Shown: positions 1 through 64,000 of the stretch, in pieces
Layout: each line of letters starts with the position of its first letter
How positions within the stretch are numbered: position 1 is the stretch's first letter
Assembly (NCBI RefSeq): GCF_000379625.1
Contig: NZ_KB903218.1
Span: forward strand, 434,001-498,000
From: Actinomycetospora chiangmaiensis DSM 45062
GTDB lineage: Bacteria; Actinomycetota; Actinomycetes; Mycobacteriales; Pseudonocardiaceae
DNA: 64,000 bases
Direction of reading: 5' to 3'
The notes under the pieces: generated by a model
The model's input: only the letters and a program-made list of their open reading frames with translations
What the model was told of the DNA's origin: nothing
The model's database searches: none
Position numbers and translations under genes: made by a program

Positions 1-1180
1 GGTCGACCGCGCCGATCGCCGGGCCGCCCAGGCCGCGCAGGCCCGCGCCGAAGCGACCCTGCTCGCGTCGTTCGCCCGGGTCGTGATCTCCCGGTCGGAC
101 CCGCTGCCGCGCCTGCTCGACCGGGTGCGCGAGGCGTTCGGGTTCAGCTCGGTCGCGGTCCTGGAGCGGGGCCCGAAGTCGTCGTGGCGGGTCATCGCGC
201 GGGTGCCCGAGGGGGTGTCCGCGGCCGACGCGGACCGAGCGGCCGACGGCGGGGACCCGGCCGACGGCGGGGACCCGGCCGACGCCGACGCCGACGTCGA
301 GATCGACGAGGGGTCCCACCTCGTCGGGTGCGGGCGCACCCTGACGGCCGCCGAGAACCGGCTGTTCGCCGCGGTCGCGGGTCCCGCCCTGCTGGCGCTG
401 CGGAACCGCCGGATCAGCGCCGAGGCGGTCGACGCGGCCCGGCGCGCGGAGGCGAGCGGCCTGCGCACGGCGCTGCTCTCCGCCGTCGGCCACGACCTGC
501 GGACGCCGCTGTCGGCGATCAAGGCGGCCGTGTCGAGCCTGCGGGACCCCGAGCTGGCGCTCGGGCCCGAGGACTCCGAGGAGCTGCTCGCCACCGTGGA
601 GGAGTCCGGTGACCGCCTGGTCGCCCTCGTCGACAACCTGCTGGACTCCTCGCGCCTGGCCACCGGAGCGGTCACCCCGTACCGCATCACCGTGGGGGTG
701 GCCGAGATCGTCGACGCCGCCGTGGCCGCCCTGCCCACCGCCGAGATCCGCGGCCGGGTCGAGATCACGCCGTCCCCGCCCGGCGAGTCCGACGAGGTGG
801 TGACCGACCCGGGCCTGGCGGAACGCATCATCGCGAACCTGGTGGACAACGCCATGCGGCACGGGGGCGACGGCCCCGTGTCGCTGCGGACCAGCGCGCA
901 CGCCGACCGGGTCGAGCTGCGGGTCGTCGACCGGGGGCCCGGCGTGGCCCGGGACGCGGAGCTGTTCACCGCGTTCCAGCACCTCGGTGACCACGACTCC
1001 AACGGCACCTCCGGCGGCCTGGGTCTCGGGCTGCACGTGGCCCGCGGTTTCGCCCGCGCGATGGGCGGCACCCTCGAGCCCGAGGAGACCCCCGGGGGCG
1101 GGCTGACCATGGTGCTGTCGCTGCCGCGTGCCGGCGCCCCGCTGCCGAGTCGGCCCGTCGTCGCGGGGGCGGCGTCGTGA
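1..1180 (+). CDS. kdpD: Osmosensitive K+ channel sensor kinase KdpD, C-terminal part
   Basis: The reading frame is open from the left edge, so the 5' end lies outside the window; about 392 codons remain. The visible part starts in the charged helix that follows the KdpD transmembrane bundle, continues through a GAF-like region, then a HisKA box (SAVGHDLRTPLSAIKA, phospho-acceptor His) and an ATPase domain with N box (NLVDNAMRHGG), G1 (DRGPGVA) and G2 (GLGLGLHVARG). In known systems KdpD senses K+ limitation or turgor and phosphorylates KdpE to induce the KdpFABC K+ pump. It overlaps kdpE by GTGA. A short Gly-Asp-Pro repeat sits in the GAF-like part. The N-terminal USP/KdpD domains cannot be checked here. 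Confidence 0.9.
   Translation, partial: VDRADRRAAQAAQARAEATLLASFARVVISRSDPLPRLLDRVREAFGFSSVAVLERGPKSSWRVIARVPEGVSAADADRAADGGDPADGGDPADADADVEIDEGSHLVGCGRTLTAAENRLFAAVAGPALLALRNRRISAEAVDAARRAEASGLRTALLSAVGHDLRTPLSAIKAAVSSLRDPELALGPEDSEELLATVEESGDRLVALVDNLLDSSRLATGAVTPYRITVGVAEIVDAAVAALPTAEIRGRVEITPSPPGESDEVVTDPGLAERIIANLVDNAMRHGGDGPVSLRTSAHADRVELRVVDRGPGVARDAELFTAFQHLGDHDSNGTSGGLGLGLHVARGFARAMGGTLEPEETPGGGLTMVLSLPRAGAPLPSRPVVAGAAS
242..277 (+). repeat. Two exact 18-bp tandem units inside kdpD
   Basis: The unit GCCGACGGCGGGGACCCG is present twice back to back and then decays into GCCGAC triplets. It is in frame and encodes repeated Ala-Asp-Gly-Gly-Asp-Pro in a linker of the GAF-like region, so copy-number change would only lengthen a flexible loop. 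Confidence 0.8.
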
Positions 1181-1866
1181 GCCGGGTCCTCGTCGTCGAC
1201 GACGACCCCCACCTGCTGCGGACGCTGCGGATCAACCTCACCGCCCACGGGCACACCGTGGTCCCGGTGGCCACCGGGGCGGGCGCCCTGCGCGCGGCCG
1301 CCGACCGGCCCGCGCCCGACGTCGTCGTGCTCGACCTCGGCCTGCCCGACATCCCGGGCCTCGAGGTGCTCGAGGGGATCCGGGGCTGGAGCGCGATGCC
1401 GGTGATCGTCCTGTCGGCGCGCACCGACGCGGGCGACAAGGTGGCCGCGCTCGACGGCGGCGCCGACGACTACGTGACCAAGCCGTTCGGGATGCCGGAG
1501 CTGCTCGCCCGCATCCGCGCTGCGGTGCGCCGGGCGGCGACGGTGCCGGGGGAGGGGGAGCCGCGCGTCGCCACCCCCGACTTCGAGGTCGACCTCGTCG
1601 CGAAGAAGGTCGTGCGCGGCGGGGTCGAGGTGCACCTGTCGCCCACCGAGTGGGGCGTGCTGGAGCACCTCGTGCGGCACCCGGGGATGCTCGTCACCCA
1701 GCAGCAGCTGCTGCAGGAGGTGTGGGGCCCGCAGTACGGCACGGAGGGGCACTACCTGCGCGTCTACCTCGGGCACCTGCGCCGCAAGCTGGAGCCCGAC
1801 CCGTCCCGGCCGCGGTACCTCATCACCGAGCCCGGCCGGGGGTACCGGTTCGAGCCCGCCGGCTGA
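1177..1866 (+). CDS. kdpE: KdpE response regulator (OmpR family)
   Basis: The product is 229 aa. Receiver domain at about residues 3-117, with the acidic pocket VVDDD near the N terminus, phospho-acceptor Asp53 in VVLDLGLPD and the conserved Lys in YVTKPF. A winged-helix OmpR-type DNA-binding domain follows (about 130-227, ending GRGYRFEP). The GTG start overlaps the kdpD stop (GTGA), so the pair is translationally coupled. It is expected to activate kdpFABC, which is not in the window and may lie upstream of kdpD. Confidence 0.93.
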   Translation: MSRVLVVDDDPHLLRTLRINLTAHGHTVVPVATGAGALRAAADRPAPDVVVLDLGLPDIPGLEVLEGIRGWSAMPVIVLSARTDAGDKVAALDGGADDYVTKPFGMPELLARIRAAVRRAATVPGEGEPRVATPDFEVDLVAKKVVRGGVEVHLSPTEWGVLEHLVRHPGMLVTQQQLLQEVWGPQYGTEGHYLRVYLGHLRRKLEPDPSRPRYLITEPGRGYRFEPAG

Positions 1867-1934
1867 ACCGTTCCCGGCCCCTGCCCGCCCGGCCGCGGAT
1901 CGGGTTCGATGGACGGGGACGGAAGGTGGCGACG

Positions 1935-3443
1935 ATGCCCGTGACGGCGGCCGGTGAGGTCGAGCGGACGTTCGAGGTGGCCGGGGCCGAGGTCCTCGAC
2001 GGCGCCGACGTGGCCCGGGTGCTGGGCCACCACGTCCCGGCCGAGCCGGTCGAACGGCTGCAGGAGGCCGTCTACTTCGACACCGCCGACCTGGCCCTGC
2101 ACGGCGACCGCGTCACCCTCCGGCGACGCACCGGCGGTCCCGACGACGGGTGGCACGTCAAGCTGCCCGCGGCCGGCGACCGTCGCGAGGAGCTGCACGC
2201 CCCGCTCACCCCCGCCGGATCCGCCCCGCCGCCCGACGTCACGGCCCTGGTCCGGGCCGCCGCGCGGGGCCGGCCGCTCGGGCCGGTGGCCGAGCTGATG
2301 ACCCGCCGTCGGGCGTGGGAGGCGACGGACGCGGCGGGGCAGCGGGTGGCGGAGCTGGTGGTCGACCAGGTCACGGCCCGCACCGGGGCGGGGGGCGAGG
2401 CGATGCAGGCCTGGCAGGAGATCGAGGTCGAGGTCGGGCCGGCCGCTCCGGAGGGCTACCTCGACGTCGTGGAGGAGCGGCTCGCGGCACGGGGGATCCG
2501 GCGGTCGCCGAGCGCCTCGAAGGTCGGCCGCGTCCTCGGCGAGCGGCCCGCCCCGCGGCTCCCGGACGAGGACACGGCCGCCGGCGTGGTGCTGCGCTAC
2601 CTGGCCGAGCACGGCCGCACGCTGCGCGGCTGGGACCCGCTGGTCCGGCTCGACCGCGAGGACGCGGTGCACCAGATGCGGGTGTCGGCGCGCCGGCTGC
2701 GCAGTGCGCTGCAGGGCTTCGGGCGCGTGCTCGACCGCGAGCGCACCCGCGCCCTCACCGACGAGCTGCGCTGGCTCGCCGGCGAGCTCGCCCCGGCCCG
2801 CGACACCGAGGTGATGCTGGCACGGCTGCAGGACATGCTCGCCGCGCTGCCGCCCACGCTCGTCGTCGGGCCGGTCGCCGCCGAGGTGGCGCAGGCGTTC
2901 GCCCGTCGCGGTGCCGCAGCCCGCGGGCGGGTGCTCGCCGCGCTGGACTCCAAGCGCTACGTCGCGGTGCTGCGGGCCCTCGACGCGCTGCTCGCCGACC
3001 CGCCGCTGACCGCCCGGGCGCCGCGCGTCGCCCGGGAGGTCCTGCCGCGCGAGGTCGACCGCGCGCACCGGAAGGTGGTGGTCGCGATGGCGGCCGCCGA
3101 CGGGGTCCCGCGCGGCCCGGAGCGCGACGCGGCCCTGCACGAGACGCGCAAGAAGGCCAAGCGGCTGCGGTACGCGACGGAGGTCGCGGAGCCGGCGCTC
3201 GGCGACCCGGCCCGCCGGCTGCGGCGCCGGATGAAGGACGTCCAGGAACTGCTCGGCGTGCACCAGGACTCGGTGGTCACCCGCGCGACCCTGCTCGAGC
3301 TCGCCGGCGGCGGGCCGGGCCCGCGGGAGGTCACCCACGACTTCACCCTGGGGATGCTCCACGCCGCCGAGGTCGAGCGGGCGCACGAGGTGGAGGAGAT
3401 GTTGCCCGCCGTCTGGGCGACGGTGCCGGCTCCAGGGCAGTGA
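1935..3443 (+). CDS. CYTH and CHAD domain protein
   Basis: The product is 502 aa. The ATG at 1935 is chosen because the CYTH motif begins seven residues later and a purine-rich GGAAGG lies upstream; the frame is open further upstream but overlaps kdpE. N-terminal CYTH (triphosphate tunnel) domain about 1-205; C-terminal CHAD helical domain about 210-500 with the paired basic/His motifs VHQMRVSARRLRSAL and HETRKKAKRLRYA that bind polyphosphate in characterised CHAD proteins. The usual CYTH signature ExExK reads EVERT here, so the motif Lys is replaced by Thr; triphosphatase activity is therefore uncertain. It stands alone after kdpDE. Confidence 0.85.
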   Translation: MPVTAAGEVERTFEVAGAEVLDGADVARVLGHHVPAEPVERLQEAVYFDTADLALHGDRVTLRRRTGGPDDGWHVKLPAAGDRREELHAPLTPAGSAPPPDVTALVRAAARGRPLGPVAELMTRRRAWEATDAAGQRVAELVVDQVTARTGAGGEAMQAWQEIEVEVGPAAPEGYLDVVEERLAARGIRRSPSASKVGRVLGERPAPRLPDEDTAAGVVLRYLAEHGRTLRGWDPLVRLDREDAVHQMRVSARRLRSALQGFGRVLDRERTRALTDELRWLAGELAPARDTEVMLARLQDMLAALPPTLVVGPVAAEVAQAFARRGAAARGRVLAALDSKRYVAVLRALDALLADPPLTARAPRVAREVLPREVDRAHRKVVVAMAAADGVPRGPERDAALHETRKKAKRLRYATEVAEPALGDPARRLRRRMKDVQELLGVHQDSVVTRATLLELAGGGPGPREVTHDFTLGMLHAAEVERAHEVEEMLPAVWATVPAPGQ

Positions 3444-3472
3444 CGGGGTGGTGGCCGTCCGCCGGGGTCGCG

Positions 3473-4048
3473 TCAGTCCGGGAGGGGCCCGGAGCGGCGG
3501 GGGATCGCAGCGGTCCGGTCCGCCGCCGGCCACCGGACGCCCGTCACGTGATCGGCCGCGGGGGAGAGCAGGAAGCGCACGGCGTGGGCCGTGTCGTCGG
3601 GCCCCTGACCGTCGCTGACCGAGTTCACCCGCACCCCGTCGTCCGCGAGCCATTCCGCGAGGCCCGCCGTCCGGTCGGCGTCGCCCCCCACGATCACGAC
3701 GGCGGCGTGGGGCGACGCCCGCAGCGGCGCCCGGGCGGCGCGCAGGACGGGGACGGTGGCGGCCTCGGTGCGCGCGACGGTGACGATCCCGTCGAGGAGC
3801 CCGCGGTCGGCCACCACCCCGGTCACGACGTCGCGGACCGTCTCCTCGCACGCGTCGACCGACAGCCGCCGGAACGACACGCGGCCGAGGGGGCCGCCGT
3901 GGCGGCGGGCCGACTCCTGGGCGGCGTCCCCGTCCTCGTCGAGGATCTCCACGGTCGCGCCGTCGGTGACGAGGGCGTCCACGATCGCGGACCCGGTCCC
4001 GCCGGCCCCCCCGACGACGAGCAGCACCCGCCCGTCCAAGTCCCCCAT
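3473..4048 (-). CDS. Short-chain dehydrogenase-like protein without the catalytic Tyr/Lys
   Basis: The product is 191 aa, shorter than the usual 240-260 aa SDR. The N terminus has a Rossmann glycine motif (VVGGAGGTGSAIVDAL) and an acidic residue at the end of beta-2 (EILDEDGD). The later strand and helix pattern (LAEWLADDGVRVNSVSDG) is SDR-like, but the YxxxK active-site segment is missing: the expected region reads GGDADRTAGLAEW. It may be a pseudoenzyme or a dinucleotide-binding regulator. The ATG at 4048 is used because the longer frame upstream has no SDR-like sequence. The substrate cannot be predicted. Confidence 0.6.
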   Translation of the reverse strand: MGDLDGRVLLVVGGAGGTGSAIVDALVTDGATVEILDEDGDAAQESARRHGGPLGRVSFRRLSVDACEETVRDVVTGVVADRGLLDGIVTVARTEAATVPVLRAARAPLRASPHAAVVIVGGDADRTAGLAEWLADDGVRVNSVSDGQGPDDTAHAVRFLLSPAADHVTGVRWPAADRTAAIPRRSGPLPD

Positions 4049-4172
4049 GGCCCTGCTCCGTTCCCGTGCTCGGATGCACGGTCGCGATGCGTGAGCGGCT
4101 GAACCTAGGCCGCAGGACACCGGGCCGCTATGCCCCGAGCGCACGTGCTGTCCCCTCGACGAACACTTTGCC

Positions 4173-4898
4173 TCATGCTTGCGTGAGGGGCCACCCGGAC
4201 ACCCTCTTGCTGCGGGCCGGGGCGAAAGTCCTGGTCTTCGACGTCGTCAGGCCCAGGCGGACCAGGCTCTCGGCCGTCGTCACGGCCGCCGCCACCCCGT
4301 CGACCACGGGGACCCCGGTGCGCTCGCGCACCTGCTCGTCGAGTCCGGCCAGGCCCCCGCAGCCGAGCACGATCACCTCGGCGCCGTCGTCACGCACCGC
4401 GACGGCGGCCTGCTCCGCCACGGCCGCCGCCGCGGCGTCCGGATCCCGTTCGAGGTCGAGGACCCCCATCCCCGAGGCGCGCACCGAGGCGCACCGCCGG
4501 TCGAGCCCGGCGAGCAGGAGTCGGTCCTCGATGAGGGGGACGGTCCGGTCGAGGGAGGTGACCACCGAGTACCGGCGGCCGAGGAAGGTCGCCGTGGTGG
4601 CCGCGGCCTCGGTGATGTCGACGACGGGGACGGTCAGGGCCTCCTGCAGGGCCTCCCGGCCGTGCTCGCCGAAGCCGGCCTGGACCACGGCGTCGTAGGG
4701 GCCGCGGTGTCGCAGGACGGCGTCGAGGACGCCGACCGCCGCGAGGTGACTCTCGACGTTGCCCTCGACGGACTCGGCCCCGAACCACGGCGTCACCCCG
4801 ACGATCTCGGTGCCGGGAGCGGCCACCGCCGCGGCCGCCCGGGCGATGCCGTCGGTGACGGCGGCCGTGGTGTTCACGTTGACGACGAGGATGCGCAC
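4173..4898 (-). CDS. Asp/Glu/hydantoin racemase superfamily protein
   Basis: The product is 241 aa from the GTG at 4898, chosen because family members begin with a ILVVNVNTT-type strand; a GTG at 4925 would add nine residues. The fold signatures are present: a C-terminal cysteine loop (VLGCGGLAG) and VPVVDGVAAA. The first catalytic cysteine, normally in an ACFGD-type loop, is Gly here (VVQAGFGEHG). Two-base racemases need both cysteines; arylmalonate decarboxylase in the same superfamily also has Gly at the first site. It is divergent from an NCS1 permease, as in hydantoin salvage loci, but no hydantoinase is nearby. The family is confident, the reaction is not. Confidence 0.75.
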   Translation of the reverse strand: MRILVVNVNTTAAVTDGIARAAAAVAAPGTEIVGVTPWFGAESVEGNVESHLAAVGVLDAVLRHRGPYDAVVQAGFGEHGREALQEALTVPVVDITEAAATTATFLGRRYSVVTSLDRTVPLIEDRLLLAGLDRRCASVRASGMGVLDLERDPDAAAAAVAEQAAVAVRDDGAEVIVLGCGGLAGLDEQVRERTGVPVVDGVAAAVTTAESLVRLGLTTSKTRTFAPARSKRVSGWPLTQA

Positions 4899-4989
4899 GC
4901 CGATCACTGTGCTCGTTGCGGGCACGTTCCCCGTGTGAGGATCGTGTGACGCTTTCGGAGATCCCCGTGGTCGGCCGGGACGGTCGACC

Positions 4990-4995
4990 TAGCGT
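4990..4995 (+). promoter_or_regulatory. TAGCGT -10-like box of the NCS1 gene
   Basis: TAGCGT, a common actinobacterial sigma-A -10 variant, ends 30 bp before the ATG of the permease gene. No convincing -35 was seen. The same hexamer precedes selO, the LLM monooxygenase and the FMN reductase. Confidence 0.4.
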
Positions 4996-5025
4996 CCCCC
5001 GGCAGAGGCCCCGGGGAGGACCGCG

Positions 5026-6510
5026 ATGACCGAGCAGATGCGAGCAGGTCACGACGACCTGGTGGAAGCGGCCGGTTCCCCGGTCGCCGACGGGTACGAC
5101 CCGCGACTGACCAACGAGGACCTGGCCCCGCTGCGGGAGCAGACCTGGTCGTCGTACAACTTCTTCGCGTTCTGGATGAGCGACGTCCACTCCGTCGGCG
5201 GCTACCTGACGGCGGGCTCCCTCTTCGCCCTGGGCCTCGCCGCGTGGCAGGTGCTCGTGGCCCTGCTCGTCGGGATCGGGATCGTCTACCTGCTCTGCAA
5301 CCTCGTCGCGCGGCCCTCGCAGGCCACCGGGACGCCGTACCCGGTGGTCTGCCGGTCGGCCTTCGGCGTGCTCGGGGCGAACGTCCCGGCCGTCATCCGC
5401 GGCCTCATCGCCGTGGCCTGGTACGGCATCCAGACCTACCTCGCCTCGGCGTCGCTCGTCGTCGTGGCCCTCAAGCTCTGGCCCGGGCTCGCGCCCTACG
5501 CGGACAACTCGACGGGGTTCACGGGCCTGTCGACCGTCGGGTGGGTGGCCTTCGCGGTGATGTGGGTGCTGCAGGCCGTCGTGTTCTGGAAGGGCATGGA
5601 GGCGATCCGGCGCTTCATCGACTTCTGCGGGCCCGCCGTCTACGTCGTGATGTTCCTGCTGGCGGGCTACCTCGTCCTGCGGGCCGGGTGGTCGTCGATC
5701 GACCTCAACCTCTCGGCGAACGTGGTCAGCGGCTGGGCGGTGCTGCCGCTGATGGCGACCGCGGTGGCCCTCGTCGTCTCCTACTTCTCCGGACCGATGC
5801 TCAACTACGGCGACTTCTCGCGGTACGGGAAGAGCTTCGCGGCCGTGAAGCGGGGCAACTTCCTCGGGCTGCCGGTCAACTTCCTCGTGTTCGCCCTGCT
5901 CGTGGTGGTGACGGCGGCCGCGACCCGGCCGGTGTTCGGCGAGCTGATCGACGACCCGGTGCAGACGGTGGCGCGCCTGGACTCGACGACCGCCGTGGTG
6001 CTGGGCGCGCTCACCTTCATGATCGCGACGATCGGCATCAACATCGTCGCGAACTTCGTCTCGCCCGCGTTCGACTTCTCCAACGTCGCGCCGCAGCGCA
6101 TCAGCTGGCGCACCGGCGGCATGATCGCGGCCGTCGGGTCGGTGCTGCTCACGCCCTGGAACCTGTACTCGAGTCCCGACGTCATCCACTACACGCTCGA
6201 CACGCTCGGGGCCGTCATCGGTCCGCTCTACGGGGTGCTCATCGCCGACTACTTCCTGGTGAAGCGGCAGCGCATCGACGTCGACGCGATGTACACGCTC
6301 GACCCCGCGGGTCGCTACCACTTCCGCGGCGGCTACAACCCGGTGGCGATCGGGGCCACGGCCCTCGGCGCGGTGGGCGCGCTGCTGCTGGTGCTCCTCG
6401 GGTCGTCGGACGTCGCCGCGTTCTCCTGGTTCGTGGGCGCCGGCGTCGCGTTCGCCGCCCACCTCCTGGGCAGCCGCCGGGCCACGGAGGTCAGCGACCC
6501 GGCTCGATGA
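5026..6510 (+). CDS. NCS1 family nucleobase/hydantoin:cation symporter
   Basis: The product is 494 aa, about 12 membrane segments, typical NCS1 length. The conserved N-terminal motif region (LTNEDLAPLREQTWSSYNFF and the following FWMSDVHSVGGY) matches the Mhp1/allantoin permease class; the loop with GTPYPVVCRSAFGVLG is also characteristic. A strong Shine-Dalgarno (GGGGAGGA) precedes the ATG. It probably imports a purine, pyrimidine, allantoin or hydantoin with Na+ or H+. Neighbours are a divergent racemase-superfamily gene and a convergent alcohol dehydrogenase, whose 3' end it overlaps by 20 bp. Confidence 0.9.
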   Translation: MTEQMRAGHDDLVEAAGSPVADGYDPRLTNEDLAPLREQTWSSYNFFAFWMSDVHSVGGYLTAGSLFALGLAAWQVLVALLVGIGIVYLLCNLVARPSQATGTPYPVVCRSAFGVLGANVPAVIRGLIAVAWYGIQTYLASASLVVVALKLWPGLAPYADNSTGFTGLSTVGWVAFAVMWVLQAVVFWKGMEAIRRFIDFCGPAVYVVMFLLAGYLVLRAGWSSIDLNLSANVVSGWAVLPLMATAVALVVSYFSGPMLNYGDFSRYGKSFAAVKRGNFLGLPVNFLVFALLVVVTAAATRPVFGELIDDPVQTVARLDSTTAVVLGALTFMIATIGINIVANFVSPAFDFSNVAPQRISWRTGGMIAAVGSVLLTPWNLYSSPDVIHYTLDTLGAVIGPLYGVLIADYFLVKRQRIDVDAMYTLDPAGRYHFRGGYNPVAIGATALGAVGALLLVLLGSSDVAAFSWFVGAGVAFAAHLLGSRRATEVSDPAR

Positions 6511-7498
6511 CGACGACCTCCCCGGGAACGGGCGGGGCGGCGAGCGCGGCCGGGGCCGCGTCGAGACCGATGCGGCGGGTGACCAGACCGGCGGGATCGA
6601 GCCGCCCCGACGTCACGAGGGCCATGAGCGCCGGGTAGTCGGCGGCGGCCATGCCGTGACTGCCCAGCACCGCGAGCTCGCGGGCGATCATCGCGGGCAC
6701 CGGGACCACCGGGTCGGCGGCGAGCAGCCCGACCTGCACGACCGTGCCCTGCCGGCGCAGGGCACGCAGGCCCGTCGTCAGGGACTCCGCGCGCCCGGCG
6801 GCCTCGATCGCGACGGTGAACCCGCCGTCGGGGACCTCCGCGGGGTCGAGCGCGGTCGCGGCCCCCAGTGCGAGTGCGCGGTCGCGCGCGGCGGGGGAGG
6901 GGTCGGCGGCGGCGACCTCCGCGCCGAGGACCCCCGCCACGAGCACCGCCGCGAGGCCCACGCCGCCCGCACCGAGCACGAGCACCCGGTCGCCGGGCCC
7001 GACCCGGGCACGGTCGACGACCGCCCGGTACGCCGTGGCCACGCGGCACCCGAGCAGGGCCGCGCCCCCGGCGTCGAGATCGTCGGGGACGGCGACGAGG
7101 TTCGCGTCCGCGTGGCGAAGGGCCACGAGCTCGGCGAACGAGCCGTCGTGGGTGAAGCCGGGCTGCTCCTGGTCGGGGCAGACCTGCGCCTGCCCGGCCG
7201 CGCACTCCGCGCAGTGCCCGCAGCCCTCGACGAACGGGGTGAGCACCCGGTCGCCCTCCCGGACCCGATGCACCCGCGAACCGACCGCGACCACCCGCCC
7301 CACCAGCTCGTGGCCCGGCACCAGCGGCAGCACCACCCCGTCGTCGTGGCCCCGCCACGCGAAGCGGTCGCTCGCGCAGAGGCCCGTCGCCTCCACCGCG
7401 ACGACGACGCCGTCGGGGTCGGGCGCCGGGTCCGGCCGCTCGACGACGGCGGGTTCGGACCCGAACTCGGTGATCACCACGGCTCGCACGCCGGACAT
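6491..7498 (-). CDS. Zinc-dependent alcohol dehydrogenase (MDR family)
   Basis: The product is 335 aa. GroES-like catalytic domain with the zinc-site residues ATGLCASD and GHELVGRV (GHE motif), and a structural-zinc lobe with clustered cysteines (GCGHCAECAAGQAQVC). The nucleotide-binding Rossmann motif is VLGAGGVGLAAV. The ATG at 7498 directs transcription away from the cyclase gene, so the two share a 73-bp divergent promoter region. It may oxidise or reduce an intermediate of the same pathway as the cyclase and TPP enzyme; the substrate is unknown. Confidence 0.88.
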   Translation of the reverse strand: MSGVRAVVITEFGSEPAVVERPDPAPDPDGVVVAVEATGLCASDRFAWRGHDDGVVLPLVPGHELVGRVVAVGSRVHRVREGDRVLTPFVEGCGHCAECAAGQAQVCPDQEQPGFTHDGSFAELVALRHADANLVAVPDDLDAGGAALLGCRVATAYRAVVDRARVGPGDRVLVLGAGGVGLAAVLVAGVLGAEVAAADPSPAARDRALALGAATALDPAEVPDGGFTVAIEAAGRAESLTTGLRALRRQGTVVQVGLLAADPVVPVPAMIARELAVLGSHGMAAADYPALMALVTSGRLDPAGLVTRRIGLDAAPAALAAPPVPGEVVVIEPGR

Positions 7499-7571
7499 TG
7501 TCGTGGGTCGGTGGCAGCATCACGCGCGACGAGGGACCCAGCCTGATCCCATCACACCGGAGGAGCCGCCC

Positions 7572-8348
7572 GTGTCCGTCCTGTCCGCGTTCGCCGAGGC
7601 GATGCGCTCCGGCGCGGTCGAGGTCGTCGACCTCACGACGCCGCTGCAGTCCTCGACGCCGATCCTGGAGCTGCCCGCACCGTTCGCGAACACCTCGCGG
7701 TTCCGGCTCGAGGAGCTCTCGCGCTACGACGACCGCGGGCCCGCCTGGTACTGGAACGACATCCACACCGGCGAGCACACCGGCACTCACCTCGACGCGC
7801 CGAACCACTGGGTCACGGGGCGCGAGGGGCCCGACGTCTCGCAGGCGCCGATGCGCACCCTCGTCGCGCCCGTCGTCGTCATCGACCGGACCGCCGAGGT
7901 GGCCGCCGATCCGGACCACCTGCTCGAGGTGTCCGACCTCGAGGCATGGCAGGCGGAGCACGGTCCGCTGCCCGACGGCGGGTGGCTCCTCTACCGCACG
8001 GGCTGGGAGGTGCGGGGCGCCACGCAGGAGGAGTTCGTCAACGCCGACGAGGCCGGGCCGCACACCCCCGGTGTCTCCGCGGCGTGCGCCCGGTGGATCG
8101 CCGAGGAGTCGCCGCTCGGCGGGTTCGGGGTGGAGACCGTCGGCACCGACGCGGGCGCGGCCGGGGGCTTCGACCCGCCGTTCGCCTGCCACCACTTCCT
8201 CATGGGCGCCCACAAGTGGGGCCTGACGAGCCTGCGCAACCTCGCGCGGGTCCCGACGACGGGTGCGGTCCTGGTGGTCTGTCCGCTCCCGATCGTCGGC
8301 GGGTCCGGGTCGCCCGCGCGGGTGCTGGCGCTGGTGGAGCACGCGTGA
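7572..8348 (+). CDS. Cyclase family hydrolase (kynurenine formamidase/isatin hydrolase type)
   Basis: The product is 258 aa. It carries the PF04199 metal motif HTGTHLDAPNHW at about residues 69-80, with further His residues near the C terminus (FACHHFLMGAHKWG). Enzymes of this family use Mn or Zn to open cyclic amides or hydrolyse N-formyl groups. The GTG at 7572 is preceded by GGAGGAG. It is coupled to the next gene, a TPP enzyme, by a GTGA overlap, so the two probably act in sequence on a ring-opened acid. The exact substrate cannot be read from sequence. Confidence 0.85.
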   Translation: MSVLSAFAEAMRSGAVEVVDLTTPLQSSTPILELPAPFANTSRFRLEELSRYDDRGPAWYWNDIHTGEHTGTHLDAPNHWVTGREGPDVSQAPMRTLVAPVVVIDRTAEVAADPDHLLEVSDLEAWQAEHGPLPDGGWLLYRTGWEVRGATQEEFVNADEAGPHTPGVSAACARWIAEESPLGGFGVETVGTDAGAAGGFDPPFACHHFLMGAHKWGLTSLRNLARVPTTGAVLVVCPLPIVGGSGSPARVLALVEHA

Positions 8349-9958
8349 GGACGGTCGCCGAGCAGGTGGGGACGCTGCTCGCCGACCTCGGCGTCGGGCA
8401 CGCGTTCGGGGTGGTCGGGAGCGGCAACCTCCACGTCACCAACGCGCTGCGGGCGGCCGGGGTCGCCTACACCGCGGCGCGGCACGAGGGCGGGGCCGCG
8501 ACCATGGCCGACGCCTACGCCCGCACCTCCGGCGAGGTGGGCGTGGTCAGCCTCCACCAGGGCTGCGGGCTCACGAACGCACTGACCGGGATCACCGAGG
8601 CCGCGAAGTCGCGCACCCCGCTGCTGGTGCTCGCCGCCGACACCGCGGGCCACGACGTGCGGTCGAACTTCCGTGTCGACCAGGACGCGCTCGCCCGGGC
8701 GGTCGGGGCCGTGCCGGAGCGGGTCCACACCGCGGCCTCGGCGGCGGCCGACGTCGTGCGCGCGTACGGCATCTGCCGGGACCAGCGGCGGACGGTGGTG
8801 CTCGATCTCCCGCTCGACGTCCAGGCGGCCGCCGCGGTCGACGTGCCGGTGCCGTCCCGGACGACCTGGGGCCCGCCCGCGCCGGACGCGGACTCGGTGG
8901 TCGACCTCGCCGGCCTGCTCGACACGGCCGAGCGGCCGGTGTTCGTGGCGGGGCGCGGGGCCCGCGGCGCGCGCGCCGAACTGGAGGCGCTGGCCGATCG
9001 CTGCGGGGCGCTGCTCGCCACGTCGGCGGTGGCGCACGGCCTGTTCACCGGCTCGCCCTGGTCGGTCGGCATCTCGGGCGGCTTCGCCACGCCGCTGGCC
9101 GCCGAGCTCATCGCCGACGCCGACGTGATCGTGGCCTGGGGAGCGTCGCTCACCGCGTGGACCACGCGGCACGGCGAGCTGACGGCCGGGGCCACGCTCG
9201 TCCAGGTCGACGACACGCCGGCGGCGCTCGGGGCGCAGCGGCCGGTCACGCTCGGGGTGCTGGGCGACGTGGCGGCGACCGCGCGGGAGACGCTGACGGT
9301 CGTCGACGAGCAGGAGGGCTACCGCACGGCGGCCGTCGCGGAGCGGCTGCGGACCGACGCCCGCCACGTCGCGCCCGCCGAGGTGGTGGCGGAGCGGATC
9401 GACCCCCGCGTCCTGTCCGCCGCGCTCGACGAGGTGCTGCCGACCGAGCGGACGGTCGCCGTCGACTCCGGCAACTTCATGGGCTACCCGGCGGGCTACC
9501 TCCGCGTGCCCGACGAGGCCGGGTTCTGCTTCACCCAGGGCTTCCAGTCGATCGGCCTCGGGCTCTCGACGGCGATCGGGGCCGCGCTCGCCCGGCCCGA
9601 CCGGGTGCCGGTCGCCGCGTGCGGGGACGGCGGGTTCCTCATGGGCATCTCGGAGCTGGAGACGGCGGTCCGGCTCGGGCTGGGCCTCGTCGTCGTGGTC
9701 TACGACGACGCCGGGTACGGCGCCGAGTTCCACCACTTCACCGACGCCGACCACGGCGCCGTCCGCTTCCCCGACGCCGACCTCGCCGCGATCGCGCGGG
9801 GCCACGGCTGCGAGGCCACGGTGGTGCGGTCCACCCACGACCTCGCCGTGCTGCGGGACTGGCTGGCCGGGCCGCGGGACCGACCGGTGCTGCTCGACGC
9901 GAAGGTGACCTCGGACGCACCGGCCTGGTGGTTGGCCGAGGCCTTCAGGGCGCACTGA
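8345..9958 (+). CDS. Thiamine-pyrophosphate-dependent enzyme (acetolactate synthase/decarboxylase-like)
   Basis: The product is 537 aa with the three-domain architecture of the POX/ALS/benzoylformate decarboxylase superfamily. The cofactor-activating Glu lies in ARHEGGAATMADAYAR near residue 45; the TPP/Mg signature GDGGFLMGISELETA begins near residue 420 and ends with VYDDAGYG. The GTG start overlaps the stop of the cyclase gene. It is not close enough to ilvB to call acetolactate synthase; a decarboxylase or C-C lyase of a 2-keto acid in the cyclase pathway is more likely. It is transcribed with the cyclase from the promoter shared with the alcohol dehydrogenase. Confidence 0.8.
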   Translation: MRTVAEQVGTLLADLGVGHAFGVVGSGNLHVTNALRAAGVAYTAARHEGGAATMADAYARTSGEVGVVSLHQGCGLTNALTGITEAAKSRTPLLVLAADTAGHDVRSNFRVDQDALARAVGAVPERVHTAASAAADVVRAYGICRDQRRTVVLDLPLDVQAAAAVDVPVPSRTTWGPPAPDADSVVDLAGLLDTAERPVFVAGRGARGARAELEALADRCGALLATSAVAHGLFTGSPWSVGISGGFATPLAAELIADADVIVAWGASLTAWTTRHGELTAGATLVQVDDTPAALGAQRPVTLGVLGDVAATARETLTVVDEQEGYRTAAVAERLRTDARHVAPAEVVAERIDPRVLSAALDEVLPTERTVAVDSGNFMGYPAGYLRVPDEAGFCFTQGFQSIGLGLSTAIGAALARPDRVPVAACGDGGFLMGISELETAVRLGLGLVVVVYDDAGYGAEFHHFTDADHGAVRFPDADLAAIARGHGCEATVVRSTHDLAVLRDWLAGPRDRPVLLDAKVTSDAPAWWLAEAFRAH

Positions 9959-10046
9959 GCGGGCCGGGTGACGGTGCGGTGGCTGGGTCGGCAGTGCCCG
10001 TGTATCAAGTCCTCATGCCGATCCTGATCGAGACCACGGTCATCCG

Positions 10047-10931
10047 GTGAGTGCCCCCACCCGCGCGGGTGTGGAGATGACGATTCACGGCCGGCGGCTC
10101 CGGCGGGACCGCGCCCTGATCATGGCCATCGTCAACCGCACCCCGAACTCGTTCTACGACCACGGGTCGACCTGGCAGCCCGCCGCCGCCGAGGCCGCCG
10201 TCGAGCGGGCCGTCGCACAGGGAGCGGACGTCGTCGACCTCGGCGGCGTGCCGGCCAGCCCCGGTCCCGAGGTCACCGTCGCCGACGAGATCGACCGGGT
10301 GCGCCCGACACTGGTGTGGGCGCGCGAGCGGTTCCCCGAGCTGACGATCTCGATCGACACCTACCGCGCCGAGGCCGCGGCCGCGCTGCTGGAGGCCGGG
10401 GCCGACCTGGTCAACGACAGCTGGGCGGGGTGGGACGAGGAGATCCTGCCGGTGACGGCCCGCCACGGCGCCGGCTACGTCGCCGCGCACACCGGCGGGC
10501 TGACGCCGCGGACCGACCCGGTGAAGCCGGTCTACGACGACGTCATGGGCGACGTCGTCGACTTCACGGTGGCGCTCGCCGAGCGGGCGGTCGAGGCGGG
10601 GGTGCCCGCCGAGGGCATCCTGCTCGACCCCACGATCGACTTCGGCAAGAACACCCTGCAGAGCCTCGAGGTGCTGCGCACGCTGCCGCGCCTGATCGAC
10701 ACCGGGTGGCCCGTGCTGCTCGCGATGTCGAACAAGGGCGTGGTGGGGGAGACCCTCGACGTCCCGCTCGACGGCCGCCTCACCGGGACGCTGGCCGCCA
10801 CCGCGCTGTGCGCCCAGATGGGCGTGACGATGGTCCGCGCGCACCAGGTCGAGGAGACCCGGCAGACCCTGGAGATGGTCGCGAGCGTGCTGGGCCACCG
10901 CCCGCCCTCGCGCGCCGAGAGGTGGATGTAG
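10047..10931 (+). CDS. folP2: Dihydropteroate synthase paralogue, FolP2 type
   Basis: The product is 294 aa (GTG start; an ATG at 10077 is an alternative). TIM-barrel DHPS motifs are present: ALIMAIVNRTPNSFYD, ISIDTYRAEAA, DLVNDSWAG, DPTIDFGKNT, MSNKGVVGETL. Motif wording (AIVNRTP, FYD, NKxVVGETL, LEMVASV.G.RPP) fits mycobacterial FolP2 rather than the canonical FolP1. The normally invariant Asp of TPDSF is Asn. FolP2 of M. tuberculosis is reported not to have DHPS activity, so a non-folate pterin-related role is possible. The next gene, a RibD/DHFR-like reductase, overlaps the stop by one base. Confidence 0.85.
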   Translation: MSAPTRAGVEMTIHGRRLRRDRALIMAIVNRTPNSFYDHGSTWQPAAAEAAVERAVAQGADVVDLGGVPASPGPEVTVADEIDRVRPTLVWARERFPELTISIDTYRAEAAAALLEAGADLVNDSWAGWDEEILPVTARHGAGYVAAHTGGLTPRTDPVKPVYDDVMGDVVDFTVALAERAVEAGVPAEGILLDPTIDFGKNTLQSLEVLRTLPRLIDTGWPVLLAMSNKGVVGETLDVPLDGRLTGTLAATALCAQMGVTMVRAHQVEETRQTLEMVASVLGHRPPSRAERWM

Positions 10932-11674
10932 TGCAGCAGGTGTGGCCGCAGCCGGCGGGGGAACTGAGCGCCGAGCAGCTGGAGGAGCTGTACACGTACC
11001 CGGTGCGCGACGCGGGCTGGGTGGCGGTGAACTTCGTCAGCTCCCTCGACGGCGGCATCGAGATCGACGGGACGAGCCGCGGACTCTCCTCCGACGCCGA
11101 CCGCACGGTGTTCGGGCTGGGCCACGACCTCGCCGACGTCGTGCTGCTCGCCTCCGGCACCGCGGTCGCCGAGGAGTACCCGGGCCTGCGGCCGGAGGGC
11201 GAGTCGGCCGAGCGTCGTCGTCGCCACGGGCTCGCCGAGGTGCCGCCGCTCGCCGTCGTGACCTCCGGGTCGCTGCCCGCGGACGCGCCGAGCATCGTCG
11301 ACGTGCTCGTGCCGACCATCGTGATCACGTGCGCGTCGGCACCGGACGAGAAGCAGCAGGCCTGGAAGGACGCGGGCGCCGAGGTGCTCGTCGCCGGGGA
11401 CGAGGACGTGGACCTGGTCGACGCGGTGCGCCAGCTCGCCGAGCGCGGGCTGCGCCGGATCGACTGCGAGGGCGGCCCCGGGCTCACCGGCAAGCTGCTC
11501 GACGCCGACCTCGTCGACGAGATGCGGATCAGCTTCGTCCCGACCGCGGTCGCGGGGCAGGCGGGCCGGGTCGCCCGGACGGACGACCCGCTGGACGAGC
11601 CGCGCGGGTTCACGGTGGGCTCGCTGCTCGTCGAGGACTCGACGATCCTCGTCCGGTATCTCCGCACCCGCTGA
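10931..11674 (+). CDS. RibD C-terminal-domain reductase (Rv2671-like, DHFR-fold)
   Basis: The product is 247 aa. It has the DHFR-like RibD_C fold: a first strand and loop VAVNFVSSLDGGIEIDG, the motif GLGHDLADVVLLASGTAVAEE, and CEGGPGLTGKLL near residue 180. Length and motifs match the stand-alone mycobacterial RibD homologue Rv2671, reported to have dihydrofolate reductase activity. The GTG start shares its first base with the upstream TAG (TAGTG), which couples it to folP2. Pairing with a pterin synthase paralogue supports a role in reducing a pterin or pyrimidine rather than in riboflavin synthesis, but this is inferred. Confidence 0.8.
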   Translation: MQQVWPQPAGELSAEQLEELYTYPVRDAGWVAVNFVSSLDGGIEIDGTSRGLSSDADRTVFGLGHDLADVVLLASGTAVAEEYPGLRPEGESAERRRRHGLAEVPPLAVVTSGSLPADAPSIVDVLVPTIVITCASAPDEKQQAWKDAGAEVLVAGDEDVDLVDAVRQLAERGLRRIDCEGGPGLTGKLLDADLVDEMRISFVPTAVAGQAGRVARTDDPLDEPRGFTVGSLLVEDSTILVRYLRTR

Positions 11675-11683
11675 CCCCGCTCC

Positions 11684-11714
11684 GGGTGCAAGCAATGCGT
11701 CACTGCGTGCACCC
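11684..11714. promoter_or_regulatory. 31-bp imperfect palindrome before the UPF0718 permease
   Basis: Arms GGGTGCA and TGCACCC are perfect; the inner part (AGCAATG against CACTGCG) pairs with two mismatches around a CGT centre. It lies 9 bp after the ribD-like stop and 71 bp before the permease ATG. It could be a terminator hairpin or a repressor operator; no T-run follows. Confidence 0.5.
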
Positions 11715-11785
11715 AGTGGCAGGAAAGGCGGCACCGTCGCCGGTTCCGGCCCACGGTGTCGGACCCCTCTGTCACCATCGCGATC

Positions 11786-12757
11786 ATGACGACGGGTGTG
11801 GTCCGACGGGCCGGCGGCGTGGAGGTCCTCGCCGCCGTCCTCGTCGTCGCGCTCGGGCTGCGGGTGCTCGGGGTGGATCCGCTGGTCACGCCGCAGCTGC
11901 GGGTCGGGGCCACGGTGTTCGTGGCCGTCGTCGTGCAGGCGCTGCCGTTCCTGGTGTTCGGGGTGCTGCTCTCCGGCGTGCTGACCGCCTACGCGTCGCC
12001 GCTCGCCCTGCGCCGGGTGCTGCCCGCGCGGGCGGGGGCGGCGGTGCCGGTCGCCGTCGCTGCGGGAGTGGCGCTGCCCGGGTGCGAGTGCGCGTCGGTG
12101 CCGGTCGCCCGGCGGCTGATCGCGCGCGGGGTGCCCGACGCGGTGGCGCTGGCCTTCCTGCTCGCCGCGCCCGCGGTGAACCCCGTCGTGCTCGTGGCCA
12201 CGGCGGTCGCCTTCCCCGACGCCCCGGAGATGGTCGGCGCCCGCTTCCTCGGCTCGTTCCTGACGGCGAGCGTGGTCGGCTGGGTCTGGGCCCGCGCCGG
12301 GCGCGCGGAGTGGCTGGCCGAGCGGGTCCGCCGGGTCCCGACGACGGGCGACGGCCCCCGCTGGCGCGTCGCGGCGGCCACGGCGCGGCACGACCTGGTC
12401 GACGCGGGCGGGTTCCTCGTGCTCGGCGGGCTCGCGGCGGCCGTGCTGACCACGGTGGTGCCGGAGGCGTGGATCGCGGGCCTGGGGGAGCAGGTCGTGC
12501 TCGCCGTGCTCGTGATGGCCCTGCTCGGGGTGCTGATGTCGCTGTGCAGCGAGGGTGATGCGTTCGTGGCGGCGTCGTTGTCGGCACTGCCGCTGTTGCC
12601 GCGCCTGGTGTTCCTCGTGGTCGGCCCGGCGGTCGACCTGAAGCTGATCGCGCTGCAGGCCGGGACGTTCGGGCGGGGCTTCGCGGTCCGGTTCGCGCCG
12701 CTGACGTTCGTGGCGGCCGTGCTGTGCGGGGTCGGCGCGGGGGTGCTCCTGCTGTGA
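11786..12757 (+). CDS. UPF0718 family permease, copy 1
   Basis: The product is 323 aa, about eight hydrophobic segments. Family signatures are VQALPFLVFGVLLSG, the cysteine motif ALPGCECASVPVARRL, the segment AFLLAAPAVNPVVL and, in the second half, SLCSEGDAFVAASL plus VGPAVDLKLIALQAGTFG. The two conserved CxC/CSEGDAF sites are typical of these putative metal or oxyanion permeases. The ATG at 11786 is preferred; a GTG at 11756 would add ten residues. It overlaps the DUF1980 partner by GTGA. A paralogous pair exists at 30.4-32.1 kb. The transported substrate is unknown. Confidence 0.85.
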   Translation: MTTGVVRRAGGVEVLAAVLVVALGLRVLGVDPLVTPQLRVGATVFVAVVVQALPFLVFGVLLSGVLTAYASPLALRRVLPARAGAAVPVAVAAGVALPGCECASVPVARRLIARGVPDAVALAFLLAAPAVNPVVLVATAVAFPDAPEMVGARFLGSFLTASVVGWVWARAGRAEWLAERVRRVPTTGDGPRWRVAAATARHDLVDAGGFLVLGGLAAAVLTTVVPEAWIAGLGEQVVLAVLVMALLGVLMSLCSEGDAFVAASLSALPLLPRLVFLVVGPAVDLKLIALQAGTFGRGFAVRFAPLTFVAAVLCGVGAGVLLL

Positions 12758-13470
12758 CGCGCGAGGTGCGGAACGCCCTGCTGGTGTTCGTCGGCGCGGT
12801 CCTGGTGCTGATCGTCGTCGACGGCGCGGTGCTGCACTACGTGCGACCGGGGATGGCGCCGCTCGTGGCCGTGGCGGGCGCGGTGGTGATCGCGCTGGCG
12901 CTGCTCGACGTGGCGCAGGACCTGCGGCGCCGCGCCGTTCCGGACGGCGAGCACGACCACGAGGGCCGGTCGGCGTGGTTGCTGCTCGTCCCCGTCCTCG
13001 TCGTGCTGCTCGCGGCGCCGCCGTGGTTGGGGTCGGACGCGGTGGACCTCGCCGGATCCCGCACCGTGGCCGTGGGGCGCGCGCCCGAGGAACCGTTGCC
13101 GCCCGGGGCGGCACCGGCGGTCCCGGTGGTCGACCTCGTGGCCCGGGCGGCGGCGACCCCGGACGGCGGGGCGCTCGCCGGACGCGAGGTGACGCTGACC
13201 GGGTTCGTGGTGCCCGCCCGGGACGGTCGCGGTGTCGACCTCGCCCGGCTGGTCATCTCGTGCTGTGCCGCCGATGCGAGCCCGGTGCGGGTGCACGTGG
13301 ACGACCCGCAGGGGGTCGTCGGCGCTCCGGGGACCGGCGCCGACCGGTGGGTCGCCGCCCGGGTCCGGCTCGTCCCGGGCACGGCGACCCGGGAGACCGG
13401 CTTCGTCCCGACCGTGACGGTCCGCGACGCCGTCGCGGTGCCCGAGCCGACACCGGCGTACGAGTACTGA
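12754..13470 (+). CDS. TIGR03943/DUF1980 family membrane protein, copy 1
   Basis: The product is 238 aa. Two N-terminal membrane helices, a His/Asp/Glu-rich cytosolic loop (DGEHDHEG), a third helix and then an extracytoplasmic domain with the family hallmark RLVISCCAADASPVRV. This family almost always sits directly behind a UPF0718 permease, as here with a GTGA overlap, so it is probably its accessory subunit. The paired cysteines in ISCCAADA suggest a metal or thiol role. Copy 2 at 30388-31179 keeps the same motif. Confidence 0.85.
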   Translation: MTREVRNALLVFVGAVLVLIVVDGAVLHYVRPGMAPLVAVAGAVVIALALLDVAQDLRRRAVPDGEHDHEGRSAWLLLVPVLVVLLAAPPWLGSDAVDLAGSRTVAVGRAPEEPLPPGAAPAVPVVDLVARAAATPDGGALAGREVTLTGFVVPARDGRGVDLARLVISCCAADASPVRVHVDDPQGVVGAPGTGADRWVAARVRLVPGTATRETGFVPTVTVRDAVAVPEPTPAYEY

Positions 13471-13480
13471 GGGCCCGGGC

Positions 13481-13648
13481 TCAGCGAGGCCGAGGAGGGG
13501 TGCAGATGCATCCTCGCGTCCACACGCCGACCTGGGTGGCGGTGCAGAAGCGGCGCCCGAGCGCGTCGTGCGCCGACCACGGGTGCGGGCACATGGCGCA
13601 GGTGGGGTCCGACGCCCCGGTGGCCGGTTCCGCGCGCTGCTCGGTCAC
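13481..13648 (-). CDS. Small cysteine-rich protein with C-terminal RGCICT motif
   Basis: The product is 55 aa from a GTG that overlaps the stop of the upstream DUF5994 gene (GTGA). It has five cysteines arranged as CAMC, a single Cys in RRFCTATQ and a CIC near the C terminus, plus a His (PHPWSAH), consistent with a small zinc-binding fold. No known family could be named. The coupling to the DUF5994 gene is the main evidence that it is real. Confidence 0.6.
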   Translation of the reverse strand: MTEQRAEPATGASDPTCAMCPHPWSAHDALGRRFCTATQVGVWTRGCICTPPRPR

Positions 13649-14067
13649 CGGGCGGCGCCGGCGAGGAGGTCGGCGGGCGAGTGCCGGTCGGCCGGGTCGA
13701 CCGCCGCAGTCATCGCCTGTTCGGCCGCCGCGTCGGTGGTCGACGGCGGGATGACCAGCAGCACGAGCCGCATGCCGGCCGGGCCCACGAGCGTCACCGT
13801 GTGCGGGGCGGTCGTGCGGAACCCCTCGAGCCGCACCTGGCCGCGGGGCAGCCGGCGAGGGGCCCGGCCCCAGTCGTCGAGGTGGTAGGCGACGCGGGCC
13901 ACGGGGCCGGTGCGCGAGGACAGGCCGGTCAGCAGCGCCGACAGCTCGGTCGACAGGTCGTCGGAGCGGGGCCACCAGGCCCCGTCGACGTAGCCGGTCC
14001 TCGGGCCGTCCGGCTTCACCCGCGAGCGGGCTTCGGTGGTGGGGATCGTGTCCGGGGCCGGGCTCAT
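13645..14067 (-). CDS. DUF5994 family protein
   Basis: The product is 140 aa from the ATG at 14067, with a GGGAG ribosome site. The core RVKPDGPRTGYVDGAWWPRS followed by DDLSTELSALL and the segment RVAYHLDDWGRAPRRL is the pattern I associate with actinobacterial DUF5994. Function is unknown. A small Cys-rich protein is encoded immediately downstream with overlapping stop and start. Confidence 0.75.
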   Translation of the reverse strand: MSPAPDTIPTTEARSRVKPDGPRTGYVDGAWWPRSDDLSTELSALLTGLSSRTGPVARVAYHLDDWGRAPRRLPRGQVRLEGFRTTAPHTVTLVGPAGMRLVLLVIPPSTTDAAAEQAMTAAVDPADRHSPADLLAGAAR

Positions 14068-14339
14068 GCCGGCACTCCCGTCTCCGGTCGTCGACCGGGC
14101 GAGGACTGCGCCGACGACGACGGCGGCTCGAGCGCCGACGTGCGGGAAACCCTCGGTAACCGCCACCGTACGCCCCCGTGACCTGCGCATGGTCGCGTGC
14201 CAGGGTCCGACCATCTCGCCCGCGGCGCTCGAGCCCGCTCTCGTCGTCGCCACGCACGGCCACCCCGTGCGCGGCGACCGCTGGGTGGCCGGCACGCGAA
14301 CCCCGGGATAGCGGTCCCGGCGATCGGTCACCCGCATCG
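14068..14339. other. Intergenic region between DUF5994 and the molybdenum hydroxylase operon
   Basis: This 272-bp divergent region has no convincing gene. A TAGCGG hexamer near 14309, about 27 bp before the ferredoxin-subunit ATG, could be a weak -10 box. No strong palindrome was seen. Confidence 0.5.
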
Positions 14340-14858
14340 ATGAATGCCGACATCACCCTGACCGTGGACGGTCGGGAACGATCACTCACCGTCGATCCCC
14401 GGACGACCCTGCTCGACGCCCTGCGCGAGCACCTCGGCGTGACGAGCCCGAAGAAGGGCTGCGACCACGGGCAGTGCGGGTCGTGCACCGTGCTGCTCGA
14501 CGGCCGTCGCACCCTGATCTGCCTCGCCCTCGCCGTCGCACACGACGGCGCCGTCGTCGTGACCGCCGACGGCCTCGGGCGCGGGGACGAGCTGCATCCC
14601 GTGGCGGAGGCGTTCCTCGACGCGGACGCCTACCAGTGCGGCTACTGCACCCCCGGACAGATCTGCTCGGCGGTCGGGGTGCTCGACGAGGCCGCCGACG
14701 GGTGGCCGAGCGCGGTGACGCCCGACCTCGCGGCCGACGAGGTCGTCCTCGACCGCCACGAGATCGCCGAGCGCATGAGCGGCAACCTCTGCCGCTGCGG
14801 GGCGTACGCGCACATCGTCGACGCGGTGTCCGCCGTGGGGAACGGGGCGGTCCGGTGA
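14340..14858 (+). CDS. [2Fe-2S] subunit of a PaoABC/YagTSR-like molybdenum hydroxylase
   Basis: The product is 172 aa. N-terminal plant-type ferredoxin domain (CDHGQCGSCTVLLDGRRTLIC) and C-terminal four-helix [2Fe-2S] domain (YQCGYCTPGQ and GNLCRCGAYAHI), giving two clusters for electron transfer from the Mo centre to FAD. E. coli PaoA has a Tat leader; this protein starts directly in the ferredoxin strand, so the complex should be cytosolic. It is first of three genes joined by GTGA overlaps. Confidence 0.92.
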   Translation: MNADITLTVDGRERSLTVDPRTTLLDALREHLGVTSPKKGCDHGQCGSCTVLLDGRRTLICLALAVAHDGAVVVTADGLGRGDELHPVAEAFLDADAYQCGYCTPGQICSAVGVLDEAADGWPSAVTPDLAADEVVLDRHEIAERMSGNLCRCGAYAHIVDAVSAVGNGAVR

Positions 14859-15874
14859 AGCCGTTCGTCCACGTCCGCCCCGACTCGGCCGCCGACGCGA
14901 TCGACGCGGTCGCCGCCGACCCCGACGCCGTCTTCCTCGCGGGCGGGACCAACCTCGTCGACCACCTCAAGCTCGGCGTCGCGACGCCCGGCACGCTCGT
15001 CGACCTGCGCGGGCTCACGTCCACGGCCGTCGAGGACCTCCCCGACGGCGGGTTGCGGATCGGGGCGGGCGTGCGCAACAGCGACCTCGCCGGTGACCCC
15101 CGCGTCCGCCGCGACTACCCGGGCCTCGCGATGGCCCTGCTCGCCGGCGCGTCCGGCCAGCTCCGCAACCAGGCCACCACCGGCGGGAACCTGCTCCAGC
15201 GCACCCGCTGCGCCTACTTCCAGGACGTCACGACGCCCTGCAACAAGCGTGTCCCCGGCCAGGGATGCGCCGCCCGCGACGGCTGGACGCGCTACCACGC
15301 GATCCTCGGCGCCGCCCAGGACGCGGCAGGCCTGCGGCACTGCGTGGCCACCCACCCCTCGGACATGGCGGTGCCGATGGTCGCCTTCGACGCCGTCGTG
15401 CAGCTGGCGGGACCCGACGGCGACCGCGCGGTGCCGCTCGGGGAGTTCCACCGCCTCCCCGGGGACGACCCGTCCCGCGACACCGTGCTGCGGCAGGGCG
15501 AGCTCGTCACGGCCGTGGACCTCCCACCGCTGCCGGTGGCCGCCCGCTCGACGTACCGCAAGGTCCGCGACCGCGCGTCCTACGCGTTCGCCCTGGTCTC
15601 GGTGGCGGCCGCGGTCGCCGTCGAGGACGGCACGATCACCGACGCCCGCGTGGCGTTCGGCGGGGTCGCCCACCGCCCCTGGCGCGCCACACGGGCCGAG
15701 GAGGTGCTGCGCGGGGCGCCCGCCACCGAGGACACCTACCGCGCGGCGGCCGACGCCGAGCTCGCCGACGCGACGCCCCTGGACACCGAGGTCGGCGGCA
15801 ACGCGTTCAAGGTCCCGCTCCTGCGCGGCACCCTCACCACCACCCTGCGCCGACTGGCCGAGGAGCGCCCGTGA
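14855..15874 (+). CDS. FAD-binding subunit with extra Fe-S cysteines (PaoB-like)
   Basis: The product is 339 aa. FAD-binding PCMH domain with AGGTNLVDHLKLGV and the ATTGGNLLQRTRC loop. The cysteine-rich insertion RCAYFQD...CNKRVPGQGCAARDG matches the segment that binds an additional [4Fe-4S] cluster in E. coli PaoB, which separates this enzyme from CO dehydrogenase and most xanthine dehydrogenases. The CO_deh_flav_C domain follows. The GTG start overlaps the stop of the ferredoxin subunit. Confidence 0.9.
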   Translation: MKPFVHVRPDSAADAIDAVAADPDAVFLAGGTNLVDHLKLGVATPGTLVDLRGLTSTAVEDLPDGGLRIGAGVRNSDLAGDPRVRRDYPGLAMALLAGASGQLRNQATTGGNLLQRTRCAYFQDVTTPCNKRVPGQGCAARDGWTRYHAILGAAQDAAGLRHCVATHPSDMAVPMVAFDAVVQLAGPDGDRAVPLGEFHRLPGDDPSRDTVLRQGELVTAVDLPPLPVAARSTYRKVRDRASYAFALVSVAAAVAVEDGTITDARVAFGGVAHRPWRATRAEEVLRGAPATEDTYRAAADAELADATPLDTEVGGNAFKVPLLRGTLTTTLRRLAEERP

Positions 15875-17988
15875 CCACCACCGATCTCGTCCCCGCCCGG
15901 GCCATGGGCACCCCGCGCCGTCGCACCGAGGGCCCCGCCAAGGTCACCGGGACCGCGCGCTACGCCGCCGAGTACGCCGTCGCCCGTCCGCTGCACCTGC
16001 ACCCCATCCTCGCGACCGTCCCCCGCGGCCGCGTCACCGCGATCCACACCACCGCGGCCGAGGCCCTGGACGGCGTCGTCGCCGTGCTCACCACCCGTGA
16101 CGCCGAGGCCCTTGCCGACACCGCCGACCGCGAGTTCGCGGTGCTGCAGGACGACGAGATCGGGTTCCGCGGCCAGTACGTGGCCGCCGTGCTCGCCGAC
16201 ACCTCGGAGACCGCCCGGCACGGCGCCGACCTCGTGCGCGTCACCTACGACGAGGACCCCTTCCGCGCCCGCCTCGACCCGGACTCCGGCGAGCTCTACG
16301 CGCCGGACTCGGTCAACCCGGCCTTCGCCACCGACTCCGTGATCGGCGACGTCTCCTCGGCGCTGCGCGACGCGCCGGTCACCGTCGACGCGACCTACCG
16401 GACGGCGATGACGCACAACAACCCGATGGAGCCGCACGCCTCGATCGTCGTGTGGGAACCCGCCGGGACCGGCGGCCGGTTCACGATCTTCGACTCCACC
16501 CAGGGCGTCAGTGCCACGCGGCGCAACGTGGCGACCGTGTTCGGGCTCGACCCGGGCGACGTCGACGTCATCAGCCCGCACGTCGGTGGCGGCTTCGGGT
16601 CCAAGGGGAACATGCACGCCAACGTGGTGCTCGCGTGCCTCGCCGCCCGGCGCGTCCCCGGCCGGCCCGTGACGTACGCCCTGACCCGGCAGCAGATGTT
16701 CTCGCTCGTCGGCTACCGGACCCCGACGGTCCAGCACGTGCGGCTCGGGGCCTCGCCCGACGGGCGGCTGACCGGCCTCGTCCACGACGTCGTCGAGCAG
16801 ACCTCGCGCATCAAGGAGTTCGCGGAGCAGACCGCGACCTACAGCCGCTCGGTCTACGCGGCCCCCCACCGCCGCACGACCCACCGGCTCGATCCCCTGG
16901 ACGTCCCCGTCCCGTCGTGGATGCGGGCGCCGGGGGAGTGCCCCGGCAGCTTCGCGGCGGAGGTCGCGATGGACGAGCTCGCGACGGCGTGCGGGCTCGA
17001 CCCCGTGGAGCTGCGGATCCGCAACGAGCCGGACGCCGACCCGGAGTCCGGCAAGCCGTTCTCCAGCCGGCACCTCGTCGAGTGCCTGCGCCGCGGCGTC
17101 GAGCGCTTCGGCTGGTCCCGGCGCGACCCGACGCCCCGGGCGCGTCTGGTCGACGGCTGGTGGACGGGCACCGGGGTCGCCGCGGCGGCCTACCCGGCGA
17201 ACCGCGCGCCGGGCTCGGGCGCCACCGTCCGCTTCCACGCCCCGGCCGCCGGCGGCGAGGAGCACTGGGACGTCGAGATCGCGGCCGCCGACATCGGGAC
17301 CGGCGCCCGGACGGTGCTCGGCCAGATCGCCGCGGACGCACTCGACGTGGACGTGGACACCGTCGAGGTGACGGTGGGGGACACCGCGGTCCCGGCCGCG
17401 ACCGTCGCCGGTGGCTCGTCGGGCACCACGAACTGGGGCACCGCCGTCGTCGACGCGGCGCAGCGGTTCCGGGAGAAGTTCGGCGCCGACCCGTCCGACG
17501 GCGACGAGGCCGACGGCACGACCCCGGAGACCGACGCGGCCGAGCACTACGCGATGTCCGCGTTCGGCGCGCACTTCGTCGAGGTGGCGGTCCACGCCGA
17601 CACCGGCGAGATCCGGGTGCCGCGCATGCTCGGCGTGTTCGCGGCCGGGCGGATCCTCAACCCGACCACCGCCCGTTCGCAGCTCCTCGGCGGGATGACC
17701 ATGGGCCTCTCGATGGCCCTGCACGAGGACAGCGTGATGGACCCGCGCTCCGGCCACGTGGTGAACCACGACCTCGCGAACTACCACATCGCCTCGTGCG
17801 CCGACGTCGGCGAGATCGACGTGGAGTGGATCGACGAGGTCGACCCGCACGTCAACCCGATGGGCTCGAAGGGCATCGGGGAGATCGGGATCGTCGGGGC
17901 CGCCGCGGCGGTCGCGAACGCCGCGCACCACGCGACGGGTGTCCGCGTCCGGTCCGTCCCGATCACGGTCGACGCCTTCCTCGGCTGA
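15871..17988 (+). CDS. Molybdopterin-binding catalytic subunit (PaoC-like aldehyde oxidoreductase)
   Basis: The product is 705 aa. It begins with the usual RRRTEGPAKVTGTARYAAEY segment of the aldehyde oxidase/xanthine dehydrogenase a/b-hammerhead domain, then the molybdopterin domains with GGGFGSKGN, RAPGECPG and the C-terminal catalytic Glu in GSKGIGEIGIVG. With the two preceding genes it forms a complete three-subunit molybdenum hydroxylase oxidising aldehydes or N-heterocycles. A Moco insertion chaperone (XdhC/PaoD) is not encoded next to it. Confidence 0.92.
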   Translation: MTTTDLVPARAMGTPRRRTEGPAKVTGTARYAAEYAVARPLHLHPILATVPRGRVTAIHTTAAEALDGVVAVLTTRDAEALADTADREFAVLQDDEIGFRGQYVAAVLADTSETARHGADLVRVTYDEDPFRARLDPDSGELYAPDSVNPAFATDSVIGDVSSALRDAPVTVDATYRTAMTHNNPMEPHASIVVWEPAGTGGRFTIFDSTQGVSATRRNVATVFGLDPGDVDVISPHVGGGFGSKGNMHANVVLACLAARRVPGRPVTYALTRQQMFSLVGYRTPTVQHVRLGASPDGRLTGLVHDVVEQTSRIKEFAEQTATYSRSVYAAPHRRTTHRLDPLDVPVPSWMRAPGECPGSFAAEVAMDELATACGLDPVELRIRNEPDADPESGKPFSSRHLVECLRRGVERFGWSRRDPTPRARLVDGWWTGTGVAAAAYPANRAPGSGATVRFHAPAAGGEEHWDVEIAAADIGTGARTVLGQIAADALDVDVDTVEVTVGDTAVPAATVAGGSSGTTNWGTAVVDAAQRFREKFGADPSDGDEADGTTPETDAAEHYAMSAFGAHFVEVAVHADTGEIRVPRMLGVFAAGRILNPTTARSQLLGGMTMGLSMALHEDSVMDPRSGHVVNHDLANYHIASCADVGEIDVEWIDEVDPHVNPMGSKGIGEIGIVGAAAAVANAAHHATGVRVRSVPITVDAFLG

Positions 17989-18024
17989 CCGCGGGCCTCG
18001 TGGGCGCGGTGCCACACTGCGCCC

Positions 18025-18354
18025 ATGAGCGCCGTCTACGCCCTGAACCTCTTCGACCTCGCGCCGAACGACGACTACAAGGCCTACTCGAAGCGGTCGG
18101 TGGCGGCGGTCGGGAAGCACGGCGGCCGGGTCGTCGCGCTCGGGCGGCTCAGCGCGGACAGCGAGTCCTCCGGTGGCACTCCCCGCCAGGTGATGGTGCT
18201 CGTGGAGTGGCCCTCGGCGGAGGCCTTCCAGGCGTTCAAGGACGACCCCGACCACACCGACCTGCACCCGCTGCGCGAGGGCGGCACCGAGAACTACCTG
18301 TGGTGGGCCTACGACCGGCTCGAGGACCTGCGGCCGGTGCTCAACGATCGGTAG
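18025..18354 (+). CDS. DUF1330-like dimeric alpha-beta barrel protein
   Basis: The product is 109 aa. The beta-alpha-beta-beta pattern with FDLAPNDDYKAYSKRSVAAV, HGGRVVALGRL and VMVLVEWPSAEAFQAFKDDP fits the EthD/DUF1330 type of ferredoxin-like fold. The ATG lies 37 bp after the molybdenum hydroxylase stop, so it may be cotranscribed. It overlaps the convergent methyltransferase by 14 bp. Function is unknown. Confidence 0.65.
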   Translation: MSAVYALNLFDLAPNDDYKAYSKRSVAAVGKHGGRVVALGRLSADSESSGGTPRQVMVLVEWPSAEAFQAFKDDPDHTDLHPLREGGTENYLWWAYDRLEDLRPVLNDR

Positions 18355-19117
18355 GCACGCGGATCAGCACCTCGCCGTGGGGGATCGAGAAGAAGCCGTC
18401 GGGGTCGGCGGCCCAGGTCCGCCACCCGTCGGCGATGTCGGCGAGCTCCTCGGCGGTGGCGAAGCCGCCCGCCACGGCCCGCTCGGCGATGGTCGAGTCG
18501 ACGATGCGCTCGGCCCACTGTCCGCCCCACCAGGCGCGCTCCTCCGGGGTGGCGTGGCACCAGATCGAGGCGGACGGGGTCACGTCCACGGCGCCGGCGG
18601 CGTGCGCCCAGGCGAGGAGGCGGCGGCCCGCGTCCGGCTCGGTGCCGTGGGCGCGGGCGACGCCCCGGTAGATCGCGAGCCAGCGGTCGAGCCGCGGGTC
18701 GTGGGGGTACAGCATCACGCCGGCGTAGTCGCAGTCGCGGGCGGCGACGAGCCCACCCGGCGTCGTCACCCGCATCATCTCGCGCAGGGCCGCGACCGGA
18801 TCGGTCAGGTGCAGCAGCACCTGGTGGGCGTGGACGACGTCGAACGGCCCGTCGGGCAGGGCGGACACGTCGCCCACCTCCGCCGCCACCCCCAGCGCCC
18901 GCGCCCGCTCCACCACGCCGGGGTCGCTGTCGATCCCGACGACGGACCCGACCCGCGTCGCGAGGTCCGCGGTGATCGTCCCGGGACCACACCCGACGTC
19001 GAGGACCCGCATGTCGGGTCGCAGGTGCGGCGCGAGGTAGGCGGCCGAGTTGTCGACGGTGCGCCACGTCTGCGAGCGCAGCACGCTCGCGGCGTGCCCC
19101 TGGGAGTACGCGGTCAC
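18341..19117 (-). CDS. Class I SAM-dependent methyltransferase
   Basis: The product is 258 aa from a GTG at 19117; a GTG at 19126 is equally possible. SAM-binding motif I is VLDVGCGPGTITADLA near residue 40, the acidic loop is GIDSDPGVVERA, and motif HQVLLHLTDPVAALREMMRV is typical of UbiE/Methyltransf_11 small-molecule methyltransferases. The C-terminal helical cap contains a Trp-rich segment (ERAWWGGQWAERIV). Substrate unknown. Confidence 0.85.
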   Translation of the reverse strand: MTAYSQGHAASVLRSQTWRTVDNSAAYLAPHLRPDMRVLDVGCGPGTITADLATRVGSVVGIDSDPGVVERARALGVAAEVGDVSALPDGPFDVVHAHQVLLHLTDPVAALREMMRVTTPGGLVAARDCDYAGVMLYPHDPRLDRWLAIYRGVARAHGTEPDAGRRLLAWAHAAGAVDVTPSASIWCHATPEERAWWGGQWAERIVDSTIAERAVAGGFATAEELADIADGWRTWAADPDGFFSIPHGEVLIRVPTDR

Positions 19118-19143
19118 GCGACACACCGTCGCACGTCGCACGG

Positions 19144-19560
19144 TCAGCCGAGCGGGGGCAGCACTCCCGCTCCCTGCAGCCAGCCGAGCCAGTCGCCGAA
19201 GTGCCAGATCTCCACGGGGCGGTCGTCGCGCCAGTGGATGACGTGCGTCCCCGACGCCTGCGTCCGGGCTCCGGTGGGTTCGGCCGGGATGGCTCCGCCC
19301 GCACCGGAGAACGTCCCGGTGCACACCCAGCGGTGCGCGCTGCTCCCGCCGTCGCTCAGGTCCTCCTCGATCGTGACCGAGAAGTCGGGGAACGACCGGT
19401 GGAATCCGGCCATGAACTGCTTGAGGGACTCCCGGTCCATGTCCGGGAACCCGGCCAGGTGGTAGACCACGTCGGCGGGCAGCACCTCGTCGATCACGTC
19501 GACGTCGCCGTCCTCCCACGGCGTCACGAGCTGCCGTGCCGTCTTCACCCGATCCGTCAT
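19144..19560 (-). CDS. SnoaL-like/ester cyclase (NTF2-fold) protein
   Basis: The product is 138 aa with a strong GAGAGGAGG site before the ATG. The cone-shaped NTF2 fold is indicated by [20 protein letters not shown], a short strand [36 protein letters not shown] and the C-terminal [15 protein letters not shown]. Such proteins are polyketide cyclases or small-molecule isomerases or hydrolases; the substrate is open. A perfect palindrome lies 25 bp upstream, between it and selO. Confidence 0.75.
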
Positions 19561-19584
19561 CGGGGCCTCCTCTCGCGATGGAGT

Positions 19585-19604
19585 CACCGAGAGTGCTCTC
19601 GGTG
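19585..19604. promoter_or_regulatory. 20-bp palindromic operator candidate
   Basis: CACCGAGAG-TG-CTCTCGGTG is a perfect inverted repeat with 9-bp arms. It lies upstream of the SnoaL-like gene (minus) and about 130 bp before selO (plus). Size and spacing resemble TetR-family operators, but no TetR gene is in the neighbourhood. Confidence 0.55.
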
Positions 19605-19722
19605 TGGCCTTGGTCACCATTTCGGCCACCCGGGTGGCCCAGCGGTGGAACGACGACGTGAACGCGCCGTACCGGCCCGGGTGCGCTTCGCGCGCGGCCC
19701 GTCCGACCCGCGCCGGTCCGCG

Positions 19723-19728
19723 TAGCGT
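19723..19728 (+). promoter_or_regulatory. TAGCGT -10-like box of selO
   Basis: The hexamer ends 7 bp before the GTG of selO, so the transcript probably starts at or next to the start codon and is leaderless, a common arrangement in actinobacteria. Confidence 0.4.
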
Positions 19729-19735
19729 CGTCGGA

Positions 19736-21106
19736 GTGAGTACCGCCGTCTCGCTGCTCGAGCACACCTACGCCGACGCGGTCCCCGACCTCGTCACGAA
19801 CTGGACGGCCGCGCCGACGCCGCACCCGTCCGCGCTGGTCGTCAACGACGACCTCGCGGCCGAGCTCGGGCTCGACCCCGTGCAGCTGCGGGAGTCCGGC
19901 CTGCTGACCGGCACGGTGCCCGAGGGCGTCCAGCCCGTGGCGATGGTCTACTCCGGCCACCAGTTCGGGATGTACCAGCCGCGGCTCGGCGACGGGCGGG
20001 CGCTGCTGCTCGGCGAGCTCGTCGACCCGAGGGGCCGGCGGCACGACCTGCACCTCAAGGGCTCGGGCCGCACGCCCTTCGCCCGGGGCGGTGACGGCCG
20101 GGCGGCGCTCGGTCCGATGCTGCGCGAGTACCTGATGGGCGAGGCCATGCACGCCCTCGGCGTCCCCACCAGCCGGGGCCTCGCGGTCTCGACGACGGGC
20201 GAGGACGTCCCGCGCGACACCGGGCTCCTGCCCGGCGCGGTGCTGGCGCGCGTGGCGTCGAGCCACATCCGCGTCGGGACGTTCCAGTACGCGGCGGCCA
20301 GCGGCGGACCCGCCGTCGTGAAGGCCCTCGCCGACCACGCGATCGCGCGGCACCACCCGGAGGCCACCGGCTACCTCGACTTCTACCGCCGCGTGGTGCA
20401 CGCCCAGGCGGAGCTGATCGCGCAGTGGATGCTCGTCGGGTTCATCCACGGCGTCATGAACACCGACAACACGACGATCTCGGGCGAGACGATCGACTAC
20501 GGGCCGTGCGCGTTCATGGACCGGTACGACCCGCAGACCGTGTTCAGCTCGATCGACCACGCCGGCCGGTACGCGTACTCCCACCAGCCGCCGATCGCGC
20601 GGTGGAACCTCGCCCGGCTCGGGGAGGCGCTGCTGCCGCTGATCGACTCCGACACCGACCGCGCGATCGAGCAGGCGACCGCGGTGGTGCAGGAGTTCGG
20701 CGACGTCTACGAGCGCCACTTCCAGGTGGGCATGGCCGCGAAGCTCGGGCTGCGCGAGCCGGACCCCGACCTCGTCGCCGACCTGCTCGCCCTGCTCCAC
20801 GCCCAGCAGGTCGACTGGACGACGTTCTTCCGGGCCGAGAACCCGCGGGATGAGTTCCTCGACCGGGAGGCCTACGACGCGTGGGCGCAGCGGTGGCACC
20901 CGGAGCTCGACCGCGACCACGTCAACCCGGTCTACGTGCCGCGCAACCACCTCGTCGACGAGGCGCTGACGGCCGCGGAGGGCGGTGACCTCGGGCCGTT
21001 CCAGGAGATCCTCGAGGTCGTCTCGCATCCCTTCACCGTGCAGGCGGGCCGCGAGCGCTACGCCGAGCCGGGCTCGGGCCCGTTCGTCACGTACTGCGGG
21101 ACCTGA
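19736..21106 (+). CDS. selO: SelO/YdiU protein adenylyltransferase (UPF0061)
   Basis: The product is 456 aa. SelO proteins have a pseudokinase fold that transfers AMP to target proteins. Family hallmarks are [18 protein letters not shown], the ATP-site segment [37 protein letters not shown], the catalytic-loop region [11 protein letters not shown] and the following [12 protein letters not shown]. The protein ends VTYCGT; a C-terminal Cys (Sec in some eukaryotes) is typical. The GTG at 19736 is chosen because conserved sequence starts there. The 3' end overlaps the convergent MFS gene by 20 bp. Confidence 0.93.
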
Positions 21107-22235
21107 CGAGCCCGGCGCCGACCAGCCCGCACAGCACCCCGACGGCGGCCAGCAGCACCGGCAGGCCGAGCGTGGTGACCAGCGAGCCGACGACGATCGG
21201 CGCCAGGACCGCCCCGAGGGCTCCGACGACCATGGCGGCCGAGAGGGCACGTCCCGGGTCCGACGCCGCCACGCTCCCCGTCCACACGGCGAGCGTGGCC
21301 GCGCCGACCATGTAGGGCGCGGCGAAGACGGCGGCGGCGAGCAGCGCGACCACCGGGGACCGCTCCCCGACGGCGAGCAACAGCAGCGACACGGCGATGG
21401 TCAGCAGACATCCGGCGGCCACCCGTGGCGGGCCGACCCTGGCCGTCATCGCCCCGGTGGAGAACCCGGCGAGCCCGAGCACCCCGATGATCACGAACAG
21501 CAGCGGCCGGACGCCCGACGACAGCCCGGCGCGGGTGGCGACGTCCGCGCTGTAGGTGAAGGCCACGGCCGTCCCGGCCTGGTAGACGACCGCGTAGAGC
21601 GCCGGCGCCCGCAGGGCCCGCCACGGCATCGGCGCGCGCTCCGTGACCGGGGTCGGCGGCACCGCCGGCACCCACCGCCGGTTGAGCAGGGCGGCCAGGG
21701 CCGAGCACACGGCCACTGCGACCCACGCCGCCCGCCAGGCCCCCGCCGCCGCGACGGCGACGACCGCGACCAGGACCAGGCCGCCACAGGTCCCGGTGCT
21801 GACGAACGACAGCAGCCGGGGCCGGCGCTCCGGGGCCACCAGGACCTTCGCGAGGTCGGAGTAGGGCGCCCACACCCAGCCCGCGGCGCTGCCGGCCAGC
21901 ACCGCCCCGACCGCGAGCACGGCGGGTGACGGCGCCAGCACCACGACCAGCGCGCCGAGCGCCCCGCACACCCCGCCCACGGTGGTCGGCGCCCGCGGTC
22001 CCCGGCGCGCGGCGAGCAGCGGGACGCCGACGATGCCGGCGAGGAACCCGGCGAACGTCCCGCCCGCGATGAGCCCGAGCATCGCGTCGGGCACGCCCGT
22101 CGTCGAGAGTGCGGGGTCGACGCGCAGGTCCGGGAGCGTGAGCCCGAAGCAGAACCGCCCCATGCCGAAGGCCACCCCGACGACGGCCGCCCCGGCGACG
22201 GCCACGCGCCGCTCGATGTCACGCACGCCGGTCAC
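21087..22235 (-). CDS. MFS transporter
   Basis: The product is 382 aa with about 12 hydrophobic segments. It begins with [25 protein letters not shown]; the first loop after TM2 has [10 protein letters not shown] in the position of the MFS basic loop. The compact length and the GMGRF start recall the YbfB/YjiJ-type MFS subfamily. The start is the GTG at 22235, with another GTG at 22226. Substrate unknown. Confidence 0.8.
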
Positions 22236-22242
22236 CCTGCCC

Positions 22243-22292
22243 GCGTGAGGGGAACCCTCGCACCACGAGAGCGCCCGAGGGTTCCCTCACGC
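22243..22292 (-). terminator. Hairpin between the YibE/F and MFS genes
   Basis: An 18-nt left arm (GCGTGAGGGGAACCCTCG) and a 17-nt right arm pair with one bulged G around a 15-nt loop. It stands between two minus-strand genes, and the stop codon of the upstream YibE/F gene lies inside the right arm. There is no T-run, so an intrinsic terminator is probable but unproven. Confidence 0.6.
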
Positions 22293-23672
22293 CGTGGCGG
22301 GCGGGCGACGGTCGGACCCGGAGCGGGCGACGACCGCCGCGACGAGTGTCGTCACCGGCACCGCCGCGACGATGCCGATCGACCCGACGAGCGTCCGCAG
22401 CACCTCCTGGGCGACGTCCTCGGCGGTGAGTAGATCACCGAGCCCGCGGCCGGAGAGGGTGAACAGCAGCAGGAGCGGCAACGCAGCGCCGGCGTAGGCG
22501 AGCACGAGCGTGTTCACCGCCGACGCCACGTGGTCGCGGCCCACGCGCATCGCGGCCGCGTGGAGCTCCCGCGTTCCCGACGACGGGTCGGCGCGGTGGA
22601 GCTCCCACACGGTCGAGGTCTGGGTGACGGTGACGTCGTCGAGGACACCGAGGGCGCCGATGATCAGCCCGGCGAGCAGCAGGCCGCGCGCGTCGATCCC
22701 GGCCCCGAGGACGCCGAGGAGCTCGGTGGAGGGTTCGTCGAGCCCGGTCAGCCGGGTGAGGCCGCCGAAGACCAGGGCGAGCACCCCGATCACCCCGAGG
22801 GACACCACCGTGCCGAGGGCGGCGGTCGCGGTCCGCGCGGAGAACCCGTGGATCGTCGGGAACACCACGGCGACGATCAGGCCCGACGCGACGAGCGCGA
22901 CCGGCACCGGCGCCGCACCCGTGAGCAGCGCGGGGAGCACGAACAGGCCCAGCACGAGCAGCGTGATGCCGAGGGCGCCGAGCGCGGCGAGCCCCTGCCG
23001 GCGCCCGAGCAGCACGACCGCGAGGGCGAAGACCCCGGCGAGGAGCAGGAGCGGGCCGCCGCGCTGCCGGTCGACCACCTGGTAGCCCGACGCGTCGGCC
23101 GGGTCGCCGCCGGACCAGGCCAGCACCACCGCGTCGCCGTCGACGAAGTGCGGCGTCGCGGGCCCGCCCGGCAGGAGCGTCCCGATCGTCCGCCCCGACG
23201 CCGGGCCCTCGTCGAGCCGGACCTGCAGCGGATGGCACCCGGTGCCGGCCTCGGTGACCGCGAGTGTCGGGTCGGAGCAGTCGGCCTCCGCGCCCGCGCG
23301 CACGATCGTGCCGTCGAGCGGCTGGGTGGCCATCGCGGCGACCGCCCCGCTGCTGGTCCCCGCCGCGGCGGCGTGACTGCCGTCGAGCACCGCCCGGTAC
23401 TCCGACGGCGACGGCGCGAGCAGCACCAGCCCGACGGCGACGGCGAGCCCGCACGGCACGAGCAGCGCCGCCAACAGCCGCCGGACGGTGCGGCCGACCG
23501 CGGGGGCGGGGCCGTGGCCGTGCCACGCGTGCCCCGCGTGCCCGGCGGGCGCGACCCGGCGTCGGGACCGGGACCGCGCCCCCGAACGAGCGGCACTCCC
23601 GCTCCGTCCCGGCGCGCGGGGGTGTCCGGGGGAGGCCGGGATCGGCGCCGTCACCGGGTCGTCGATGTCCAT
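22287..23672 (-). CDS. YibE/F family membrane protein
   Basis: The product is 461 aa. A long basic, Pro/His-rich N terminus precedes the first helix (LLAALLVPCGLAVAVGLVLL), then an extracytoplasmic domain of about 130 residues, then seven or so helices. The YibE/F core is recognisable from LVFGGLTRLTGLDEPSTELL, GIDARGLLLAGLIIGALG, VLDDVTVTQTSTVWELHRAD and HVASAVNTLVLAYAGAALPLLL. Function is unknown. It lies 18 bp downstream of ctpC on the same strand, so cotranscription with the zinc efflux genes is likely. Confidence 0.85.
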   Translation of the reverse strand: MDIDDPVTAPIPASPGHPRAPGRSGSAARSGARSRSRRRVAPAGHAGHAWHGHGPAPAVGRTVRRLLAALLVPCGLAVAVGLVLLAPSPSEYRAVLDGSHAAAAGTSSGAVAAMATQPLDGTIVRAGAEADCSDPTLAVTEAGTGCHPLQVRLDEGPASGRTIGTLLPGGPATPHFVDGDAVVLAWSGGDPADASGYQVVDRQRGGPLLLLAGVFALAVVLLGRRQGLAALGALGITLLVLGLFVLPALLTGAAPVPVALVASGLIVAVVFPTIHGFSARTATAALGTVVSLGVIGVLALVFGGLTRLTGLDEPSTELLGVLGAGIDARGLLLAGLIIGALGVLDDVTVTQTSTVWELHRADPSSGTRELHAAAMRVGRDHVASAVNTLVLAYAGAALPLLLLFTLSGRGLGDLLTAEDVAQEVLRTLVGSIGIVAAVPVTTLVAAVVARSGSDRRPPATA

Positions 23673-23690
23673 CGGCGTCCAGTGTGTCCG

Positions 23691-25943
23691 CTACGTCCCG
23701 GCGGGCTCGAGCTGGTACCGGATCAGGCGCGAGGAGTTCGCGACGACGGCCACCGACGACGCGTTGTGCAGGATCGCGGCGACGACGGGGGAGAGCGCTC
23801 CGCCGGCGGAGACGACCAGCCCGACGGCGTTGACCGCGATCGACATGCCGTAGTTCTGCCGGATCACGCCGACGCCGCGGCGGCCGAGGTCGCGCAGGTC
23901 CAGCAGCGCGGTGAGCCGGTCGCCGGCCAGGGCGACGTCGGCGGTCTCCACGGCCACGTCGGTGCCGGCGACCCCCATCGCGATGCCGAGGTCGGCGAGC
24001 GCGAGGGCCGGGGCGTCGTTGCTGCCGTCGCCGACCATCGCGACCGTGTGGCCCTCGGCCTGCAGCGCGCGGACCGCGTCCTGCTTGTCCTCGGGCATCA
24101 CCTCGGCGCGCCACTCGTCGATGCCGAGCTCGGCGGCGACGGCCGCGGCGACGTCGGGGTGGTCCCCGGAGAGCATGACGATCCGGCGGACGCCGTCGGC
24201 CCGGAGTGCCTCGAGGACCTCGACGGCCTCGGGCCGGACGGTGTCGCGCAGGCTGATCAGCCCGATGAGCGTGCCGTCGACCGCGAGCAGCAGCGGGGTC
24301 TCGGCCTGGCGCTGCAGGCGGCGGACCCAGTCCGAGGCCTGGCGCGAGACGCGGACCTTCTGCTCCCGGAACAGGGCCCGCGAGCCCAGCAGCAGCGTGC
24401 GGCCGTCGGCCTGCACCCGCATGCCCTGCCCGAGGAGCACCTCGCACTCCTCGTGCGGCGGGATCTCGATCCGCCGCTCCTCGGTCGACCGGATGACGGC
24501 CTGCGCGAGCGGGTGCCGCGAGTGAATCTCCGACGAGGCCGCGAGGGCGAGGACCTGCTCCGGGGCGTAGTCGTCGTGGAAGGAGACGACGTTCGTGACG
24601 ACGGGTCGTCCCGACGTGAGGGTGCCGGTCTTGTCGAGCACCACCGCGTCCACCCGGCCGGCCGCCTCGAGGTGCGAGCCGCCCTTGATGAGGATGCCGC
24701 GCCGGGCGCCGTTGCCGATCGCCGCGCTGATCGCGGTCGGGGTGGAGAGCCCGACCGCGCAGGGGCAGGCGACCAGCAGCATCGTCATGGCCCGGCGGAC
24801 GTCGCGGGTGACGAGCAGGGTCGCGGCGGAGAGCGCGAAGGACAGCGGGACGAAGCGGCGGGAGAAGTTCTCGCCGACGGTCTGGATCGGGGCCCGGTCG
24901 GACTGCGCCGCCTCGACGCGCTCGATGATCCGCCCGACGGCGGTGTCGCTGCCGACCGCGGTCGCGCGGACCACGAGCCGGCCCCGCAGGAGCACCGACC
25001 CGGCGTGCAGTTCGTCGCCGACCTCGGCGGTGACGGGCAGGTTCTCCCCGGTGATGGCGGCCTGGTCGACGAGGCAGCCCTCGCCCGCGGCCTCGACCAC
25101 CACGCCGTCGACCGGGAGCACCACGTGCTCGTGGACGACGATCTCGTCGCCGACGCGCACCCGGTCGATCGGCACCTCGACCTCGGCGGCCTCGCCCGCG
25201 GCGCTCGTCCCGTCCCCCGTCGCTGCGCTCGCCCCGGCCGGGGCGACGCGCATCCACGTCGTGGTCCGGGCCCCGGTGAGCAGGTCGGAGATGGCCCGCC
25301 GGCTGCGGCGCAGCGTGAGGTCCTGCAGGTACTCGCCGATGTTGAGCAGCCACAGCACCGTCAGCGCGACGACGTTCTCGCGCAGCACCAGCGAGGCCAC
25401 CGTGGCGGCCGAGACGAGGGCGTCGGTGCCCGCTCCGCGCCCGCCGACGAGGGCGCGCAGGGCACCGCGCAGGAAGGGGTAGCCGGTGAAGATCGTGATC
25501 CCGGTGGCGACGGTGCGGCTCGTCGGGCCGAGCATTGGGGGCCGGCGCAACACCCAGCGGCGTCCGCCGAGCAGCAGCAGGGCGATGCCGCCGACGGCCA
25601 TCCGCAGGAGGTCGCCGTTGCCCACCTCGGCGGAGCGCGGCAGCCGGGTCGCGGGCTCGTCGTGCGGGGTCACGACGGTCACGTCGCGGTAGGTCTCGCG
25701 GATCGCGGCCACCGAGCAGCGCGCCCGGTCGTACCAGACGACCAGCGCGCCGGTGCGCGGAAACGCGTGGACCTGGCGCACGCCGTCGACGCCGTCGAGC
25801 GCCTCCTCGACCGCGACGGCGAGCCCGATCGCGGCCCGCAGGTCCGGGGCGTCGAACCGCACCCGCCCCGCCGCGTCGGAGACGACCCGGAGGCCGGACC
25901 CGTCGTCGGGAACCGGGTGCAGGTGCCGCACGGCAGCGCCCAC
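23691..25943 (-). CDS. ctpC: CtpC-type P1B metal-translocating ATPase
   Basis: The product is 750 aa. A degenerate metal-binding-like N domain precedes the P-type core: TGE loop (SAITGENLPVTA with GENFSRRFVPLS after it), intramembrane metal site ACPCAVGLSTPTAISAA, phosphorylation motif DKTGTLTSGRPVV, SRHPLAQAVIRS in the nucleotide domain, and MVGDGSNDAPALALADLG. Motif wording follows M. tuberculosis CtpC, which exports zinc (also linked to Mn). The GTG at 25943 is two bases downstream of the PacL1-like stop; a GTG at 25973 would overlap that gene. It forms an operon with the PacL1-like gene upstream. Confidence 0.93.
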   Translation of the reverse strand: MGAAVRHLHPVPDDGSGLRVVSDAAGRVRFDAPDLRAAIGLAVAVEEALDGVDGVRQVHAFPRTGALVVWYDRARCSVAAIRETYRDVTVVTPHDEPATRLPRSAEVGNGDLLRMAVGGIALLLLGGRRWVLRRPPMLGPTSRTVATGITIFTGYPFLRGALRALVGGRGAGTDALVSAATVASLVLRENVVALTVLWLLNIGEYLQDLTLRRSRRAISDLLTGARTTTWMRVAPAGASAATGDGTSAAGEAAEVEVPIDRVRVGDEIVVHEHVVLPVDGVVVEAAGEGCLVDQAAITGENLPVTAEVGDELHAGSVLLRGRLVVRATAVGSDTAVGRIIERVEAAQSDRAPIQTVGENFSRRFVPLSFALSAATLLVTRDVRRAMTMLLVACPCAVGLSTPTAISAAIGNGARRGILIKGGSHLEAAGRVDAVVLDKTGTLTSGRPVVTNVVSFHDDYAPEQVLALAASSEIHSRHPLAQAVIRSTEERRIEIPPHEECEVLLGQGMRVQADGRTLLLGSRALFREQKVRVSRQASDWVRRLQRQAETPLLLAVDGTLIGLISLRDTVRPEAVEVLEALRADGVRRIVMLSGDHPDVAAAVAAELGIDEWRAEVMPEDKQDAVRALQAEGHTVAMVGDGSNDAPALALADLGIAMGVAGTDVAVETADVALAGDRLTALLDLRDLGRRGVGVIRQNYGMSIAVNAVGLVVSAGGALSPVVAAILHNASSVAVVANSSRLIRYQLEPAGT

Positions 25944-25944
25944 G

Positions 25945-26226
25945 TCAGTGCTCGTGGTCGTGCTCGGCGGCACCGGGCGGCGGCGCCTGCTCGCCCAGCC
26001 GCTCGCGGGCCTCGGCGACGACGTCGGCGGTGTTCAGCCGGACCCGCTCGGCGCCGGCCTCCGCGGCGCGCGACACCTTCAGGCCGATCGTGGTGACGGC
26101 GACCGCGGACTCGTGCACCGCACGGCCGCCGGAGAGCTTCTTCACGCCCTCGACGACGGCGACCCCGGCCACGCCGCTCGCCACCGCTCCGGCCGCCCTC
26201 GCCGCCAGCGCACCCCACGCCACCAT
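25945..26226 (-). CDS. PacL1-like DUF1490 metallochaperone-type protein
   Basis: The product is 93 aa. N-terminal Ala/Gly-rich membrane helix (LAARAAGAVASGVAGVAVVEG), a basic patch with KKLSGGRAVHESAV, and a charged C-terminal helix ending in the metal-binding tail EHDHEH. Length, domain and genetic linkage to ctpC match PacL1 (Rv3269), which stabilises and clusters CtpC in the membrane and binds zinc through its C-terminal His/Asp motif. The ATG has a GAGGAG ribosome site. Confidence 0.88.
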   Translation of the reverse strand: MVAWGALAARAAGAVASGVAGVAVVEGVKKLSGGRAVHESAVAVTTIGLKVSRAAEAGAERVRLNTADVVAEARERLGEQAPPPGAAEHDHEH

Positions 26227-26436
26227 GCCGTCGTCTCCTCGCCCGCTCCGTGTCGACCGCCGTGAATTGCCGGCCGACGCTGGTCCACCTCACGGGCACA
26301 TCCGCAGGTCGGGACCGAGATCACGACCCTTGTCGGTCATGATTGTCGGTCCCATCTCACCACGGGAGTGACGACGGCGTGCGCCCGATCGGGGGGTGGC
26401 TGACCTCGATCGGATGGCGTCCGTCACGATCTCGGG
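26227..26436. other. Divergent promoter region of the zinc operon and the kinase gene
   Basis: This 210-bp region contains two direct copies of TTGTCGGTC (26330-26338 and 26343-26351), 13 bp apart, which could be a regulator site. No palindrome of the Zur or SmtB type was obvious. No small gene was seen. Confidence 0.4.
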
Positions 26437-28311
26437 GTGGCGGACGGCGAGCACGGGACCTCCGACGGCGCGGGTACGGTCGTCACCCTCGACGACGGCG
26501 CGGCCCCCGCGGTCGTCGGCGACCGTTTCGAGCTCGGCGCGCGGCTCGGCCGCGGGGCGACCGCGACGGTCTACCGCGCCCAGGACCGCCTCCTGCAGCG
26601 CGAGGTGGCGGTGAAGCTCTTCGCACCCGGCGTCGGGACCCTCGACTCCGCCGCGGTGCGCCGTGAGCTGCAGGCGGCGGCCCAGGTCTCGCACCCCGGG
26701 GTGCTCGACGTGTTCGACGTCGGCGAGACCGGCGACCGCGTCTTCCTCGTGACGCGGCTCGTCACCGGCGGCTCGCTGGCGGACACCCTGGCGGCCGGAC
26801 CGCTGCCGACCGCGGTGGTGGTGGGGCTCGCCGTCGAGATGCTGGCCGCCCTCGCCCACGTGCACGCGCTGGGCATCGTCCACCGCGACGTGAAGCCCGC
26901 GAACATCCTGCTCGACCCGGCGGACGACGCGCACGACGACGACCCGGACGACCCGGACGACCACGGGCCGGGGCGGGTCCACCCCGTGCTCGCCGACTTC
27001 GGCGTCGCCGCCGTGGCCACCGCGACGACCGCCCACGGGCAGGTCACCGGCACCGCCGCCTACCTGGCGCCCGAGCAGGTGCGCGGGGACGACGTCGGGT
27101 CCCCGGCCGACGTCTACGCCCTGGGGCTCGTGCTGCTCGAGTGCCGCACCGGGCGCCGCGAGTTCCCCGGCGGGCCGGTCGAGTCCTCGGTCGCCCGGCT
27201 GCACCGTGACCCGGTGGTCCCGCCCGGGCTGCCCGACGAGCTGCGGGACCTGCTCGTGGCCATGACCGCCGCCGCCCCGGTCGACCGTCCCTCCGCCGAG
27301 GCCGCCCGGACCCGCCTCCGTGCGCTCGCACCGACCCCGGGACCCGACGGGGAGACGTCGGCCGTGCGTGTGGCGGTGGCGGCCGAGGGGCCGTCGCGCT
27401 CGTCGGTCGTGATCGGCCCGACCGTCGTCGTGCCCGGCCCCGCCGCCTGCGGTGACGGCCGTACGTCACTGCCGGCGCCCCGTACCGGCGACGCCGCACC
27501 GTCGCGGGCCGCCGTCCCGCTCGCCGTCGTCGCCCCGACGCCGCCCGCGAGCCCCGTCGGGACCTCGGCCCGGACCGGCTCGCTGCGTCGCGGTCTGCTC
27601 GGCGCCGCGGCCGTGCTCGTGCTGGCCGGCGGAGTGGTCGGGGGTGTCGTGCTGACGGGTGACTCCTCGCCGCTGAGCGCCCGGGTGCCCGACCCGGCGC
27701 CCGCCGCCCCCGTCGTCGCGGCGCCCGCCGCGCCGGCGCCCGCGCCCGCCGTCGCGCCGGGGACGGAGCCCGTCGTGGCCGACCCCGCCGAGCCGACCGA
27801 CCCGACGGACGTGACCCCGGGCACCGCGCCGGGCGCCCCCGACGGTGGCGACGCCCCGCTCCCGCAGATCCCGGCGCCCGCCCCGGCCCCCGGCGCGCCG
27901 GCTGTGCCGGCACCGCCCGCGGCGTGTCGCAGCGTCGTGTCCTCGCTGTCCGGGGCGGGCGCGACGGTGCGCATCCTGTTCACCAACCGCGGCGACACGG
28001 CGTGCACGGTGCGGGGGTTCCCCGCGGTGTCGTTCGTGGCGGGCGGGAGGACCGTCGGCGACCCCGCGACCCGGGCCGGGACGCGTGGGCCCGCTCTCAC
28101 GCTCGCCCCCGGCGGGTCCGTCGCCGCGACGCTGCGGATCGCGCCGGTGACGGAGTTTGACGCGACGACCTGCGCCGCCGTCGACGTCTCCGGGCTGCGC
28201 GTCCGGGCTCCGGGCACGTCGGCCCCGGCGACGCTGCCGCGGGCGGGGAAGGCCTGCTCGGGCCCGATCGCGACACCGCAGCTGCGGGTGTCGCCGGTCG
28301 CCGCCCTCTAG
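26437..28311 (+). CDS. Serine/threonine protein kinase with Asp/His-rich insert and DUF4232 domain
   Basis: The product is 624 aa. Kinase domain about 28-290: glycine loop LGRGATATVYRA, ATP Lys in VAVKLF, catalytic loop IVHRDVKPANILL, then an unusual Asp/His-rich stretch of about 20 residues (DDAHDDDPDDPDDHG) before ADFGVA, and GTAAYLAPEQ. A Pro-rich juxtamembrane region, one membrane helix (GLLGAAAVLVLAGGVVGGVVL), a long Ala/Pro extracellular stalk and a C-terminal DUF4232 domain (CRSVVSSLSGAGATVRILFT to CAAVDVSGLRV) follow. All kinase catalytic residues are present. It is divergent from the zinc exporter operon, and a metal-responsive role for the insert is conceivable. Confidence 0.9.
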   Translation: MADGEHGTSDGAGTVVTLDDGAAPAVVGDRFELGARLGRGATATVYRAQDRLLQREVAVKLFAPGVGTLDSAAVRRELQAAAQVSHPGVLDVFDVGETGDRVFLVTRLVTGGSLADTLAAGPLPTAVVVGLAVEMLAALAHVHALGIVHRDVKPANILLDPADDAHDDDPDDPDDHGPGRVHPVLADFGVAAVATATTAHGQVTGTAAYLAPEQVRGDDVGSPADVYALGLVLLECRTGRREFPGGPVESSVARLHRDPVVPPGLPDELRDLLVAMTAAAPVDRPSAEAARTRLRALAPTPGPDGETSAVRVAVAAEGPSRSSVVIGPTVVVPGPAACGDGRTSLPAPRTGDAAPSRAAVPLAVVAPTPPASPVGTSARTGSLRRGLLGAAAVLVLAGGVVGGVVLTGDSSPLSARVPDPAPAAPVVAAPAAPAPAPAVAPGTEPVVADPAEPTDPTDVTPGTAPGAPDGGDAPLPQIPAPAPAPGAPAVPAPPAACRSVVSSLSGAGATVRILFTNRGDTACTVRGFPAVSFVAGGRTVGDPATRAGTRGPALTLAPGGSVAATLRIAPVTEFDATTCAAVDVSGLRVRAPGTSAPATLPRAGKACSGPIATPQLRVSPVAAL

Positions 28312-29066
28312 CCCCGGGCGGCCGCGAGGACGGGCCGCCCGCACTCGACGGCGTGGGCGAACCGCAGCGTCGTGGTGAGCCAGAGCAGCACGTCGTGCAG
28401 GCGCAGGGGCCCGGGCCGGGCGTCGTCGAGCACGGCGGCGACGGCGGCCGCCAGTGCGGCGAACGCCTCGTCGTTGGCGCGCAGTTCCCGGGCCACCACG
28501 GCCTCGACGCCGCTGTCGCCCTCCTCGACGTGGGGGAGCAGCGCGCGGCGGGTGGTGGGCGTGAGGTGCGGGACGAGGCCCGGGTGCCGGTGGTGCAGGG
28601 CGGCGAGGACGTGGCCGGCGTGCGGACCGGCGTCGTCCCCGAGGCGGCGCAGCAGCGCGCCCACCGTCCCTGGCTCGTCCAGCACCGAGAACTCCGCGGC
28701 GGGCAGGGCGTGGAACGGCCGTCCGGCGGCCCGGGAGCAGGCCGCGTCGACGAGCGGCCCGACGCGGACCAGCGCGTCGTGCACCTCGTGCCAGCCGCTG
28801 CGGTCGAGGCGGCCGTGGAGCCCCTCGGCGACGAGGACGTCCGCGTCGAGGCCGGTGCTGCCCGGACGGGCGTCGAACCGTGCCCAGCCGTAGGCCGGCA
28901 CCTGCACCCAGCGGCCCTCGGGGCGGCCCGGCGAGCGGAAGCGCAGCCACCGGCGGCCCCGGGCGTAGCCGACCACCGCGGCGAGGGCGTGGTCGAGCGG
29001 CACCGCCTCCGGGCCGAGGCCCGGCAGCCGGAGCACGATCCCGGTCCGTTCCGCTCCGCTCGTCAT
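28308..29066 (-). CDS. Uncharacterised actinobacterial protein, possibly DUF6308-like
   Basis: The product is 252 aa from the ATG at 29066. The N-terminal part (GYARGRRWLRFRSPGRP, WVQVPAYGWARFDARPG) looks like a beta-rich module; the C-terminal half is helical with LHHRHPGLVPHLTPTTRRAL and LRLHDVLLWLTTTLRFAH, which vaguely recalls DUF6308 proteins. I cannot assign a function. It is convergent with the kinase gene; the two share the stop tetranucleotide CTAG. Confidence 0.6.
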   Translation of the reverse strand: MTSGAERTGIVLRLPGLGPEAVPLDHALAAVVGYARGRRWLRFRSPGRPEGRWVQVPAYGWARFDARPGSTGLDADVLVAEGLHGRLDRSGWHEVHDALVRVGPLVDAACSRAAGRPFHALPAAEFSVLDEPGTVGALLRRLGDDAGPHAGHVLAALHHRHPGLVPHLTPTTRRALLPHVEEGDSGVEAVVARELRANDEAFAALAAAVAAVLDDARPGPLRLHDVLLWLTTTLRFAHAVECGRPVLAAARG

Positions 29067-29239
29067 CGCCGACGATGGTGCCGGATCGGGCGGCCGGTCG
29101 GGCGGCGACAGGACGACGATTCGCGATGTGGCCACGCGGGGCATCACCGGCCACCGCGGTCCACATCGAGGGCGGCGGACGATCCTGCGCCCCCGCACAA
29201 CAGCGAGGGAGGCGCCTCTCCGTCCCCAGGAGCACCTGC

Positions 29240-29914
29240 ATGAGCACTCGCGACACCGGCTTCCGCGCCCTCCACGACATCGGCCTGGCGGCCTGGTTCG
29301 GCGGCTCGCTCTTCGGCGTCGCCGGCCTGAACGCCGCGGCCGAGGAAGCCGACCAGCAGCGCACCACCGCCCGCATCACGAGCATCGGCTGGGCGAAGTG
29401 GAGCCCGGTCAACACCGCGCTCATCGGCGCCCACCTCGTCGGCGGCGCCGGGCTGCTCGCGGCGAACCGCAAGCGGGCCGCGGCCCAGAAGGGTGCCGCC
29501 GGGACGACGATCGCCAAGCTCGTCCTCACCGGCGCCGCGCTGGGCGTGACCGCCTACACGCGGGTGGTGGGCAAGAAGGTCGAGGACGCGGTCATCCATG
29601 ACTCGCCCGGCATCTCCTCGAGCACCACCACGCACCTCGACCGCGGCACCACGCAGGAGGGGCGCGGCGGCGCCGCCCAGGCCGTGCAGGAGGCCGACAA
29701 GCGGGCGGGCCAGGCGATGAGCGCCGCCGCCGAGTCCCTGCCGATCGGGGCCGCGCAGGCGCAGCGCCAGCTGCACGTGCTGCAGCTGGTCGTCCCCGCG
29801 CTCACCGGGGCGCTCGTGGTGCTCAACGCCCAGGCCGGGGAGCAGCAGAAGCCGACCGACCAGCTCCGCGGGGTCGCTCGCTCTGTCGGGTCGGCTCTGG
29901 GCGTCGCGGCCTGA
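29240..29914 (+). CDS. Uncharacterised membrane-associated protein
   Basis: The product is 224 aa from an ATG preceded by AGGAG. Hydrophobic stretches occur at DIGLAAWFGGSLFGVAGL, STALIG-type residues around 55-75, LVLTGAALGVTAYTRVVG near 95 and QLVVPALTGALVVLNAQAG near 185, separated by a polar region rich in Ser, Thr and Gln. No family was recognised. It stands alone. Confidence 0.6.
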   Translation: MSTRDTGFRALHDIGLAAWFGGSLFGVAGLNAAAEEADQQRTTARITSIGWAKWSPVNTALIGAHLVGGAGLLAANRKRAAAQKGAAGTTIAKLVLTGAALGVTAYTRVVGKKVEDAVIHDSPGISSSTTTHLDRGTTQEGRGGAAQAVQEADKRAGQAMSAAAESLPIGAAQAQRQLHVLQLVVPALTGALVVLNAQAGEQQKPTDQLRGVARSVGSALGVAA

Positions 29915-30024
29915 CCTCGCCGGACGTGGACCCGGGACGAATCCCTGGTGCACGGTCGAACCTTCTCGTCCTGCGGTTCACGTCCGACGCCGTGCGACAC
30001 CCCGATGCTCCCGTGGGGGGACCC

Positions 30025-30378
30025 ATGGCGTCTCGCGCCTTCCCGACCGACCCGACCGACCCGTCCGGCCCGACCGGCCCGACCGTCGTCGTCGAGCTCA
30101 TCGGTGACCTCGACCGACCCGCCCGCGAGCGGCTGGAGGCGCTCCTCGTCGCGCTCGCCCCGGTGCCCCAGGCGATCGTCGTCGACGTGTCCGAGGCGTG
30201 GTGCGACTCCTCGCTCGCCCTGGCCCGGCTGTGCCGGTTCCGGGCGGCCAGGCACGCCCGGGGGCTCGCGTGCCGGCTGCGTGGCCTGCACCCCGACGTG
30301 GCGCCGGACTGGGAGCAGGTGCCGCTCGAGCAGCTGTTCGCGGTCTACGCCGATTCCCGCCGCCCGGCCGCGGGGTAG
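30025..30378 (+). CDS. STAS-like (anti-sigma antagonist fold) protein
   Basis: The product is 117 aa from the ATG at 30025 after a GGGGGG run; a GTG at 29926 is possible. The strand-helix pattern VVVELIGDLDRPARERLEAL, QAIVVDVSEAWCDSSLALAR and RGLACRLRGLHPDV is that of a STAS domain, with CDSS in the position where SpoIIAA-type antagonists carry their phosphorylatable DS. The N terminus has an imperfect Thr-Asp-Pro/Gly-Pro repeat. No anti-sigma factor gene is adjacent. Confidence 0.65.
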   Translation: MASRAFPTDPTDPSGPTGPTVVVELIGDLDRPARERLEALLVALAPVPQAIVVDVSEAWCDSSLALARLCRFRAARHARGLACRLRGLHPDVAPDWEQVPLEQLFAVYADSRRPAAG

Positions 30379-30387
30379 GCGCACCCG

Positions 30388-31179
30388 TCAGGTGACGTAG
30401 GGCGAGGCGGGCGCCGGCACCGGTGTCACCGTGGTCACCCGGAGGCGGGCGGTGCCCGGCGTCACGGCCGGCGTCCACCGTCCGACCACCCGCACCCAGG
30501 TGTCGCGGGCGGGGGCCGGTGGGCCGTCGACCGCGACCAGGTAACTGCGGGCGTCCGCCGCGCAGCAGCTGATCGCGGTCCGCGTGACGTACCACCCGCC
30601 GTCGTCGGCCGGGGTGACGAAGCCGACGAGGGCGACGTCCCGGTCGGCGATCCCGCGACCCGCGTCGTAGGCGGCGCGCACGGCGTAGTCCGGGACCGCC
30701 AGCTCCACCGGGCCCGCGGGCGGCAGCGGGCCCGACCTCGCCGTCGTCGCCGGCACCGTCGGCCCCTGCCGGGCGGCGGCCCAACTGCCCAGCGGGCTCG
30801 CCGGGACGAGGAGCACCAGCAGAACCGGGACCACGAGCAACCACCCGACGGCGGGTCGGTGCCCGGCGCCCTGACCGCGGTCGCGGTCCGCCTCCCGCGC
30901 GGCCGCGATCTCCGCCGGGGCGGCCGCCAACGGCCCGTGGGTGTGGAGTCGGGCCGCGCGGCGCCCGTCGTCGTGACCGCCGGGACGGTCGGGACGGTCG
31001 GGCCGCCGCGCCCAGCCGACCAGGCCGGCCGCTCCGGCGACCAGCAGCAGGACCGCCGTCGCCAGCAACCACCACCGGTGCGAGGGCCGGACGTAGTCGA
31101 GGTAGCCGCCGGTCAGCGTCGAGACGGCCAGCACCAGACCGACGACGGCCAGCAGTCCCGCGCCGAGGTCGCGCCTCAC
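30388..31179 (-). CDS. TIGR03943/DUF1980 family membrane protein, copy 2
   Basis: The product is 263 aa. Two N-terminal helices (LGAGLLAVVGLVLAVSTLTG and WWLLATAVLLLVAGAAGLVG), a His/Asp/Arg-rich loop, a third helix, then the extracytoplasmic domain with YVTRTAISCCAADARSYLV. The GTG overlaps the stop of the UPF0718 permease upstream (GTGA). It is paralogous to the protein at 12754-13470, with a longer charged loop. Confidence 0.85.
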   Translation of the reverse strand: MRRDLGAGLLAVVGLVLAVSTLTGGYLDYVRPSHRWWLLATAVLLLVAGAAGLVGWARRPDRPDRPGGHDDGRRAARLHTHGPLAAAPAEIAAAREADRDRGQGAGHRPAVGWLLVVPVLLVLLVPASPLGSWAAARQGPTVPATTARSGPLPPAGPVELAVPDYAVRAAYDAGRGIADRDVALVGFVTPADDGGWYVTRTAISCCAADARSYLVAVDGPPAPARDTWVRVVGRWTPAVTPGTARLRVTTVTPVPAPASPYVT

Positions 31180-32135
31180 AGCAGCAGGGTCCCGACGACG
31201 AGCGTGGTCGCGATGGCGACGACGAAGGTCAGCGGCCCGAGCCGGGCCGCGACCGGGGGCCCGAAGGTCCCCGCCTGCATGGCGGCCAGCTTCACGTCGA
31301 TCGCCGGGCCCACGACGAGGAAGGCGAGCTTCGCGGTGTCGGAGAACGCCGTCAGGCTCGCGACGACGAAGGCGTCGGCCTCGGAGCACACCGCCAGCAG
31401 CACGGCGAGCAGCCCGAGCACGACCACGGAGAGCAGCGGGACCCCCGCCACGGCGCCCACCCAGGTCGGGGGGACGGCCACGTTCAGCGTCGCCGCGCAC
31501 GCGGCGCCGACGACGAGGAAGCCACCCGCGTGCAGCAGGTCGTGCGTCACGACGCCGAGCACGCCGTCGTCGTGGTGGTGGGTCCCGCGGCGCACCGGGA
31601 GGGGCCGCCCCAGGCGGGTCCACAGCCACCCGACGACCGTCGCGACGACGAGGGAGGCGATCGCCCGGGCCAGGACCATGCGCGGCTGCCCGGGGAACGC
31701 GACCGCGGTCGCCACCAGGACCACCGGGTTCACCGCGGGGGAGGAGAGCATGAACGCCAGCGCCGCCGACGGCCGGACGCCGCGGTCGACCAGGCGCGCG
31801 GCCAGTGGCACCGACCCGCACTCGCAGCCGGGCAGGGCCGCGCCCGCGACGGCGGCCACCGGGACCGCGGCCGTCGGGTTCGCCGGGACGACGGCCCGCA
31901 GCGCCCGGTCGGGCACGAGCACCGTCACGACCGCGCCGACGACGACGCCGAGCGCGAGGTAGGGCAGGGCCTGCAGGACGATCGCGACGAAGACGGTCGA
32001 CCAGGTCTGCCACGTGGGCGCGGTCCCGACGCCGACGGCGAACACCTCCGGCCCGACCAGCACGAGGACGAGGGCCGAGAGGACGAGGAGCAGCCCGAGG
32101 GGTGCCGGGCCGGACGTTCCTACGGAGCGTGAGAT
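31176..32135 (-). CDS. UPF0718 family permease, copy 2, apparently starting at AUC
   Basis: The product is 319 aa if it starts at the ATC at 32135, 295 aa from the first canonical codon, a GTG at 32063. Signatures: IVLQALPYLALGVVVG, ALPGCECGSVPLAARL, MLSSPAVNPVVLVATAVAF, a His-rich loop GTHHHDD, AVCSEADAFVVASL and VGPAIDVKLAAMQAGTFG. The GTG start would cut TM1 (LLLVLSALVLVLVGPEVF), which is intact in copy 1. A near-ideal AAGGAGGA lies 5 nt before the ATC, with no ATG, GTG or TTG suitably placed. It overlaps its DUF1980 partner. Confidence 0.75.
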   Translation of the reverse strand: MSRSVGTSGPAPLGLLLVLSALVLVLVGPEVFAVGVGTAPTWQTWSTVFVAIVLQALPYLALGVVVGAVVTVLVPDRALRAVVPANPTAAVPVAAVAGAALPGCECGSVPLAARLVDRGVRPSAALAFMLSSPAVNPVVLVATAVAFPGQPRMVLARAIASLVVATVVGWLWTRLGRPLPVRRGTHHHDDGVLGVVTHDLLHAGGFLVVGAACAATLNVAVPPTWVGAVAGVPLLSVVVLGLLAVLLAVCSEADAFVVASLTAFSDTAKLAFLVVGPAIDVKLAAMQAGTFGPPVAARLGPLTFVVAIATTLVVGTLLL

Positions 32136-32148
32136 CGGGTTCCTCCTT
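32133..32148 (-). promoter_or_regulatory. Strong Shine-Dalgarno with apparent AUC start codon
   Basis: On the minus strand AAGGAGGA is followed by ACCCG and then ATC, in frame with the permease. The spacing is optimal, and no canonical start codon is near. This is the direct evidence for a non-canonical initiation codon. Confidence 0.55.
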
Positions 32149-32257
32149 CCGGGCGAGACGGCCCGATCAGCCTAGGACGGGCGTGCCGGGCGCGGCGCCC
32201 GGGCATCACCGGGGCGGACACCCGAGGCACCACCCGAGGCACCCGGAGGACCACGCC

Positions 32258-34018
32258 ATGGCACGCACCGTCGCCGACCAGATGATCGAGGTGCTGGTGC
32301 AGGCCGGCGTCCGGCGCATCTACGGGCTCGTGGGCGACAGCCTGAACCCGATCGTCGACGCCGTCCGCCGCTCCGGCGGCGCGGCGCAGGGCGGGATCGA
32401 CTGGATCCACGTGCACAACGAGGAGGCGGGCGCCCTCGCCGCGGCGGCGGAGGCGCAGCTCACCGGCACGCTCGCGGTGTGCGCCGGCAGCTGCGGGCCG
32501 GGCAACACGCACCTGATCCAGGGGCTGTACGACGCCCACCGGTCGGGCGCGCCGGTGCTGGCGATCGCCTCGCACATCCCGTCGACGCAGATCGGGACCA
32601 CCTACTTCCAGGAGACCCACCCCGAGCGTCTCTTCCTCGAGGCCTCGAGCTGGTGCGAGCTCATCTCCCGGCCGGAGCAGTTGCCGCGGCTGCAGCGGGT
32701 CGCGATCCAGACGGCGCTCGCCGACCGCGGGGTCGCGGTCATGGTCGTCCCGGGGGACGTCACGGCCGAGCCGGTCGCGCACGTGACCGGGACGGGCGAT
32801 CTCGTCGCGCCGTCGTCGGTGGTCGTGCCGGCCCTGGACCGTGTCGAGGCGCTCGCCGAGCACGTGAACCGGGCGGGCCGGGTCACGCTGTTCGTGGGGG
32901 CCGGGGCGCGGGACGCCCGGGAGGAGGTCCTGGCCCTCGCGGAGAAGGTGAAGGCGCCGGTCGGGCACTCGCTGGGCGGCAAGGAGTGGATCCAGTACGA
33001 CAACCCGTACGACGTCGGGATGAGCGGACTGCTCGGCTACGGCGCCTGCTACGAGGCCTCCCACGAGGCGGACCTGCTGGTGCTGCTCGGCACCGACTTC
33101 CCGTACGACGGGTTCCTGCCGCAGGCCCGCACGGTGCAGGTCGACGCGGACGGCCGGCACCTCGGGCGGCGGAGCGTGCTCGATCTCGGCGTCGAGGGCG
33201 ACGTGGGGGAGACCCTCCGGATGCTCCTGCCGCTGATCACCGCGAAGACCGACCGGACGTTCCTCGACGAGATGCTGCGCCACCACGCCGACGCCCTGGA
33301 GCACGTCGTGGACGCCTACACCTCGAAGGTCGCCGAGCACACCCCGATCCACCCCGAGTACGTGGCCGACGTCCTCGACGACGAGCTCGCCGACGACGCG
33401 GTGGTCACGGTCGACACCGGCATGTGCAACGTGTGGGCCGCCCGGTACATCACCCCGACGGGCCGGCGCCGCATCCTCGGGTCGTTCCGCCACGGGACCA
33501 TGGCCAACGCGCTGCCGCACGCGATCGGCGCGGCGGTGTCGCACCCGGGCCGCCAGGTCGTGTCGATGTCCGGCGACGGCGGGCTGACGATGCTGCTCGG
33601 GGAGCTGCTGACCGCGGCCGAGCACGACCTGGACCTCACGGTGGTCGCGTTCAACAACGGCGCGCTGGGCATGATCCGGCTGGAGATGATGGTGGCCGGG
33701 TTCCCGTCCTTCCAGACCGACCACGGCCCCGCCGACCTCGGGGCGATCGCCGCGGCCGCCGGGCTGCACGCGGTGACGGTGGAGCGCCCGGGCGAGCTGC
33801 GCGCGGCGCTCCGGGCCGCCCTCGACCACCGGGGTCCGTCCCTGGTCGACGTGCGCACCGACCCCGACGCCCTCTCCATCCCGCCGCACATCACCGCCGA
33901 GCAGGTCCGCGGGTTCGCCCTCGCGGGCATGCGCACGGTGCTCGCGGGCGGCGTCGGGAAGATGGTCCAGCTCGCCCGGTCGAACCTGCGCTCCATCCCG
34001 CGGCACCCGTTGCGCTAG
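32258..34018 (+). CDS. poxB: Pyruvate oxidase/pyruvate:quinone oxidoreductase (PoxB-like)
   Basis: The product is 586 aa, normal PoxB length. TPP-activating Glu in WIHVHNEEAGALAAAA, FAD/central domain with VLLGTDFPYDGFLPQ, TPP/Mg motif MSGDGGLTMLLGELLTA and VAFNNGALGMI, and the C-terminal segment ARSNLRSIPRHPLR that in PoxB acts as the membrane-binding tail. It oxidises pyruvate to acetate and CO2, passing electrons to quinone. The ATG is preceded by CGGAGGA. It stands between the divergent permease pair and the IorBA operon. Confidence 0.87.
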   Translation: MARTVADQMIEVLVQAGVRRIYGLVGDSLNPIVDAVRRSGGAAQGGIDWIHVHNEEAGALAAAAEAQLTGTLAVCAGSCGPGNTHLIQGLYDAHRSGAPVLAIASHIPSTQIGTTYFQETHPERLFLEASSWCELISRPEQLPRLQRVAIQTALADRGVAVMVVPGDVTAEPVAHVTGTGDLVAPSSVVVPALDRVEALAEHVNRAGRVTLFVGAGARDAREEVLALAEKVKAPVGHSLGGKEWIQYDNPYDVGMSGLLGYGACYEASHEADLLVLLGTDFPYDGFLPQARTVQVDADGRHLGRRSVLDLGVEGDVGETLRMLLPLITAKTDRTFLDEMLRHHADALEHVVDAYTSKVAEHTPIHPEYVADVLDDELADDAVVTVDTGMCNVWAARYITPTGRRRILGSFRHGTMANALPHAIGAAVSHPGRQVVSMSGDGGLTMLLGELLTAAEHDLDLTVVAFNNGALGMIRLEMMVAGFPSFQTDHGPADLGAIAAAAGLHAVTVERPGELRAALRAALDHRGPSLVDVRTDPDALSIPPHITAEQVRGFALAGMRTVLAGGVGKMVQLARSNLRSIPRHPLR

Positions 34019-34263
34019 TCAGCCCCTCCGCGTGTCGAGCCCCGACACGCCGCATCACCCGATCGAGCTAGCAACAAAGTTTCACGTCTGTTTCAGGTCC
34101 GTTGACCTGCGAGAACGACGTTCCGTCGTCGGACTTTCAACCGTCCGTCGCCGGAACGTCGCGTGACCGTTAAAACGTCACTTCGTTGAGGCCCTCAACA
34201 CAGTCCTCGTCCGGACGGCCGCTCCCCCCATGAGCCGTTCGGACGCTGTCGGGAGGGACGACG
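34019..34263. promoter_or_regulatory. Regulatory region upstream of the IorBA-like operon
   Basis: This 245-bp region is visibly richer in A+T than the rest of the window. It contains two palindromes close together: GTGACCGTTAAAACGTCAC at 34163-34181 and GTTGAGGCCCTCAAC at 34185-34199. TTGACC around 34099 could be a -35 element. The ATG of the molybdenum subunit is 65 bp after the second palindrome. Confidence 0.5.
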
Positions 34264-36621
34264 ATGCCCACTCACCGAGCGACCACCACGCGCTCGCGAC
34301 CGACCGCCGAACCCGCGCACCGCGCGGACGTGAAGCGTCGCAGCTTCCTCGGGCTCCTGGTCGCGGCGCCGGTGCTGGTCACCGCCGCCGAGATCGGGCG
34401 GCAGACGCTCGTGGACTCCGTGCCGGACGCCTCGGCCGTGGCCCTGCCCTCGGCCCCGCAGCCCGCCGAGCTCTACGACCTGCTCGACGTCATCCGCGAC
34501 AGCGCCCGGCCCACCGCCAACCTCATCACCGTCAAGGTGAACAAGGACGGCACGGTCTCCTTCGCCCTGCCCCGCTCGGACAACGGGCAGGGCATCATCA
34601 CCTCGACCCAGATGATCATCGCCGAGGAGATGAACCTCGACCCCGACCAGGTGGTGGTCACCCTCGCCGACGCCCGCCCCGAGCTGGTGTTCAACCAGCT
34701 CACCGGTGGGTCGAGCACCACGTTCAGCACCTACACGCCGATCCGGGTCGCGGCGGCACTCGCGCAGGGCCGCCTCCTGGGGGCCGCCGCGAACGAGCTC
34801 GACCAGGACGTCTCGGTCCTCACCAGCCGCCAGGGCCTCATCACCGGCCCGAACGGGAGGTCCCTGCCCTTCGGCGACCTCACCGCGAAGGCGGCGGCGC
34901 CGGTCACCGAGGCCGCGAACGTCGTGCTCAAGCAGCGCGAGAAGTTCACCGTCATCGGGAAGAACCGGACGAAGTCCGACGCGCTCGCCATGGTCACGGG
35001 GAAGAAGAAGTTCACGACCGACCTGAGGATCCCCGACGCGCTGCCGACGGTGATCTGCCGGGCGCCCGACCTCAACGGGTTCCCGCGCTCGGTGGGCAAC
35101 CTCGACGCGGTCCGGGCCATGCCCGGGGTCACCGACGTCGTGAAGGTCGGCAGTGGTGTGGCGGTGCGGGCGAAGACCTACGGGCAGGCCATCGACGCGG
35201 TCGACGCGCTCGAGGTCCGCTGGGCCGCCGGCACCGTCCCCGGCGCGGACGACGAGTCGGTGCTGCGCAAGCTCCGTGCCGCCGAGCTGCCGCTCGCGGT
35301 GCCGAAGGGCGTCGGGACGACGCTCGAGAGCGACACCGTCTTCTACTTCCGCAGCAACTCCTCGCTGGAGACGAACTGCGCCATCGCCGACGTCCGGGCG
35401 AACAGCGCGACGATCTGGGGCCCGGCCAAGAGCCCCATCGCCGCGCAGAACGACATCGCGCGCAAGCTCGGGATCCCGCAGAACGCGGTCACCTTCCACG
35501 TGATGGAGGGCGGCGGCTCGTTCGGCCGCAAGCTCTTCTACGACGCCGCCCTCGAGGCGGCCGAGGTCTCGAAGGCCATGGGCAAGCCGGTCAAGCTGAT
35601 GTGGACCCGCGCCGACGACTCGCGCCAGGGCCGCGTCCACCCGATGGCCACCACCCGCGTCCGCGCCAACGTCGTCGGCGACGCCGTCGCGAGCTTCGAG
35701 ATCCGGCACACCAGCGTCGCCACCGAGACCAACCCCGGTCTCTCCGAGGCGATCACCGCGTCCGCGCAGAAGGCGCCCGGCGGCAACCTGACCGTCTCCG
35801 AGAGCATCTGGGAGACCACCCAGGTGACGCCCTACAACGTCGGGGTGTCGACCCGCTTCCTCAGCGAGGTCGACATGCGCTTCAACACCAGCTCGATGCG
35901 CAACATCTACTCCCCGGACGTCGCCACCGCCCGCGAGCTCATGGTCGACCGGATCGCCGCGCAGATGGGCAAGGACCCCTACGAGTTCCGCAGCGAGTTC
36001 ACGAAGCTCGAGCGCTGGAAGAAGGTCGTCGACCGGGCCGCGAAGGAGGCCGACTGGGGGAAGTCGATGGCCGACGGCACCGCCCAGGGCATCGGCATGC
36101 ACGTCGAGTACAAGGGCGTGGCCTGCGCGGTCGTCGAGCTCGACTGCCGCCCGGAGACGGTCAATCGGCAGATCCGCCAGGCCCGGACCGGCCCGCGCGT
36201 CACCAAGGTGACCTACGTCGTCGACGTCGGGCTCGTCATCAACCCCCGGGGCGTCCGCGCCCAGATGATGGGCGGGATCAACGACGCCCTGGCGATGACG
36301 CTGACCTCGAGCCTGCACCTCACCGACGGCCACTTCGTCGAGGCGAGCTGGGACAACTACTTCTACACCCGGCAGTGGAACACCCCGCCGGAGATGAACA
36401 TCATCGTCGTCGAGGACTCCGACGCGCCCGAGCCCGGCGGCGTCGGCGAGTTCGGTATCGCCGCGACGTGCGGCGCGATCGCCTGCGCCTACGTGCGCGC
36501 CACCGGGAAGACGCCGACCTACTTCCCGCTGGACCACAAGGACCCGCTGCCGTTCACGCCCTACCCGACGTCGCCGCCCGTCCCGCCCTCGCCGACCAAC
36601 GGCCTCGAGACCACGTTCTGA
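34264..36621 (+). CDS. Isoquinoline 1-oxidoreductase-like molybdenum subunit (IorB type), Tat-exported
   Basis: The product is 785 aa. A twin-arginine signal (KRRSFLGLLVAAPVLV, residues 24-39) predicts export of the folded protein. IorB-type xanthine-oxidase-family signatures are NGQGIITSTQMIIAEE, NQLTGGSSTTF, MEGGGSFGRKLFYDAA, VWR-like RFLSEVDMRF, VDVGLVINPRGVRAQ and the catalytic Glu in PGGVGEFGIAA. Single large Mo subunit plus one [2Fe-2S] subunit without FAD protein is the IorAB layout, in which electrons go to a cytochrome or other periplasmic acceptor. Substrate may be an N-heterocycle or aldehyde. Confidence 0.88.
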   Translation: MPTHRATTTRSRPTAEPAHRADVKRRSFLGLLVAAPVLVTAAEIGRQTLVDSVPDASAVALPSAPQPAELYDLLDVIRDSARPTANLITVKVNKDGTVSFALPRSDNGQGIITSTQMIIAEEMNLDPDQVVVTLADARPELVFNQLTGGSSTTFSTYTPIRVAAALAQGRLLGAAANELDQDVSVLTSRQGLITGPNGRSLPFGDLTAKAAAPVTEAANVVLKQREKFTVIGKNRTKSDALAMVTGKKKFTTDLRIPDALPTVICRAPDLNGFPRSVGNLDAVRAMPGVTDVVKVGSGVAVRAKTYGQAIDAVDALEVRWAAGTVPGADDESVLRKLRAAELPLAVPKGVGTTLESDTVFYFRSNSSLETNCAIADVRANSATIWGPAKSPIAAQNDIARKLGIPQNAVTFHVMEGGGSFGRKLFYDAALEAAEVSKAMGKPVKLMWTRADDSRQGRVHPMATTRVRANVVGDAVASFEIRHTSVATETNPGLSEAITASAQKAPGGNLTVSESIWETTQVTPYNVGVSTRFLSEVDMRFNTSSMRNIYSPDVATARELMVDRIAAQMGKDPYEFRSEFTKLERWKKVVDRAAKEADWGKSMADGTAQGIGMHVEYKGVACAVVELDCRPETVNRQIRQARTGPRVTKVTYVVDVGLVINPRGVRAQMMGGINDALAMTLTSSLHLTDGHFVEASWDNYFYTRQWNTPPEMNIIVVEDSDAPEPGGVGEFGIAATCGAIACAYVRATGKTPTYFPLDHKDPLPFTPYPTSPPVPPSPTNGLETTF

Positions 36622-36634
36622 CGAGGAGTTCCGC

Positions 36635-37114
36635 ATGCCCAACCACACCTTCAGGCTCAACGGCGAGCCGGTGAACGTCGACGTCGAGGACGACGTCCGC
36701 CTGCTGTGGGTCATCCGCGACCTGCTCGGCGTCACCGGCCCCAAGTACGGCTGCGGCATCAACGTCTGCAAGGCGTGCACCAGCCACATCAACGGCAAGG
36801 CGTTCAACCCCTGCTCGGTCCCGGTCGGCGCCATCAAGCCGACCGACGAGGTCACCACCATCGAGGGCCTCGCCGCCACCGAGGCGGGGGGCGGCCTGCA
36901 CCCGATGCAGCAGGCGTGGATCGACAACGACGTCGCCCAGTGCGGCTACTGCCAGCCCGGCCAGATCATGGCGGCCGTCGCCAAGGTCCGGCAGTGCCGG
37001 GCGGAGGGCCGCGAGGTCGACGACGCCGCGATCGAGGAGCTGCGCAACATCTGTCGCTGCGGCACCTACAACCGCATCCGCGAGGCCATCAAGGCCGGCG
37101 CGGAGAAGATGTGA
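36635..37114 (+). CDS. [2Fe-2S] subunit of the IorAB-like oxidoreductase
   Basis: The product is 159 aa. Ferredoxin domain cysteines in KYGCGINVCKACTSHING and FNPC; second cluster domain in CGYCQPGQIMAAV and NICRCGTYNRIREAI. It starts 13 bp after the catalytic subunit with an AGGAG site. It has no signal of its own, so it presumably travels with the Tat-targeted partner. Confidence 0.92.
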   Translation: MPNHTFRLNGEPVNVDVEDDVRLLWVIRDLLGVTGPKYGCGINVCKACTSHINGKAFNPCSVPVGAIKPTDEVTTIEGLAATEAGGGLHPMQQAWIDNDVAQCGYCQPGQIMAAVAKVRQCRAEGREVDDAAIEELRNICRCGTYNRIREAIKAGAEKM

Positions 37115-37137
37115 CCTCGAGACACCAGGGAGAAATC

Positions 37138-37419
37138 GTGTCCTTCCGCAAGCCGCTCGCCGCCCTCGGGCTGGCCGGCGCCACCCTCCCGCTGCTCGCG
37201 GGCGTGGCGCAGGCCGACGAGAGCCAGAGCCCGCTCCAGGCCGCCTCCGCCGTCAGTGCCCTCGGCGCCGACTTCCTCGCCCAGGGCAAGGACGCCTCGA
37301 ACGTCGACGGCAACCGCCCCGACACCGCCGACGGCACCGACACCCGCGTGCCGAACGCCGACTACCGGTACGCCGAGGGGCCGGCCGGCGGCCTCGTCAA
37401 GAACGGGCCGTTCGAGTAG
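37138..37419 (+). CDS. Small secreted protein linked to the IorBA operon
   Basis: The product is 93 aa from a GTG with an AGGGAGA site 23 bp after the [2Fe-2S] subunit. A Sec-type signal peptide (FRKPLAALGLAGATLPLLAG, probable cleavage after AQA) precedes about 65 mature residues rich in Asp, Ala and Asn, without Cys. No family recognised. Position suggests an exported accessory or acceptor for the oxidoreductase, but nothing in the sequence shows how. Confidence 0.7.
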   Translation: MSFRKPLAALGLAGATLPLLAGVAQADESQSPLQAASAVSALGADFLAQGKDASNVDGNRPDTADGTDTRVPNADYRYAEGPAGGLVKNGPFE

Positions 37420-37441
37420 AGGCCGGGTGGCCTGCGGCCTC

Positions 37442-37481
37442 GTGAGCACTTTCCGTGGCTGGCGCCACGGAAAGTGCTCAC
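37442..37481. terminator. Palindromic repeat copy 1 (18-bp arms)
   Basis: Perfect arms GTGAGCACTTTCCGTGGC and complement around a 4-nt loop TGGC. It lies between convergent genes and includes the stop codon of the minus-strand gene in its right arm. Probably a bidirectional terminator; same family as 41579-41617 and 48478-48527. Confidence 0.8.
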
Positions 37482-39850
37482 ATGGCGCCAGCCACATCCA
37501 GCCCCGCGAACACGATCCCGTCGGCGTCGATGCCGTGCACGGCATAGGCGTCGGCGAGGTCGGACGACTGCCCGAACGTCCGCACGCCCAGGTGGCGCGC
37601 CCGCACCCGGTGCACGCCCGCGAGGAACGCCAGCGTGTGCGGGTGCCCGTCGAGCACCGTGACCAGCGGCGCCGCGCGGTCCGGCGGGAGCGCCGCGTCG
37701 AGCACGGCCCGGTCGCCCGTGTCGAGGGCCCGGAAGAGCAGGTCCCCGCTGGTCACGACGACGACGTCGGCCGGGTGCCCGAGCGCGTCCAGCCGCTCGG
37801 CGGCCTCCAGGGCCTGCGGGACGACGGCACCCATCGCCGCGATCGTCACCTGCGGCCGGCGCTCGGCGCGGCGCAGCAGATAGCCGCCGCCCACCACCTG
37901 GCGGCGCCGCCGTTCCCGGGCGGCCGGGTCCTCGGGGACCCCGGCGATCGACTGGTCGACCGGCCGCGTCGAGAGCCGCAGGTAGGTCGACGACCCGTCG
38001 GGGCGGCCGAGGCGCCGCAGCCCGTCGAGCAGGCACCACGCCACCTCGACGGCGAACGCGGGCTCGAACGCCGTGCAGCCCGGCTGCTCCAGCCCGATCG
38101 ACGGCGTGGTGATCGACTGGTGGGCGCCGCCCTCGGGTGCGAGCGAGACGCCGGACGGGGTGCCGACCAGGATCGACTGCCCGCCCGCGTACATCCCGAA
38201 GGCCCAGGGCTCGAGCGCCCGGGCGACGAACGGGTCGTAGAGCACGCCGATGGGCAGCAGCGGCTCGCCCCAGCGTGACCAGGTCGCCCCGAGCTCGCCG
38301 AGCAGCCCGACGAGGTTGGTCTCGGCGATCCCGAGCTCGATGTGCCGCCCGGTCGGCCGTTCCTTCCAGTGCAGGATCGTCTCGGCGTCGTCGGCGAACC
38401 AGTCGCGCCGCTCCCGGGGCGACCACGAGCCGACCTTGTTCAACCAGCCGCCGAGGTTCGTGGACGAGGCGACGTCGGGCGAGCACGTCACCACCCGTCC
38501 GGCGGCCTCCGGCGCCGAGCGGGTGAGGTCGAGCAGCGCGCGGCCCAGGGCCTGCTGGGTGGTGCCGGTGCCCGACGGGGTGCGTCCGACGTCGGTGGGG
38601 ATCTCGGGGAGCTCGGGCCCGTGGTCCTGGCTCGCCGGCCGGGAGCCGCGGCGGTCGGTCTCGTCGGGCCGCGTGAGCCGCTCCGCCGTGTCGGCACACA
38701 GGCGCGCGGCGGGGGAGTCGGGGGAGAGCGCGGCCCACGGCTCGTCGAGGTCGGTGCCCGCCCACGCGGCGAGCTCGCGCATCTGGTCCTCGGTGAGCAG
38801 CGAGGAGTGGTTCTGCGGGTGACCCTGGGTGGCGAGGCCGTAGCCCTTCACCGTGTAGGCGAAGATCACGGTGGGGCGGGTGTCGTCGATGCGCGTGAAC
38901 GCGTCGAGCAGCGCCCCGAGGTCGTGGCCGCCGAGGTTGCGGATCGCGGCGTGGACCGCGTCGTCGTCGAGCCCGTCGAGCAGGGACGCCACCAGCGACC
39001 CGTCGTCCGGAAAGTCGTCGGAGGCCTGTGGCAACCGTTCCCGCAGCTCGGCGGCGCTGCAGCGCAGCAGGCGCTGGTACTCCGGGTTCGACATCGTGTC
39101 GATGCGACGGCGCAGCGCGTCCCCGCCCTCGCGGGCGTAGAGGTCGGTGAGCAGCCGCCCGTACTTGACGGTGATGACCTGCCAGCCGGCCGCCTCGAAC
39201 AGGCCCTGCAGCCGGGTGACGGAGATGTCGGGGACGACGCGGTCGAGCGACTGACGGTTGAAGTCGACGATCCACGTGACCTCGCCGAGCTCCCGGACGA
39301 TCGGGTCGAGCACCGCCTCCCAGACCGCGCCCTCGTCCAGCTCCGCGTCGCCGACCAGCGAGAACTGCCGGCCGGTGCCCGCCCGCGTGCCGAGCCCGTG
39401 GGCGTACCGGCGGGCGATGGCCCCCCAGATCGGGGCGGTCGCGCCGATGCCGACGGACCCGGTCGAGTAGTCGACGGGGTCGGGGTCCTTCGACCGCGAC
39501 GGGTAGGACTGCAGCCCGCCCTTCTGCCGCAACGTCGTCAGGTAGCGGGCGTCGAGCCGCCCCAGGAGGTGGTTGATCGCGTGCAGGACCGGGCTCGCGT
39601 GCGGCTTCACCGAGACCCGGTCCTCGGGGCGCAGGACGCCGAACCACAACGCCGTCATGATGGAGACGATCGACGCCGAGGACGCCTGGTGGCCGCCGAC
39701 CTTGACGCCGCCGGTGGACTCCCGGACACGGTTCGCGTGGTCGACGATCGCGGTCGAGAGCCAGAGGACCCGCTTCTCGACGTCCCGCAACGTGTCGAGG
39801 TCGGCGGCCTCGCCGGGCTCGCTGGCGGGGGCGGGCATCGTGGTCGACAC
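37478..39850 (-). CDS. Pyruvate dehydrogenase E1/transketolase-like TPP enzyme
   Basis: The product is 790 aa from the GTG at 39850; an ATG at 39838 is an alternative. The N-terminal half has transketolase/PDH-E1 TPP motifs (STGSVGIGATAPIWGAIARR, SLVGDAELDEGAVWEA, VDFNRQSLDRVVPD) and IFAYTVKGYGLATQGH with the phosphate-loop His. The C-terminal half has a pyrimidine-binding domain (GIAETNLVGLLGELG) and a transketolase C domain. It is shorter than AceE (about 900 aa) and no E2/E3 genes are near. Related proteins are annotated as transketolase-like or PDH E1-like. Substrate unknown. Confidence 0.8.
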   Translation of the reverse strand: MSTTMPAPASEPGEAADLDTLRDVEKRVLWLSTAIVDHANRVRESTGGVKVGGHQASSASIVSIMTALWFGVLRPEDRVSVKPHASPVLHAINHLLGRLDARYLTTLRQKGGLQSYPSRSKDPDPVDYSTGSVGIGATAPIWGAIARRYAHGLGTRAGTGRQFSLVGDAELDEGAVWEAVLDPIVRELGEVTWIVDFNRQSLDRVVPDISVTRLQGLFEAAGWQVITVKYGRLLTDLYAREGGDALRRRIDTMSNPEYQRLLRCSAAELRERLPQASDDFPDDGSLVASLLDGLDDDAVHAAIRNLGGHDLGALLDAFTRIDDTRPTVIFAYTVKGYGLATQGHPQNHSSLLTEDQMRELAAWAGTDLDEPWAALSPDSPAARLCADTAERLTRPDETDRRGSRPASQDHGPELPEIPTDVGRTPSGTGTTQQALGRALLDLTRSAPEAAGRVVTCSPDVASSTNLGGWLNKVGSWSPRERRDWFADDAETILHWKERPTGRHIELGIAETNLVGLLGELGATWSRWGEPLLPIGVLYDPFVARALEPWAFGMYAGGQSILVGTPSGVSLAPEGGAHQSITTPSIGLEQPGCTAFEPAFAVEVAWCLLDGLRRLGRPDGSSTYLRLSTRPVDQSIAGVPEDPAARERRRRQVVGGGYLLRRAERRPQVTIAAMGAVVPQALEAAERLDALGHPADVVVVTSGDLLFRALDTGDRAVLDAALPPDRAAPLVTVLDGHPHTLAFLAGVHRVRARHLGVRTFGQSSDLADAYAVHGIDADGIVFAGLDVAGAM

Positions 39851-39893
39851 ACTCTTCTGTGCCCCCGCCCGCACCGGGGCACACTGCACCGCG

Positions 39894-41582
39894 ATGACCG
39901 AGACCGATCCGCAGCGCGCCGTGCGCGAGCTCGCCGACGACCACGTCCGCCGCCTCGCCGACCTCGACCCGATCCTCGCGGGTGAGCTCGGGTGGAACGA
40001 CCGCCTCGACGAGCTGCCCGACCTCTCGCCGGACGGCATCGCCGCCGGCGAGGCGGTCCGCCGCGGCACGCTCGCCCGCCTCGCGGCGCTGCCCACCCCG
40101 ACCGACGCGGACGAACGCCGCTGCGCCCGGCTCCTGGTCGAGCGGCTGGAGGCCGAGCTCGCGCACAGTGCGTCGGGCGAGCCGCTGCGCACGGTCCAGG
40201 AGCTGTTCGGTCCGACGGCCGGGGTGCGCATGGCGTTCACGCTCATGCCGACCGGGACCGAGGACGACTGGGCCGCGGTCGCCCGGCGCGCCGCGCGCGT
40301 CCCGGCCGCCCTCGAGGGCTACCGGCGCTCGCTGGAGGAGGGTCGACGACGGGGCCTGTTCGCGGCACCGCGGCAGGTCGTCCGGGTGGCGGCCCAGCTC
40401 CGGGCCTGGCTCGACGACGACGGCGGGCGCGGCTGGTTCTCGGCGTTCGCGCGCGACGCCGAGGTCGGACCCGCCGTCCGGAAGGAGCTGGACCGGGGCG
40501 CGGCGGCCGCCGCCGGGACCCTCGCCGGGCTGCGGGACTGGCTGCTCGAGGAGTACCTGCCCGCGGCCGAGGGCACGCCGGACGGGGTGGGCGCCGAGCG
40601 CTACCGGATCGCGGCGCGGTACTGGAACGGCACCGACCTCGACGTCGAGGAGGTGTACGCCTGGGGCTGGTCGGAGTTCCGGCGGCTGCGCGACGAGATC
40701 GCCGTCGAGGCGGACCGGGTGCTGCCCGGGGCCGACGCGGCGACGGCGATGGCGCACCTGGACACCGCGGGCGAGGTCCTCACCGGGGGTGAGGCCGCGG
40801 TGGCGCACCTGCAGGAGGTCATGGACGCGACGATCGCCGCGCTGGACGGGTCGCAGTTCGACCTGTCGGGGCCGATCCGGCGGGTCGAGGCCCGGCTCGC
40901 GCCCGTGGGGAGCGCCGCGGCGCCGTACTACACGCCTCCGTCGATGGACTTCGCCCGCCCGGGCCGGACGTGGCTCCCGGCCGCGTCCGACGACCGCTAC
41001 CCGATGTGGGGGCTCTACTCGACCTGGTACCACGAGGGCGTCCCGGGGCATCACCTGCAGCTGGCGTCGTGGCCGCTGCACGCCGAGCGGCTGTCGCTCT
41101 TCCAGACCTCGATGGCCGGCGCGGTCAGTGCGAACGTCGAGGGCTGGGCGCTCTACGCGGAGCGCCTCATGGACGAGCTCGGGCACCACGCCGACCCGGG
41201 CTCGCGGCTCGGGTACCTCGACGCGCAGATGCTGCGGGCGATCCGGGTGGTGATCGACCTCGGCATGCACCTGTCGCTGCCGATCCCGGACGACTCGCCG
41301 GTCGGGGCGGGGGAGCGGTGGACCCCGGAGCTGGCGCGCGAGTTCTTCGGGCGACACAGCGGGCGCTCGACCGAGATGCTGGACTCCGAGCTCATCCGCT
41401 ACCTCGGCGGGCCGGGCCAGGCGATCGGCTACAAGCTCGGCGAGCGCGCGTGGCTGGCGGGGCGGGACGAGGCCCGGCGTCGGGCGGGCGCGGACTTCGA
41501 CCTGCCCGCCTGGCACGCGGGCGCCCTGGCCCAGGGGTCGCTGGGCCTGGACGACCTCGTCCGTGAGCTGGCGCTCCTGTGA
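39894..41582 (+). CDS. DUF885 family protein (zinc metallopeptidase-like)
   Basis: The product is 562 aa. The second half has the DUF885 metal motif TWYHEGVPGHHLQ (HExxxGHH type) and the downstream NVEGWALYAERLMDELG that supplies a further Glu, as in M32-like peptidase folds. The Tyr-rich YYTPPSMDFARPG and the C-terminal YLGGPGQAIGYKLGERAW are also characteristic. Family members are predicted carboxypeptidase-like hydrolases, mostly uncharacterised. The ATG at 39894 lies 43 bp from the divergent transketolase-like gene. The stop codon is in the palindromic repeat that follows. Confidence 0.85.
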   Translation: MTETDPQRAVRELADDHVRRLADLDPILAGELGWNDRLDELPDLSPDGIAAGEAVRRGTLARLAALPTPTDADERRCARLLVERLEAELAHSASGEPLRTVQELFGPTAGVRMAFTLMPTGTEDDWAAVARRAARVPAALEGYRRSLEEGRRRGLFAAPRQVVRVAAQLRAWLDDDGGRGWFSAFARDAEVGPAVRKELDRGAAAAAGTLAGLRDWLLEEYLPAAEGTPDGVGAERYRIAARYWNGTDLDVEEVYAWGWSEFRRLRDEIAVEADRVLPGADAATAMAHLDTAGEVLTGGEAAVAHLQEVMDATIAALDGSQFDLSGPIRRVEARLAPVGSAAAPYYTPPSMDFARPGRTWLPAASDDRYPMWGLYSTWYHEGVPGHHLQLASWPLHAERLSLFQTSMAGAVSANVEGWALYAERLMDELGHHADPGSRLGYLDAQMLRAIRVVIDLGMHLSLPIPDDSPVGAGERWTPELAREFFGRHSGRSTEMLDSELIRYLGGPGQAIGYKLGERAWLAGRDEARRRAGADFDLPAWHAGALAQGSLGLDDLVRELALL

Positions 41583-41617
41583 GCACTTTCCGTGGCTCTG
41601 GCCACGGAAAGTGCTCA
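41579..41617. terminator. Palindromic repeat copy 2
   Basis: Left arm GTGAGCACTTTCCGTGGC, loop TCTG, right arm matching for 17 bp. It separates the convergent DUF885 and LLM monooxygenase genes. The TGA in the left arm is the DUF885 stop codon; the minus-strand gene ends 8 bp beyond the right arm. Confidence 0.8.
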
Positions 41618-41624
41618 GGGCACG

Positions 41625-42767
41625 TCAGTGACGCAGACCCGCCTCGCGCATGAGCGGCATGACCTGCTCGCCGAACTGGTCGATCTCCTCGTTGTAGTCG
41701 AGGAAGCCCATGATCATGCCCTCCATGCCGTGGTCGGAGAGCTGCTGGAACCCCTCCACGACCTGCTCGGGCGTGCCGACCAGCGGCTGGCCCGCCCAGC
41801 CCGCGATGAAGCGCTCCTGGAACTTCTCGATCTGCTCGTTGAACGACTGCGACTCCATGCCGATGATCGACATGAGGTTGCGAGCGCCCGGCCAGTCGCC
41901 CTCGTCGATGATGCGCTGGTGGTCGCGCTTGGCCTCGGCCTCGGTGTCGCGGCAGACGATCAGGCCGTAGGTCATGGTGGAGATCGTCCGCTGGTACTCC
42001 TCGCGGGCCTTGCGCTTGATCTCCTTCGTGTAGTCGGCCATCGCGTCCATGTCGAGCGACGCGAAGTTGATGTCGACGTACTTCGCGGAGAAGTCGGTGC
42101 CGGACTTCGAGTTGCCGGCGTTGATGAGCACCGGGCGCGGGTCCTGGACCGGCTTCGGCTCGGACTCGAGCGCCTTCGCCTGGAAGTAGGTGCCGTCGAA
42201 GTCGAACTCGCCCTCGGCGGTCCAGAGGCGCTCGACGAGCTCGATCCACTCCCCGCCGTAGACGTAGCGCTCGTCGTGCTCGAGCTGCTTGGGGTTGAAC
42301 ATCCCCATCTCCGGGGTGAACCAGCCCATCACCAGGTTCATCCCGAACCGGCCCTGCGCGATGTGGTCGTTGGTGACGGCCATGTTCGCGGCGACCACCG
42401 GGTGCACCGTCGGGATGTGCGTGGTGGTGAAGACGGTGATCTGTTCGGTGGCCTCGGCGATGCCGGCGGCCCAGGTGAACGTCTCGAAGTTGGTGCCGTT
42501 GAAGTTGACGTTGCCGCCGAAGCCCTTCCAGCGGGCGACCGGGACCATCGCCTCCATGCCGAGGCGGTCGGCCTTCTGCGCGATCGACTTGGTGTGGTCC
42601 CAGGTGATCTCGTAGGTGGTGGGGGCGTCGGTCATGCACAGGCCGCCCGAACAGTTCGACCCGAACAGGCCGAGCTTCATCTTCTGGTCGTTGAAGATGG
42701 ACGGCCCGGTGCGGGTGTGCTCCAGGGGCAGCGTCTGCTCGCGGCCGTACGTGATCGTCTGGACCAT
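41625..42767 (-). CDS. LLM-class flavin-dependent monooxygenase (RutA/SfnG-like)
   Basis: The product is 380 aa with an excellent GGAGGT site. TIM-barrel bacterial-luciferase-like protein: MKLGLFGSNCSGGL, ARWKGFGGNVNFNGTNFETF, TVFTTTHIPTVHPVVAANMA, GRFGMNLVMGWFTPE, and INAGNSKSGTDFSAKYVDINF place it near the RutA, dimethylsulfone and alkanesulfonate monooxygenases. It would use FMNH2 from a reductase; a candidate FMN reductase is encoded at 45840. A TAGCGT -10-like box lies at 42807-42812, and AraC-type direct repeats at 42834-42860. Confidence 0.88.
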   Translation of the reverse strand: MVQTITYGREQTLPLEHTRTGPSIFNDQKMKLGLFGSNCSGGLCMTDAPTTYEITWDHTKSIAQKADRLGMEAMVPVARWKGFGGNVNFNGTNFETFTWAAGIAEATEQITVFTTTHIPTVHPVVAANMAVTNDHIAQGRFGMNLVMGWFTPEMGMFNPKQLEHDERYVYGGEWIELVERLWTAEGEFDFDGTYFQAKALESEPKPVQDPRPVLINAGNSKSGTDFSAKYVDINFASLDMDAMADYTKEIKRKAREEYQRTISTMTYGLIVCRDTEAEAKRDHQRIIDEGDWPGARNLMSIIGMESQSFNEQIEKFQERFIAGWAGQPLVGTPEQVVEGFQQLSDHGMEGMIMGFLDYNEEIDQFGEQVMPLMREAGLRH

Positions 42768-42806
42768 GGGTGACTACCTCCAAGGGCGTCCTCGGTGACT
42801 GCGATC

Positions 42807-42812
42807 ACGCTA
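42807..42812 (-). promoter_or_regulatory. TAGCGT -10-like box of the LLM monooxygenase gene
   Basis: Minus-strand TAGCGT, 39 bp before the start codon and just downstream of the CGGATG direct repeats, a layout typical of AraC-activated promoters. Confidence 0.45.
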
Positions 42813-42833
42813 GGAAGTCGCGCGCGGCCGTTC

Positions 42834-42860
42834 CATCCGGTTGGCGCAGCCGGGCATCCG
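42834..42860 (-). promoter_or_regulatory. CGGATG direct repeats, candidate AraC activator site
   Basis: CGGATG occurs twice on the minus strand with starts 21 bp apart, two helical turns, next to the expected -35 region of the monooxygenase promoter. The AraC-family gene is immediately upstream. Confidence 0.45.
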
Positions 42861-42879
42861 AAGTGCGCAGCACCTGACG

Positions 42880-43869
42880 TCAGGAACGCAGGGTCTGCGA
42901 CGGCAGGCGCCCGTACTTGGCGCGGTACTGCTCGGAGAACCGGCCCTGGTGCAGGAAGCCCCACGTGGCGGCGAGCTCGGTGACCGAGTGGTCGGCCGGA
43001 TTGGCGGCCAGCAGGTCCGCGTGCACCCGGGCGAGGCGGACGTCGCGGACGTACTCGCTCGGCGTCATCCCGACGTGGCGCGCGAACGTCACCTGCAGCG
43101 TCCGCGTCGAGACACCCATGCGCTGCGCGAGCTGCGGGATGCTGAACGGCTCCGCGGCGTGGGCCTCGATGAACGCGAGGGCCTGGCGGACGACGGCGGG
43201 CCGTTCCTCGGTGCGGGGGGTCAGCAGCTCGTCGGTGTACTGGTGCCCGACCCCGTGGAGCAGGGCGGTCATCACGTAGGTCTCGAGCTGCGCGCGCGCC
43301 AGGGGAGCGGCGGCGATCCCGCCGGGCCGGTCGAGCTCGGTCTGCAGGAACCGCACCGCGCTCATCAGGGCCGCGCCGGAACCCGCCGTCAGGTCCATCG
43401 AGACGTCGAAGTCGAGCGCGTCGTGGATGGGGTGGCCGAGCAGCCCGCCCAGGTGGTCCTCGAGCGGGCCGCGCGGGAACTTCATGGCGAACTGCGTCGC
43501 CTCGGGGGTCCACGTGACCGTCGAGTCCTCGGTCGGCAGCAGCACCGCGCCGCTGCGTCCACCCTCGGTGACCGCCCGCTCCCGCCCCCGACGACGGGTC
43601 ACCTCGGTCCGCCCGGAGAGCGTCAGGTTGACGTGGTAGCAGTGCTCGAGCGGCGGCAGGTCGAGCGACGCGTGCGCGCCGTAGACGAGGTAGCCCAGGG
43701 TGAGCCGCTCCGAGGCGACGCTGTTCAGCCGCGCGTCGAGCGGGCGACCGCCCAGCGAGTCCAGCTCGTGCGGGACGTAGACCTCGGTGACGACGTGACG
43801 CGCCTCGTCGACGTCGTCGGTGTTCATCACCGCGTGGGCGGCCAGGGGTTCCTCGGTCGGAGCGCTCAC
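42880..43869 (-). CDS. AraC family transcriptional regulator
   Basis: The product is 329 aa. N-terminal AraC-binding-like domain (about 1-200) and a C-terminal double helix-turn-helix: SIPQLAQRMGVSTRTLQVTF followed by HVGMTPSEYVRDVRL and VTELAATWGFLHQGRFSEQY. The GTG at 43869 is preferred because AAGGGG lies 8 nt upstream; ATG 43875 and GTG 43893 are alternatives. It probably activates the monooxygenase gene directly downstream. Its own promoter carries two GCATACGA motifs. Confidence 0.88.
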   Translation of the reverse strand: MSAPTEEPLAAHAVMNTDDVDEARHVVTEVYVPHELDSLGGRPLDARLNSVASERLTLGYLVYGAHASLDLPPLEHCYHVNLTLSGRTEVTRRRGRERAVTEGGRSGAVLLPTEDSTVTWTPEATQFAMKFPRGPLEDHLGGLLGHPIHDALDFDVSMDLTAGSGAALMSAVRFLQTELDRPGGIAAAPLARAQLETYVMTALLHGVGHQYTDELLTPRTEERPAVVRQALAFIEAHAAEPFSIPQLAQRMGVSTRTLQVTFARHVGMTPSEYVRDVRLARVHADLLAANPADHSVTELAATWGFLHQGRFSEQYRAKYGRLPSQTLRS

Positions 43870-43923
43870 CTGCATGACCCCTTGCTCGATCACGCCGTCG
43901 TGTGGTGGCAGTCACGGTCGCAC

Positions 43924-43983
43924 GCATACGATCCGCGCGCAAGGCGGCCGTTCGACGGTTCGCACGGGCGATCCTGCATACGA
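43924..43983. promoter_or_regulatory. Pair of GCATACGA motifs, 52 bp apart (AraC side)
   Basis: GCATACGA at 43924-43931 and 43976-43983, both in the same orientation. The first continues as GCATACGATCCGCGC, identical to the copy at 44146. Probable binding sites of the adjacent GntR/FCD regulator. Confidence 0.6.
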
Positions 43984-44093
43984 TTCTCGACGACGGGTCG
44001 GGGGCACGTCGCGGCTGGTGCCCCTAATGTCGCGGCTGTCAGAGGCCCGCCGCCCACGCGTCCGATGCGTCGTGGTCGGGGTCACACTAGGAT

Positions 44094-44153
44094 GCATACG
44101 ACGACCCCGCCACGTGGAGCAGACCGCGAGGTTGGGCGCCGGAACGCATACGA
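44094..44153. promoter_or_regulatory. Pair of GCATACGA motifs, 52 bp apart (GntR side)
   Basis: GCATACGA at 44094-44101 and 44146-44153, starts 52 bp apart as in the first pair. The second ends 32 bp before the GntR ATG, a position suited to autorepression. Confidence 0.6.
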
Positions 44154-44185
44154 TCCGCGCCTCGACCCGTCAGGGAGTCCCCTCG

Positions 44186-44878
44186 ATGTCCTCCGCCGTC
44201 CAGCCGGACGGGGCCCGCACGCAGGCCTACCACCGCATCCGCTCCGACATCGCCGCGGGTGCGCTCGTGCCCGGCTCCTGGGTGCGGGAGGGACCGCTCG
44301 CCGACACGCTCGGGGTCAGCCGCACCCCCGTGCGGGAGGCCCTCAACGCGCTCGCCGCGGAGGGCCTGGTGGAGATCGTCCGCCACCGCGGCGCCCGGGT
44401 GAGCTCCTGGACCCGCCGCGACGTCGACGAGGTCTACACCCTCCGCGCGCTTCTCGAGGGGGAGGGCGCCCGGCTGGCCGCCGAGCGTGCCGACGCCTCG
44501 GTGGTCGCCACGCTGCGCGAGCACGACCGCGCCTTCGCCGCCGCCGCGGCCGACCTCTCCCGGCTCCGCGCCGCCGGCGAGGACGGGGCGCCGGCGTTGC
44601 GGCGTGCCGTCGAGGCCAACGGCGCGCTGCACGACGCGGTGATGCAGGCCGCCGACAGCCCCCGCCTCGCGTCGCTGCTGGCCTCGGTCTCGTCGACCCC
44701 GCTCGTCGCGCTCGCCTTCGGCCACTACGCCGACCCCGACCTCGCCCGCAGCGTCACCGGCCACCACGACCTCGTCCTCGGCATCGAGCACCGCGACGCT
44801 GCCCTCGCCGAGTCCGCGATGCGCTCCCACATCCTCGGCGCCCGCCACGCGGCCGCCCGCAGCGCCACCGACGCCTGA
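44186..44878 (+). CDS. GntR family regulator with FCD domain
   Basis: The product is 230 aa. Winged HTH about 10-75 (AYHRIRSDIAAGALVPG, LADTLGVSRTPVREALNALA, EGLVEIVRHRGARVS) and an all-helical FCD ligand domain with the metal-site residues in LRALLEGEGARLAAER, ANGALHDAVMQAA and HHDLVLGIEHRD. FadR/VanR-type regulators repress catabolic operons and release DNA on binding an acid ligand. It is divergent from the araC gene, and the shared promoter carries four copies of a candidate operator. Confidence 0.9.
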   Translation: MSSAVQPDGARTQAYHRIRSDIAAGALVPGSWVREGPLADTLGVSRTPVREALNALAAEGLVEIVRHRGARVSSWTRRDVDEVYTLRALLEGEGARLAAERADASVVATLREHDRAFAAAAADLSRLRAAGEDGAPALRRAVEANGALHDAVMQAADSPRLASLLASVSSTPLVALAFGHYADPDLARSVTGHHDLVLGIEHRDAALAESAMRSHILGARHAAARSATDA

Positions 44879-44930
44879 TCCTTCCCGACGCCGGGTCGTC
44901 CCCGGCTCTGCTTTGTCCCGGAAGGTGCGC

Positions 44931-45190
44931 GCGCGTGGCGCACACAGTTCGGGGCTGGGCGGGTCCGGCTGCTGCGGGGTCCGCGCGTGACGCGCGCAGT
45001 CCGGGCGTGGGCCGCTTCGGTTCCGTGGGGTCCTGCGCGTGGCGCACGCATTCCGGGGGTGGGCCGGTTCTGTGCGGTGGGGGCCTGCGCGTGGCGCACA
45101 CAGCCCGGCGGTCGACCGGTAGGGCTCCGCGAGGGCCTGCGCGCGGCGCACACAATCCAGAGTGGCGGCGGTGCCGTCGAGGCCTGTCAC
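44931..45190 (+). repeat. Five direct repeats of exactly 52 bp
   Basis: The core GCGCGTGGCGCACACA (with variants) starts at 44931, 44983, 45035, 45087 and 45139, each 52 bp after the last, with a decayed sixth copy near 45188. Each core contains the palindrome TGCGC-GTG-GCGCA or a close variant, and the remainder (CCGGG..GTGGGCCG..) is also similar between units, so these are tandem repeats and not repeat-spacer units. Confidence 0.85.
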
Positions 45191-45503
45191 CGTGGCGTAC
45201 TCGGTCCGGGGAGCGCCCGGGGTCAGCCCGCGCCCGTCCCCGCCGATGCCGGCGTCGGGATCCTTGCTCGCCGAGTTGGTCTCCGCCCGGGCCCGACGTG
45301 GGAGCTCCCGCGACGCCGGCCGCGCCTCGGTGTGCGTGGACCCTCGGGCCGATCCGGTCCGACAGGCCCGCCCCGTCGTGCGTTCACGCCCCTCGGTGCT
45401 GGGACATGGCGCTCCTCATGCACTGCGACGCGGCCCGGACGTGGCGTGGGGGGTCGGTTCGAGGTGCACGGGCGGACCTCGTGAGCGCGTCGCAGCACCA
45501 CGT

Positions 45504-45640
45504 GCGCGTGTCGCGCATGAGGAGCCGATCATGAGCGACCGCCGGGCCGGAGACCGTGTTGCGCCCGACGGTGTGTGCGTGGCGCGCAGGGATCGGCGCG
45601 ATCGCGTGCCTGGCGGGGCGGAATGTGTGCGTCGCGCGCA
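45504..45640 (+). repeat. Outlying cores of the 52-bp array
   Basis: GCGCGTGTCGCGCA at 45504, GTGCGTGGCGCGCA at 45575 and GTGCGTCGCGCGCA at 45627; the last two are again exactly 52 bp apart. They look like remains of the same array. Confidence 0.65.
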
Positions 45641-45660
45641 GGAGCCGTCGCAGCCACCCG

Positions 45661-45725
45661 CCGCGACGATGTGGACTTCCTCCCACTGGATGACAGCAAT
45701 GACGCGTTGCTGTCGCAGCGAGGAG
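45661..45725 (+). repeat. 65-bp dispersed element, copy A
   Basis: It shares long identical blocks (CGACGATGTGG, TTCCT, CCACTGGATG, CAGCAA, GACGC) with the reverse complement of 55033-55097. Read in one frame both copies give DDVxFLPLDxSNDA, but no start, ribosome site or common length supports a gene. Confidence 0.6.
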
Positions 45726-45839
45726 CCTGCGCGAATCGGCTGACCCGGTGCGCGAGACGGATGGGGCACGACCGGGCGGCTCCCTAGCGTTCCGGGGTAC
45801 CCCGCCCGTGCGACATCCCCCGGACCCGGAGGTCAACTG

Positions 45840-46379
45840 GTGACCGTCTCCCTGCTCGGTCTCGTCGGATCGCCGAACGCCGGGGGCCGCAGCTCCACGG
45901 CGCTCCAGGCGTTCCTCGACGCCACGGGGGCCCCGAGCACGGTCGTCGAGCTCGGCCAGGGGCCCGACCCGGAGGACCTGCAGCGGGCGGTCGAGGCGGC
46001 GGACGGCGTCGTGTTCGCGACCCCGACCTACCGCGCCCGGTCGTCCGGGCTGATCAAGGCGTTCCTCGAGAACACCCAGCGCGGCGCCGCCGGGGAACAG
46101 CGGGCGCCGCTGCGGGGCAAGGCCACCGCGATCGTCCACACGGGCAACGCCGCCGAGCACTTCCTCGCCGTCGACGACCTGCGCTCGATCCTCGCCGGGT
46201 TCTTCGCCGCCCAGGTGCTCTCACCCGGCCTGTTCCTCAGCGGCGCGCACTTCGGACCCGACGGCGAGCTGACCGCCGAGACCCTCGAGCTCGTCGCCGC
46301 CCACGGGCGGGCCTTCGGCGAGTTCACGACGGCGGTGCGCGCCGCGCCCGCCGTCACCGCCCTCGCCCCGCTGCTCTAG
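45840..46379 (+). CDS. NAD(P)H-dependent FMN reductase
   Basis: The product is 179 aa. Flavodoxin-like fold with the FMN phosphate loop GLVGSPNAGGRSSTAL and the second flavin loop FATPTYRARSSGLIKAFLE. It probably supplies FMNH2 to the LLM monooxygenase 3 kb upstream. GTG start; TAGCGT box about 50 bp upstream. First of three tightly spaced plus-strand genes. Confidence 0.85.
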   Translation: MTVSLLGLVGSPNAGGRSSTALQAFLDATGAPSTVVELGQGPDPEDLQRAVEAADGVVFATPTYRARSSGLIKAFLENTQRGAAGEQRAPLRGKATAIVHTGNAAEHFLAVDDLRSILAGFFAAQVLSPGLFLSGAHFGPDGELTAETLELVAAHGRAFGEFTTAVRAAPAVTALAPLL

Positions 46380-46426
46380 CCGCCGACGCACCACACCCCA
46401 CACCAGAACCCGCGGAAGGACCCGCC

Positions 46427-47008
46427 GTGAGCCTCGCCGTCGCCCCGTCCGTCGACACCGTCGACCTCGCGCTCGCCGAGCTCGGACGTGGCCGACCCGT
46501 CGTCGTGCACGGGGGTGTGCAGGGGGCGGTCCTCGTGGCCGCGGCCGCCGGCATCACACCCGCGACCGTCGCGTTCCTGGTGCGGTACGGCAGCGGGTTC
46601 CTGGAGGCGGCCGCACCGGAGTCGGTGCTGGACGCGCTGGACCTCCCGCCCGCCTACGGGCGCAGCGCCCGGACGGTGCCCTTCGACGCCGCGTCGGGCG
46701 TGAGCACCGGTATCAGCGCCACCGACCGGGCCCGCACCCTGGCGCTGCTCGCCGACCCCGCGACTCGCCCGGAGGACCTCACCCGCCCCGGCCACGTCGT
46801 CGCGACGGCGACCCGCCCGGACCGGGTCGGTACCGCCGAGGCCGCCTCGGCGCTCATCGAACTGGCCGGCCTCGGGCCGGTCGCGGTGCTCTGCACGCTG
46901 CTGGACGAGGAATCGGGCGAGCTCCTCGACACGGTCACCGCCGGGGCGTTCGCCCGCGTCGAGGGCCTCGTGGACCTCGCCGTCACCGATCTGATCACGA
47001 GGGAGTGA
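46427..47008 (+). CDS. RibB (DHBP synthase) homologue lacking the metal-binding residues
   Basis: The product is 193 aa. The DHBP synthase fold is clear from FLVRYGSGFLEAA, FDAASGVSTGISATDRARTL, DLTRPGHVVAT and GPVAVLCTLLDEESGEL. However the acidic motif DDEDRENEGD that contributes the first metal ligand is replaced by HGGVQGAVLV, and the His of the GHTEA motif is lost (VGTAEAAS). It is therefore unlikely to make dihydroxybutanone phosphate. It is cotranscribed with an FMN reductase and an aldehyde dehydrogenase, so a catabolic or flavin-related role is more likely. Confidence 0.8.
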   Translation: MSLAVAPSVDTVDLALAELGRGRPVVVHGGVQGAVLVAAAAGITPATVAFLVRYGSGFLEAAAPESVLDALDLPPAYGRSARTVPFDAASGVSTGISATDRARTLALLADPATRPEDLTRPGHVVATATRPDRVGTAEAASALIELAGLGPVAVLCTLLDEESGELLDTVTAGAFARVEGLVDLAVTDLITRE

Positions 47009-47013
47009 GTCCG

Positions 47014-48477
47014 ATGGAGCAGTTCCAGATGCTGATCGGCGGCCGGGCCGTCGACGCCGTCTCCGGGAAGACCTTCGAGTCGCAGAACCCGTACACCGGG
47101 GAGAACTGGGCGACGATCCCCGACGGCGGCCCGGAGGACGTCGACGCCGCCGTCGCGGCCGCGCGGTCGGCCTTCGAGGGCGAGTGGGGCGCCATGACCG
47201 GGTTCGCCCGCGCCGCGTGCCTGCGTCGCCTCGGCGACCTCATCGGGCAGAACGCGGAGCGGCTGGCGACGCTCGAGGTCAACGACTCCGGCAAGCTCTA
47301 CCGCGAGATGCTCGGGCAGCTCAACGGGCTCGGCGGCTGGTACCACTACTTCGCGGGCCTGGCCGACAAGATCGAGGGCGCGCAGATCCCGTCGCCGAAC
47401 CCGAACTACCTCGTCTACACCCGACGCGAGCCGATCGGCGTCGTCGCCGCGATCACGCCGTGGAACTCGCCGCTGCTGCTCATGACCTTCAAGCTGGCGC
47501 CGCTGCTCGCGGCCGGCTGCACCGTCGTGATCAAGCCGTCCGAGCACGCCCCTGCCTCGACGCTGGGCTTCGCCGAGCTGATCGAGCAGGCGGGGATCCC
47601 GGCGGGCGTGGTCAACGTCGTCACCGGCCTCAGCCGCGAGACCGGCGCGCACCTGGCCGCCCACCCCGACGTCGACAAGGTCGCCTTCACCGGCTCGACC
47701 GCCACCGGCAAGCACGTCGGTCAGGCCGCCATGGAGAACCTCAACCCGGTCACCCTGGAGCTGGGCGGCAAGTCGCCGCAGGTGGTGTTCGCCGACGCCG
47801 ACCTGCAGGCGGCCGCGAACGGCCTCGTCGCCGGGGTGTTCGCCGCGACCGGTCAGACCTGCATGGCGGGCTCCCGCCTCATCGTCCACGCCGACGTCCA
47901 CGACGAGCTCGTGCGGCTCGTCGCCGAGCGCGCCGCGACCATCAAGCTGGGCAACCCGATGGACGCCGAGACCGAGATGGGTCCGGTGGCCAACCAGCCG
48001 CAGTACGAGAAGGTGCTGGGCTACCTGGAGACCGCGCGGAACGAGGGCGCGACCATCGCGTACGGCGGCGTGGCCGAGGAGTCGCTCGGCAGCTACTTCG
48101 TGCGGCCCACCGTGCTGAGCGTCAAGCCGAGCGACACCGTGTACCGCGAGGAGGTCTTCGGCCCGGTCCTCTCGGCGGTGACGTTCACCGACGAGGAGGA
48201 GGCGATCAAGCTCGCCAACGACACGCCCTACGGGCTCGCGGGCGCGGTGTGGACGAAGGACATCCACCGCGGCCACCGGGTCGCCGGGAAGATCCGGGCG
48301 GGCACGGTGTGGATCAACGCCTACCGCGTCCTGTCGCCGAGCGTGCCGTTCGGCGGGTTCAAGCAGTCCGGCCTCGGCCGCGAGAACGGTCTGCACGGCA
48401 TCGACGCCTACCTCGAGACCAAGGCCGTGTGGGTCGAGCTCACCGGCGGCACGCGGGATCCGTTCACCTTGGGCTGA
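47014..48477 (+). CDS. NAD(P)-dependent aldehyde dehydrogenase
   Basis: The product is 487 aa. Catalytic Cys in GVFAATGQTCMAGSR, general base Glu in VTLELGGKSPQVVF, Asn in ITPWNSPLLL, cofactor glycines in AFTGSTATGKHVG and C-terminal PFGGFKQSGLGRENG. The ATG at 47014 is favoured by GGGAG 9 nt upstream; a GTG at 47005 overlaps the ribB-like stop. Probably oxidises the aldehyde released by the monooxygenase. Confidence 0.93.
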   Translation: MEQFQMLIGGRAVDAVSGKTFESQNPYTGENWATIPDGGPEDVDAAVAAARSAFEGEWGAMTGFARAACLRRLGDLIGQNAERLATLEVNDSGKLYREMLGQLNGLGGWYHYFAGLADKIEGAQIPSPNPNYLVYTRREPIGVVAAITPWNSPLLLMTFKLAPLLAAGCTVVIKPSEHAPASTLGFAELIEQAGIPAGVVNVVTGLSRETGAHLAAHPDVDKVAFTGSTATGKHVGQAAMENLNPVTLELGGKSPQVVFADADLQAAANGLVAGVFAATGQTCMAGSRLIVHADVHDELVRLVAERAATIKLGNPMDAETEMGPVANQPQYEKVLGYLETARNEGATIAYGGVAEESLGSYFVRPTVLSVKPSDTVYREEVFGPVLSAVTFTDEEEAIKLANDTPYGLAGAVWTKDIHRGHRVAGKIRAGTVWINAYRVLSPSVPFGGFKQSGLGRENGLHGIDAYLETKAVWVELTGGTRDPFTLG

Positions 48478-48527
48478 CGCTCGTGAGCACTTTCCGTGGC
48501 GGGAGCCACGGAAAGTGCTCACGAGCG
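48478..48527. terminator. Palindromic repeat copy 3 (23-bp arms)
   Basis: Same 18-bp core as the copies at 37442 and 41579, with loop GGGA, and the arms extend by CGCTC on both sides. It begins directly after the aldehyde dehydrogenase stop and ends 14 bp before the next same-strand gene, so it may terminate or attenuate read-through. Confidence 0.8.
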
Positions 48528-48541
48528 GGTACCGCACCTCC

Positions 48542-49519
48542 ATGAAGGCCATCGCCTATACCGAGAAGTCCGGCCCGTTCACCGAGATCGAGCTGCCCGA
48601 GCCGACCCCCGGGCCCCGCGACGTCGTCGTGGAGGTCCGCGCGGTCTCGGTCAACCCCGTCGACACGAAGCTGCACCACGGGGTCGATCCGGGTGGCGAG
48701 CCGAAGGTCCTCGGCTTCGACGCCGCCGGGGTGGTCACCGCGGTCGGCGACGAGGTGACGCTCTTCGCCGTCGGCGACGAGGTGATGGAGGCCGGCTCGA
48801 TCCTGCGCCCGGGGACCAACGCGCAGTACCACGTCGTCGACGAGCGGATCGTCGGCCGCAAGCCCTCGACCCTCGACTGGGCCGAGGCCGCCGCGCTCCC
48901 GCTGACCGCGATCACCGCGTGGGAGTCGCTGTTCGACCGCTTCCGCCTTCCCGACGGCAGGTCGCGCACGTTGCTCGTCATGGGTGCGGCCGGCGGGGTC
49001 GGGTCGATGGTGCTGCAGTACGCGCGGGCGCTGACCGACCTCACGCTCGTCGGCACCGCCTCCCGCGAGGCCTCCCGCGACTGGGCGACCGCGATGGGGG
49101 CCCACCACACGGCCGACCACCACGACCTGGTCGCGTCGGTGCGGAAGGTGGCCCCGGAGGGGGTCGACCTCGTGTTCTCGCCCTACACCGAGGGCATGAT
49201 CGAGAGCTACGCGGAGCTGCTGAACCCGGGCGGCGGGATCGTCGCGATCGACGAGCCGGAGGGCCTGGAGACGCTCCCGCTCAAGGACAAGTGCCTCGCC
49301 CTGCACTGGGAGCTCATGTTCACGCGACCGATGTTCGAGGCGGCCGACATGATCGCCCAGCACGAGCTGCTGGACCGCACCGCCGAGCTCGTCGCGGCCG
49401 GCTCGGTGCGCACCACGCTCTCGGAGCGGCTCGACGGCCTCACCGCCGAGAACCTGCAGCGCGCGCACGAGCTGGTCGAGGGCGGGCACATGACCGGCAA
49501 GGTCGCGATCACCGTCTGA
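48542..49519 (+). CDS. Zinc-independent MDR oxidoreductase (quinone reductase-like)
   Basis: The product is 325 aa from the ATG at 48542. GroES-like domain (VEVRAVSVNPVDTKLHHG), cofactor motif LLVMGAAGGVGSMVLQYA. No structural zinc cysteines. Belongs to the zinc-binding alcohol dehydrogenase family of NADPH:quinone oxidoreductase-like enzymes. It could be the last step of the monooxygenase pathway, but a palindromic repeat separates it from that operon. It overlaps the convergent FGGY kinase by 11 bp. Confidence 0.85.
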   Translation: MKAIAYTEKSGPFTEIELPEPTPGPRDVVVEVRAVSVNPVDTKLHHGVDPGGEPKVLGFDAAGVVTAVGDEVTLFAVGDEVMEAGSILRPGTNAQYHVVDERIVGRKPSTLDWAEAAALPLTAITAWESLFDRFRLPDGRSRTLLVMGAAGGVGSMVLQYARALTDLTLVGTASREASRDWATAMGAHHTADHHDLVASVRKVAPEGVDLVFSPYTEGMIESYAELLNPGGGIVAIDEPEGLETLPLKDKCLALHWELMFTRPMFEAADMIAQHELLDRTAELVAAGSVRTTLSERLDGLTAENLQRAHELVEGGHMTGKVAITV

Positions 49520-50960
49520 GGCGCGCGAGCACGTGCGCCGTCGCCCGGGTCGCCGGGTAGAGGGCGCGGTAGTGCTCGTGCAGCTCGTCGTACAGGTCCC
49601 TGGTCGCCGGGTCCGGCTCCAGGGTCCTGACGACGGGGTTCCAGGCTCCGATGTCCGGCTCGGTCCCGGTCGCGACCGCGGCGAGCCACGCGTCGCCGAG
49701 GGCGGCGCCGGTGGTGTCGACGGGAACGTCCTGGGGCAGGCCCGTCACGTCGCTGACGATCTGCGTCCACACCCCGCCGGCGGTGCCGCCCCCGACGGCG
49801 ACGAGCCGTGGGTCGGGCGCGGGGAACGAGGCGAGGTTGTGCCGCACCCCGTGCGCGATGCCCTCGAGGGCGGCGCGGTAGAGGTCGGGCGCGTCGTGCC
49901 GCGTGGTCAGGCCGATCAGCACCCCGCGGGCGTCCGGGTCGAACACCGGGGTCCGTTCGCCGGCGAAGTAGGGGAGCAGCAGCAACCCGTTCGCGCCCGC
50001 CGGGACGTCCCCGGCCGCGGCGGTCAGCGCCGCGTGGTCCCCGGCGACGAGGTCGCGCAACCAGGTGGTGACCGCGCCGCCCGTGGCCATCCCGGCCGCC
50101 GTCGTGAACGAGCCGGGCCGGACGCCGCGCGTGGACCAGAGCGTCTCGTGACGGGCCGGGGCCGCTGCGGTCTGGACCAGGAACATCGTCGTGCCGTACA
50201 TGACCATCGTGTCCCCGGGCGCCGCGATGCCGACCGACGCGGCCTCGGCCCAGGCGTCGATGGTCCCCGTCGTGACCGGGATGCCCGCGGGGAGCCCGGT
50301 GGCCTCGGCCGCCGCTCGCATCACGTGCCCGACGACCTCGGTCGGCCACGCCAGCCGCGGCAACGTCAGTCCGGGCGCGACCTCGTCGGCCCAGTCGTGC
50401 GCCCAGTCCGCGGCGTCGAGGTCGTACAGCGGGTCGCACTGGCTCGCGGAGTGGTGGTCGAGGACGTACTCGCCGGTGAGCCGGTGCACGAGGAACGAGC
50501 TCGCCATGAGCAGCATCGCCGTCCGCTCCCAGACCTCGGGTTCGTGACGGCGCAGCCAGGCGATCTTCGGGCCGACCGCCTGGCTCGAGAGCGGCGTCCC
50601 GCCCCGGCGCAGGATCTCCGCCGCCCCGAGCCGGTCCGTGAGCTCCTCGATCTCGCGGCCGGCCCGGGTGTCGACCCCGTAGAGGATCGCCGGGCGCAGC
50701 GGCCGGCCGTCGGCGTCCGCGGGGAGCAGGACCGGTCCGATCCCGCTGAGGCCGACCGCGTCGGGCGTCCCGCCGAGCTCGCGCACCAGGTGGATGAGGT
50801 CGTGCCACCAGACCGTCTCGGCGTCGTGCTCGACGTGCCCCGACGCCGGGTAGGACGTCGCGTGCTCCACCTGGGCCCGGGCCAGGACGGTGCCGTCGTC
50901 GCCGACGAGCACGCCCTTGGAGCTCTGCGTCCCGATGTCGACGCCGAGGTAGGTGGGCAC
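49509..50960 (-). CDS. FGGY family carbohydrate kinase (xylulokinase-like)
   Basis: The product is 483 aa. N-terminal ATPase lobe YLGVDIGTQSSKGVLVGDDG, substrate loop VGLSGIGPVLLPADADGRPL, the Asp-containing TTGTIDAWAEAASVGI and LVAVGGGTAGGVWTQIVSD in the second lobe. The Asp of TGTIDAW is the likely catalytic base. It phosphorylates a sugar or polyol; xylulose or gluconate are common substrates, but no sugar transporter or isomerase is nearby. The Uma2 gene ends two bases before its start. Confidence 0.88.
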   Translation of the reverse strand: MPTYLGVDIGTQSSKGVLVGDDGTVLARAQVEHATSYPASGHVEHDAETVWWHDLIHLVRELGGTPDAVGLSGIGPVLLPADADGRPLRPAILYGVDTRAGREIEELTDRLGAAEILRRGGTPLSSQAVGPKIAWLRRHEPEVWERTAMLLMASSFLVHRLTGEYVLDHHSASQCDPLYDLDAADWAHDWADEVAPGLTLPRLAWPTEVVGHVMRAAAEATGLPAGIPVTTGTIDAWAEAASVGIAAPGDTMVMYGTTMFLVQTAAAPARHETLWSTRGVRPGSFTTAAGMATGGAVTTWLRDLVAGDHAALTAAAGDVPAGANGLLLLPYFAGERTPVFDPDARGVLIGLTTRHDAPDLYRAALEGIAHGVRHNLASFPAPDPRLVAVGGGTAGGVWTQIVSDVTGLPQDVPVDTTGAALGDAWLAAVATGTEPDIGAWNPVVRTLEPDPATRDLYDELHEHYRALYPATRATAHVLARLRR

Positions 50961-50961
50961 C

Positions 50962-51480
50962 TCAGTCGAGGTCGATCCGCGCGCCGTCCAGCTCCAGGGC
51001 GTCGACCTCGGCGTAGCGGTCGCCGTGGAGCTCCAGCACGGTGATGGCGCCCTCCGGGTCGACGAGCACGTACGTGCCGATGCCGACCGACGCGTACTCG
51101 GCCGCCTTCATGATGCGGTCAGTTCGGCGGGATCCGGGGGAGAGGACCTCCACCGCGACGGCGACCTCGGCCGCGTCCAGACGGGGGCGGGCGTCGACGC
51201 TCGCGGCCGGAACGATGACCAGATCGGGGACGCGCACGGTCGGCACCGGGTCACCCTCCACGACGACCTCGACCTCGAGAAGCACCGTCCACCGCGCCGG
51301 CACCCGGGCGCACAGGGTGCGGTAGGTGCGCCCGAGCACGTCCTGATGGCGGATGTGTGGGCGCGGCGACACGTGCAGCACCCCCTCGACGAGTTCCACG
51401 TGATGCAGCTCGTCCTCCGGGAGCGCCTCCCAGTCGGCGAGCACGAGCAGCCGCGAGGGAGCGGAGTAGCTGATGCTCAT
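50962..51480 (-). CDS. Uma2 family endonuclease (DUF820, PD-(D/E)xK fold)
   Basis: The product is 172 aa. Pattern ELHHVELVEGVLHVSPRP, the catalytic Asp in VRVPDLVIVP, and AVEVLSPGSRRTDRIMKAAEYA with the ExxxPxSxxxD/K arrangement are typical of Uma2 proteins, which are abundant in actinobacteria and cyanobacteria and of uncertain role. The ATG start is clear. Confidence 0.87.
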   Translation of the reverse strand: MSISYSAPSRLLVLADWEALPEDELHHVELVEGVLHVSPRPHIRHQDVLGRTYRTLCARVPARWTVLLEVEVVVEGDPVPTVRVPDLVIVPAASVDARPRLDAAEVAVAVEVLSPGSRRTDRIMKAAEYASVGIGTYVLVDPEGAITVLELHGDRYAEVDALELDGARIDLD

Positions 51481-51537
51481 GTCACCTCCTCGGTGCCCGT
51501 CGATCGTGACACGTTCCCGACGCCGGGTGGGGCCGCT

Positions 51538-52338
51538 TCAGTCCGCCCGGTCCGGTTCCCCGTCGCTCCGCTCGCCCCGGTACGCCTGGATCGCGTCGTG
51601 CACGTACTGCGCGAGGCCGGGCTCGAGGTCGTCGTAGGTCGCCGCGAACCGCTCGTCGGTCACGTAGAGGCAGGCGAGGTTGCGGTGCATCTCCGGCGAG
51701 AGGTCGTAGAACCGCTCGTGGATCTGCCGTCCGTGCGCCTCCGCCGCCGCACGGGCCGCCGCCGAGTCGGGGGCGGCGCCCGCCCGCTTGGCCGCGACGA
51801 AGGCGGCATTGACGGCGTCGGTCTCGGCCGTGATCGCGACCCAGTCGTCCTTCGTGTAGCGCGCGGTCCGCTCCTGCGACTGCCGCCACTGCTCGGTCTC
51901 GCCCCAGCGCTCGCGCGCCTCGGCCCGGTACTCGTCGGAGAAACCGTCGCCGAAGAGCTCGCGGCGCTCCTCGCGGGTGAGCTGGATTCCGTCCATCTCC
52001 GCCTCCAGGGCTCGGTCGATGGCCACGACGAGGTCGGTGAGCTCGTCGAGCCGGGTGGTGACCGCGTCCCGCTGCCGGCGCAGGTGCGCCGCGACGTCGG
52101 CGTCCGGGTCGTCGAGGAGGGCGGCGATGTCCTCCAGGGCGAACCCGAGCCGTCGGTAGACCACGACGTGCTGCAGGCGGGTGATGTCGGCGTCGGTGTA
52201 GAGGCGGTAGCCCGAGGGGCTGCGACGGCTCGGCCGCAGCAGCCCCACCTCGTCGTAGTGGTGCAGCGTGCGCACCGTGAGCCCGAAGCGCTCGGCGAGC
52301 CGGCCCACCGTCCACCCCGTCTCCGTCATCCCGGTCAT
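51538..52338 (-). CDS. TipA-type MerR regulator with TipAS domain
   Basis: The product is 266 aa. MerR winged HTH about 9-75 (WTVGRLAERFGLTVRTLHHY, YRLYTDADITRLQHVVVYRRLG), long dimerisation helix, then the TipAS antibiotic-binding domain (about 125-255: SDEYRAEARERWGETEQW, HERFYDLSPEMHRNLACLYV, FAATYDDLEPGLAQYV). TipA proteins bind thiopeptide-like ligands, sometimes covalently through Cys; one Cys is present in the NLACLYV segment. A TipA-like operator in its promoter suggests autoregulation. Confidence 0.92.
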   Translation of the reverse strand: MTGMTETGWTVGRLAERFGLTVRTLHHYDEVGLLRPSRRSPSGYRLYTDADITRLQHVVVYRRLGFALEDIAALLDDPDADVAAHLRRQRDAVTTRLDELTDLVVAIDRALEAEMDGIQLTREERRELFGDGFSDEYRAEARERWGETEQWRQSQERTARYTKDDWVAITAETDAVNAAFVAAKRAGAAPDSAAARAAAEAHGRQIHERFYDLSPEMHRNLACLYVTDERFAATYDDLEPGLAQYVHDAIQAYRGERSDGEPDRAD

Positions 52339-52354
52339 GATGGAGAGGTTCCGG

Positions 52355-52376
52355 CCTGACGTCGCGTGAGGGTCAA
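52355..52376 (-). promoter_or_regulatory. TipA/MerR-type promoter-operator
   Basis: Minus strand TTGACC (-35) runs directly into CCTCACG-CGA-CGTCAGG, an inverted repeat with one mismatch in 7-bp arms. MerR regulators bind such dyads between overlong-spaced -35 and -10 elements; the known tipA operator is also a TTGACCCTCACG-type sequence. Confidence 0.65.
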
Positions 52377-52406
52377 GTGCCGGGGCGAGCGGAGCGACGG
52401 GGGACC

Positions 52407-52841
52407 ATGCAACTGCGAGACGCCGCTCCGGCCGACCTCGAGGTGCTCGTCGGGATCTGGCGCCGCGCGGTCGAGGCGACCCACCGGTTCCTGACGACGT
52501 CGGTGATCGACGGCCTCGAGGAGCGGCTGCGCGCGGATCTCCCCCGGGCGGCGGTGCGGGTCGCGGTGGGTCCCGACGACGGGCCGCTCGGCTTCCTCGC
52601 CGCGCGCGGCGGCGAGGTCGACATGCTGTTCGTCGACCCGGCCGCCCACGGGCGCGGGATCGGCACCGCCCTGCTCGACGACGTGCGTGCCCCGATCCTC
52701 ACGCTCCAGGTCAACGAGCAGAACCCGGGGGCGCGGGCCTGGTACCGGCGCCGCGGCTTCGTCGAGACCGCGCGCTCCGAGACCGACGCCGACGGTCGCC
52801 CGTACCCGCTGATCCACCTCAGACGGGTCACCCCTCCCTAG
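52407..52841 (+). CDS. GNAT acetyltransferase, YjaB-like
   Basis: The product is 144 aa. GNAT core with acetyl-CoA loop HGRGIGTALLDDV and GARAWYRRRGFVETARSE. The N-terminal DLEVLVGIWRRAVEATHRFL and the closing DADGRPYPLIHL match the E. coli YjaB type closely. Divergent from the TipA-type regulator, whose operator lies 31 bp upstream of the ATG, so it may belong to its regulon. Confidence 0.85.
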   Translation: MQLRDAAPADLEVLVGIWRRAVEATHRFLTTSVIDGLEERLRADLPRAAVRVAVGPDDGPLGFLAARGGEVDMLFVDPAAHGRGIGTALLDDVRAPILTLQVNEQNPGARAWYRRRGFVETARSETDADGRPYPLIHLRRVTPP

Positions 52842-52893
52842 CAGCGGGTGAACACATCGCTCAGAATGCGTGCTGTGTTTCGTGGGGGACGAC

Positions 52894-53880
52894 GTGGACA
52901 ACGGTGACGAGAACCTCCTGCTGACGGACGTCCTGCCGCCGCGGGCCTTCGACCAGGCCTGCCGGATGGTCGTCGACTACCTGGGTGAGGCGGTCCCGCT
53001 CGGGGCCTGGGCGGTGACGCGGGTGGCCGCGGGCCGCCAGACCGTGCTCGTGGCGCGCGACCGCGACTACGGGCTCCAGCCCGGCGTCGAGCAGCGCTGG
53101 ACCGAGGCGATGTGCCGCACGATGGTGACGGGGGAGACCCCGCGGGTGGTGCCCGACGTCGCGGCCCATCCGCAGCTGGCCGGACCGGTCGCGTCGGCGG
53201 CCGCGATGGAGTTCCCGATCGCGGCCTACGTGGGCACGCCGATCGTCCAGCCGGGAGGCGCGCTGTTCGGCACCCTGCTCGGGCTGAACCGGCGGCCCAT
53301 GGAGCCCGGGTTCGTCGAGCACGAGGGCCTGCTCGACCTGCTGTCGAGTCTGCTCTCCAGCGTGCTCGAGGCCGACACGACGTCGGTGGAGTCCGCCCGG
53401 GAGCTCGAGCGGGCCGTGTCCGACGCCGAGACCGACCAGCTGACCGGCCTGCTCAACCGGCGGGGGTGGACCCGGTGGCTGGAGCGCGAGGAGGAACGCT
53501 TCCGCCGCTTCGGGGACCCGGCCTGCGTCGTGATGATGGACCTCGACGGGCTGAAGACGGTCAACGACACCCAGGGCCACGACGCCGGGGACCGCTACCT
53601 GCGCCGCGCCGCCGACGCGCTCCGCCGCGCGACCCGCCACGGGGACCCGCTCGCCCGCCTCGGCGGCGACGAGTTCGCGATGGTGGCGACCGTGGGCCCC
53701 GACGACGCGGGGCCGCTCGTCCGCCGGCTGCAGGCCGTGCTCGACGAGGCCGGCACGCCCTGCTCGGTCGGCGTGGCGGCGGTCGGGGTGGCGACGGGCT
53801 TCTCCGAGGCGGTGTCGGAGGCCGATGCGGCCATGTATTCCGACAAACGTGCCCGGAAGGGGTCCGCCGCCCGATCGTGA
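52894..53880 (+). CDS. Diguanylate cyclase with GAF domain, copy 1
   Basis: The product is 328 aa. GAF domain about 10-165 (AFDQACRMVVDYL to GALFGTLLGLNRRP), linker helix LLDLLSSLLSSVLEAD, then GGDEF about 185-325 with DQLTGLLNRRGW, DLDGLKTVNDTQGHDAGD and the intact catalytic motif RLGGDEFAM. No RxxD inhibitory site was noticed before the GGDEF. The GTG at 52894 aligns with the start of copy 2 and has GGGGGA upstream; GTG at 52870 would add eight residues. Makes c-di-GMP. Copy 2 follows 107 bp later. Confidence 0.88.
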   Translation: MDNGDENLLLTDVLPPRAFDQACRMVVDYLGEAVPLGAWAVTRVAAGRQTVLVARDRDYGLQPGVEQRWTEAMCRTMVTGETPRVVPDVAAHPQLAGPVASAAAMEFPIAAYVGTPIVQPGGALFGTLLGLNRRPMEPGFVEHEGLLDLLSSLLSSVLEADTTSVESARELERAVSDAETDQLTGLLNRRGWTRWLEREEERFRRFGDPACVVMMDLDGLKTVNDTQGHDAGDRYLRRAADALRRATRHGDPLARLGGDEFAMVATVGPDDAGPLVRRLQAVLDEAGTPCSVGVAAVGVATGFSEAVSEADAAMYSDKRARKGSAARS

Positions 53881-53987
53881 GCGCCGGACACCGCCCGACG
53901 GGGTGGACGTCGCGGGAACGACGCGTAGGAGGGGGCCGGGCGGTGGTACCGGTAGGCGGAGTTCCCGCCGACGACGAGGGGGTCACC

Positions 53988-55022
53988 GTGCCGACGGCGC
54001 TCGAGGAGGTGGCCGCGGAGCTGACGCCACCGAAGGCGTTCGACGCCGCGTGCCGGATGGTCGTGGACTACCTCGCCGACACCGTGCCCATGGGCGTGTG
54101 GGCGGTGTCCCGCGTGGTCGGACGGCGGCAGACGATGCTGGTCACCGCCGACCGCGCCTACGGCATCCGGCCCGGCGCCGAGGTGGCCTGGTCGACCTCC
54201 CTGTGCCGCACGATGTCGCTGGGCTCGACGCCCCGCGTCGTGGCGGACACCGCGCTCGTCCCCGACCTCGCCGAGGCCGTCGACGCGCAGGCGAAGGGCG
54301 CGGTGCGCGTCGGGGCCTACGTCGGGACGCCGATCCTGCAGCCGGACGGCTCGCTGTTCGGGACCGTCGTCGGGCTCAACCCCGATCCGCTGCCTGACAC
54401 GTTCCTGGAGCACGAGACGCTGCTGGACCTGCTCTCCAGCCTCCTGTCGAGCGTGCTCGAGGCCGACAGCGCGGCCGTGGAGACCGCGCGGGCGTTGGAG
54501 CGGGCGGTCTCCGACGCGGAGACCGACCAGCTCACGGGTCTGCTCAACCGGCGGGGCTGGCAGCGGTGGATGGAGCGCGAGGAGGACCGGTTCCGGCGCT
54601 TCGGCGACCCGGCCGCGGTGGTGATGTTCGACCTCGACGGGCTCAAGACGGTCAACGACACCGAGGGGCACGACGCCGGCGACCGCTACCTGCGCCGCAC
54701 TGCGGAGACCCTGCTCGGTGCGGTCCGTTCCGGGGACCCGCTCGCGCGTCTCGGCGGCGACGAGTTCGGGCTGGTGGCCGCGGTCACCGCCGACGACGCC
54801 GCACGACTGGCCGACCGGCTCCAGGCGGTCCTGACCGACGCCGACGTCCCGTGCTCGGTGGGGGTCGCGCCGTTCCGGGTGGACGGCGGTTTCGCCCGCG
54901 CCCTCGCCGAGGCCGACGCGGCGATGTACGAGAACAAGCGTGCCCGCAAAGCCGCCCGCCCGGTGCACGCCGGGGTCGCGGACGTGCAGGAACCGGTCGT
55001 CGAGGTCACGCCCGCGTCGTGA
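53988..55022 (+). CDS. Diguanylate cyclase with GAF domain, copy 2
   Basis: The product is 344 aa, clearly a tandem duplicate of the preceding gene: same GAF (KAFDAACRMVVDYLADTVPM), same linker (LLDLLSSLLSSVLEADSAAV) and GGDEF (DQLTGLLNRRGWQRWMEREE, RLGGDEFGLVAAV). It has a 20-residue C-terminal extension. The GTG has a GAGGGGG site. The GAF domains differ more than the GGDEF domains, which suggests distinct ligands. Confidence 0.88.
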   Translation: MPTALEEVAAELTPPKAFDAACRMVVDYLADTVPMGVWAVSRVVGRRQTMLVTADRAYGIRPGAEVAWSTSLCRTMSLGSTPRVVADTALVPDLAEAVDAQAKGAVRVGAYVGTPILQPDGSLFGTVVGLNPDPLPDTFLEHETLLDLLSSLLSSVLEADSAAVETARALERAVSDAETDQLTGLLNRRGWQRWMEREEDRFRRFGDPAAVVMFDLDGLKTVNDTEGHDAGDRYLRRTAETLLGAVRSGDPLARLGGDEFGLVAAVTADDAARLADRLQAVLTDADVPCSVGVAPFRVDGGFARALAEADAAMYENKRARKAARPVHAGVADVQEPVVEVTPAS

Positions 55023-55032
55023 CGGCCCTGCT

Positions 55033-55097
55033 CCCCGGTGGCAGCGAAGCGTCGTTGCTGGCATCCAGTGGTAGGAACGCCACATCGTCGACGGCGG
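55033..55097 (-). repeat. 65-bp dispersed element, copy B
   Basis: Reverse complement of this intergenic stretch matches 45661-45725 over about 65 bp with substitutions and one or two 1-bp gaps. It lies between the second diguanylate cyclase and the NUDIX gene. Confidence 0.6.
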
Positions 55098-55195
55098 GTC
55101 CGGACGCGGGCTCCCGCGCGGCACGTGACGTCCGAGGCAGCGGCCCGGGGTGGCGTGGGCAGGGTCCTGGCGGCCTGACCGGGGAGACTGCGGAC

Positions 55196-55618
55196 ATGTT
55201 CTCCAGCCGGGCCGCGGGGGGCGTCGTCGTCGACCCGCGGGGCCACGTGGTCGTCGTGCGTCAACGCTCTCGGACGTGGTCACTGCCCAAGGGACACGTC
55301 GAGGAGGGCGAGGGCGTGCTCGACGCGGCGCGCCGGGAGATCCACGAGGAGTGCGGGCTCGACGGTCTGGACCTCGTGCAGGAGCTCGGCTCCTTCAGTC
55401 GGATGGCGGTCCGTCACGGCCTGCCGGAGCACAAGACGATCACGCTGTTCCTGTTCCGCAGCCGTGCCGCCGACCTGCGACCGCTCGACCCCGCCAACCC
55501 GGAGGCGCGCTGGGTGCCGGCCGTCGACGTGCCGGGCCTGCTGTCCCACCCCGCCGACGGCCGGTTCTTCCGGCAGCACGCGCTCCCGCTCATCCCCGAC
55601 GGCGGAGGTGCTCGCTGA
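55196..55618 (+). CDS. NUDIX hydrolase
   Basis: The product is 140 aa. Complete Nudix box GHVEEGEGVLDAARREIHEE followed by CGL, with GGVVVDPRGHVVVVRQRS before it and WSLPKGH, which resembles Ap4A or MutT1-type enzymes. The ATG has GGGGAG upstream. The 3' end overlaps the convergent dienelactone hydrolase gene by 29 bp. Confidence 0.88.
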   Translation: MFSSRAAGGVVVDPRGHVVVVRQRSRTWSLPKGHVEEGEGVLDAARREIHEECGLDGLDLVQELGSFSRMAVRHGLPEHKTITLFLFRSRAADLRPLDPANPEARWVPAVDVPGLLSHPADGRFFRQHALPLIPDGGGAR

Positions 55619-56336
55619 GGAACGCCGCGAGCGTCTCGCGATGGCGGCGGTCGGCCCCGTCGTCGTGCGTCGGGTTGTCGGGTACCGCGAAGCCGTGGGC
55701 GGCGGGGTAGGTCTCCAGCGTGAGCGGCACTCCCGCCTCCTCGCAGGCCGCTTGCAGCCGGGCGTGCTGGTCGGCGTCGAAGCTCGCGTCGTCGGTGGCC
55801 GCGGCGACGTAGACCGCGGCGCTGATCGACCCGGCCAGCAGGTGCGGGCTCGACGGGTCGTCGGCCGCCGCGAGGTTCCCGCCGTGGAAGGTCGCGACGG
55901 CCGCGACGTGCTCCGGCTCGGCCGCCGCCGCTCGGAACGCCATCGACCCGCCGAAGCAGTACCCGACCGCACCGACCCCGCCCGGCGCCACCTCGGCCCG
56001 CGCCACGAGCGTCGCGACCAGGGCTCGCGCGTCGGTGACCACCTGCGTCGGGGTCAGGCTGCCGGCCAGCGCGGTCAGCCGTGCGAACTCCTCCGGGTCG
56101 CCGAACAGCGTCGAGGTGTCGAACGGTGCGTAGGGCGTGCGGTGGTAGATGTCGGGGAGCAGCACGGCGAAGCCCTGGTCAGCCACCGCGTCGGCCATCC
56201 CGCCGATGGTCCCCCGGACCCCGCCCGCGTCGGGGTAGTAGAGGACCCCGGGCCACGGCCCCGACCCCTCCGGCGTGTGCAGCGTGGCGCGGCAGGGGCC
56301 GTCCGGGGTGTCGACGACGAGCTCGGTGCGGGTCAC
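55590..56336 (-). CDS. Dienelactone hydrolase family protein
   Basis: The product is 248 aa, alpha/beta hydrolase. Nucleophile Cys in VGYCFGGSMAF, Asp in AATDDASFD, His in AAHGFAVPD: the Cys-Asp-His triad of dienelactone hydrolases. Early strand PGVLYYPDAGGVRGTIGGMA forms the oxyanion region. No ring-cleavage dioxygenase genes are near, so the substrate need not be a dienelactone. Confidence 0.88.
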   Translation of the reverse strand: MTRTELVVDTPDGPCRATLHTPEGSGPWPGVLYYPDAGGVRGTIGGMADAVADQGFAVLLPDIYHRTPYAPFDTSTLFGDPEEFARLTALAGSLTPTQVVTDARALVATLVARAEVAPGGVGAVGYCFGGSMAFRAAAAEPEHVAAVATFHGGNLAAADDPSSPHLLAGSISAAVYVAAATDDASFDADQHARLQAACEEAGVPLTLETYPAAHGFAVPDNPTHDDGADRRHRETLAAFLSEHLRRRG

Positions 56337-56397
56337 GGTTGCTGATCGTCGTCCGTCCCGACGACGGGTTGGTCGGCTTTCACCGACGGCGAACGGC

Positions 56398-56598
56398 TTA
56401 CCCGTTCCCGTCCTGCTGCGCCGTGGGAGCGGCCGGCGGCGCCGGGGCGGGCGCGACCTGGCCGGTCGGCGGTGGGGCGGGCGCGGCGTTCCCGTTGTCG
56501 TCCGTGGCCGGGGCGTGGCCGAACCCGGTCAGGACCGCCACGAGACAGAAGATCGCCCCGAGGACCCCGAGCACGTTCGTGATCCGATCCTTCGTCAT
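56398..56598 (-). CDS. Small Pro/Ala-rich membrane protein
   Basis: The product is 66 aa. One helix near the N terminus (NVLGVLGAIFCLVAVLTGF) and an extracytoplasmic Ala/Pro/Asn tail. No family recognised. Start taken as the ATG at 56598; 56607 is possible. Confidence 0.5.
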   Translation of the reverse strand: MTKDRITNVLGVLGAIFCLVAVLTGFGHAPATDDNGNAAPAPPPTGQVAPAPAPPAAPTAQQDGNG

Positions 56599-56779
56599 CC
56601 GGGGCACGGTGACCGTGGTCGTCCGACGACGTCAAGATCTCCTGGTCCCCGGCAGAATCAGCACGGCTCCGGCGAGCAGCGGCCCGACGGTGACCTCGGC
56701 GTCCGCGTCGAACCGGACGGACGGAGGCGGCCCGGTCGACTCGACGAGCCTGCTCCGGCGCGTCCTGGCCGTGGTGGAT

Positions 56780-58243
56780 TCAGCAGCCGCCGTCGAGAGA
56801 GCAGCGGTCCCCGGAGCGCCAGTAGGCCTCGACGATCTCGCCGACGGGGAACGGCGGCGACGGGTCGTGCTTGTGCAGTACCCAGACCATCGCGAGGATT
56901 CGGGTTCCTCCGTGCTGCTCGGCGACCTCGCCGACCGTGACCCGCCCGGTCCTCAGGTCGGCGTCGAGCCGGTCCACCGTGGCGGTGGGCCCGCTCGGGT
57001 CCGGGTGCAACGGCCAGTCGTGGGGCAACGCACGGGCCCCGTCGAGCATGTCGGCTCGCCACGCCACGGCGCTCGGCACGGTCGCGGCGGCGACGAGGAC
57101 CACGGCCGCGACGGCCGACATGACCCGGTAGGTGGGCTGCCCCTCGATCGGTACCACCGCGCCGAGGGTGTCGAGCGCGACCGCCACGGCGAGGGCCGCC
57201 ACCACGCACAGCGCGACCACCCGCCGCGAACCCGGCACACCGGAGGACACGGCGTAGAGCCCGCAGCTCGCGAGCCCGAGCACCAGCCACGGCCACAGCA
57301 CCCGCCAACGCGCTGCAGCCGACGCGACGACGGCGCCGGCCACCAGCGCCGCGAGCCACCAGTGCCCGAGCATCGGGGCATCGGAGAAGTAGTAGTAGGA
57401 GCTGCCGTCGATCGCGAGATAGCGGCCGAGCTCGGCCAGGTGGCCGGGCAGCGCGCCGAGGTCCGGCCCGCCGTGCCCACCGCCGGTGACGATGACGCCG
57501 CCGTTGAGCCACCAAGCCAGAGGCCAGGCCACGACCGCGGTGCCGCCCGCGACCGCGGCGGTCACGGCGCCGGCGGCACGGAACGAGCGGACCCGGGCCA
57601 GAGCGACCAGCAGGACGACCGCGGCCCATGCCAGGCCCGCCGTGTAGATCGACACGCTCAGTCCGGCCAGCAGCAGCCCCGTCGGCCACCAGCGGCGATG
57701 CGAGGTCACCACGAACAGCGCCGCCGCGCCCGCGACGGTGTCCAGCGGCGTCTCGATGGCCACCCAGGCCATCGTCGAGACCCCGGGCAGCAGCGCTACG
57801 CCCGCCGCCCCGGCCACCGCTGCCGGCCGCTCGCACCCGAGCCGCCGCCGGGCGACGAGGTAGACCAGTGGCGCGAGCAGCGCAGTCGCGAGTGCTTTCG
57901 CCGGACGCATCGACAGCAACCCCGGGTCGGGGTGCAACCAGCCCGCGAGTCCGTAGAACGCCGCGCCCCCGACGTTGGTCGACCACACCGACGGTTGCCA
58001 GCGCAGCAGGATCGCCAGCGGGTCCCGGAGACTGATCGACGCCTCCTCGCCGGTGATCGTCCCCGAGCTCGACGCGGCGGACGCGAGCCAGCAGAACCAG
58101 GCGGCCGCAGCGAGCCAGAGCGCGACGCACCACGCCGACTCCCGCGCCCGACGGGTCGTCGACGACGCCGGTCTTCCGTACGCCTCGGTCGCCACCGGTC
58201 CCAGAGGCAGAACCAGTGGCGCCGCCCCCCGGACCAACGTCAT
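56780..58243 (-). CDS. Polytopic membrane protein, GT-C glycosyltransferase-like
   Basis: The product is 487 aa with about ten helices and a soluble C-terminal domain of 100 residues. After TM1 there is an acidic extracytoplasmic loop (SGTITGEEASISL), the position of the catalytic acid in GT-C enzymes such as mannosyl- and arabinosyltransferases; TM2-TM6 spacing and SSYYYFSDAPMLGHWW fit that fold. The C terminus contains Cys pairs (DRCSLDGGC). Clear homologues cannot be named. Start ATG at 58243. Confidence 0.55.
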   Translation of the reverse strand: MTLVRGAAPLVLPLGPVATEAYGRPASSTTRRARESAWCVALWLAAAAWFCWLASAASSSGTITGEEASISLRDPLAILLRWQPSVWSTNVGGAAFYGLAGWLHPDPGLLSMRPAKALATALLAPLVYLVARRRLGCERPAAVAGAAGVALLPGVSTMAWVAIETPLDTVAGAAALFVVTSHRRWWPTGLLLAGLSVSIYTAGLAWAAVVLLVALARVRSFRAAGAVTAAVAGGTAVVAWPLAWWLNGGVIVTGGGHGGPDLGALPGHLAELGRYLAIDGSSYYYFSDAPMLGHWWLAALVAGAVVASAAARWRVLWPWLVLGLASCGLYAVSSGVPGSRRVVALCVVAALAVAVALDTLGAVVPIEGQPTYRVMSAVAAVVLVAAATVPSAVAWRADMLDGARALPHDWPLHPDPSGPTATVDRLDADLRTGRVTVGEVAEQHGGTRILAMVWVLHKHDPSPPFPVGEIVEAYWRSGDRCSLDGGC

Positions 58244-58377
58244 GCGCGTCAGCGTGCCGCACCGACACCTCCTGCCGGCGCGCACCCGCCGGACGTGGCG
58301 TGTCGCGTGTGGAGCACCCCAGGTGTCCCGCCACCTGTGCCGACATGCGCCGGACCGCGTCGGGCAGGATCGGGGAC

Positions 58378-58821
58378 GTGCCCGACCGGGAGGAGCGCTT
58401 CGCCGGCTACCGGCGAGCGCGGCTGCGGATCCACGACCTGGCGGGCCGGACCATCGAGGTGCACCCCCGCGAACCGGGCGTCACCGCGGGGACGTTCCCC
58501 TTCCCGGCTCCGGTCCACGTCCTCACCGCGCACGACCCCGGCCCGGCGCGGCTCACCACGGAGGAGAACGCCCGCCGTCAGGACGCCCTCGTCGACGAGC
58601 TCGGTCCCACGACGCGCCGCTGGGAGGCCGAGGCGGGCGCCGCCGACGGCTCGCACACCGAACGGAGCGTGCTCGTCGAGGGCCTCACCGACGACGAGGC
58701 CGTCGCCCTCGGCGCGCGCCACGGCCAGGATGCGATCTTCCGCTGGAGCGCGGAGGCGTGGTCGATCCTCCCGTGCGACGGCGGCCCGCCCAGCCACGCC
58801 GGCTGGTGGCTCAGCGGGTGA
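58378..58821 (+). CDS. DUF3293 domain protein
   Basis: The product is 147 aa from a GTG with AGGA 7 nt upstream. The sequence VHVLTAHDPGPARLTTEENA, RRWEAEAGAADGSHTERSVL and ARHGQDAIFRWSAEAWSIL follows the DUF3293 pattern. Function is unknown. Its end overlaps the convergent hypothetical gene by 11 bp. Confidence 0.7.
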   Translation: MPDREERFAGYRRARLRIHDLAGRTIEVHPREPGVTAGTFPFPAPVHVLTAHDPGPARLTTEENARRQDALVDELGPTTRRWEAEAGAADGSHTERSVLVEGLTDDEAVALGARHGQDAIFRWSAEAWSILPCDGGPPSHAGWWLSG

Positions 58822-59293
58822 GGTCGAGGACGTAGGCGGCGTCGGCGTCGATGCCGTCCTCGTCGGGGAGCCGGTCGAGGTCGGTGGCGTCGTCGCCCAC
58901 GACCCGGACCCGGACGACCGTCCACCCGAGGCGCCCGTCGGGCCGGGTCCGCGCGAGCTCGCCGTCGGGAACCCAGAGGAACGGCTCGACGGTGAGCCAT
59001 CCCTCGACCTCGAGCCCCACGTCCTTCGGCAGGCGACCGCTGGTGAACAGGGCCAGCGCCCACGGCCCGCTGCACAGGACGGTCGTCCGGCCGACGGTGG
59101 TGGAGCGGCCGCCGACCGTCGTGAGCCCGGGTCGGTCCGTCCACTGGGCGAAGCGGTCCGTATCCCCGGCGGAGGTCGCGGTGACGGCGAGCGCGAACCC
59201 GGTCCGGACGTGGTCACCGGGCGCGAGCCCGACGTACTCCCCGTCGGCCAGCATCCACGCCGGCACGACCGCCTCCACCCGCACGTCGTGCAC
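58811..59293 (-). CDS. Uncharacterised protein A of a hypothetical gene run
   Basis: The product is 160 aa from the GTG at 59293 (SD CAGGG); GTG 59332 would overlap the upstream gene. Opening VHDVRVEAVVPAWMLADGEY with GLAPGDHVRTGFALAV, then VEGWLTVEPFLWVPDG. It resembles in layout the protein at 59945-60454 (WDDVVVTALVPPAALPLL, RRPGETVRVALAI), suggesting distant paralogy. All-beta appearance; no catalytic motif noticed. Confidence 0.6.
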   Translation of the reverse strand: MHDVRVEAVVPAWMLADGEYVGLAPGDHVRTGFALAVTATSAGDTDRFAQWTDRPGLTTVGGRSTTVGRTTVLCSGPWALALFTSGRLPKDVGLEVEGWLTVEPFLWVPDGELARTRPDGRLGWTVVRVRVVGDDATDLDRLPDEDGIDADAAYVLDLTR

Positions 59294-59321
59294 CGTAGGC
59301 CCTGGCCCCGTCGGTCCCCGG

Positions 59322-59948
59322 TCAGCCGACACGGGGGACCCGGGGCGTGTCGGCGACCCCGGCCGGGACCAGCCCGACCACGAGGACGAGATCCTCGCCG
59401 ATCTCCCGGGGCACCTCCGTGAGGTGCCGCGGCGGTTCGGGGTGCCAGGACAGGCGCGAGGAGAGCCGGAGGGCGGTGACGCGGTAGCGCTCGCGGCACA
59501 GGGCGACCTGCTCCCCGTGGCCCGTCCCCGGCGCCAGGTCCGGGTCGAGGTAGAGCGCGCCGGCGACGGCGAGTCGCCCCGTTCGCGGCTCGGTGGTCGA
59601 CCAGAACAGCGGGAACAGCCGTTCGCCCGCGTCGAGCACGCTGACCGGCGGCGCCCCGCCGTCGCTGGGCAGGGCGGAGAGGACCGTGCCCTGCGCGCGC
59701 ACCAGGCCGAGCTCGTCGTGCGTCCAGCCGTCCGGCCCGGCCCCCGCCGGCAGCGTCTCGGCCACGAACAACGCCGGCGCCGCGTCGATCACGGCGCCGG
59801 GCACCAGCGACGCGAGGTCGGGGTCGTCGAGGAACGTCGAGGGCAGTTGGACCGCCAGTTCGTCGGTGCGGTGGCGGTGCACGACGACGGGGCCGCCCCG
59901 CCGGTCGCCCGCGACCCGCACCGGACGGCGGCGGCGGGGACGCTTCAC
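59322..59948 (-). CDS. Uncharacterised protein B of a hypothetical gene run
   Basis: The product is 208 aa; its GTG overlaps the stop of the next gene upstream (GTGA), which is good evidence for a real coupled gene. N terminus is very basic (VKRPRRRRPVRVAGDRR), C-terminal half contains RLSSRLSWHPEPPRHLTEVP. No family recognised. Confidence 0.6.
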   Translation of the reverse strand: MKRPRRRRPVRVAGDRRGGPVVVHRHRTDELAVQLPSTFLDDPDLASLVPGAVIDAAPALFVAETLPAGAGPDGWTHDELGLVRAQGTVLSALPSDGGAPPVSVLDAGERLFPLFWSTTEPRTGRLAVAGALYLDPDLAPGTGHGEQVALCRERYRVTALRLSSRLSWHPEPPRHLTEVPREIGEDLVLVVGLVPAGVADTPRVPRVG

Positions 59949-60454
59949 GCCGTCCGCCCGAGGGCGGGCTCGGCCAGGTCGACGACGGCGTCCCGGCCCT
60001 GGCGGTGCCACGCGCGGACGACCCAGGGCCGGGTGAAGGGCGTGGCGTCGAGCACGACGTGGAGGAGGCCCGCGACCTCGAGCCGGGCGCCCGGGCGGAC
60101 GTCGACGCCCGCCCCGAGGGGCCACCGGCGCCCGACCACCTCGAGGTGGCCGGGGGAGCAGAGCGGCTCGCCGGGGAGCCGGCCGAAGCTCCCGCGGGCG
60201 TCGACCCGGGCGCGGTGGTCGGCGCGCCAGCGGTCCGCGCCGACGAGGGCGGGCCGGATCTCCTCCTCGGCGATGGCGAGCGCGACCCGCACCGTCTCGC
60301 CCGGACGCCGCGACCGCAGCAGGGGCAGGGCGGCCGGGGGCACCAGCGCGGTGACGACCACGTCGTCCCAGCCCGGCAGGGCCGGCGGGTAGCGGGTCGG
60401 CCCGAGGGCGGGATCGGGGGTGCGGGGCCCTCGGGTGCGAGCGGTCGCGCTCAC
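59945..60454 (-). CDS. Uncharacterised protein C of a hypothetical gene run
   Basis: The product is 169 aa from a GTG with a strong AGGAGG site. Opening WDDVVVTALVPPAALPLL, then ETVRVALAIAEEEIRPALVG and LEVAGLLHVVLDATPFTRPW. Coupled to protein B by GTGA. Distantly similar in order of motifs to protein A. Confidence 0.6.
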   Translation of the reverse strand: MSATARTRGPRTPDPALGPTRYPPALPGWDDVVVTALVPPAALPLLRSRRPGETVRVALAIAEEEIRPALVGADRWRADHRARVDARGSFGRLPGEPLCSPGHLEVVGRRWPLGAGVDVRPGARLEVAGLLHVVLDATPFTRPWVVRAWHRQGRDAVVDLAEPALGRTA

Positions 60455-60540
60455 GGCTGCCTCCTGGGGTCGCGGGTGCCGTCATCCCCTTGGAGTGCGC
60501 CGGGCGTCGATCGGTTCCAGGAATCCTGCGGCGGTCCCGG

Positions 60541-61281
60541 TCAGGCCGGCCGCACCGTCGCCCCGCGCAGCCGCAGGCCGCCCGGGCCACGGCTGGCGGG
60601 CCCGGTGACCACCACCTCGCTCCCGATGAGGCGCGCGGCCGCCACGAACGGATCCGCGTCGGCGTCGTAGCCGGCCAGCACGCTCTCGACGACGACGTCC
60701 GCGCCGGACTCGTCGAGCACCCGGAGGACCCGTCGCCGCAGGTCGACGCGGTCCAGCCGGCCGCGCACGGTGGCCGCCGCCCCGTACCGGCGCGGGGCGT
60801 CCTCCCGGGGCCACACGTCCCGCGACAGGGCACCCGGCGCGAAGCTGACCTCGCGGAACCGCGCTCCGCCGAACGTCGTCGTCCGCGCCACCCGCGCGAG
60901 CGCGTCGAGCAGTTCCACGCACGCGTCGCCGAGCAGCGGGGTCGTCCAGCCGGGCGGGACCTCGTTCCACAGCCCCCGCACGAGTTCGAAGACGGTGTCG
61001 GTGACCTCGTGCTCGAGCCCGTCGCCGAGGACGCCCTCCTCGCCGACCGCGAACCGGAGCACCGTCGCCGACCCCTCTCCGGCGAGTCCCACCAGCCGCA
61101 CCCGGGCCGAGCGTTCGACCACCCCGGCGCTGCGTCCCGGACGGGCCTGGTCGACGAGGTGGCGGGCCGCCCGGGTGGTCAGCAGCTGGACGGCGCCCAG
61201 GACGCCCCGCAGCCCGGCCGCGTCGAGCTCGCCGGGGTGGTCGGGACCCCCGACCAGCCGCACCACGACGTCGTCGGCCAT
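60541..61281 (-). CDS. Uncharacterised protein D of a hypothetical gene run
   Basis: The product is 246 aa from an ATG. An N-terminal domain (DVVVRLVGGPDHPGELDAAG, VRLVGLAGEGSATVLRFAVG) is followed by a helical middle and a C-terminal strand-rich module (ATVRGRLDRVDLRRRVLRVL) that may be an OB-like or Sm-like fold. The GSA/TVL pattern recalls uncharacterised proteins with a conserved GS motif. Divergent from the glycosylase-like gene; function unknown. Confidence 0.6.
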   Translation of the reverse strand: MADDVVVRLVGGPDHPGELDAAGLRGVLGAVQLLTTRAARHLVDQARPGRSAGVVERSARVRLVGLAGEGSATVLRFAVGEEGVLGDGLEHEVTDTVFELVRGLWNEVPPGWTTPLLGDACVELLDALARVARTTTFGGARFREVSFAPGALSRDVWPREDAPRRYGAAATVRGRLDRVDLRRRVLRVLDESGADVVVESVLAGYDADADPFVAAARLIGSEVVVTGPASRGPGGLRLRGATVRPA

Positions 61282-61341
61282 CAGCGGGCCCGGTGCGCGC
61301 ACAGCACGCCGCGCATTGTGGCGCACCCTAGGGTGGATCGT

Positions 61342-62109
61342 GTGGGGCAGGACGAGCGGCGCCCGGTGGCACGCCCGGAACGCGTGGTGTGGAACCGGCT
61401 CGCCCAGCGACGGGGGGAGCTGTTCAGCCGCGAGCTCGACCCGGAGCGGCACGCCTTCTGGTGGGCGCGTCGGCACGACGGCGCGCCGGGTCGGCTCAAC
61501 CGGTGGGTCGACCGGCTGCGCGACACCACCCTGGAGAACGTCCCGTACGTCGACCCGACGGCCGCCGCCGACGGTGCGCGGGTCCTGCTGCTCCTGCACG
61601 AACCGGCCGCGGACGCCGAGGACGGCAGCGGCTTCGTCAGCCGCTACGCCAACGACGCGGTCTCGGCCAACCTCTACCGCGCCGCCGACCGAGCCGGGCT
61701 CGGCCACGAGGTGACGCTGCACTGGCACCTCGTGCCCTGGTGGATCGCGAACCCGAACCACCACCCGCCGCGGCGCCTCGTCGACGAGGTGGTCCGCGCG
61801 AAGCCCCGGCTCGCGGAGTTCCTCGACCTGCTCGGCGCCCCGCCCGCGGAGGTGGTGCTGCTCGGTGCCCCCGCGACGAAGGCGTGGGACGTGCTGGCGC
61901 GGCGCGCGGGCCTGCCCTGGCAGCTCACCACGGCCACCGTCTCGCGGGCACCCCACCCGAACCCGCTCGTGCACGACCGGCTCGACCCCGTCAGCGGGCG
62001 CCGCAACGGCGATCGGCTCGTGACCGTGCTGCGCCACGCCGCGCAGCGCGCCCGGGGCGAGGTGGTCCCGCCCGCGCGGGTCGCCGGGCTCGGCCGGCGC
62101 CCCTTCTAG
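61342..62109 (+). CDS. Uracil-DNA glycosylase superfamily-like protein
   Basis: The product is 255 aa from a GTG (another at 61333). The core follows the UDG superfamily order: LLLLHEPAADAEDGSGFVS (motif 1 region), VSANLYRAADRAGLGHEV, HWHLVPWWIANPNHHP, VVLLGAPATKAWDVLARRAG (central strand), SRAPHPNPLVHDRL in the place of the H-S/P-P-L loop motif. A base-excision role is plausible, but substrate specificity cannot be read. Ends 4 bp inside the convergent oxidase gene. Confidence 0.65.
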   Translation: MGQDERRPVARPERVVWNRLAQRRGELFSRELDPERHAFWWARRHDGAPGRLNRWVDRLRDTTLENVPYVDPTAAADGARVLLLLHEPAADAEDGSGFVSRYANDAVSANLYRAADRAGLGHEVTLHWHLVPWWIANPNHHPPRRLVDEVVRAKPRLAEFLDLLGAPPAEVVLLGAPATKAWDVLARRAGLPWQLTTATVSRAPHPNPLVHDRLDPVSGRRNGDRLVTVLRHAAQRARGEVVPPARVAGLGRRPF

Positions 62110-63074
62110 CCCGCCACCAGGTCCGCGACCGCGTGGGCCGCGCCCCAGCTGGTCGTCACCCCGCCGCTCGCGTGGCCGTAGGCGTGCACCACGAGCCCCT
62201 CGTCGCGCGGCTCGGCCTCCACCCGCATCGTCGGGCGGCTCGGCAGCAGGCCGGTGTCGACGCGCTGGACCCGGGCGTCGACCAGCGCCGGCTCGATCTC
62301 CCGGCAGCGGCGCAGCACGTCCACGGTGAGCTCGCGGTCGGGCCGGTCGTCGTCGCGCCCGGTGATCCGGACACCCCCGAGGTGGACCCGGTCACGGTGC
62401 GGGAGGATCGAGACCCACCGGCGCGGGTCCCGGGTGTCGACGACCACCTGCTCGAGCCCCGGGTTGTCGGTGACCACGTACTGCGAGAAGACGGGGCGCA
62501 CCGTCGGGTCGGGGGTCAGGTCGCGCGCCCCGAGCCCGGAGGCGTTCACGACGACGGGTGCAGCCGCGAGCGCCTCGCCCAGGGTCGCCACCCGTCGTCG
62601 CCGCACCCGGCCCCCGGCGTCGGTGAGACGCCGCATCAGCCAGGGGACGTACCGCGTCATGTCGACCACCGGGACCCGGTAGCGCACTCCCGCGGCGATG
62701 CCCGCCGGCAGCTCCTCCGGCCGGGCGTCACGAAGGTCGGGGGAGAGGCGGGTGAGCGGGGGCAGGCGCCCGTCGAGTCCGTCCGCCGTCAGGGTCAGGC
62801 CCTCGGCGAGGGCCACGCCCGTGCCCGGGACCCGGCTGAGCCCGCAGAACTCCTGCAGCGATCGGGCGGACCACTCCAGCGACGTCTCGAGCGGGGCCTG
62901 CGGGACCGGGGTCCACACGGCGCCCGCGCGGTACGAGGGAGTGTCCGACGGGTCGTCGGCGGTCCAGACCTCGGTGCGTCGTCCGGTGGCCGACAGCACG
63001 ACGGCCGACGTCAGACCGAGCACGCCGGCGCCGATCACGACGACCTCCGGCGGGGTCGGCGGGCTGGTCGGCAC
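62106..63074 (-). CDS. FAD-dependent D-amino acid oxidase
   Basis: The product is 322 aa from the GTG at 63074. FAD motif VVVIGAGVLGLTSAVVLSA, LVVNASGLGARDL, Tyr/Arg substrate-site region in SILPHRDRVHLGGVRITGRD and C-terminal VVHAYGHASGGVTTSWGAAH, which is the DAAO signature HxGxGxTxxWG with Ser/Gly changes. Oxidatively deaminates D-amino acids to keto acids, with H2O2 production. Single-gene unit. Confidence 0.85.
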   Translation of the reverse strand: MPTSPPTPPEVVVIGAGVLGLTSAVVLSATGRRTEVWTADDPSDTPSYRAGAVWTPVPQAPLETSLEWSARSLQEFCGLSRVPGTGVALAEGLTLTADGLDGRLPPLTRLSPDLRDARPEELPAGIAAGVRYRVPVVDMTRYVPWLMRRLTDAGGRVRRRRVATLGEALAAAPVVVNASGLGARDLTPDPTVRPVFSQYVVTDNPGLEQVVVDTRDPRRWVSILPHRDRVHLGGVRITGRDDDRPDRELTVDVLRRCREIEPALVDARVQRVDTGLLPSRPTMRVEAEPRDEGLVVHAYGHASGGVTTSWGAAHAVADLVAG

Positions 63075-63228
63075 GAACGGACCGTAGCGACGGACGAGGT
63101 CCGCACGCGCGCCGATCACTCGAACGGACCTGCGGAGACACGCCAGAAGTCGCAGGACGAACGGCCTGTGCCCGGAAACGACGACGGCGCCCGGGCCAGG
63201 GGCCGCGGGCGCCGTCGAGTCGCTCTGA

Positions 63229-63402
63229 TCAGGACTTGAAGGCGTCCTTGATCTTCTCACCGGCCTGCTTGATGCTGCTCTTGGTCTGGTCGGCCTTGCC
63301 CTCGGCCTCGAGGGACTCGTTGCCGACCGCGCTCCCGGCGGACTCCTTGACCTTGCCCTTGAGCTCCTCGCCCTTGTTCTCGGCCTTGTCGGCGCCGCTC
63401 AT
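63229..63402 (-). CDS. CsbD family stress-response protein
   Basis: The product is 57 aa: MSGADKAENKGEELKGKVKE, KADQTKSSIKQAGEKIKDAF, the Lys/Glu/Gly-rich hydrophilic pattern of CsbD proteins, general-stress proteins of unknown mechanism. GAAGGGGA site before the ATG. It lies in a 460-bp low-density stretch. Confidence 0.9.
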   Translation of the reverse strand: MSGADKAENKGEELKGKVKESAGSAVGNESLEAEGKADQTKSSIKQAGEKIKDAFKS

Positions 63403-63539
63403 GGCGTCCCCTTCCGTGATGGGCGTCGGATCGTGCGATCCGCTCGGCCACTGACGTACCCGATCGGGATCAGCGGGAACCGCCCCCTCCGTCCGGGCAG
63501 GTCCCGAGGAGTGGGCGGACGACCGGGACCCCGCCCGGC

Positions 63540-63806
63540 TCACCGCTCCGTGAAGTCCGTGAGCCCCTCGGGCTCGCGGTCGGTGACGTCGACCCCCGTG
63601 ACGTCCGCGCGGGGTGGGCCCTGGTGCGCCCACCCGACCAGGGCGTCCACCGCCTCGTCGTCACCCTCGGCCACCATCTCGACGGTCCCGTCCGACCGGT
63701 TGCGCACCCACCCGGCCACCCCGAGCCGTCGGGCCTCCTGCTCCGCGCTCGCGCGGAAGAACACACCCTGCACGGTGCCGTGGACGACGAGGTGACGCGC
63801 GCTCAT
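63540..63806 (-). CDS. acyP: Acylphosphatase
   Basis: The product is 88 aa. The acylphosphatase phosphate loop [20 protein letters not shown] with the catalytic Arg, and [20 protein letters not shown] with the catalytic Asn, are complete. Hydrolyses acyl phosphates. Divergent from the AlkB-like gene, with which it shares the SOS-box region. Confidence 0.93.
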
Positions 63807-63856
63807 GGCGTGCTTCGTACCCTGGACCCGGCGCCGCGATGCGACTTGCCCCGTCG

Positions 63857-63872
63857 TCGAACATGTGTTCGA
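63857..63872. promoter_or_regulatory. SOS (LexA) box
   Basis: TCGAACATGTGTTCGA is a perfect match to the actinobacterial LexA consensus TCGAAC-N4-GTTCGA. Its right end is 9 bp before the ATG of the AlkB-like gene, so LexA would block that promoter; the acylphosphatase promoter could also be affected. Confidence 0.85.
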
Positions 63873-63881
63873 ATCTAGCTC

Positions 63882-64000
63882 ATGACCGCGGTGTTCACGC
63901 CCTCCCTCTTCGACGGTGCCGACCTCGTGCCCGGGCGCCCCGGCGACGTCTCGTGGTCGGGTGCCCACCGGACGCAGCTCGACGAGCGGTCCTGGGTCGA
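63882..64000 (+). CDS. Start of an AlkB-like 2-oxoglutarate dioxygenase gene (cut by the window end)
   Basis: Only 39 codons are visible: [20 protein letters not shown] then [20 protein letters not shown]. The segment LDERSWVD resembles the N terminus of actinobacterial AlkB-type DNA dealkylases, and a perfect SOS box directly upstream supports a DNA repair role. The catalytic HxD...H residues are outside the window, so the identification is provisional. Confidence 0.6.

What the first reader, a model, noticed from the sequence alone, without database searches (positions are those of the whole stretch)
44931..45640. Non-coding array with an exact 52-bp period and palindromic cores
Seen: core starts at 44931, 44983, 45035, 45087 and 45139 are each 52 bp apart, and cores at 45575 and 45627 are again 52 bp apart. 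Each core holds TGCGC-GTG-GCGCA or a close variant. The whole unit is repeated, so this is not a CRISPR. The region codes for nothing. A 52-bp period is five helical turns, placing all cores on one face of the DNA, as would suit cooperative binding of a dimeric protein. It lies inside a catabolic locus, between its regulator and its operon.
Basis: seen in the sequence. Interest (0 to 1): 0.7.

Follow-up and report, generated by a model that had tools for sequence, protein, structure and literature searches.

The report
Inverted 52-base repeat arrays between genes
The array is real, but it is one member of a family of non-coding, two-armed repeat arrays scattered between genes in one group of soil bacteria, whose repeat length differs from species to species, so it is probably not a private switch for the neighbouring genes.

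Summary
The window's genome belongs with Actinomycetospora. The same two-armed architecture recurs at 36 distinct intergenic sites (55 loci, 295 cores) in four genomes; of 48 loci with both orientations 45 have strict order, 3 are mixed, none is reversed. A two-core pattern matches 6 of 297 family genomes, all in one clade. Unit length is uniform within a genome but differs between species: 52 bp in four genomes, 50 in one, 48 in one, even at orthologous sites. Spacers carry a weak genome-specific consensus, so copies appear homogenised in trans. Sites are enriched between convergent genes; a relative has clean empty sites. The helical-face idea fails (48 and 50 bp are not whole turns) and a private operator array is unlikely. 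No RAYT and no Cas1 was found in 18 genomes. Best reading: a REP/BIME- or STAR-like dispersed repeat family maintained by an unidentified factor that recognises the palindromic core. New variant of a known kind.

The parts
44899..45657 (.). Whole element: the stretch absent at the orthologous site of G003 (10 bp there)
44930..45154 (+). + arm: five cores (17-mers) at 44930, 44982, 45034, 45086, 45138, each 52 bp apart, with spacers that are diverged tandem copies
45155..45571 (.). Centre, 417 bp, no gene called; carries a further imperfect inverted repeat (about 45409-45433 with 45485-45527, seen by eye) partly kept in G001
45572..45640 (-). - arm: two inverted cores, 45572-45588 and 45624-45640, 52 bp apart
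44186..44878 (+). Flanking gene: GntR/FCD-type regulator; stop codon 52 bp before the first core
45840..46379 (+). Flanking gene: NADPH-dependent FMN reductase, first gene called after the element

Best explanation
The array is one copy of a clade-specific family of dispersed, non-coding intergenic repeats. An element is two arms of tandem units pointing at each other around a variable centre. A unit is a ~19-bp imperfect palindrome (CCTGCGCG-N3-CGCACACA) plus a 33-bp spacer. Shown: distribution, inverted architecture, copy-number change at fixed sites, species-specific unit length and spacer consensus, enrichment between convergent genes, one array copied to a second site within a genome. Inferred: an unidentified trans-acting factor recognises the palindromic core, as duplex DNA or as a hairpin, and maintains and spreads the units; arms grow and shrink by tandem duplication of one unit; the elements stay between genes because they are harmless or useful there, perhaps as hairpins or transcription barriers in the manner of REP/BIME elements. 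They do not specifically regulate the neighbouring catabolic genes.
For: 55 loci with two or more cores, 295 cores, 36 distinct sites; 45 of 48 loci with both orientations strictly + then -, 3 mixed, 0 reversed; 7 more are one-armed. Core near invariant while spacers vary. Spacing 52 in 148 of 184; 48 in 15 of 18 in G007 and 50 in 15 of 19 in G015, after removing loci listed twice by hand. Orthologous sites carry other periods: L024, L056, L052 (48) and L061 (47, two cores only) in G007; L061 and L051 (50) in G015. Spacers of non-orthologous loci agree more within a genome (0.492) than between genomes (0.449); composition control 0.319; permutation p 0.002. Convergent pairs at 13 of 36 distinct sites against 14 of 157 background gaps, Fisher p 1.4e-4. 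Clean absences in G003: gap of at most 24 bp at 9 of 16 two-sided sites, 20 tried. In G001 the arrays of L079 and L081 lie at different sites but are 91% identical over 298 bp.
Against: No trans-acting gene was identified. Junctions are inconclusive: no consistent target-site duplication in 11 viewed, though L029 has a flanking direct repeat of about 25 bp and the BLAST ends overlap by 8-9 bp at L056 and L052. The L079/L081 copy takes in the tail of the neighbouring gene, so its ends are not the element's ends. Within an arm spacers are near copies, so plain slippage explains arm length. On distinct sites divergent pairs are not significantly depleted (6 of 36 against 42 of 157, p 0.29) and closeness to stop codons is not significant (17 codirectional sites, 72 against 104 bp, p 0.098). 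The whole element does not fold unusually well as RNA (z -1.2 and +0.25).
Confidence: 0.57

Rival explanations
1. Sites for an abundant DNA-binding protein (nucleoid organiser, insulator or transcription/replication roadblock). Selection for its preferred spacing, not a copying mechanism, keeps the period.
For: Two conserved half-sites with a variable 3-nt middle; dyad-like cores in part of the G007/G015 arrays; 12 of 21 mapped sites within 750 kb of the point opposite dnaA in G003, p 0.0013, KS p 0.012.
Against: All loci of a lineage would have to change spacing by 2-4 bp in parallel; genome-specific consensus extends into the spacer; G003 lives with almost none. Terminus clustering is also what tolerated non-essential DNA shows.
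Confidence: 0.22
2. RNA element: cores are hairpins in transcripts and act in termination or mRNA 3'-end stability.
For: The third stem pair can form on the outward strand in 98% of 295 cores (88% as G-U) and on the inward strand in 10%. Over the other five pairs, deduplicated substitutions keep pairing only outward 66 times, only inward 12, both 1, neither 65. Enrichment between convergent genes.
Against: The asymmetry could reflect unequal half-sites of a protein; whole-element folds are ordinary; no U-tract; closeness to stop codons not significant on distinct sites, for which the odds were lowered from 0.12.
Confidence: 0.1
3. Neutral tandem repeats from slippage, with no function and no factor.
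For: Near-identical spacers within an arm, variable copy number; a segmental copy of one array with a gene tail.
Against: Core nearly invariant at dispersed sites while spacers diverge; inverted arms; species-specific period over unrelated sites.
Confidence: 0.06
4. Operator array of the neighbouring GntR regulator or catabolic operon.
For: Lies between the GntR/FCD gene and the FMN reductase/ALDH/ADH genes.
Against: 36 distinct sites with varied neighbours; orthologous site empty in G003 although the flanking sequence is kept at 84-86% identity.
Confidence: 0.02
5. A degenerate CRISPR-like array.
For: Conserved core, fixed spacer length (29/31/33 nt), array form.
Against: Spacers are copies of one another within an arm; arms inverted; Cas1 (PF01867) in 0 of 18 genomes, control rings in 9 of 14.
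Confidence: 0.01

Closest known systems
REP elements and BIMEs (PMC3733652 abstract and passages; PMC2817692 passages)
   Same: Short imperfect palindromes, extragenic, mainly between convergent and unidirectional genes, often arrayed, opposed orientations, strong species differences.
   Different: No Y1 transposase (RAYT) match in 18 genomes; beside the core no GTAG tag and rarely CGTC (0 and 9 of 295 on the outward 5' side); orientations do not alternate but form two homogeneous inverted arms.
STAR elements of staphylococci (PMC3532100 passages)
   Same: Conserved short core with locus-specific spacers giving tandem units of about 50 nt, intergenic, expanding and contracting in place, function unknown.
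   Different: The STAR motif is another sequence and is described as direct repeats; here the core is palindromic, arms are inverted, and unit length is species-specific.
MIRU of mycobacteria (recalled, no call)
   Same: Dispersed intergenic tandem units of similar length in an actinobacterium.
   Different: Recalled as oriented direct repeats without palindromic core or inverted arms; not compared by sequence here.

Membership tests
REP/BIME | Dispersed extragenic palindromic unit | tested here: met
   55 multi-core loci, no gene called inside any; called gene ends overlap the element by 15-59 bp at 3 of 55; palindromic core
REP/BIME | GTAG or CGTC tag at one end of the stem (PMC3733652) | tested here: not met
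   In the 8-nt 5' flank GTAG 0, CGTC 9 outward and 2 inward, of 295 cores; GGAG 55 outward and 8 inward
REP/BIME | Cognate RAYT (Y1 transposase), for the GTAG type | tested here: not met
   PF01797 in 0 of 18 genomes, 15 of them at least 90% complete; control rings in 5 of 14
STAR elements | Core T(G/A/T)TGTTG(G/T)GGCCC(C/A) in direct repeats (PMC3532100) | tested here: not met
   Core is TGCGCGNNNCGCACACA in inverted arms
CRISPR | Unrelated spacers and cas genes | tested here: not met
   Spacers copied within arms; Cas1 0 of 18
MITE / insertion sequence | Terminal inverted repeats with target-site duplication | tested here: inconclusive
   Clean empty sites, but no consistent duplication in 11 junctions; a flanking repeat of about 25 bp at L029 only
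Intrinsic terminator | Stem-loop followed by U-tract | tested here: not met
   No run of T after the cores in the sequences printed; read by eye, no terminator scan run

The most novel reading that the evidence does not exclude
A trans-acting enzyme with a molecular ruler builds these arrays. It recognises the hairpin core and adds or duplicates units of fixed length; the ruler has drifted between species (48, 50, 52 bp), and the dispersed arrays of a genome have been rebuilt to the new length.
Probability: 0.2. Interest if true: 0.8.

Novelty: new variant of a known kind. Interest (0 to 1): 0.52.

Why it matters
How bacteria come to share one repeat unit over many dispersed sites, and what keeps it uniform, is open even for known repeats such as STAR (no function described, PMC3532100). 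Here orthologous sites in close species carry the same kind of array with unit lengths of 48, 50 or 52 bp, and a relative (G003) has almost none. That makes a genetic search for the responsible factor possible: compare carriers with G003.

Tried and rejected
CRISPR (Cas1 not found), RAYT-driven REP, known RNA family. An autonomous mobile element behind the cores: in G003 a 10.4-kb block lies between opposed cores at the Nudix locus, but by reading its proteins it holds ordinary metabolic genes and no transposase (no family search was run on it). Solo core hits in non-carrier genomes: four (L034, L035, L037, L042) are one site conserved over 3 kb at 81-93%, apparently coding when read by eye, so not remnants. 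In the looser genus search the non-carriers also exceed the control somewhat (for example G003 12 and 10 against 5 and 2), far below the carriers (70-113 hits). The one Streptomyces hit (L111) is a low-complexity GCGCGTGTGTG repeat. In 400 kb of G009, from the other half of the genus, seven stretches with a period of 45-54 were found, all in called genes; that is 400 kb of about 6 Mb. Viral contigs: 0. Per-unit RNA alignment: outward strand z -11.9 against column shuffles, inward z -0.5; this follows largely from the conserved palindrome and is weak evidence for RNA.

I lowered the best explanation from 0.60 to 0.57 and the RNA rival from 0.12 to 0.10, and raised two others slightly.

Limits: 58 loci were fetched because they hold core matches; three with a single core (L032, L033, L054) were left out of the 55. 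The set is not complete (one search shows a further G010 cluster on C13). The rpoB tree covers 15 of 18 genomes. Genes were called with my own codon-usage script, not a standard caller.

Full report
The array is there as described. TRF reports period 52 with 4.4 copies at 44931-45158. Five cores start at 44930, 44982, 45034, 45086 and 45138 as 17-mers. The self-identity at lag 52 is far above 200 shuffles (0.756 against at most 0.519).

The array is not private to this locus. In the window's own genome the core with up to 2 mismatches occurs 22 times forward and 22 reverse, against 2 and 3 for the reversed control pattern. I fetched 58 loci in these four genomes; 55 have two or more cores: 295 cores at 36 distinct sites. 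Of 48 loci with both orientations, 45 are strictly + then -, three are mixed (L021, L070, L084), none is reversed; seven show one arm only.

Anatomy of a unit: the core CC-TGCGCG-N3-CGCACACA is nearly invariant, with a variable three-base middle and a conserved asymmetry (left half TGCGCG, right half CGCACACA). The 33-bp spacers are near copies of each other within many arms but differ between arms and between loci in the 16 loci printed. This is tandem duplication inside an arm. Arms run from 1 to 9 units and unit number differs between orthologous sites.

Distribution: a pattern of two spaced cores matches 6 of 297 genomes of the family (46 genera), all in one Actinomycetospora clade. A scan of named genome contigs gives 36 Actinomycetospora stretches and one Streptomyces stretch, the latter a simple repeat. 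G014 (59% complete) holds one more array (L166) but not as an exact match of that pattern. On an rpoB tree of 15 genomes the six carriers fall in a seven-genome clade together with G003.

The most telling result is the unit length. Spacing is 52 bp in 148 of 184 cases in G000, G001, G010 and G016, but 48 bp in 15 of 18 in G007 and 50 bp in 15 of 19 in G015 (loci listed twice removed by hand). Several of these arrays sit at sites orthologous to 52-bp arrays: L024, L056 and L052 (48 bp) and L061 (two cores, 47 bp) in G007, L061 and L051 (50 bp) in G015. Spacer sequences of non-orthologous loci also resemble each other more within a genome than between genomes (0.492 against 0.449, composition control 0.319, permutation p 0.002; the last eight bases 0.658 against 0.525), for example an A three bases before the core in 95% of 22 G010 arms. 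Unit length and consensus are thus properties of the genome, not of the locus. This also removes the helical argument: at 10.5 bp per turn 48 and 50 bp are 4.6 and 4.8 turns.

Position: no gene is called inside any of the 55 elements; called gene ends overlap the element by 15-59 bp at three (L069, L089, L090). By distinct site, convergent pairs flank 13 of 36, codirectional 17, divergent 6, against 14, 101 and 42 of 157 background gaps of at least 20 bp in 352 kb. Convergent enrichment is significant (Fisher p 1.4e-4, all three classes chi-square p 1.2e-4), divergent depletion is not (p 0.29), and at the 17 codirectional sites the distance to the stop (72 bp) and to the next start (104 bp) do not differ significantly (p 0.098). 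Mapped on the complete G003 chromosome, 12 of 21 sites fall within 750 kb of the point opposite dnaA (p 0.0013, KS p 0.012); 3 of the 24 sites tried did not map. Neighbouring genes are varied, many of peripheral catabolism (10 flanking genes of the own genome scanned).

Gain, loss and copying: G003 has the same flanking sequence with little or nothing between (gap of at most 24 bp at 9 of 16 two-sided sites; 4 of 20 tried were one-sided). Core-like remnants with up to 3 mismatches stand at 5 of the 16 (9 hits, control 2), such as TGTGCGGGGCGCACACC at the L063 site. In one case (L050 against L169) the G016 array sits in the middle of a terminator-like palindrome that is intact in G003. Of 11 junctions viewed none gives a clear short target duplication, but L029 has a flanking direct repeat of about 25 bp, and BLAST ends overlap by 8-9 bp at L056 and L052. 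In G001 the arrays of L079 and L081, about 237 kb apart on one contig, are 91% identical over 298 bp including the tail of the neighbouring gene, so an array has been copied to a second site, though not with its own ends as borders.

RNA or DNA? On the strand read outward from the centre the core can form a six-pair stem. Its third pair can form in 98% of cores (88% as G-U), while on the other strand it is a C-A mismatch (10% paired). Over the other five pairs, deduplicated substitutions preserve pairing only outward 66 times, only inward 12, both 1, neither 65. This hints at a hairpin recognised on one strand, as RNA or as single-stranded DNA, but unequal half-sites of a protein would give a similar picture, and whole-element folds are ordinary.

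Known kinds: the position and palindromic unit resemble REP/BIME elements (PMC3733652 abstract and passages; PMC2817692 passages), but the tags and the RAYT transposase are missing. Locus-specific spacers between short cores resemble STAR elements (PMC3532100 passages), but the core differs and arms are inverted. RepRanger (PMC12306157) holds the searched stem 'actinomycet' once, in a table. Searches for Actinomycetospora with repeat or palindromic, for actinobacteria with repeat terms, and for Pseudonocardiaceae with repeat terms listed no paper that by its listing treats such elements (listings only, open-access library). I therefore file it as a new variant of dispersed intergenic repeats, with the responsible factor still to be found.

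Noticed in passing
window 45664-45712 (27-mer match 45679-45705); second copy 55049-55075 (-): A second dispersed repeat: 90 matches in the own genome with up to 3 mismatches (44 forward, 46 reverse; control 2 and 1), with similar hits in G003, G007 and others; many of the 12 copies viewed look like parts of a large imperfect palindrome GTGACAGCGGAGCGTCGT...ACGACGCTTCGCTGTCAC.
   Followed up: partly
window 45409-45527: Centre of the element holds an imperfect inverted repeat (GGCGCTCCTCATGC... / ...GCATGAGGAGCC, by eye); 45470-45538 also matches single places in G003 and G007.
   Followed up: no
L186 and L062: A hairpin GTGAGGGGA...TCCCCTCAC stands at the empty site in G003, and a close variant beside the array in G016, perhaps a third repeat family.
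   Followed up: no
L188 about 800-11200 (G003): A 10.4-kb block of metabolic genes lies between opposed cores at the Nudix locus.
   Followed up: partly
L154/L155 (rpoB of G003 and G016): G003 and G016 are nearly identical in rpoB (0.007 changes per column) although their sequences beside the elements are 83-94% identical, which suggests rpoB exchange or a slow rpoB.
   Followed up: no
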